Shown here piece by piece: positions 1-23,275 of a stretch of 23,275 nucleotides of DNA. The stretch spans positions 1-23,275 of the IMG/VR virus record IMGVR_UViG_3300035698_000849. One strand, written 5' to 3'. The notes below the pieces were generated by a model. The model was not told the origin of the DNA. It saw only the letters and a program-made list of their open reading frames with translations, and ran no database searches. The DNA comes from a virus. The first letter of the stretch is position 1, and each line of letters begins with the position of its first letter. The translations under genes and the position numbers were made by a program.

Positions 1-2
1 AC

Positions 3-368
3 ATGGCTAGAGATAATAAAACAATTCAATTTCAAGCACAAGTTGATAGCGTAATGAAAAAGAAAGACAACACGTTATCAATTAAACTAGGAACGCAAGA
101 GCTACCCCCGAACGACACAGCACACATATTTGGAATGGACAGTATAGTCTGGGTAGCACTATCAAACGTTGAAGTAAAAGAAAAAGACCTAGACATCCCA
201 GAGTTTATCCCGGAACACGAGGGCCAAAAAAGTTACAGTCAGCGCACACGGGAAGTTTTATACAGAGTGTGGGAACAAAAAGATAACGGAAACATAAAAT
301 CAAGTGATCAATTCTATCGAGATTATATGGAAAAATTAATAAGCTCACTAAAAGATAAATTAAATTAA
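3..368 (+). CDS. Phage hypothetical protein, 121 aa
   Basis: The ATG lies two bases into the window, so a longer upstream frame cannot be excluded, but the N-terminus MARDNKTIQFQAQVD reads like a natural start. The first ~55 residues alternate hydrophobic and polar residues (IQFQAQVDSVMKK, TLSIKLGTQEL, IVWVAL) as in a small beta-barrel. The C-terminal half (about 70-121) is charged and helical. I have seen this layout in small early phage proteins of unknown role, but I cannot name a family. It is first in a chain of small genes, and no Shine-Dalgarno can be seen because the upstream sequence is missing. The coding call is firm; the function is unknown. Confidence 0.8.
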   Translation: MARDNKTIQFQAQVDSVMKKKDNTLSIKLGTQELPPNDTAHIFGMDSIVWVALSNVEVKEKDLDIPEFIPEHEGQKSYSQRTREVLYRVWEQKDNGNIKSSDQFYRDYMEKLISSLKDKLN

Positions 369-370
369 TT

Positions 371-424
371 ATGAAATTCTTAATATGGAGTAACGAACAC
401 TTTATCGGAAGTGTCATAAACTAA
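371..424 (+). CDS. Possible 17-aa mini-ORF
   Basis: An ATG two bases after the previous stop opens a 17-codon frame (MKFLIWSNEHFIGSVIN) ending in TAA nine bases before the next gene. The AATT-ATG context matches starts elsewhere in the window, and the frame fills an otherwise empty 65-base gap. It could equally be a decayed remnant or chance. No family can be assigned. Confidence 0.25.
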   Translation: MKFLIWSNEHFIGSVIN

Positions 425-433
425 CTGATAATT

Positions 434-781
434 ATGGATACACAAAACAAAACTCAAAGGCAGATAAAATTTAGAGCATGGGAAAAATCAGTAGAAACTT
501 TTGAAGGTAAAATGCACATAGGAGTTAATCTACCATTCATAGAGTACTGTTTAGATAGACCAACTGAATATGACATCATGCAATACACAGGACTCAAAGA
601 CAAAAATGGAGTTGCAGAAGTTTATGAAGGTGATATAGTAGATATATATGGAAAAATTAAAGGGAACATCTATCAAATGGACAAAGAAGAAACTGATATT
701 ATCATTCAAGACTTTGGAGGAGAAACTTGGACAAAGACCTACAATGAAGCAATTCATAGAGGATTGCGACACGCCGAGTAA
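434..781 (+). CDS. YopX-family protein, C-terminally truncated or replaced
   Basis: Residues ~10-72 match the YopX pattern: IKFRAWEKS at the start, then [11 protein letters not shown] followed by YEGDIV. YopX proteins are small phage proteins of unknown function. After GDIVDIYG (about residue 74) the similarity stops. The usual C-terminal half, which ends in a motif like [12 protein letters not shown], is missing. The last ~43 residues are read from DNA that also encodes the N-terminus of the downstream HNH protein in another frame (from 648). The simplest reading is that an endonuclease gene inserted here and cut off the original YopX 3' end. The residual product may be non-functional. Compare the intact copy at 1192-1572. 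Confidence 0.75.
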
Positions 782-1211
782 CCTCCCAATAAGAAATAGA
801 TTTGGTAATTGGACGAAGTTTGTTAAACATATGGGCTTAGAACCTATAAAACCGAGCATATCTCCACAAGCAAGAGAAGCCAGTATTAGGGCTAGGAAAG
901 GAAAAAGGAGTCCTGCTTGGAAAGGTGGAAGACACACAGACCATAATGGATATGTAAACATTTATAAACCAAGTCACGAGAATGCAACCACTAAAGGTTA
1001 TCTGGGAGAACATAGACTTGTTATGTCAGAACATTTAGGAAGACCATTATTAAAATGTGAGAATGTCCACCATAAGAATGGAGATAGAAAGGATAATAGG
1101 ATTGAAAACTTAGAGTTATGGAACACTACACAACCATCTGGTCAAAGGATAGAAGATAAAGTTTTATTCGCAAAAGAAATATTAAGATTATATGAAAACA
1201 ATAAAGTTTAG
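648..1211 (+). CDS. HNH homing-type endonuclease with N-terminal associated repeat
   Basis: Residues ~11-64 fit the homing-endonuclease-associated repeat: a helix, then [10 protein letters not shown], then [17 protein letters not shown]. These modules bind DNA. After a basic linker ([12 protein letters not shown]), residues ~121-158 form an HNH nuclease: [12 protein letters not shown], then [18 protein letters not shown] with H141/H142, N144 and N154. This type cuts DNA and spreads its own gene. The repeat is already under way by about position 680, so the frame truly overlaps the YopX copy at 434-781 by about 130 bases. No separate ribosome site is visible, and expression may rely on translation of YopX. 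Its end overlaps the next YopX start (1192) by 20 bases. Family identity is secure; exact start and mobility are inferred. Confidence 0.88.
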
Positions 1212-1572
1212 GATTTATAACAAAGAAGAGAAAAGGATGATAGATAGTGGTGCAACCCCTATGATGTTAAAGAGTTTTTTTGAACATACAGCTGTACTAA
1301 ATACGAGAGATAAGGCAGAGTATCAACAATTTACAGGGTTGTTGGATAAAGACGGTGTAGAGATTTATGAGGGGGATATAGTTAGTTTTTATCATGGAGG
1401 AGAAGCTAGTGATATAGTTGGAGAAATTGTATTTAATAAATGTAGTTATGTATTGCAGAATTACTCTGATAAGGTTTATTGGAAGCCAAAACAATACTGG
1501 GACTTAAACCATGACAATATGGTAGTAATAGGAAACATATACGAGAACCCAGAATTATTAACTAACACCTAA
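1192..1572 (+). CDS. YopX-family protein, intact copy
   Basis: The 126-residue protein has the complete YopX layout: N-terminal [13 protein letters not shown], central [12 protein letters not shown] followed by VEIYEGDIV, and the closing [12 protein letters not shown]. The family is common in temperate phages of Gram-positive bacteria and others, and its function is unknown. Its first codons lie inside the 3' end of the HNH gene, so the two are translationally linked. Together with 434-781 this makes two YopX genes flanking one endonuclease. That could be a duplication, or a neighbouring paralogue that happened to lie next to the insertion. The two copies differ widely in sequence, so they are not a recent duplication. 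Confidence 0.85.
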
Positions 1573-1576
1573 CATT

Positions 1577-1624
1577 ATGAAACTACAAGACCGACAACAC
1601 ACAAAGACGATGGGAGGAGTTTGA
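1577..1624 (+). CDS. Possible 15-aa leader ORF
   Basis: ATG at 1577 opens a 15-codon frame (MKLQDRQHTKTMGGV) whose TGA stops one base before the next ATG at 1626. The stretch GGGAGGAG near its end is one of the few clear Shine-Dalgarno-like sequences in the window and sits at the right distance for the 1626 start. The frame may therefore be a coupling leader, or only the ribosome-binding region. Evidence is positional only. Confidence 0.25.
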   Translation: MKLQDRQHTKTMGGV

Positions 1625-1625
1625 G

Positions 1626-1856
1626 ATGTTAGAGCTTTATCATTATAATGGCGATAGTGAGCCGATAATGAACTTATTAGGAGAAGGAGTTTATAGAAAT
1701 GGAGAAAAGATTGATTTTAAGGTATGGTTTGTAGAATCAATCCACCAAGCCGAGCAAGAGATGTTGAAAAAATATACAGAAGACATAGATTTTCTTAAAA
1801 AACTTCACTCTATGGAATTGGACAAACAATCATTCAAGAAGCAAAGAAAGCAGTAA
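1626..1856 (+). CDS. Hypothetical protein, 76 aa, possibly frameshifted near its end
   Basis: Begins MLELYHYNGD after a GGGAGGAG ribosome site, rare in this window. The body mixes short strands (VYRNGEKIDFKVWFV) with an acidic-basic helix (HQAEQEMLKKYTEDIDFLKK). After the AAAAAA run at about 1797-1802 the annotated frame gives a short basic tail ending at 1856. The -1 frame from that run instead reads KTSLYGIGQTIIQEAKKAVK and onward to KDNR, stopping at 1882, five bases before the next gene. That tail looks more like a natural C-terminal helix. Either a one-base indel or a -1 slip at the A-run could join them. No family is recognised. Confidence 0.7.
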   Translation: MLELYHYNGDSEPIMNLLGEGVYRNGEKIDFKVWFVESIHQAEQEMLKKYTEDIDFLKKLHSMELDKQSFKKQRKQ

Positions 1857-1887
1857 AGAAACTAATTAAGGATAATAGATAAAAAAC

Positions 1888-2130
1888 ATGACTCAAAAAC
1901 AACAAGAAAAACAAAAAAATGATGCGCGGAAAACTTATGAAAAAATATGGTTTTTAGCAATGAAAACTGCAGACGAAACAACAAATCCTGCTTACGATTT
2001 TTACAAAAAAACAAGAGAGCAAGCAAAAAAAATTTGCGATAAAACAGAATATACCGCCTACAAATCTTACCAAAAAAAAATAAAAGACATAGACAACCAA
2101 ACAATATCAGACATCTTAATTAAAGAGTAG
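1888..2130 (+). CDS. Hypothetical Lys-rich helical protein, 80 aa
   Basis: An almost entirely helical, strongly basic protein rich in Lys, Gln and Tyr, with repeated aromatic-lysine steps such as YDFYKKTREQAKK and YKSYQKKIKD. No signal peptide, membrane segment or catalytic motif is visible. It sits between other small unknowns and stops (TAG) one base before the next ATG, so it belongs to the same transcript. No Shine-Dalgarno is seen; the start follows GATAAAAAAC. The function is unknown. The composition would suit a nucleic-acid or charge-mediated binding protein, but that is only a guess. Confidence 0.7.
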   Translation: MTQKQQEKQKNDARKTYEKIWFLAMKTADETTNPAYDFYKKTREQAKKICDKTEYTAYKSYQKKIKDIDNQTISDILIKE

Positions 2131-2131
2131 T

Positions 2132-2401
2132 ATGAATAAAGACAACCAACAAGAGAATACAATGAGAGAGAGGTTAGTATGTATGCCTTGGTATATGAAG
2201 ACAGCTATAGAATTAGCTGATTTCATAGAAAAAGAAACAGCACTAGCACGCAAAGAAGCTATTGAAGAATGTATAAAGCTTTCAGACAAAATCGAATTGC
2301 GAGAACCAGATGGAGGTACAAAACAGTGGATGGCTTTCAAAGCATTTAGGAACACCATGATAGATAGACTACAAGCATTATCAGATATAAAAGATAAATA
2401 A
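2132..2401 (+). CDS. Hypothetical protein, 89 aa
   Basis: A helical protein with a hydrophobic-acidic core (WYMKTAIELADFIEKETALARKEA) and a C-terminal helix (WMAFKAFRNTMIDRLQALSDIK). Small phage proteins of this shape are common next to YopX-like genes and have no known role. The ATG at 2132 directly follows the previous stop. A second in-frame ATG ten codons later (MRERLVCMPW) is a possible alternative start. No membrane or metal-binding motif is present. Confidence 0.7.
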   Translation: MNKDNQQENTMRERLVCMPWYMKTAIELADFIEKETALARKEAIEECIKLSDKIELREPDGGTKQWMAFKAFRNTMIDRLQALSDIKDK

Positions 2402-2413
2402 CAGGAAAAGACT

Positions 2414-2596
2414 ATGAATAAAAAAAACATCAAAAAAGAAATCGAAGAACTAGAAATAATCAGATCCAAATACAAATGGCCCGCAAAGAAGTGGATGTCA
2501 GCAAATGCTAAAATCGCCGCGCGAAAAAAGATGCTACTCCCGAATTATAGAGAGCGACAGGTAAAAGCGAGTCGTGCAAGGTTTGTGGACAACTAG
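2414..2596 (+). CDS. Hypothetical small basic protein, 60 aa
   Basis: A short, strongly basic, helical protein (MNKKNIKKEIEELEIIRSKY, then AKKWMSANAKIAARKKMLLP, ending RERQVKASRARFVDN). AGGAAAAG ahead of the ATG may act as a weak ribosome site. It is last in the first run of small genes; a new strong promoter begins three bases after its TAG. It may be a DNA- or RNA-binding accessory protein judging only by charge. No family is recognised. Confidence 0.68.
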   Translation: MNKKNIKKEIEELEIIRSKYKWPAKKWMSANAKIAARKKMLLPNYRERQVKASRARFVDN

Positions 2597-2598
2597 GC

Positions 2599-2626
2599 TT
2601 GAAATATCAACCACAGTTGGTATAAT
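2599..2626 (+). promoter_or_regulatory. Strong sigma-70-type promoter with extended -10
   Basis: TTGAAA at 2599-2604, a 16-base spacer, and TATAAT at 2621-2626 preceded by TGG, giving an extended TGnTATAAT. The predicted transcript starts near 2633 and would drive the Cys-rich mini-gene at 2657 and probably the genes through the terminase region. This is the best match to a bacterial consensus promoter in the window. Confidence 0.75.
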
Positions 2627-2656
2627 GTATATATTAATAAGTAACCCGTAAAAAAT

Positions 2657-2740
2657 ATGCTTTGTTTTAATAGCCCATGGTGTGAAGAAGATCAGATTTG
2701 TCGATGCGACAAGTATAACGAAAGTAAAGACGATGAATAA
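2657..2740 (+). CDS. Cys-rich 27-aa mini-protein
   Basis: First ATG downstream of the 2599-2626 promoter. The 27-residue product runs from MLCFNSPWCEEDQICRCDKY to SKDDE. Four cysteines are spaced C-X5-C-X5-C-X-C (C3, C9, C15, C17), which could bind one zinc or form disulfides. Its TAA overlaps the ATG of the next small gene (2733) by eight bases, the same tight linkage used by real genes here. A GTG-started frame at 2682 covers part of the same DNA, but this ATG frame explains the region better. It resembles no family I know. Confidence 0.5.
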   Translation: MLCFNSPWCEEDQICRCDKYNESKDDE

Positions 2741-2885
2741 AAAATATATAATGGCATTTGTATTTGTTGCAGTATTGCTTACAGTGTTAGTATCAAGACA
2801 ATCAAAAGCGCAGTTTGAAAGAAGTCAATGGATTTCAGAAAACTGTACCGCAGATCACATTAATAGAGAATTTAATTGTAATTAA
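2733..2885 (+). CDS. Small exported or membrane-anchored protein, 50 aa
   Basis: I chose ATG 2733 rather than the upstream GTG at 2682 because from there the product is a clean export signal: basic MNKKY, a hydrophobic core AFVFVAVLLTVLV, and a likely cleavage region SRQSKAQF. The remaining ~25 residues (ERSQWISENCTADHINREF then NCN) carry two cysteines that could form a disulfide outside the cytoplasm. It could be a secreted peptide or a one-pass membrane protein, for example acting in superinfection exclusion or lysis control, but nothing in the sequence decides this. It is coupled to the Cys-rich mini-gene upstream. Confidence 0.6.
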   Translation: MNKKYIMAFVFVAVLLTVLVSRQSKAQFERSQWISENCTADHINREFNCN

Positions 2886-2887
2886 TT

Positions 2888-3322
2888 ATGAAGATTAAAA
2901 AAGGTAAGTTAAAGTTAATAGTAGAAGTATTGTCAGATGTTAAAGTTTCTCTTTCACAAGGTAGAGTTCGAGACGAGTTTATTCGATCAGTATCAGAGCA
3001 TATTGAAACACTAAATAAAGACAACAACAAAATACTTGAAAGGTTTTGTAAAAAAGACAGTAAAGGCAACCCAATTACAATAACAACAGACAAGGGTATT
3101 AATTACAGCTTTTCTGCACCAAACATGAAAAAGCTACAAAGAGAGGTTGGATTGTTAATGCTAGAAGAAGTCTCAGTAAATGTTGTCCCGGAACTTGGAG
3201 AAATTGCAGAAAGTACAAACTACAGCCCGAAAGTAGGTGAAGCTGACACAATCTTTGAATTTATCGAAGACCTAAATGCAAAAGCTAATCCTAAAAAGAA
3301 AGTAAAATCTAAAAAGAAATAA
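2888..3322 (+). CDS. Phage hypothetical protein, 144 aa (possibly DUF1617-like)
   Basis: Residues ~1-60 are a small basic strand followed by helices (VEVLSDVKVSLSQGRVRDEF, then VSEHIETLNKDNNKILERF). A middle part ends in a helix (MKKLQREVGLLMLEE) and the C-terminus is a lysine tail (NPKKKVKSKKK). The layout of a growth-limiting helix, a turn and LLEEEV-like ending recalls small phage proteins grouped as DUF1617, but the match is from memory and weak. The stop overlaps the next start (TAATG), so both are co-translated. Confidence 0.75.
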   Translation: MKIKKGKLKLIVEVLSDVKVSLSQGRVRDEFIRSVSEHIETLNKDNNKILERFCKKDSKGNPITITTDKGINYSFSAPNMKKLQREVGLLMLEEVSVNVVPELGEIAESTNYSPKVGEADTIFEFIEDLNAKANPKKKVKSKKK

Positions 3323-3636
3323 TGCAGTTTTTAGAAGAAAAAAAAGAAAATACGTTTGATTATACAGTAGAAGATGTATTCGGAAAAATAATACTTACTT
3401 CTAAAAAAAAGCTTAACTCTGAAATATTAGATGCAGTTTTTCTCGCAGTATTTAAGACCGGAGACACGACATCCTCTAAGGAATCAGTCGGATATATCGA
3501 AGATTTAGAATTACACTATAGATACATAAAGAGAAGCGCCTGGGAGGATATAGAGACCGTAGAGACAAAAGAGAAGGCACTAAACATAAAAACCAGAATT
3601 AAACATTTTATTATTAAACTTATCAAACGAATATGA
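3322..3636 (+). CDS. Hypothetical protein, 104 aa
   Basis: Starts in TAATG overlap with the previous stop and ends in ATGA overlap with the next gene. The first half is acidic and mixed alpha/beta (FDYTVEDVFGKIILTSKK, then EILDAVFLAVFK). The end is a basic amphipathic helix (KTRIKHFIIKLIKRI) that could touch membrane or nucleic acid. No known motif is visible. Its position in the operon is the only functional hint. Confidence 0.72.
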   Translation: MQFLEEKKENTFDYTVEDVFGKIILTSKKKLNSEILDAVFLAVFKTGDTTSSKESVGYIEDLELHYRYIKRSAWEDIETVETKEKALNIKTRIKHFIIKLIKRI

Positions 3637-4052
3637 TAAACCTGAAAAAAATCTACAAAATGGATGCAGAATTAGAAGGAATCATGCAAGAGGAAACAAA
3701 AGAGTACTTCAAGGTTACTGAAGGTAAGCATGACAGGACTTACAAGATGGAGCGTGAAGGCAAGGAACAGGACATAACGGAGGCCGTATTATGGGAGGAA
3801 GTGCGAATAGGTGGAAACCAGGCTACTGAATTTTTATCAGAAAAATATCCTAAAGTGTTTGAGATTGTAAAAAATAGAGAAGCTAAGCAATTGGAAATCA
3901 AAGAAGAACTAACACGACAACTAGGATTTGACCCTGCAGAGATTAACTCTTCACGAATGATCAAGATGAACCATGAGATTATTAAATACGAACTAAGTCA
4001 GATGAGTTTATTCGATCTTATTGTTAGCAAATTAAAAAACAAATTACGATGA
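3633..4052 (+). CDS. Hypothetical helical protein, 139 aa
   Basis: The ATG at 3633 overlaps the preceding TGA, supporting it over the internal ATG at 3660. The protein is charged and helical (ELEGIMQEETKEYFKVTEGK, later KNREAKQLEIKEELTRQLGF) with a C-terminal helix ending SLFDLIVSKLKNKLR. The middle (LWEEVRIGGNQATEFLSEKYP) gives a turn between two helical parts. No catalytic motif is visible. It is coupled by ATGA to the TM2 protein that follows. Confidence 0.72.
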   Translation: MINLKKIYKMDAELEGIMQEETKEYFKVTEGKHDRTYKMEREGKEQDITEAVLWEEVRIGGNQATEFLSEKYPKVFEIVKNREAKQLEIKEELTRQLGFDPAEINSSRMIKMNHEIIKYELSQMSLFDLIVSKLKNKLR

Positions 4053-4270
4053 ATAAAAAAAGAGCAATAGCATTTGTACTGAGTACATTTTTTGGTGCAT
4101 TTGGAATACATAGAATTTATGTAGGAAAGACAGGAAGTGGAGTAGCAATGCTTCTGATAGGGTTAACTTTTGTAGGACTAATTGTTACAAGCATTTGGAA
4201 TCTTGTGGATTGGATTATGCTTATTACTGGAGACTTTACAGACGGGGAGGGTAATAAAATGGACTGGTAA
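4049..4270 (+). CDS. TM2-domain membrane protein, 73 aa
   Basis: The whole protein is a TM2 domain: MNKKRAIAFVLSTFFGAFGI with the hallmark GIHRIYVGKTGSGVAM, a second hydrophobic helix (LLIGLTFVGLIVTSIWNLVD), and the typical ending WIMLITGDFTDGEGN. TM2 proteins have two membrane helices joined by a short turn and are found in many bacteria, mostly with unknown roles. This one would sit in the host inner membrane. It starts within the previous stop (ATGA) and ends one base before the methyltransferase ATG, so all are one operon. A role in altering the host surface or excluding other phages is possible but not shown. Confidence 0.88.
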   Translation: MNKKRAIAFVLSTFFGAFGIHRIYVGKTGSGVAMLLIGLTFVGLIVTSIWNLVDWIMLITGDFTDGEGNKMDW

Positions 4271-4271
4271 T

Positions 4272-5597
4272 ATGAAAATTGATAACAAAGTAAAAAGCCT
4301 AAAAACAATAACTGTAAAAGAGTTTCTACAGTTGCAATTTAATACTCTAAAAGACCCGGAAAGAGATGTATCAAAGCTAGTAAAGACCATCATTAAGAAC
4401 GGGTGGTCTTTCCCCGTATTTGTATGGGCAGGGCATGATTATGTTATCGATGGTGCAGGTCGAAAACTTGCAGTTGAGCAACTTATAAAACAAGGGCATG
4501 AGATAAAAGAAATCCCGGTACTTGAGATCGAAGCAAAAGACCTCGATGAAGCAAAAAGAAAAGTGCTAGAAGTATCGTCACAATATGGAGATGTAACGAA
4601 AGATAGCTTCAGATTGTTCGCGGACGGTTTAGATCTAGACTTTGATGATTTTAATATTAAGGGGATTGATAAGGACATTATGCTCGACCCAGAGAAGGAA
4701 GATGACGAAGTACCAGAGACTCCAGAGAAAGCTACAAGCAAAGAGGGTGACGTTTATGAACTAGGGCCACACCGACTAATGTGTGGAGACAGTACAGATA
4801 TGGAAGATGTAAGCAAGCTAATGAACGGAGTGAGCGCTGACATGGTATTTACTGACCCACCATACAACGTGGACTACTCAGGACGCGGAAAAGAAACTTC
4901 AAACAAAATCATGAACGACAAGATGGACAAGAGTGACTTTGATTTATTTTTGAATGATGTATTCGAGTGTTTCTCAAAATCAAGCAAGACGGGCGCACCT
5001 TGGTATGTTTTTCATAGCTCAAGTACACAGCACCAATTCCAGGCTGCAATCGATAACTCAGGGTGGAAGGTAAAGAACCAGATTATATGGAATAAGCCTG
5101 TCGCAAGCATGGGGTGGGGTGATTACCGATGGAAGCATGAGCCAATGTTCTACTGTGGGAAAGAAAAAACCCAATTCTATGGTGACAGGACTCACCATAC
5201 AGTGCTAAACATTCCAGACTCAGACGAAGATGCAGTGAAGTGGGTACGAAAACAAAGAGAAGCTGAGAAGCACGGACAGTCAACAGTATGGACAATGAAG
5301 CGCGACAGTGTGAATCAATATGTACACCCGACCCAAAAGCCCGTAGAACTTATAACTTACGCACTAGTGAACTCAAGTAAAGAGGATGACATTATCCTGG
5401 ACTTATTTGGAGGAAGTGGGTCAACGTTGATCGCAGCAGATAAAATGAACCGTATAGCACACCTTATGGAACTTGACCCAAAGTACATAGACGTGATTGT
5501 TCAAAGGTATGTAGACTACACGGGGAACATGGAGATTATAAAAAACGGAAAGAAAGTAAAGAAACAGTTATCAGTTAGCGTAAAAGATGTATGTTAA
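4272..5597 (+). CDS. ParB-domain / DNA N6-adenine methyltransferase fusion, 441 aa
   Basis: I use ATG 4272; the frame is open further upstream but that part overlaps the TM2 gene. Residues ~1-130 are a ParB-like domain with VIDGAGRKLAVEQL at 58-71. Residues ~155-425 are a beta-class methyltransferase: TDPPYNVDY with the catalytic DPPY at 195-198, HPTQKP at 342-347, and the SAM-binding LDLFGGSGST at 366-375. DPPY before FxGxGxT and the DPPY form point to N6-adenine methylation. ParB-methylase fusions are common in phages and may give site recognition or protect phage DNA from host restriction. No restriction nuclease is nearby. The 3' end overlaps the SAM synthetase gene by seven bases. The recognition site cannot be read from the sequence. 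Confidence 0.93.
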   Translation: MKIDNKVKSLKTITVKEFLQLQFNTLKDPERDVSKLVKTIIKNGWSFPVFVWAGHDYVIDGAGRKLAVEQLIKQGHEIKEIPVLEIEAKDLDEAKRKVLEVSSQYGDVTKDSFRLFADGLDLDFDDFNIKGIDKDIMLDPEKEDDEVPETPEKATSKEGDVYELGPHRLMCGDSTDMEDVSKLMNGVSADMVFTDPPYNVDYSGRGKETSNKIMNDKMDKSDFDLFLNDVFECFSKSSKTGAPWYVFHSSSTQHQFQAAIDNSGWKVKNQIIWNKPVASMGWGDYRWKHEPMFYCGKEKTQFYGDRTHHTVLNIPDSDEDAVKWVRKQREAEKHGQSTVWTMKRDSVNQYVHPTQKPVELITYALVNSSKEDDIILDLFGGSGSTLIAADKMNRIAHLMELDPKYIDVIVQRYVDYTGNMEIIKNGKKVKKQLSVSVKDVC

Positions 5598-6598
5598 AAA
5601 CAGCAGAATGTGTTTCACCGAAGCACCCGGACAAAATGTGTGATCAGATAAGCGATGCAATACTCGATGCTTATCTAAAACAAGACCCAGAATCAAGAGT
5701 AGCGGTAGAAACTATGGGAGGTCATGGAAAAGTATATTTGACAGGAGAGGTAACTTCAAAGGGAAATGTAAGCCATGCAGAACTTGAAGACATTGTTCAA
5801 AGAATTTCAGAAACAAGTTTATTTGATATAAACATAGTAGTACAAAGCCCAGAGATTGCTCAAGGTGTTGATACAGGAGGTGCAGGAGACCAAGGAATTA
5901 TGAATGGGTTTGCATGCCTTGGAAACAAAGAGTATGTACCTCTAGAATACTACTACGCTCGATCACTGTGTAAGTCTTTATATAAGAAGTTTCCATATGA
6001 CGGAAAGACCCAAGTAACGATAGGAGAGATGGGCGAAATTGAAACTATTGTAGCAAGCTTTCAAAACACAACACAAAAAGAACTACAGGATGCCGTTAAT
6101 ATTTGGATAGATGCACACAGGGCAGACATGGCAATCAATCATGTTATACACGCCAACCCGGCAGGAGATTGGAAACAGGGAGGCTTTGATGCAGATGCAG
6201 GACTTACTGGGCGAAAAATTGCTATAGATAACTACGGGCCAATGATTCCAATAGGAGGAGGTGCATTTTCAGGAAAAGATGCTACAAAGGTAGACCGAAG
6301 CGCAGCATACATGGCTCGAATGATTGCAAAAGAACTTCTTATTGAGGAAAAGAAGCTTGATCTAAAATCAGGAATAGACTCAGTATTTGTACAGCTAGCA
6401 TATGCAATCGGAGTAAGAGAACCAGTACAAGCAATCGCACACAAGAACTACAAAGACGGAAAGACAGTATCAGAAGAAGTTACAGGTTACGACCTAACAC
6501 CACGAGGAATATCAGTAGCACTAGACCTGAAGAAACCACAGTACGAGAAGACAGCTAAATGGGGACACTTTGGCAATGACTTCACCTGGGACAAGTAA
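5591..6598 (+). CDS. metK: S-adenosylmethionine synthetase (methionine adenosyltransferase), 335 aa
   Basis: Makes SAM from methionine and ATP. All signature parts are present in order: ECVSPKHPDKMCDQISDA at 6-23 (catalytic H12), GAGDQGIM at 97-104, DGKTQVTI at 137-144, DAGLTGRKI at 202-210, and GGGAFSGKDATKVDRSAAY at 222-240 with the conserved Lys and Asp residues. It ends HFGNDFTWDK. At 335 residues it is about 50 shorter than the usual bacterial enzyme (~380-400), with the loss in peripheral loops, so it looks active. It starts inside the methyltransferase stop region (seven-base overlap), so both are likely made together. A phage-borne copy could keep SAM available for methylation. Confidence 0.95.
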   Translation: MLKTAECVSPKHPDKMCDQISDAILDAYLKQDPESRVAVETMGGHGKVYLTGEVTSKGNVSHAELEDIVQRISETSLFDINIVVQSPEIAQGVDTGGAGDQGIMNGFACLGNKEYVPLEYYYARSLCKSLYKKFPYDGKTQVTIGEMGEIETIVASFQNTTQKELQDAVNIWIDAHRADMAINHVIHANPAGDWKQGGFDADAGLTGRKIAIDNYGPMIPIGGGAFSGKDATKVDRSAAYMARMIAKELLIEEKKLDLKSGIDSVFVQLAYAIGVREPVQAIAHKNYKDGKTVSEEVTGYDLTPRGISVALDLKKPQYEKTAKWGHFGNDFTWDK

Positions 6599-6615
6599 AA
6601 AACTTTTATAAAAGA

Positions 6616-6621
6616 TATAAT
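6616..6621 (+). promoter_or_regulatory. Possible -10 element behind metK
   Basis: TATAAT in GATATAATC, 12 bases ahead of the next ATG at 6634. No good -35 lies at the right distance, so this is weaker than the other promoters. If used, the transcript would begin about six bases before the start codon and be nearly leaderless. Confidence 0.3.
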
Positions 6622-6633
6622 CAAACAAATGTT

Positions 6634-6876
6634 ATGCAAATAAAAGATATAGTAAAAGAGATGGAAGACATACTAGGTAAAGACAAATTCTTGCAGTTTG
6701 CTTTTTATCTATCACCTGCAGAATACACAGGACTTAAGAACCCATGGGTAAAGGTCGAAACAGAGCTAGCACCTAACAAGTACAGAGCATGGCAATCACG
6801 CACAGAGGACACGCTAGAAAAAAACATGCTCAACTGTTTGGATATGATGAGGAAAGATATAGCTGAAGAATCATAG
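6634..6876 (+). CDS. Hypothetical protein, 80 aa
   Basis: A small mixed protein: a helix (IKDIVKEMEDILGKDKFLQF), an aromatic-rich turn (AFYLSPAEYTGLKNPWVKVE) and a C-terminal acidic helix. It stands alone between metK and the terminase promoter, with about 40 bases on either side. No domain is recognised. Genes in this place in siphophages are often small regulators or packaging helpers, but nothing here shows that. Confidence 0.65.
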   Translation: MQIKDIVKEMEDILGKDKFLQFAFYLSPAEYTGLKNPWVKVETELAPNKYRAWQSRTEDTLEKNMLNCLDMMRKDIAEES

Positions 6877-6880
6877 AGTA

Positions 6881-6910
6881 TAGACAGATATTAGAAAAGT
6901 ATTGTATAAT
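6881..6910 (+). promoter_or_regulatory. Promoter of the packaging operon, likely leaderless
   Basis: TAGACA at 6881-6886, an 18-base spacer and TATAAT at 6905-6910. The expected start, about seven bases after the -10, falls on or beside the ATG at 6917. No Shine-Dalgarno fits between. The transcript for the small terminase gene would therefore begin at or within a base or two of its start codon. Confidence 0.6.
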
Positions 6911-6916
6911 AGTTAT

Positions 6917-7315
6917 ATGAAAGATAAAAAGCCTACAACAGCAGAGAAAAAAGTAGTGAAGCCAGAAAAAACAGGTAAAGAAATACGAGAAGAAAACCTG
7001 ATACCTTTTAAGAAAGGAGAGAGTGGAAACCCTGAGGGAAAAAAGCCCGGAACTAGAAACTTCTCAACTATTTATAAAGAAGCCCTAAAGAAGCTCGCAA
7101 TGAAAAACGGAATGGAACCTGATCAGCTAGAAGAAGACATTCTTGTAAAAGCTCTACAGAGTAGCTATAACGGAAACTTCAAGTATTTCAAAGATATACA
7201 CGACAGACTACACGGCCAACCAATAAAAAGTATTGACCATACCACGGGAGGCGACAAGATACGAACCAATACTATAACTTTTGTGAATTACGATGGCGAA
7301 CCAGAAAGTCAATAA
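6917..7315 (+). CDS. Probable terminase small subunit (DUF5681-like), 132 aa
   Basis: I use ATG 6917; an in-frame TTG at 6902 lies within the -10 box and is unlikely. The N-terminus is lysine-rich and disordered, then KKGESGNPEGKKPGTRNFST at about 37-56 matches the DUF5681 pattern (FxxGxSGNPxGRPxG). Helices follow (YKEALKKLAMKNGMEPDQLE, then ILVKALQSSYNGNFKYFKDI). Proteins of this kind lie directly before large terminase genes in many phages and are taken as small subunits that choose the DNA end to package. Its 3' end overlaps the large subunit gene by 23 bases, which supports this. The DUF match is from memory. Confidence 0.75.
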   Translation: MKDKKPTTAEKKVVKPEKTGKEIREENLIPFKKGESGNPEGKKPGTRNFSTIYKEALKKLAMKNGMEPDQLEEDILVKALQSSYNGNFKYFKDIHDRLHGQPIKSIDHTTGGDKIRTNTITFVNYDGEPESQ

Positions 7316-8564
7316 AAAATACACACCACTGTTTGTATCAGACAAGCGATACATCATACTCATGGGAGGTCGTGGTGCGGGGCGTTCTTATGGCGCGAGC
7401 CAGTATGCAACCGCAAAGATTGAATCCCCGGAGTATTTTCGATGCGCTATTATGCGCCTTGTTGCAGGAGATATTCGAAACTCTATATTCCAAGATATAC
7501 ACGACCGAATAATCGAAGCGGAAACCGAGGACATAATTAACATAAAAGAAAACTCTTTAATTTTTACTTGTGGCGACAATAAGATCAACGGGATAGGATT
7601 CAGAAAGTCATCCGGCGACCAGAAGTCTAAGCTTAAATCACTAGCAAGCTATAACTGCGTTATTATCGAGGAATCAGATGAAGTAAGCGAGGAAGACTTT
7701 ATTCAACTGGATGACTCGTTGAGGAAATCAGGATCAGATATAAAAGTTATAATCTTGCTCAACCCGCCAAGCAAACAGCACTGGATTATCAAACGATGGT
7801 TCAATCTAGTTCCAAGCGAACAGCCAGGGTTCTATACGCCCGTCTTGAAAAGCAAATACGAGCATAACACCGACTTTATTCATACAACATACCTCGACAA
7901 TATAGAAAATCTTAATCCTAGTACCATTGATAACTGGGAGGCATACAAAGAGAGCAAGCCAGACCATTATTGGAATATGATCAAAGGACTTGTAAGCGAG
8001 GGTGCGCGCGGTCGTGTTTTCAAAGATTGGAATATAATTAACAAAGCGGAATATGATGCACTGCCATATCCAGAATACTACGGGCTAGACTTCGGATTCA
8101 CCAATGACCCAACAGCACTGATCGGAATTAAAGAACATAACAACAAGGTATATTTTCATGAGCTAGTGTACGAACGTGGACTTGTAAACCGTGACCCAAG
8201 TGGAAACAAGCCAAGCATCTCGCAACGCCTAGAAGAAAACGGAGTAAGTAAAGATGCTATTATTTATTGCGATAGTGCAGAACCTAAGTCAATTGATGAG
8301 CTATCGATGGATGATTGGAACGTTGTACCTGCTATAAAGGGCGCTGACAGCGTTAATACAGGGATTGACCTGTTACTGTCCAAAGATATCTTTTATACCG
8401 AGGAGAGCGAGAATTTAGCCATTGAACAACAAGAATACAAGTGGGCGCTTAACCGTGACAAAGAACCAACCAATAAACCAATTGATAAGTTTAATCACCT
8501 TATAGATGCAGGTCGATACGGGGTGTATACAAGCAGTAAAGAATCATTCGTAGGATTTTCATAA
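7293..8564 (+). CDS. terL: Terminase large subunit, 423 aa
   Basis: Motor and nuclease of head filling. ATPase part: Walker A GGRGAGRS at 25-32 (with R31 where Lys is usual), Walker B CVIIEESDE at 122-130 with E126/E127, and a coupling motif around VIILLNPPSKQHW at 152-164. Nuclease part: three metal-binding acids in GLDFGFTNDPT (D266), IIYCDSAEP (D327) and HLIDAGRYG (D405). This is the Terminase_3 / PBSX-like layout and normal length. The ATG at 7293 lies in the small subunit's 3' end in another frame; the start is supported by MANQKVNKKYTPLF preceding the ATPase fold at normal distance. Such enzymes may package by headful or cos sites; the sequence does not decide. Confidence 0.95.
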   Translation: MANQKVNKKYTPLFVSDKRYIILMGGRGAGRSYGASQYATAKIESPEYFRCAIMRLVAGDIRNSIFQDIHDRIIEAETEDIINIKENSLIFTCGDNKINGIGFRKSSGDQKSKLKSLASYNCVIIEESDEVSEEDFIQLDDSLRKSGSDIKVIILLNPPSKQHWIIKRWFNLVPSEQPGFYTPVLKSKYEHNTDFIHTTYLDNIENLNPSTIDNWEAYKESKPDHYWNMIKGLVSEGARGRVFKDWNIINKAEYDALPYPEYYGLDFGFTNDPTALIGIKEHNNKVYFHELVYERGLVNRDPSGNKPSISQRLEENGVSKDAIIYCDSAEPKSIDELSMDDWNVVPAIKGADSVNTGIDLLLSKDIFYTEESENLAIEQQEYKWALNRDKEPTNKPIDKFNHLIDAGRYGVYTSSKESFVGFS

Positions 8565-8565
8565 T

Positions 8566-8727
8566 ATGCAACCAACAAACACAGAAAAACAAATACTAGA
8601 AATATTAAAAGACCTCTCTTCCAACATAGAGTTCGGAAATGTTTTACTTGATGTTTCTTTCAGGGCAGGCAAGATGACACGAGTTGAAGTTACACAAACA
8701 ACTAAAAGTATTGTGCTAAAAGATTAG
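8566..8727 (+). CDS. Small DUF2292-like protein, 53 aa
   Basis: A short gene starting one base after the terL stop. The first helix, EKQILEILKDLSSNIEFGNV, is followed by two strands, LLDVSFRAGKMTRVEVTQTT, then SIVLKD. The order (a helix, FGNV, then a strand-turn-strand with GKMTRVEV) recalls DUF2292, small proteins with the pattern helix-YGSV-xxxGxVVxI. Function unknown. It ends at 8727, where the promoter for the portal operon takes over, so the -35 of that promoter lies inside this gene. Confidence 0.7.
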   Translation: MQPTNTEKQILEILKDLSSNIEFGNVLLDVSFRAGKMTRVEVTQTTKSIVLKD

Positions 8728-8738
8728 TGTGTTATAAT
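8711..8738 (+). promoter_or_regulatory. Promoter of the portal/head operon (extended -10)
   Basis: TATAAT at 8733-8738 preceded by TGT, making TGTTATAAT, with a partial -35 (TTGTGC) at 8711-8716 and a 16-base spacer. The same GTGTTATAATT is found at 19957-19967 before the tail-fibre cluster. The predicted start is near 8745, just before the conserved leader core. Confidence 0.7.
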
Positions 8739-8744
8739 TTAAGT

Positions 8745-8796
8745 AACTCGAACGGAACAACCGCAGGGCGTACCAAAGTGGTCATGTAAAGCGGTT
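8745..8796 (+). promoter_or_regulatory. Structured leader RNA, copy 1 (upstream of portal)
   Basis: A non-coding ~52-base leader between promoter and portal ATG. It holds AACGGAACAACCGCAGG (8751-8767), shared with 19978-19994 except for one C/T change. The next four bases differ by two further transitions. AACCGC at 8759-8764 pairs perfectly with GCGGTT at 8791-8796, which touches the ATG at 8797. Inside, ACCA (8772-8775) pairs with TGGT (8779-8782). CGG-AACAA-CCG (8753-8763) offers a competing small hairpin. No Shine-Dalgarno is present. It could control translation or bind a factor; it matches no riboswitch class I can recall. Confidence 0.6.
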
Positions 8797-10767
8797 ATGT
8801 TTGAAAATCTCCAAAAAACAATTAAAGATGCATTCAGTAGAAAAACTCTTAACAGTCTTGATGGTATTTTACCATTTAAAATGGGCGCATATAAGAACAG
8901 ATGGGATGGCTCAAACTACCTAGAAGCCTATGAAATATCACTCTATGCAAATAAGTGTATAGAAAAACGAGCTGAGAAAGTAAGTGAGATTGATTTCAAA
9001 CTAATGAAAGGTGAGGTTGAAATTAAGAATAATAAACTCATGGAAGTTTTATACAAGCCGAACAAGATACAGTCAGGGCGAGAATTCTGGGGATTATTTC
9101 AAAAATACAAAGATATATTCGGAGAGGTATATATTCTTATTGATGGCGACATTTCTATAACTGGGGATAAACGTGTAAACGCTATGCACCTTTTACGACC
9201 CGATAAAGTAAAACCTTTTTTTAGTGAACAAACAGGAGAGATTACAAAAGTTGAATACCAAACAGCAAGTGGAACGTCAACATATCAATCAAATCAAATT
9301 GTTTACCACAACCGTCCAAATCCTCGTAATCCTTTACGGGGTGTTTCTCTTTTAGCAGCAGGAGTACGCTCTATCGAAACAGGAGTGCAGATTGACGAGT
9401 ACCACGCAAAGATATTGCAAAATGGTGGGCGTGTAGAGGGTATATTTAAGTTTAAAAACAAACAGCTTACACAGACTCAACTCGATGCATTAAAAGACCA
9501 GTACGATAATCAGTACGCAGAGGCGCAGAATTCAGGACGTCCGCTATTTCTTGGAGGCGAGGGAGACTACGAAAACATTGGTCTATCACCGTCAGAACTT
9601 TCATACCTAGAAACCAAAAAAGTAACACTCGAAGATATTTTAATAATGACAGGAGTACCGAAAGCAATTCTCGGTTCTTTCGATGACATTAAATTCGATA
9701 ACGCAGATGCAGCGGTTCGTATATTCTTACGAGAAACAATCCGACCACTACTACAAGACATCACAACAAAACTTGATTCGTTTCTGTTTCCAAGTGATTT
9801 AGACCTTTCTTTTGTTGATCCAACACCAGAAAACATAGAGCAAGAGTTAAAAGAAGTAGAGAGCGGAATCAAAAACTATTACATGACACCAAACGAAGCT
9901 AGAAAGAAGCGTGGTCTTGACCCATTAAAAGGTGGTGACGAAATACTAATCCCATTTAATCTGGCACCAGGATTGCAATCAGTAGCCGAAAAACAGCCCA
10001 TAGACGTCAAAGCAAAGGTTATTGATACGAATCATCCTCTAAAGGACTATGACAACCGTAGAGCGTACGAGAAGCTAGCTATCAAACGCCTAGACCGCCA
10101 AGAGCGACAAATGAAGCGAGAAGTTGACACTTACTTTAAAAACCAGATGAACCGCATTATTGACTCTGTAAGCCCAGAGCAAAAGTACGCATTTAAAAAG
10201 AAAGACCTTGTAAGTGAAGTATTCAATCAGCAAATTGAAGTTGCAATAGCAAAAGAAACATTCTTCCCGTTATTGGAAACACTACTTGAGGAGGCAGGAG
10301 TAAACGCTCGAGCTATTGTAGGCCCAGAGTTTAATTTTCAAATGACAGCGAACGCTAAGTCATGGCTTGATAACAAAACTGCTATTTTTGCAGAACAAAT
10401 CAACAGCACTACATTCGAGAAACTCAAAACAGAATTTGAAACTTCGTTTGAAATAGGAGAAACACGAAAAGAACTTGTCGAGCGAATAGAGGATACATAC
10501 GGAAACATTACAAAAGCTCGTGCGCAAACTATAGCAGCAACTGAAGTGCATGGAGTCACACAGTACGGGACACTTGATGCCTACAAACAAGCGGGCTTGC
10601 CTACAAAGATATGGGTAAGCGTAGGCGATGGCAAGGTTCGACCATCTCACCAGTCAATAGACGGGCAAGAGGTAGAACTCAACGGTTACTTCTCGAACGG
10701 TCTAAACTTCCCAGGTGACCCAAGTGGATCAGCTGCGGAAACAATAAACTGCAGATGTGTCATTTAA
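8797..10767 (+). CDS. Portal protein fused to MuF-like minor head domain, 656 aa
   Basis: Residues ~1-410 are an HK97-type portal: a small N-terminal part, EAYEISLYANKCIEKRAEKV, IFGEVYILIDGD, NQIVYHNRPNPRNPLRGVS (about 167-185), and TLEDILIMTGVPKAILGSFD (about 277-296). Portals form the 12-part ring through which DNA enters and the tail joins. Residues ~430-570 are helical. The last ~83 residues are a MuF-like (SPP1 gp7-type) domain: IAATEVHGVTQYGTLDAYKQ, then GDGKVRPSHQSIDGQEV, ending PSGSAAETINCRCVI. In many phages these are two genes; here they are one frame with no stop, so the minor head protein would be built at portal copy number. The gene follows the structured leader directly. Confidence 0.92.
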   Translation: MFENLQKTIKDAFSRKTLNSLDGILPFKMGAYKNRWDGSNYLEAYEISLYANKCIEKRAEKVSEIDFKLMKGEVEIKNNKLMEVLYKPNKIQSGREFWGLFQKYKDIFGEVYILIDGDISITGDKRVNAMHLLRPDKVKPFFSEQTGEITKVEYQTASGTSTYQSNQIVYHNRPNPRNPLRGVSLLAAGVRSIETGVQIDEYHAKILQNGGRVEGIFKFKNKQLTQTQLDALKDQYDNQYAEAQNSGRPLFLGGEGDYENIGLSPSELSYLETKKVTLEDILIMTGVPKAILGSFDDIKFDNADAAVRIFLRETIRPLLQDITTKLDSFLFPSDLDLSFVDPTPENIEQELKEVESGIKNYYMTPNEARKKRGLDPLKGGDEILIPFNLAPGLQSVAEKQPIDVKAKVIDTNHPLKDYDNRRAYEKLAIKRLDRQERQMKREVDTYFKNQMNRIIDSVSPEQKYAFKKKDLVSEVFNQQIEVAIAKETFFPLLETLLEEAGVNARAIVGPEFNFQMTANAKSWLDNKTAIFAEQINSTTFEKLKTEFETSFEIGETRKELVERIEDTYGNITKARAQTIAATEVHGVTQYGTLDAYKQAGLPTKIWVSVGDGKVRPSHQSIDGQEVELNGYFSNGLNFPGDPSGSAAETINCRCVI

Positions 10768-10781
10768 TAATTAATTAAAAA
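10763..10781 (+). promoter_or_regulatory. A/T-rich start-site element, copy 1
   Basis: TTTAATAATTAATTAAAAA, three bases before the prohead protease ATG (10785). The same 19 bases occur at 13085-13103, before the gene at 13108. Related AATTAATTAA runs precede the major capsid ATG (11661-11670) and several small genes. In the absence of Shine-Dalgarno sequences it may help ribosome binding. Confidence 0.45.
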
Positions 10782-10784
10782 ATA

Positions 10785-11669
10785 ATGAAAAAATTTTATC
10801 AACTACAAAACAAATCATTCTCAGACCTAGGTGTTAAAACCTACAAAGAGTTATGGGAAAAAGTAAAATCAGAACACCAGGGCCTTTCAGCTTGCGTTCA
10901 TACTGAGTTCAAGCAAGCGGGGGACAATGAAAATAAGTTCAACGTGATTATGTCAACAGCTACAGAAGACCGACATGGAGATATCGTAGAACAGAACTGG
11001 GACTTAAAATCATTTAAGAAAAATCCTGTATTTTTGGACTCTCACAATTATAGCTCGATTGAACACATTATCGGAAAAGTAAATAAGATTAAAGTTAAAG
11101 ATAACAAGCTACAAGGAGAGATTGAGTTTAACCTACATAATCCAAAGGGTGTTATGGCATTCCACATGGCGTTAAACGGTTTCTTGAACGCAACATCTGT
11201 AGGTTTTATCCCGAAAGAATTTGACGAGGAGGGCCGAATGACAAAGTCAGAACTACTAGAAGATAGCGCGGTATCGGTTCCAGCTAATGCAGAGGCATTG
11301 TTTGAAAAAGCAATGAACCCGGAAGAAAAAGAAGTTGATGTTGAGGTTGAGGATGAAAAAGAAGAAACATGCCCGTCTTGCGGAGATGTACACACTGAAA
11401 ACAGTACGAAGGATGAAGAAATGCCTATAGAACTAGAACCGCAAGCAGATCCAGAACCAGATCCAGAACCGACAGTACCGAAAGAAAGCAAAACGCTAAA
11501 GGCGTTGAAAAACATTCAAGCAAACAATCAGGAACGAGAGGCACGCAAGAATTACCTCATTAAACAAGCCACCAACCTCATGAACGAAATTGCTACAGAT
11601 AAAGGTCGAGCAAGTAGTAAAGTGAATAAGGCAGTGAAAAGATTACTAGAATATAAGAAAATTAATTAA
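10785..11669 (+). CDS. Prohead protease (HK97 / S78 type) with long C-terminal extension, 294 aa
   Basis: Cuts scaffold and head proteins during capsid maturation. The protease part covers ~35-180: NVIMSTATEDRHGDIVEQNW, PVFLDSHNYSS with catalytic His H87, NATSVGFIPKE with catalytic Ser S138, and the typical LLEDSAVSVPANAEA at 148-161. The rest is acidic and proline-rich (EPDPEPTVP), carries a CPSCGDVH element at ~195-202 that might bind metal, and ends in a basic helical segment. Such tails serve as scaffold in other phages. It lies between portal and capsid genes as in HK97-type heads, and its start follows the A/T element. Confidence 0.92.
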   Translation: MKKFYQLQNKSFSDLGVKTYKELWEKVKSEHQGLSACVHTEFKQAGDNENKFNVIMSTATEDRHGDIVEQNWDLKSFKKNPVFLDSHNYSSIEHIIGKVNKIKVKDNKLQGEIEFNLHNPKGVMAFHMALNGFLNATSVGFIPKEFDEEGRMTKSELLEDSAVSVPANAEALFEKAMNPEEKEVDVEVEDEKEETCPSCGDVHTENSTKDEEMPIELEPQADPEPDPEPTVPKESKTLKALKNIQANNQEREARKNYLIKQATNLMNEIATDKGRASSKVNKAVKRLLEYKKIN

Positions 11670-11678
11670 TAAAACTTT

Positions 11679-13031
11679 ATGTTAAAACTATTGAAACTAT
11701 TGAAAGAACTTACAGCTAAAGGTTTTGCAACAGCAGAGCAAAAAACTGAAGTGAAGTCTATGTTAAAAGAACTAGGCGCAGAAGAGCAAGAAGTTGTTGC
11801 AGACGAAGTTGCAGCAGTTAATGCTTTACCTGAAGAAGATGCAAAAGAAGACGAAGATGTGGCAGAGCTTGAGAAATCAATCAATGCTATCTTCTTAAAG
11901 GAAAAGAAAGGAATGAAATCGGAAGTACTAGAGGATGTGCAAAAGTATATTGACGCGCAAAAAGAAGCAAGCGAAAAGAAGTCTGGAGTTTATGCTATTG
12001 ATGCAGACCAAGACAAACTATCGAAACGAAAAGCACTAAGTACGAAACTACGTCATTCATTGAAATACCTTATTGGTGATTCATACGATGCAGCTATCGT
12101 AAAAGAAATGACAACTGACTCAAGTGGTACACCTTACGCAGGGTACATTACTGACGATTTATTGTCTGCAGAAATTCGACACCTAACGACTGAGTATGGA
12201 GTTGCAGCTCGAGAGTTTACAACTGTATCATTCCGAGAAAAGAGCTACACAGCTAATAACCTTGCAACTGACGTTTCTACTTTCTGGGTAGACGAAGCAG
12301 GATCAATCGCTTCTACTCAAGCAGTACTTGGAAAAGCTACTCTTGAATTGAAGAAATTAGCAGCTATCGTTACTTTGACTCGAGAACTATTGTCAGAGGG
12401 AGAAATTGACTTCGTGTCATTCCTAGGATCACGAGTAGCTGAGGGGTTCGCTTTCCAAGAAGATAAAGCATTCTTCCGAGGAGAAGGAACATCAGAATTC
12501 GGTGGGTTCACAGGATTGCTAGAAAATACTGACACGAACAATGTCGCTATGGCTTCTGGTGATACTGACTTCACTGACTTGAATGCTGACCTATTGCTAG
12601 ACATGGTTGATGCAACTCCTCAAGGTGCATTGGCAAACGGTAAGTTCTACGCACACCGAACTATTCGTTCAGTGCTTCGTAAAATAAAAGCAACTGATGG
12701 AACTTACATCTATCAAGAACCGTCTGCAGGCGCGCCTGCTACAGTATGGGGACGTCCATTTGTAGAAGTTGAAGCTATGCCAGCACTTGGAGATACAGCT
12801 GTTTCAACAGCATTTGTACTCTTTGGAGACTTAAAGAAAGCAACTATTCGTGGAACTCGCGGAGGTATTATTACTGACCGATTCAACGGTGGTACAGTAC
12901 GAAACGTTGCAGCTGATGCAGATATTAATCTAATCACTACTGACCGAGAGGCAGTACGATGGATTAATCAAGTAGGATACATTGCAATCATCCCGACTGC
13001 AGTGACTCGACTAACGACAGCAGCATCATAA
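11679..13031 (+). CDS. Major capsid protein, HK97 fold, 450 aa
   Basis: The first ~115 residues are coiled-coil-like and acidic (LKLLKELTAKGFATAEQKTE, then DEDVAELEKSINAIFLKEKK), as expected of a scaffold (delta) region removed by the protease just upstream. From ~120 the HK97 fold appears: YAGYITDDLLSAEIRHLTTE, the E-loop-like FREKSYTANNLATDVSTFWV, LELKKLAAIVTLTRELLSEG, AFFRGEGTSEFGGFTGLLEN, and the A-domain end NLITTDREAVRWINQVGYIA. No Shine-Dalgarno: the ATG follows AATTAATTAATAAAACTTT. The stop codon lies inside the structured segment at 13028-13082. Confidence 0.95.
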   Translation: MLKLLKLLKELTAKGFATAEQKTEVKSMLKELGAEEQEVVADEVAAVNALPEEDAKEDEDVAELEKSINAIFLKEKKGMKSEVLEDVQKYIDAQKEASEKKSGVYAIDADQDKLSKRKALSTKLRHSLKYLIGDSYDAAIVKEMTTDSSGTPYAGYITDDLLSAEIRHLTTEYGVAAREFTTVSFREKSYTANNLATDVSTFWVDEAGSIASTQAVLGKATLELKKLAAIVTLTRELLSEGEIDFVSFLGSRVAEGFAFQEDKAFFRGEGTSEFGGFTGLLENTDTNNVAMASGDTDFTDLNADLLLDMVDATPQGALANGKFYAHRTIRSVLRKIKATDGTYIYQEPSAGAPATVWGRPFVEVEAMPALGDTAVSTAFVLFGDLKKATIRGTRGGIITDRFNGGTVRNVAADADINLITTDREAVRWINQVGYIAIIPTAVTRLTTAAS

Positions 13032-13082
13032 CCACTTGTGGTTATATTCAGTTCCTTTCCAGGGACTGGGTTATGGCCACAA
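13028..13082 (+). promoter_or_regulatory. Structured RNA segment behind the capsid gene
   Basis: Starts at the capsid stop. ATAACCAC (13028-13035) pairs fully with GTGGTTAT (13038-13045). A competing fold pairs TTGTGG (13036-13041) with CCACAA (13077-13082), enclosing a stem of ATTCAGTTCC (13046-13055) with GGGACTGGGT (13062-13071), ten pairs including G-U, around the loop TTTCCA. The two folds share TTGTGG and exclude each other. No U-tract follows, so a simple terminator is unlikely; RNA processing, stability or partial attenuation fits better. Confidence 0.55.
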
Positions 13083-13107
13083 AGTTTAATAATTAATTAA
13101 AAACACC

Positions 13108-13296
13108 ATGATCGAAAAAGAAGCAAAAAAAGAAGTAGTAATTGAAAAAAAAGCACTATCTCCTGATGCACAAGGTGTATACAAGAACCTGAACACAGGA
13201 AAAGTTATCGTAAGTAAGCAAAACCTAGACCAAGCACAATGGGAACTAGTACGAGAAATTAAAACAGCATCATTTTCTGCAACAGTAAAAAAATAA
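13108..13296 (+). CDS. Small hypothetical head-module protein, 62 aa
   Basis: A short basic protein: lysine/glutamate-rich start (MIEKEAKKEVVIEKKALSPD), then a compact strand pattern (GVYKNLNTGKVIVSKQNLDQ, WELVREIKTASFSATVKK). The position right after the major capsid gene is where decoration or small head proteins are often found, but there is no sequence match to a known one. The start follows the second copy of the 19-base A/T element. It stops three bases before the connector gene. Confidence 0.7.
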   Translation: MIEKEAKKEVVIEKKALSPDAQGVYKNLNTGKVIVSKQNLDQAQWELVREIKTASFSATVKK

Positions 13297-13299
13297 ACT

Positions 13300-13911
13300 A
13301 TGTTTAAAGATCGAGAATATACAAATGAAAAACGAATCGAAAACTACCTGAACACAACAATATCTTCAGGAGATGCTGAACAGTACATAAAAGCTGCGCA
13401 ACGTTTTATTGAAAAGTATACAGCTCGAGTGTTTAGATCAGACACCATAGCAACAACAAGACTTTTTGACGGTAGAGGAAAACAAGACCTTTCTATTGAT
13501 GACTGTACTGAAATAACGCTTTTAGAAGTAGGAAACAATTCGTGGGGTGATACTTTTAGCACTATATCAGCAGGAGGTGCAAACGGGTATTATACTCTCC
13601 CAACAAACGCATTGGCGCATGACTTACCAATTACAAAACTATTACTTCGCTCTCGTTTCTTTATTTCAGGGCATGCAAACCAACGAATCACAGCAAAGTG
13701 GGGGTACTCTGCAAAAGTACCTGAAGATATCACATTCGCGGCAACTGTTATAGCCTCTGCAATGTACTACGCAAACAGAGGAGAGAACTCAGGCCCGGTA
13801 AAGAGCGAGAAGATTGGAGAGTACGCAGTAAGTTATGCAGACAACAGTAAGTACGATGACAAAGTTCAGTCATTAGATATCTTAGACAGTTATAAGAAAA
13901 TCTTAATTTAA
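13300..13911 (+). CDS. Head-tail connector (adaptor) protein, 203 aa
   Basis: Starts with helices (EYTNEKRIENYLNTTISSGD, AEQYIKAAQRFIEKYTARVF), then strands (TRLFDGRGKQDLSIDDCTEI, LLEVGNN) and a C-terminal helix. This layout, with SDTIATTRLFDGRG after the first helices and TAKWGYSAKVPEDITFAATV later, is typical of the phage gp6/YqbG-like connectors that extend the portal ring. Its place after the capsid genes and before the stopper and neck genes agrees. Size is within the usual range. Direct family naming is from pattern memory. Confidence 0.78.
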   Translation: MFKDREYTNEKRIENYLNTTISSGDAEQYIKAAQRFIEKYTARVFRSDTIATTRLFDGRGKQDLSIDDCTEITLLEVGNNSWGDTFSTISAGGANGYYTLPTNALAHDLPITKLLLRSRFFISGHANQRITAKWGYSAKVPEDITFAATVIASAMYYANRGENSGPVKSEKIGEYAVSYADNSKYDDKVQSLDILDSYKKILI

Positions 13912-13912
13912 T

Positions 13913-14233
13913 ATGTCAATTTCTAAGTTTTTTACAACTACATTTACAGCAAAGCGCATGACATGGGTAGGAGATGACTACTCAGAACTTGCAACTATTC
14001 CTGGATTTAATGGTCACCTACAGCAAACAGAAGCTGTAATGGCTGAGTCACTAGGTATGAAGTTCACTGAAACTTTTACAATATGGTGCGCCATAGATAC
14101 AGCAGTTCAGAGAGATGACAGAATTAACTCAGGAGGGGTAAATTATACTGTAAAGTTTGTGCAAGAATTACTTGTTGGAATAGATAAACATTTACAATTA
14201 GTGGTTGAAAAAATGCCAAAAGATTATGACTAG
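13913..14233 (+). CDS. Head closure / head-tail stopper protein, 106 aa
   Basis: A small beta-rich protein: FFTTTFTAKRMTWVGDDYSE, then GFNGHLQQTEAVMAESLGMK, FTETFTIWCAIDTAVQRDDR and INSGGVNYTVKFVQELLVGI, ending in a strand. That strand-rich barrel with the phrase D-R-I-x-x-x-G-x-x-Y-x-V resembles head-tail joining (stopper) proteins such as SPP1 gp16 or HK97 gp7. It keeps DNA from leaking after packaging. It begins two bases after the adaptor and overlaps the next gene by eight bases. Confidence 0.75.
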   Translation: MSISKFFTTTFTAKRMTWVGDDYSELATIPGFNGHLQQTEAVMAESLGMKFTETFTIWCAIDTAVQRDDRINSGGVNYTVKFVQELLVGIDKHLQLVVEKMPKDYD

Positions 14234-14672
14234 AGTAACAATAACAACACAAGGATTCAAAAAGCTTGAAAAAGCAATAAGAAACAACCCTAAAGTTGTA
14301 GCAGTTCAAGGTAGATTGTTCTTAAATAGAGGAATAATGGCATACAGGAGAGTTATCGAGGGTGCGCCATGGCGTGTAGGACAAAGCGGGGGTGGTGTAC
14401 CAGTTGATACAGGAGACCTAAAACGATCACACACATACAGCGTTCAAGGATTAAAGGGTGTAGTAAAGTTTGACGAAAACCCAAACCCTAGTGGCTCTCG
14501 TAGTCCATACGGCGCGATTGTACACGGTAGGGAGTCAAAATCGACCCGTATGAGAGGAAAAAACTTAAAAACGCGACCATGGCTCAACTATGCAGTTAAT
14601 CAAGCAGATGGGGAGGTAGAGAGGCTATATCGGGCATTTCTAAAAGAAGTAACTAGCAAACTAGCATCATGA
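14226..14672 (+). CDS. HK97 gp10-like neck protein, 148 aa
   Basis: I use ATG 14226 (MTRVTITTQGFKKLEKAIRN) rather than the upstream in-frame ATG at 14205, which lies deep in the stopper gene. The HK97 gp10 pattern is present: a first amphipathic helix, APWRVGQSGGGVPVDTGDLK with the V-D-T-G-x-L core, PYGAIVHGRESKS, then KTRPWLNYAVNQ and a closing helix. Such proteins work where head joins tail. ATGA overlap with the next gene. Confidence 0.85.
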   Translation: MTRVTITTQGFKKLEKAIRNNPKVVAVQGRLFLNRGIMAYRRVIEGAPWRVGQSGGGVPVDTGDLKRSHTYSVQGLKGVVKFDENPNPSGSRSPYGAIVHGRESKSTRMRGKNLKTRPWLNYAVNQADGEVERLYRAFLKEVTSKLAS

Positions 14673-15094
14673 TTTACCCAACCTTATACACAAAAATAGA
14701 AACTATACTAAATGGCATTTCTGAAATACGAGAAGTGTACGATCACCCAACGCCTAACTTAGAGAAGTACCCTGCGGCGATGTTCTTTCCAACAGGAATG
14801 GAAAACAGCTTTGAAACAACCCAGGACAACATGAAAGTTTACACCTGGAAAGTATTCCTTATTATAGGCACGCGACAAAAATCAGTCAGCGAGATAATGA
14901 GGAATACAATGCCAAAGCTAGTGGATGCATTTCTCCAAGCGGTGGATGATGGGTGGAGTTTTGATGCGATTGATGGGCATAGAGTGTGGACTAAGGTCGA
15001 AGCAGGTTCATGGTCGGTGTCGGATGAAGTGGGGGGATTAGAAGTAACATCAGAATTTGATTTATCAGTTAAATTATTAACAAGTAACAACTAA
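14669..15094 (+). CDS. Tail completion / terminator-type protein, 141 aa
   Basis: Begins with a helix (LYTKIETILNGISEIREVYD) followed by PNLEKYPAAMFFPTGMENSF and alternating strands (TYTWKVFLIIGTRQKSVSEI shape in this copy), and it ends with SEFDLSVKLLTSNN. The P-x-x-x-YPAAxxFP pattern and position between gp10-like and tail tube genes fit tail completion proteins that cap the tail tube and bind the head. It is a position-and-shape assignment. Starts within the gp10-like stop (ATGA). Confidence 0.75.
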   Translation: MIYPTLYTKIETILNGISEIREVYDHPTPNLEKYPAAMFFPTGMENSFETTQDNMKVYTWKVFLIIGTRQKSVSEIMRNTMPKLVDAFLQAVDDGWSFDAIDGHRVWTKVEAGSWSVSDEVGGLEVTSEFDLSVKLLTSNN

Positions 15095-15101
15095 CAATTA
15101 T

Positions 15102-16091
15102 ATGAGTGAAATTATAGGAAGAGATATACAAATAGGATTTGCAACAGAAGCAACTCGCGGTACAGGCGAAAGTACAGTTGACAAGTGGCAAAAAAATGTG
15201 ACAGCAAATGTTGTCGAAAGAGCAGAGCATGTTATCGATGACACAACGCGCGGAGTATTAGAAGACTCAATGGGTAGGCGAGTAACACAAAAATGGGTCG
15301 AGGGAGATATGGAGGGAATTGTTCATGCAGACTCTATTGGGTACATGCTCGCTTCTCTTTATGGAAAAGTGACAAGTGCAGTAGTTTCTGGCTCAGTTTA
15401 CAGTCACATCTTTGCATTAAAACAAAGCATTATTCACCAAAGCCTAACATTGTTTGGAATTGATGGTGCGGTGCAAAAAATTAAGTACGCAGGGTGTATG
15501 TTAAGTACATTAGAACTTAATGCAACCGTTGATGATTTTATCCGATTTACAAGTAGTTTCATCGGACAAACAGCAACAGACCACACAGAAGCATCTTCAT
15601 ACGATACAGAATACGACTTTATTGGGCGCGACATTACTGTAAAAGTTGCAGATGCAGAGGCAGGATTGGCTGCAGCACCTGCTATCAAGTTAAAAAGTAT
15701 TGACGTTTCATTTGATCAAGGAGGTATTCGAGATCACGTATTCGGTTCATATACACCAGGCGGTGTCTACAACTCAAAGATGGCAATCGAGGGTTCATTT
15801 GCTCTAAACTTTGCAGACGAAACATTCAAAGATTTATATCTTGGAGACAGTGCAAAATACATGCAAATTACAATCACTGGTGCTGCAGATATTGGGGGTG
15901 GAGAAAATCCATCACTTGTAATCTTAATGAACAAAGTATTAATTTCAGACTGGAATCGTTCAGGAGGTGCGGACGAGCTTGTATCTGAGGAAGTTTCATT
16001 CAAAGCGTTCTACAACGAAACAGACGGAGAACAAAGCACTTTCACGTTGCAAAACTTGACTGCAACATATCCAAACGTACCAACTTCATAA
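15102..16091 (+). CDS. Major tail tube protein, 329 aa
   Basis: Starts MSEIIGRDIQIGFATEATRG, a frequent beginning of this tail tube group, with VDKWQKNVTANVVERAEHVI after it. The middle is beta-rich, LYGKVTSAVVSGSVYSHIFA and HQSLTLFGIDGAVQKIKYAG, and it ends with strands and a threonine-rich tail. It stacks into the tube through which DNA passes. At 329 residues it is somewhat longer than the common ~150-250, in line with two-domain tube proteins. The position before the chaperone and tape measure genes confirms it. Confidence 0.88.
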   Translation: MSEIIGRDIQIGFATEATRGTGESTVDKWQKNVTANVVERAEHVIDDTTRGVLEDSMGRRVTQKWVEGDMEGIVHADSIGYMLASLYGKVTSAVVSGSVYSHIFALKQSIIHQSLTLFGIDGAVQKIKYAGCMLSTLELNATVDDFIRFTSSFIGQTATDHTEASSYDTEYDFIGRDITVKVADAEAGLAAAPAIKLKSIDVSFDQGGIRDHVFGSYTPGGVYNSKMAIEGSFALNFADETFKDLYLGDSAKYMQITITGAADIGGGENPSLVILMNKVLISDWNRSGGADELVSEEVSFKAFYNETDGEQSTFTLQNLTATYPNVPTS

Positions 16092-16117
16092 CCATTAGAA
16101 AGTAACCTATAAAATCT

Positions 16118-16426
16118 ATGAGTAAAATCCAATTAACAAAATCAGAAGTTAACGTAAAGGACGAACTAAGTTGGGGTGACAGTGAGAAAATTCAATCTGT
16201 TATTATGAGTGGCGCAAAAATGAAAGGAAACGCGCAAGCTGACATGAACTTTGACTTTGACCCGTCTTCAATGCTAGAAGCAAAATACGCGGCGCTAGAA
16301 TGTGCTGTCGTAAGTATTAAGGAGGGAGAGAAAGAGTTTAAGTTTACTCGTGAATGGATGAATGAACTTTCACAGGTTGATGGTGAAAAACTTTACAAAG
16401 CTGTAGATGCACTCTCGTCAAAATAG
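16118..16426 (+). CDS. Tail assembly chaperone, short form (G-like), 102 aa
   Basis: A small, acidic protein: LTKSEVNVKDELSWGDSEKI, then an internal strand-helix part (EAKYAALECAVVSIKEGEKE) and a C-terminal helix (WMNELSQVDGEKLYKAVDAL). Position between tail tube and tape measure, small size, and an overlapping -1 frame after its TAG mark it as the short chaperone form, like lambda gpG. It coats the tape measure during tail building. A few molecules are extended by frameshifting into the frame ending at 16638. Confidence 0.82.
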   Translation: MSKIQLTKSEVNVKDELSWGDSEKIQSVIMSGAKMKGNAQADMNFDFDPSSMLEAKYAALECAVVSIKEGEKEFKFTREWMNELSQVDGEKLYKAVDALSSK

Positions 16427-16477
16427 CAAGGGACTACACACAGCTACAGAGAGAACTGCAGGGAAAACGTAGTCCCT
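16420..16477 (+). promoter_or_regulatory. -1 ribosomal frameshift signal
   Basis: AAAA at 16420-16423 sits directly before the TAG (16424-16426) of the short chaperone. A lysine tRNA on AAA can slip back one base and still pair fully. Five bases downstream of the A-run, AGGGACTAC (16429-16437) pairs perfectly with GTAGTCCCT (16469-16477), a 9-bp stem of the kind that stalls ribosomes. Slip site, stop in the next position and stem spacing together make a good signal, although it is not the classic seven-base form. Confidence 0.8.
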
Positions 16478-16638
16478 CGAAATTAGTCCAAATGGAACTT
16501 TTCTCTCGAACATACGGATGGACACCAAAGCAAATAAGAGATACAAGCATTCAAGACATAGAAGACTACAAATCTATTATAAGCATTCGCAATCAAATAG
16601 AGAGAGCGGAAAATAAAAAGCAAAACCGTGGCAGATAA
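16423..16638 (+). CDS. Tail assembly chaperone extension (T part of G-T fusion)
   Basis: The -1 frame continues from the slip site as IARDYTQLQRELQGKRSPSK, then LVQMELFSRTYGWTPKQIRD and a basic end, stopping with TAA at 16636-16638. It adds 71 residues to the 102 of the short form (173 in all). In lambda and related phages this part binds the tape measure and tail tube. The phrase FSRTYGWTPKQIRD is typical of this part. It has no good start of its own at its beginning, so it is probably made only by frameshifting. Its last codons overlap the tape measure GTG at 16628. Confidence 0.82.
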   Translation: MARDYTQLQRELQGKRSPSKLVQMELFSRTYGWTPKQIRDTSIQDIEDYKSIISIRNQIERAENKKQNRGR

Positions 16639-18508
16639 CAGACACTTGAATATAATACTTGACTTGAAAAATAACGCCTCTAAAGAATTAGAGGGGTTTC
16701 AAGGTAAGTTGCAAGGCTTAAAACCAACGTTCCAAAAAATGGCTCTTGTTGGTACTGCTGCGTTTGCTGCTTTGTCTGTAGGAATTGGAAAGACAGTACA
16801 AGGTGCTGCAGAAGCCGAGGGAACGTGGAATAAGTTTAATACAGTATTCGGGGAAGGCGCAGATGAAATGAAAGACTTTATAAACGAAATCAGAAAGACA
16901 ATGCCAACAGCAACACATGAGATTGCAAGATTGGCGGCAGATATGCAGGACTTACTTGTACCTATGGGATTGGCCCGCGATCAAGCAGCCGGAATGTCAA
17001 AAGGCTTCTTGGATGTAGCAAACAAAATAGCGGCATTCAATGATGTAGACCCGTCAGAAGTTCTCGAAGCTATTAAGTCAGGTCTTTCTGGATCGTCTGA
17101 ACCACTTAAAAGATTCGGTGTAAATGCACTTGAAACAGCACTTGAAACAAGAGCGCTCAAAGATGGACTTCTTGGAGTTGGTGGGTCATTCAAAGACCTT
17201 GCACCTGAAATCCGGGCCCAAGTTAGAGCGCAGGCACTTCTTGCACAAGTAATTGATAACTCGTCCGATGCAATCAATGGGTTTGAGGCAAACAATGATT
17301 CGTTTATACGCCGACAGCAAGACATGAAAGCAACAATGAAAGAAATTAATGTTGTTATTGGTAATGTATTCTTGCCTATTATAGACAGTGTTATAAAAAA
17401 ATTAAAACCAGTAGTAGACAAGTTTTCAGTATGGGCTAAAGAAAATCCCAAGCTCATTAAAACAATCGTAGTTGTTACCGCCGCAGTAGTGTCAATTACA
17501 GCAATTCTCGGATTCTTAGGGTTAGCAATATTAGCTCTAACACCTGTTCTGGGCGCGTTTGCGACATTGGTGGGATTGATTACTTTACCAATGCTTCTTA
17601 TTGTTGGAGCCATAGGATTAGTTATTGCTGCAATAATACTTATGACGAGGCACTGGGAAACAATTCAAGCATTCTTTGTTGGACTATGGGAAAGTATATG
17701 GGGGTTTGTAAGTAATCTATGGACAAAAATATCAGACTTTTTCACGGAAGTGTTCGGAGGTATTGGAAACTTTTTTGTGGAAACCTTTGAAAAAATTAAA
17801 AATACTTTTGTTACTGTATTTGATTTTATGTTGGGACTATGGGTTTTCTTTTTAGACACATTCTTTCCTCAATGGAATGAATGGCTCATCGGACTAAAGT
17901 TAATATTTGAGAACACCTGGAATGGAATTAAAGAATTCTTTTCTTTATGGTGGGATGGTTTTATTGAAAACTTAACTCAAAAACTAACCATAGTGAAAAA
18001 CATTATATCTGCAATAAGTGAGGTGATTAAATCAGTATTTACTGTTGTCTGGGAAGCGATCAAAGCTATTGTCTTAACCATCGTAGATGCAATTAAAAAC
18101 AAAGTTGTGGAATCAATGGAAACGATCAAAGGATATATTGAACCAATTATTGATCTAGTTCAAAGACTAATAAATAAATTAAGTGAAGTAGGTGCATCAG
18201 TTGGGTCAGGGTTTGGAAAGATTAAAGACAAGATTGGTGGTTTCTTTTCTGACATGGTTGACAAAGGAGGAGATGCTCGCGGAGGTGGTGGAGATGGTGG
18301 CGCAGTAGATGACGGAGTAATCACACCAGATGGAAAAATTATCTCAACAAATCCTAAAGACTTTCTTATAGCAACAAAAAAGCCGGGAGACCTAGCAGGA
18401 GGTTCAGGAATGACAATCATTATTAATGGTGGAATATTTGGATCAGATGCACCTGAAGAATTAGCAAATCAAATTATTGAAAAACTTAATCTTGTAGCAC
18501 AAACATGA
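16628..18508 (+). CDS. Tail tape measure protein, 626 aa
   Basis: Starts at GTG 16628, overlapping the chaperone extension. The first part, LNIILDLKNNASKELEGFQG and the alanine-rich helices to ~90, is typical of tape measures. The domain ~95-265 (ATHEIARLAADMQDLLVPMG, then AAFNDVDPSEVLEAIKSGLS) is the common TP901-like core. Hydrophobic stretches at ~280-340 (KTIVVVTAAVVSITAILGFL; LLIVGAIGLVIAAIILMTRH) could enter the host membrane at DNA injection. A helical part with repeated WESIWGFV-like units follows, and the end has a Gly-rich linker. The length predicts a short siphovirus tail, roughly 90 nm by the usual 0.15 nm per residue rule. Confidence 0.92.
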   Translation: MADNRHLNIILDLKNNASKELEGFQGKLQGLKPTFQKMALVGTAAFAALSVGIGKTVQGAAEAEGTWNKFNTVFGEGADEMKDFINEIRKTMPTATHEIARLAADMQDLLVPMGLARDQAAGMSKGFLDVANKIAAFNDVDPSEVLEAIKSGLSGSSEPLKRFGVNALETALETRALKDGLLGVGGSFKDLAPEIRAQVRAQALLAQVIDNSSDAINGFEANNDSFIRRQQDMKATMKEINVVIGNVFLPIIDSVIKKLKPVVDKFSVWAKENPKLIKTIVVVTAAVVSITAILGFLGLAILALTPVLGAFATLVGLITLPMLLIVGAIGLVIAAIILMTRHWETIQAFFVGLWESIWGFVSNLWTKISDFFTEVFGGIGNFFVETFEKIKNTFVTVFDFMLGLWVFFLDTFFPQWNEWLIGLKLIFENTWNGIKEFFSLWWDGFIENLTQKLTIVKNIISAISEVIKSVFTVVWEAIKAIVLTIVDAIKNKVVESMETIKGYIEPIIDLVQRLINKLSEVGASVGSGFGKIKDKIGGFFSDMVDKGGDARGGGGDGGAVDDGVITPDGKIISTNPKDFLIATKKPGDLAGGSGMTIIINGGIFGSDAPEELANQIIEKLNLVAQT

Positions 18509-19953
18509 GTGTAATTTTAACAATCGATGGAGTAGACAAATCGAGCGTTATTTTATGGAAAACTCTTGACCGTGACAATCGGCTAAACAATCAGCCAGAT
18601 ACTCTCACGTTCTCGATAAGAAAAACCGAGAGTCAGACATATGAACCGCCTATATTCAAAGAAGTTATATTAACGATAAACGGCATCCGAGAATTTGGAG
18701 GTCGTATTATTCGTATTGATCAACAACTAGTAAACGCAAAAATGATTCAGTACAAAGTCACATGCCAGGATTATATATATGACCTTAACGGACAGCTTGT
18801 AACCGAAAGATATACAGATACAAATGTCCAGGCTGTAATTCTTGACATAATAACAAAGTACACAACAGGTTTTACTACTGCGGGTGTTTCAGCACTAGGT
18901 CTATCAATCGACTCTGTGGCATTTAATAGAATAACTGTTGCGGAGGCCATGGAAAAACTGGCAAGGCTTACAGCTTATTCTTGGTACGTTGATTATAATA
19001 AAGACGTTCACTTCTTTCCAAAAAATGAAGAAGTTGCACCTTTTAATCTTACTGATAACGAGGCAAGTCCAGACTTCAATAAATACATATATAATTCTTT
19101 GACGTTGCAAGACGATCTTTCTCAATTACGAAACACAATACTTGTGCAGGGAGGGGAAAAGATAGGAAACACTCGCTCAATTACACGTCTTGGCTCAGAG
19201 TTATCAAGCGAGGGAAGTATGAATCTAGAATATAAGTTTTCAGAAAAGCCTGCTGTGACAGTTGATAGTGTCGCTCAAACAGTAGGTATTGACTTCATTG
19301 ATGATGAGTTATTATTCGATTGTGTGTGGAGTTTTCAACAAAAATATATCAGGTTTACTGCGGGAAATATTCCAACAGCACTGCAGTCAATAGATGCAAG
19401 TGGAACTCCTCTCTATCCAATTATTGTAAACGTACCAGAACCTATTTCGGTGGCAGAGTACGGAGTAAAAGAATTTGCTGTGCGTGACAAAACAATTCTT
19501 TCAGATGACGAAGCAATAGAGCGCGCACTTGCGGAGATTAGAGCGTATGGTGAAAATCTTATAAGTGGTGCATTTGAAACAGAGGTTCCGGGATTGCGAG
19601 CGGGCCAATTAATTTCGATTGTTGATACATTCCAAGGTATAGGCGAACAGGTTGTAATACAACAAGTAAAACTTATTCCAACCGATCCGAATGGCGACAA
19701 GTTATTGTTCAAAGTAAAATTTGCTACATTAAAAAAAATGGGCATTCTTGAATTTTTACAAAAGCAACTTCTCGATGAAGAATTGTCAGAAGACGAAGCG
19801 GAAACATTGTTATCTTTCTTGATATTATCCGACACCGCAACATTTTCAGATGTGCTTTCAACACCGTCAATTAGTACCGGGCCTTACAAGTGGTCGAACG
19901 ATGTAGGAACTACACCCGACAAGTTAATTATGAATTTTGGTACTTGGTCATAG
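18505..19953 (+). CDS. Tail hub / baseplate-like tail protein, 482 aa
   Basis: Overlaps the tape measure stop (ATGA). The start MSVILTIDGVDKSSVILWKT with TLTFSIRKTESQTYEPPIFK, then FGGRIIRIDQQLVNAKMIQY and VTCQDYIYDLNGQLVTERYT, is a beta-rich ring-forming domain found in tail hub proteins. LARLTAYSWYVDYNKDVHFF near 155-175 is another frequent hub phrase. It ends LSFLILSDTATFSDVLSTPS. A separate distal tail protein gene is not visible, so this protein may do both jobs of closing the tail tip and holding fibres. The last bases run into the promoter at 19937-19966. Confidence 0.75.
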   Translation: MSVILTIDGVDKSSVILWKTLDRDNRLNNQPDTLTFSIRKTESQTYEPPIFKEVILTINGIREFGGRIIRIDQQLVNAKMIQYKVTCQDYIYDLNGQLVTERYTDTNVQAVILDIITKYTTGFTTAGVSALGLSIDSVAFNRITVAEAMEKLARLTAYSWYVDYNKDVHFFPKNEEVAPFNLTDNEASPDFNKYIYNSLTLQDDLSQLRNTILVQGGEKIGNTRSITRLGSELSSEGSMNLEYKFSEKPAVTVDSVAQTVGIDFIDDELLFDCVWSFQQKYIRFTAGNIPTALQSIDASGTPLYPIIVNVPEPISVAEYGVKEFAVRDKTILSDDEAIERALAEIRAYGENLISGAFETEVPGLRAGQLISIVDTFQGIGEQVVIQQVKLIPTDPNGDKLLFKVKFATLKKMGILEFLQKQLLDEELSEDEAETLLSFLILSDTATFSDVLSTPSISTGPYKWSNDVGTTPDKLIMNFGTWS

Positions 19954-19966
19954 ACTGTGTTATAAT
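19937..19966 (+). promoter_or_regulatory. Promoter of the tail-fibre cluster (extended -10)
   Basis: TATAAT at 19961-19966 preceded by TGT, identical in TGTTATAAT to the portal promoter. A partial -35 (TTGGTA) lies at 19937-19942 with an 18-base spacer. The predicted start is near 19973. The -35 overlaps the end of the hub gene. Confidence 0.65.
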
Positions 19967-19977
19967 TATAATATCCC

Positions 19978-20026
19978 AACGGAATAACCGCAGGATGTCA
20001 AAAACCTAAAGTTATTCAAATCTATT
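19978..20026 (+). promoter_or_regulatory. Structured leader RNA, copy 2 (upstream of fibre cluster)
   Basis: AACGGAATAACCGCAGG (19978-19994) is the same core as in copy 1, with C changed to T. Here GAATAAC (19982-19988) pairs perfectly with GTTATTC (20011-20017). As in copy 1, the 3' strand follows an AAAG/TAAAG run. AGG and CCT in between (19992-19994, 20004-20006 area) can form a short inner stem. The ATG follows at 20027. The core is at the very start of the predicted transcript in both places. Confidence 0.55.
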
Positions 20027-20230
20027 ATGAAAATTGAAAAAGCAAATACAGTAAAAAATAACGCAGTAGACATAACCCGCTCTCCCGTAATACAGCCTAA
20101 AATACGTTATACTTTAGATGATATTAGAAAGAAAATAGAATATCTTGATATGTCTATTCAAAAGTTTCAAGCAACAAAAGCAGAATTGCAAACATTATAT
20201 AATCAATCAGATGCAAAAATTAAAGAATAA
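20027..20230 (+). CDS. Small helical protein, 67 aa
   Basis: First gene behind the second leader. The N-terminus is extended (MKIEKANTVKNNAVDITRSP), then a long helix (LDDIRKKIEYLDMSIQKFQA, KAELQTLYNQSDAKIKE) with heptad-like spacing suggests a coiled coil. It stops two bases before the next gene. It could be a small tail or fibre assembly helper, by location only. No known family is recognised. Confidence 0.7.
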   Translation: MKIEKANTVKNNAVDITRSPVIQPKIRYTLDDIRKKIEYLDMSIQKFQATKAELQTLYNQSDAKIKE

Positions 20231-20231
20231 C

Positions 20232-20672
20232 ATGTCGTTCATAGGAAAACTAACTATTCGTAAATATAAAAACGGAAAACTTATTAGTGTTCAAAAAGAA
20301 ACAAATAAGGTAGTCAGCTCTAGCGGTTACGGGCGAAATCTTGTAATACGCCAATTAGCAAACGACCAGACCTATGGAATTGCTATCAATAGCGCAAAGA
20401 TTGGAGATGATGACACACCGCCTACTAACGGCGACACAGACCTAGGAAATGCAATCGTTTCAGGAATACTCGTAGCAAATCAGTCAGTGTCAAACGACAG
20501 TGCAACATTTCAGTTTTTTATAAGCGCAGGAACGTTACCTGATGGAACTTATGAAGAGTTCGGAATGTTTATCGGTGGGCGTTTATTTTCAAGGGCAGTA
20601 TTTTCAAGTCCTTATTCAAAATCTGTAGGAGAGGACACGCGTGTAGATTATCAAATAACTTTAACTGGATAA
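20232..20672 (+). CDS. Tail-fibre-associated protein, 146 aa
   Basis: I use ATG 20232 (MSFIGKLTIRKYKNGKLISV); the longer frame from 20145 overlaps the previous gene. The protein is beta-rich and polar: VVSSSGYGRNLVIRQLANDQ, AINSAKIGDDDTPPTNGDTD, SNDSATFQFFISAGTLPDGT, YEEFGMFIGGRLFSRAVFSS. Strand-turn pairs of this kind, with IGDDDTPPTNGDTDLG followed by TYEEFGMF, are seen in structural tail proteins near fibres of many uncultured phages. It would lie at the tail tip. Its exact role is unknown. Confidence 0.75.
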   Translation: MSFIGKLTIRKYKNGKLISVQKETNKVVSSSGYGRNLVIRQLANDQTYGIAINSAKIGDDDTPPTNGDTDLGNAIVSGILVANQSVSNDSATFQFFISAGTLPDGTYEEFGMFIGGRLFSRAVFSSPYSKSVGEDTRVDYQITLTG

Positions 20673-20673
20673 T

Positions 20674-21948
20674 ATGGGAATTATAGCAGGACAAGATGCT
20701 TTAGCATCAGACTTTATAAACGAGAGCGAAAAAAATGCAACGCCGGCAAATGATGAGGGGCGTGTCTCTAAACTTAATGAAAGCGGATCTATAGATAGTG
20801 TATTTTTACACAGAAGCTCTGGTGATGGTTCAGATGGCGCATTAAATATTGGTGATGGTGTTACCACAACTTTAAATACAGGACAAATTTATAATTACAC
20901 GACTATTGATATCCATATAAATGGAACTCTTAAGTTTACAGGAAATGACTGGATAATTTTAAGAACGACCGGAGATGTTGATATTCAAGGAACTGTTGAA
21001 GCAAAAGGATTAGCTACAGAAACAAAAGGTTTAATTGCATTCGGTGTTGCACTTTCAGGCGGTACACCTATGTCAGAAAGTCTAGGAAAGGGTGGAATCG
21101 CAGGTGATGTAAGTGCAGGTGACGGAGGTGATGATGGAACGACAAGTCCTAGTGATGGAGCGGGTGGAGCTAGTGGTGCAACAGGTGTTGATGGAAATAA
21201 CGGAAATGGAACTACTGTAGGTGGTGGAGGAGGAGGTAGCGATATAGAAGATGGTGGAGGAAACCCAGGATCAAATGCTAGTGGTAAAAATGGTGGCGCA
21301 GGAGGTTCAAATACAAATGACAATGGTGATGGAGGTGCAGGAGGTGCAGGTGTTGATGACGGTAACGGTGGCGCAGGAGGTACAGGAGATAATAGAGTTA
21401 ATGGATATGGTGGCGCAGGAGGAAGTTCAGGTAAAAACGGAGGTAGCGGTGGTGCAGGAGGTGCAGGAGGTCACGGTGCAAAAGGAGGTGATGGATACAT
21501 AAATGGAGGTGATGGTGGTAACGGGCTACAATTCAATAGTTACGGATATGGTGGCGCAGGAGGAAGTGGTGGAATAAAAGGAGGTGACGGTGGCGCAGGA
21601 GGTGCAAGTTCTGACGGTGGTTCAGGTGGCGCAGGTGGAAATGGAACAGGTGGAGCTACCGCATTTTACATGTACTGTGGTGGAGATTTGTCATTTTCTG
21701 GAACACTTAATGCTTTTGGTGGTGATGGAGGTGACGGAGGTGATGCGTTTTCAGTAGGTGGTGTAGGTGGAAACGGAGGTGACGGGAGTGATGTATTTAT
21801 TATTTATACAGGAACAAGTACTGTGTCGGGGTCTATAAATAATACTGGAGGGACTTCAGGGCAAGGTGGTACTAGTAGTGCAGGTGTAAAAGCAAAAAAT
21901 GGAAAAAATGGAAATTCAGGAAGAACTATAATAACTAAAATAGTTTAA
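20674..21948 (+). CDS. Glycine-rich adhesin-like tail protein, 424 aa
   Basis: The N-terminal ~125 residues have a beta-structure part (TIDIHINGTLKFTGNDWIIL, then RTTGDVDIQGTVEAKG), as in proteins with a stacked beta fold. From ~140 to ~330 the chain is dominated by GGAGG, GGDGG and GGNG runs with Asp, Asn and Ser between. A short hydrophobic part (ATAFYMYCGGDLSFSG, ~330-345) separates these from a second Gly-rich run, and it ends GRTIITKIV. Glycine runs of this kind form polyglycine helices in the receptor-binding tip protein gp38 of phage S16 and similar adhesins. I infer a cell-surface binding role; there is no direct sequence match to gp38. Confidence 0.75.
   Translation: MGIIAGQDALASDFINESEKNATPANDEGRVSKLNESGSIDSVFLHRSSGDGSDGALNIGDGVTTTLNTGQIYNYTTIDIHINGTLKFTGNDWIILRTTGDVDIQGTVEAKGLATETKGLIAFGVALSGGTPMSESLGKGGIAGDVSAGDGGDDGTTSPSDGAGGASGATGVDGNNGNGTTVGGGGGGSDIEDGGGNPGSNASGKNGGAGGSNTNDNGDGGAGGAGVDDGNGGAGGTGDNRVNGYGGAGGSSGKNGGSGGAGGAGGHGAKGGDGYINGGDGGNGLQFNSYGYGGAGGSGGIKGGDGGAGGASSDGGSGGAGGNGTGGATAFYMYCGGDLSFSGTLNAFGGDGGDGGDAFSVGGVGGNGGDGSDVFIIYTGTSTVSGSINNTGGTSGQGGTSSAGVKAKNGKNGNSGRTIITKIV
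21292..21602 (+). repeat. Direct repeats in the glycine-rich gene
   Basis: The 14-mer GGTGGCGCAGGAGG occurs exactly at 21292-21305, 21367-21380, 21409-21422, 21550-21563 and 21589-21602, each coding Gly-Gly-Ala-Gly-Gly. Around the third and fourth copies the identity extends to 24 bases (21403-21426 and 21544-21567). Such repeats can expand or contract by recombination, so the gene length may differ between relatives. Confidence 0.85.
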
Positions 21949-21971
21949 TTTAATTATTAATCAATATACAT

Positions 21972-22319
21972 ATGGCACAAGACACATCAATAACAATTTT
22001 TAGAGGAGACAGCGAAAACATTGTAACAACAGTGAAAGACTCTGCAGGCGTAGGAATAGATATCACTGGATTTACTTTCTGGCTTACAATTAAAACACTT
22101 GAATCAGATGCAGACGCAGTCGCGGTTATTCAAAAAGAAGTAACAACGCATACAACGCCCACAAGTGGAATTACAACATTTGTGCTTTCAAACACTGATA
22201 CAGATATCGAAGCGACAGATTATCAATACGACATACAAATGAAAAATACCACAGGAGAAATAACGACTCTTGTGCGCGGAACTTTTGTAGTTAAACAAGA
22301 CATCACACTTTCAACATAA
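21972..22319 (+). CDS. Small beta-rich tail protein (BppU N-terminus-like), 115 aa
   Basis: A compact beta-sandwich pattern: ITIFRGDSENIVTTVKDSAG, then IDITGFTFWLTIKTLESDAD, GITTFVLSNTDTDIEATDYQ, and YDIQMKNTTGEITTLVRGTF ending in VVKQDITLST. The order 'RGDS... DITG-F-FWLTIK ... Y-YDIQ' is that of the N-terminal domain of baseplate/fibre proteins such as BppU, here as a stand-alone protein. It would connect or cap fibres at the tail tip. It ends three bases before the last gene. Confidence 0.78.
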   Translation: MAQDTSITIFRGDSENIVTTVKDSAGVGIDITGFTFWLTIKTLESDADAVAVIQKEVTTHTTPTSGITTFVLSNTDTDIEATDYQYDIQMKNTTGEITTLVRGTFVVKQDITLST

Positions 22320-22322
22320 AAT

Positions 22323-23275
22323 ATGGTAGACATCGAAGTAACAACTGGGGGAATAAACATCGAAGTTACAGTAAACACAATGCAAATTACTGTAGCAACG
22401 GAAGAAAAGCAGATTTTAATACAACCTGCTAATGTTTTTTCTTCTGGTATTAATGTTCTCGATAGCCTAACTACAGTAGCAAAAGCAACATCCATTATAT
22501 TTGTCGGTGCAGTTGTTACAGATAACTTAGACGGAACAGCAACAGTAACAATCGGAGAGGAAAGTGTTCAAGACATTGTAGGTGAAATGGTTTCAGGAAA
22601 CACAGAAACTCTGATCTCGGTCACGTATGATGATACTGCGGGAAAGCTTAATTTTGTAGTCGAGAACGACCTTTCTCAGTACGATAACTCAACTTCTGGG
22701 TTTTTAACTTCATATACTGAAACAGACACACTACAATCAGTAACAGATAGAGGTGCTACTACAACAACCTCAATCACAGCAAACTCATATCTAGCAGGTT
22801 CTTGGTTAAATGTTACACAAGATTTATTTAGACAAAACACCAACCTCACAGGGTCAGTAGTTCTTAGAGATGTAAGTGATGACTTGCTTGATATAGGGTT
22901 TGATTTGAAAGGGTACGCAAACTTATACATTAAAGACACTACGCCAGATATAAACACAGGTATTCTTATGGGAGACCTTTCTCCTCTGGGTCTTAACGGA
23001 GATACTGTAATTGTCGGAGTAAGCGACTTTTCTGACCTTGAAGATCAAGTACAAGCAAACACAATATATAATGGAGATATTACGGGTAATGTCGCTGGTG
23101 TTTTAACAACAGCAAGGAGGGTAGACGGCACATTATTTCAAACCAATATAACACCTGCAGGCTTTGGTGTTTTGAATGATGCAGGTACGCTTTTTGTTGT
23201 AGACGCAACTAAAATAAGTGGGCTTTTACCGCTAGAAATAACTTCATCTATTACTGCAGAATCATATGTTGGAGG
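22323..23275 (+). CDS. Tail fibre protein, N-terminal part (runs off window)
   Basis: An open frame from ATG 22323 to the last base with no stop; 317 codons are present. It begins MVDIEVTTGGINIEVTVNTM. At ~80-118 it carries SVQDIVGEMVSGNTETLISV followed by TYDDTAGKLNFVVENDLSQY, a phrase seen in tail fibres of many environmental phages. SYTETDTLQSVTDRGATTTT (about 129-148) is another frequent fibre phrase that usually precedes repeated shaft units. The protein would form the trimeric fibre that first contacts the host. The receptor-binding end lies outside the window. Confidence 0.82.
   Translation, partial: MVDIEVTTGGINIEVTVNTMQITVATEEKQILIQPANVFSSGINVLDSLTTVAKATSIIFVGAVVTDNLDGTATVTIGEESVQDIVGEMVSGNTETLISVTYDDTAGKLNFVVENDLSQYDNSTSGFLTSYTETDTLQSVTDRGATTTTSITANSYLAGSWLNVTQDLFRQNTNLTGSVVLRDVSDDLLDIGFDLKGYANLYIKDTTPDINTGILMGDLSPLGLNGDTVIVGVSDFSDLEDQVQANTIYNGDITGNVAGVLTTARRVDGTLFQTNITPAGFGVLNDAGTLFVVDATKISGLLPLEITSSITAESYVG

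Follow-up and report, generated by a model that had tools for sequence, protein, structure and literature searches.

Two promoter-plus-leader units precede late operons

The window, by which we mean the whole 23,275-nucleotide stretch of viral DNA analyzed here, carries two promoter-plus-leader units at the sites described for them in an initial annotation; one lies 5′ of the portal gene, and the other lies 5′ of the tail-fiber cluster. The features of both units and of the genes around them are as follows.

7293–8564, + strand: terminase large subunit gene (Pfam Terminase_3, 2.7e-27), directly 5′ of the DUF2292-type gene
8566–8727, + strand: DUF2292-type gene, 53 aa, between terL and leader 1; candidate trans-acting factor, with profile matches in relatives
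8711–8738, + strand: promoter 1; weak -35-like TTGTGC (8711–8716), 16 nt, extended -10 TGTTATAAT (8730–8738)
8747–8768, + strand: leader 1, 5′ (antiterminator-type) hairpin, CTC-[GAA]-CGG-{AACAA}-CCG-[CA]-GGG, with covariation
8759–8796, + strand: leader 1, competing hairpin, AACCGC/GCGGTT, in the place occupied by the terminator of relatives
8797–10767, + strand: portal protein with Mu-F domain, gene 1 of the head operon (Pfam Phage_portal 1.2e-52, Phage_Mu_F 8.3e-14)
19958–19966, + strand: promoter 2; extended -10 TGTTATAAT, with TTGGTA 18 nt 5′ of TATAAT
19973–19996, + strand: leader 2, 5′ hairpin, ATCC-[CAA]-CGG-{AATAA}-CCG-[CA]-GGAT
19982–20017, + strand: leader 2, possible competing hairpin, GAATAAC (19982–19988)/GTTATTC (20011–20017), separated by 9 nt from the ATG at 20027
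20027–20672, + strand: first small ORFs of the tail-fiber cluster, under leader 2 (20027–20230, then 20145–20672, PHROG 5417)

A 17-base core is common to both units (AACGGAACAACCGCAGG at 8751–8767 and AACGGAATAACCGCAGG at 19978–19994), and with up to 3 mismatches allowed these are its only two matches in the window, where shuffles would be expected to give 0.05 and none of 100 gave two. Exact matches to the extended -10 sequence are likewise confined, within the window, to 8730–8738 and 19958–19966. Over the 21 bases compared between the units, the three differences (C/T, G/A, and C/T) are all transitions, as had been noted. The stem in the window starts 6–7 nt past TATAAT, which is approximately the expected transcript start. 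The pairing of AACCGC (8759–8764) with GCGGTT (8791–8796), described earlier as running up to the start codon, is real, in that it abuts the portal ATG at 8797 and is present in the minimum-energy fold. The first genes are also those originally named, namely the portal gene (Pfam Phage_portal) after copy 1 and small ORFs opening the tail-fiber cluster after copy 2.

Elsewhere in the window, an N6/N4 DNA methylase gene is directly followed by an S-adenosylmethionine synthetase gene (4182–6598), such that the methyl donor supply adjoins its user. Just 3′ of a gene that ends at 16426, and ahead of the tape-measure gene, positions 16428–16480 hold an inverted repeat (AGGGACTAC ... GTAGTCCCT), which could represent either a hairpin or a portion of a tail-chaperone reading frame with a frameshift. 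Further, a glycine-rich tail-fiber-like protein with long GGAGG-type repeats (20674–21948) has no Pfam or PHROG match.

The shared core makes up half of a conserved RNA hairpin

A portal protein search, followed by terminase and portal alignments, yielded >100 relatives among viral contigs; no close cultured relatives of the window phage were found. The only genome match in this search was L303 (QNDS01000005.1), which is filed as a Candidatus Fermentibacteria MAG (35,898 in length, equal to viral contig 3300013101_000041, L147) and is probably a misbinned phage. Comparison with the related contigs revealed that the shared core supplies half of a conserved RNA hairpin, and that the same element, with different stems, lies directly 5′ of relatives' portal genes at portal identities of 41–82%. 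Further copies in related phages and covariation of the leader RNA, two outcomes the lack of which would have counted against the proposal of the initial annotation, were both obtained.

The conserved element is a single hairpin, comprising (i) an outer stem of ~4 bp, (ii) an internal loop, (iii) an inner stem of 3 bp, and (iv) a loop of mostly 4–5 nt, usually a 5-nt A-rich one (mostly ANNAA). Its stems differ between relatives, as in L133 (CTTC-AAG-CGG{ACTAA}CCG-ATA-GAAG), L134 (CCTC-AAA-CGG{ACAAA}CCG-ATA-GGGG), L237 (ATCC-AAA-TGG{AAAAA}CCA-AA-GGAT), and L275 (ACTT-GCA-GGA{AAATA}TCC-GT-AAGT), and the leader 2 hairpin is also found in L003, L005, and L010. A first covariance model, built from 17 sequences, was searched against all related loci and then against whole records. 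Model R1 matched the window at 8740–8777 (22.7 bits) and at 19967–20002 (30.9 bits), leader 1 and leader 2 themselves being in its training set. Low-scoring model matches within genes (window 16480–16529, L154, L191, L218, and others) were discarded on inspection, and exact 17-mer matches in L001, L002, L004, and L006–L009, which have no promoter or leader context and resemble coding sequence, were dropped. The DNA pattern TATAATN{6,16}CGGAANAACCG, for which the matches listed among viral contigs numbered at least about what chance would give, was used only for known relatives.

Covariation was evaluated on a 37-sequence alignment, consisting of the first set plus sequences from second copies, from divergent leaders, and from Gram-positive loci. 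Paired cells amounted to 96.1%, against 71.8% after shuffling, a percentage biased towards structure by hand placement and by N filler in the internal loop. Compensatory double changes were present at 7/7 pairs, and double-change cells numbered 72 against 20.7 in shuffles, a value reached in 0/500 of them; moreover, the pairing signal collapsed once partners were slid by one column, and the 17-sequence first set agreed with this larger result. Hand placement accounts less readily for the range of outer stems that pair fully (for instance GACU/GGUC, GUCU/GGAC, CGCU/GGCG, and CUCC/GGAG). These compensatory changes in the proposed stems indicate that the leader hairpin is a structured RNA. The covarying stems are not those originally suggested: in leader 1 they are CTC (8747–8749)/GGG (8766–8768) and CGG (8753–8755)/CCG (8761–8763), rather than AACCGC/GCGGTT. 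A search with Rfam 15 covariance models found no family in the window, at leaders of relatives, or at leaders of the Gram-positive loci described below.

Whole-record searches uncovered second or third leader copies in G002, G003, G004, G006, and G008; the number per relative is two or three, distributed over head, major-tail, and tail-fiber operons. Those at the major tail protein gene lie directly before it (G008, 20555) or one gene before it (G003 and G004), and those at tail-fiber genes are in G002, G006, G004 (17485), and G008 (25471); each of these additional copies has its own -10 box and its own terminator or AUG-proximal stem. A -10-like box precedes 30/33 leaders, such short AT-rich boxes easily arising by chance. 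In L268, the leader is farther upstream than first listed, and hairpin and terminator are both present on closer reading.

The hairpin excludes a terminator or a start-codon-proximal stem

In most relatives, the 3′ arm of the hairpin re-pairs with an intrinsic terminator, the U-tract of which reaches the start codon. The right-hand half (AACCGATAG and similar) re-pairs in many relatives with CTATCGGTTTTTT, which runs into the ATG; this pairing is an intrinsic terminator, and it cannot coexist with the first hairpin. The competing stems are 10–17 bp long (L133–L135, L152, L158, L230, L237, L262, L267, L273, L291, L297, and others), and the terminator form is preferred in folding of relatives' leaders. 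For most terminator-bearing leaders, the combined score of hairpin and competitor tops all 12 shuffles of the leader's own sequence. Most relatives therefore display the two hallmarks of a terminator/antiterminator attenuator, namely exclusive hairpins and an intrinsic terminator as the second of them.

The window taken alone does not display the second of these hallmarks, since its second hairpin lacks a U-tract, there being no good one in either of its copies. In the same enumeration, leader 1 of the window does not top its own shuffles in combined score, and the case for it as a switch rests on homology. In leader 2, the competing stem is weaker than the 5′ hairpin (−3.9 vs −5.6 kcal/mol). 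In L144, L234, and leaders like them, as in the window, the competing stem has no clear U-tract and ends close to the start codon, which suggests that the switch there may act on translation; control of translation rather than of termination may thus apply to the window copies and some relatives. The initial annotation had proposed a shared control element, and its suggestion of a leader RNA governing the first gene of a late operon, possibly through antitermination, gains support from the copies in relatives, the covariation, and the overlapping terminators; its AACCGC/GCGGTT stem is better read as the competing state than as the conserved functional stem.

A DUF2292-type gene accompanies the leader

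The protein encoded between terL and the leader has 47–70 aa in phages, and its gene lies directly upstream of the leader in nearly every leader-bearing phage. Pfam DUF2292 matched 6/20 aligned members (best E 7.4e-5), the window member alone not being called, and there was neither CAT_RBD nor PRD among the Pfam matches of this protein. Its window member has a predicted structure of a helix and a β-hairpin (pLDDT 86), for which a fold search against the PDB gave no significant match among solved structures, and proteins of this type have a net charge of only −1 to +5. Some other DUF2292 queries gave no tblastn matches in phages. Contigs with both terL and portal genes divide into ∼20 that carry gene and leader together, ∼22 that carry neither, and one (L260) in which the gene occurs but no leader does; a more cautious table gave a Fisher p of 3e-9, which overstates independence, the contigs being partly close relatives. 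In L260, a -10-like TATAAT upstream of 5078 lies almost on the portal ATG, and in L270 a leader-like structure is present with no DUF2292-type gene detected.

We take OscA to be a member of DUF2292. In B. subtilis, yezD is entered among genes of unknown function (PMC10714963, PMC6385201), and Pseudomonas oscA, which clusters with sulfate transport genes, is described as coding for a small protein without known function (PMC2996968). The papers found in our literature searches on YezD, DUF2292, and OscA report no RNA role or RNA partner, and the link between DUF2292 and an attenuator comes from the present analysis.

The pairing of gene and leader extends to Gram-positive loci. In a Cytobacillus sulfate-assimilation locus, which came from the protein search, a SAM riboswitch and yezD are followed by GCUGACUAG{ACAAA}CUAGAGGCG with a terminator, and then by the PAPS reductase (cysH) operon. 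That riboswitch, upstream of yezD in L315 and away from the leader, is the sole Rfam match in the Gram-positive loci. The stretch at 2245–2700 of L315 places two attenuators, SAM riboswitch and hairpin/terminator, one after the other on a single sulfur operon. In a Latilactobacillus prophage region, DUF2292 is followed by the leader and then by ArpU-type late regulators, and streptococcal satellite phages have the DUF2292-leader pair too; in all three settings, no more than a few bases separate the DUF2292 stop from the hairpin, and the leader is intercistronic. Priestia plasmid DUF2292 genes have no obvious leader. In satellites L324, L325, L326, L327, L331, and L332–L335, gene and leader lie mid-genome, before capsid/packaging-type genes, and the satellite unit could be responding to a helper-phage factor or mimicking one.

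A scan of viral contigs for the RNA sequence alone returned 50 loci, which we divided by a terminator threshold of ≥12 bp; the DUF2292-leader pair of streptococcal satellite phages and of a Latilactobacillus prophage was among those retrieved. Among the 18 with a terminator, 16 have a DUF2292-type ORF ending 0–14 nt upstream, while in the other two the ORF lies 302 nt upstream (L372) or the locus is cut by the contig end; no such ORF is upstream of any of the 32 loci lacking a terminator (0/32). Counted as distinct sequences, where the match at the contig end belongs to a group with complete members, the ORF accompanies 10/10 with a terminator vs 0/16 without (p = 1.9e-7). Because the patterns scanned for derived from the leaders of these satellites and prophages, and proteins of the same elements formed part of the profile, close kin are expected to be recovered; the proteins of L345, L362, L372, and L380 differ, yet they score (E 0.0053 to 1e-4).

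A proposed protein-dependent attenuator and its alternatives

Taken together, the sequence comparisons establish a conserved hairpin, a predicted second hairpin exclusive with it, repeated use at late operons, and pairing with DUF2292. The RNA switch itself is well supported. We consider it fairly probable that the leader is an attenuator RNA in which the hairpin is the antiterminator, probably stabilized by the candidate factor DUF2292, and we class it, among the known attenuators, as a novel RNA family whose candidate regulator is likewise new. In such a scheme, (i) late-operon transcripts would carry an attenuator RNA at their 5′ end or close to it; (ii) the 5′ hairpin would be its "on" state; (iii) the default "off" state would be the terminator or the AUG-proximal hairpin; (iv) the small DUF2292 protein would probably be made from the preceding terS-terL transcript; (v) it would bind and stabilize the 5′ hairpin; and (vi) its accumulation would turn on head, tail, and fiber operons together. 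The close link with DUF2292 points to a protein-dependent attenuator, and action in trans fits best, because leader 2 of the window and the additional copies in G002–G008 have no adjoining DUF2292 gene, and because the stop codon of the window gene (8725–8727) lies upstream of the promoter's -10 box. That DUF2292 is the hairpin-binding factor, and hence binds RNA, we infer from association only; the state that it favors would presumably be the "on" one.

Among the other explanations, the hairpin could act on RNA polymerase as a put-type RNA, or bind a metabolite as a small-molecule riboswitch, with DUF2292 a mere neighbor. The leader is compact, conserved, and 5′-proximal, with transcriptional and AUG-proximal platforms as in riboswitches, and genes for a SAM synthetase and a DNA methylase are present in the window; we nevertheless judge this unlikely, since the leader matches no Rfam family, its hairpin, at 22–27 nt and with a short loop and variable stems, offers little space for a metabolite pocket, and the almost perfect association with DUF2292 in phages, in satellites, and in a sulfur operon would go unexplained. 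It is quite unlikely that DUF2292 binds the leader but favors the "off" state or autoregulates, giving negative feedback rather than late-gene activation: a protein recognizing the covarying hairpin, which excludes the terminator, should promote read-through, and late operons must be turned on, although a leader directly after the DUF2292 stop, as in Gram-positive loci, would suit feedback on downstream genes. That same proximity of stop codon and hairpin in satellites, Latilactobacillus, and Cytobacillus would also suit ribosome-mediated attenuation in cis, whereby translation of the DUF2292 ORF selects the hairpin and the protein is irrelevant. We regard this as distinctly improbable, given the stop codon upstream of the -10 box in the window, the copies without an adjoining gene, the 302-nt distance in L372, and the conservation of the protein as a family.

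An ordinary small RNA gene of 60–90 structured nt, situated by chance 5′ of portal genes, would account for the promoter, structure, and terminator found in many relatives, but is very improbable for an element that occurs two or three times per genome, always directly 5′ of a start codon, and of which some copies keep the hairpin without a terminator and those in Gram-positive loci are intercistronic. Finally, a plain DNA site at late promoters, bound by a transcription regulator (which the initial annotation had also allowed) or by a sigma factor, would agree with a core near the -10 box common to both promoters, but has a negligible chance of being correct, as double changes at paired positions of both stems, together with the overlap with the terminator, reflect selection on RNA folding, and the Gram-positive copies lie between genes.

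DUF2292 (YezD/OscA) could constitute, as we tentatively suggest, a novel family of RNA-binding antiterminators, very small in size and having a cognate hairpin of its own, which would turn on late operons in tailed and satellite phages and control sulfate assimilation in bacteria, phages having taken a cellular regulator with its RNA target, or the reverse. This would give a testable function to a family of unknown role in well-studied bacteria (YezD, OscA), place a ∼50-residue protein among the smallest sequence-specific antiterminators, and, through an RNA element absent from Rfam, tie the control of late genes in phages to satellite phages and to sulfur metabolism.

Comparison with known systems

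In the BglG/LicT system, a small protein-recognized hairpin (RAT) shares one arm with an intrinsic terminator, and binding leads to read-through. Our leader hairpin likewise shares an arm with a terminator, whereas its sequence differs, it has one internal loop where RAT has two, and its partner is a protein of 50–70 aa with no Pfam CAT or PRD, which places it outside the RAT group. ANTAR targets comprise two hairpins with six-base loops, while the leader is one hairpin with a loop of mostly 4–5 bases and thus falls outside that group. The ANTAR antiterminators EutV and NasR nonetheless offer a parallel, in that a protein promotes an antiterminator exclusive with a terminator at several operons (PMC3369931, PMC8934654), just as an antiterminator-type hairpin exclusive with a terminator recurs at several operons here.

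HK022 put RNA and λ N/boxB are promoter-proximal phage RNA hairpins that govern operons through antitermination, and put and nut do not re-pair with a terminator; put RNA suffices by itself, with no phage protein. The leader is also a promoter-proximal phage hairpin, with an A-rich pentaloop as in boxB; however, its hairpin and terminator are mutually exclusive as a rule, and in nearly all sequences its loop opens with A after the closing G-C, unlike the GNRA-like GAAAA/GAAGA pentaloop of boxB. The S-box/SAM riboswitch (RF00162), one of which lies upstream of yezD in Cytobacillus, has a different and far larger aptamer, with no match at the leader itself, but follows the same expression-platform logic. 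As for the candidate regulator, the protein of the neighboring gene probably belongs to the DUF2292/YezD/OscA family (Pfam PF10055), which the 6/20 matching members would suggest.
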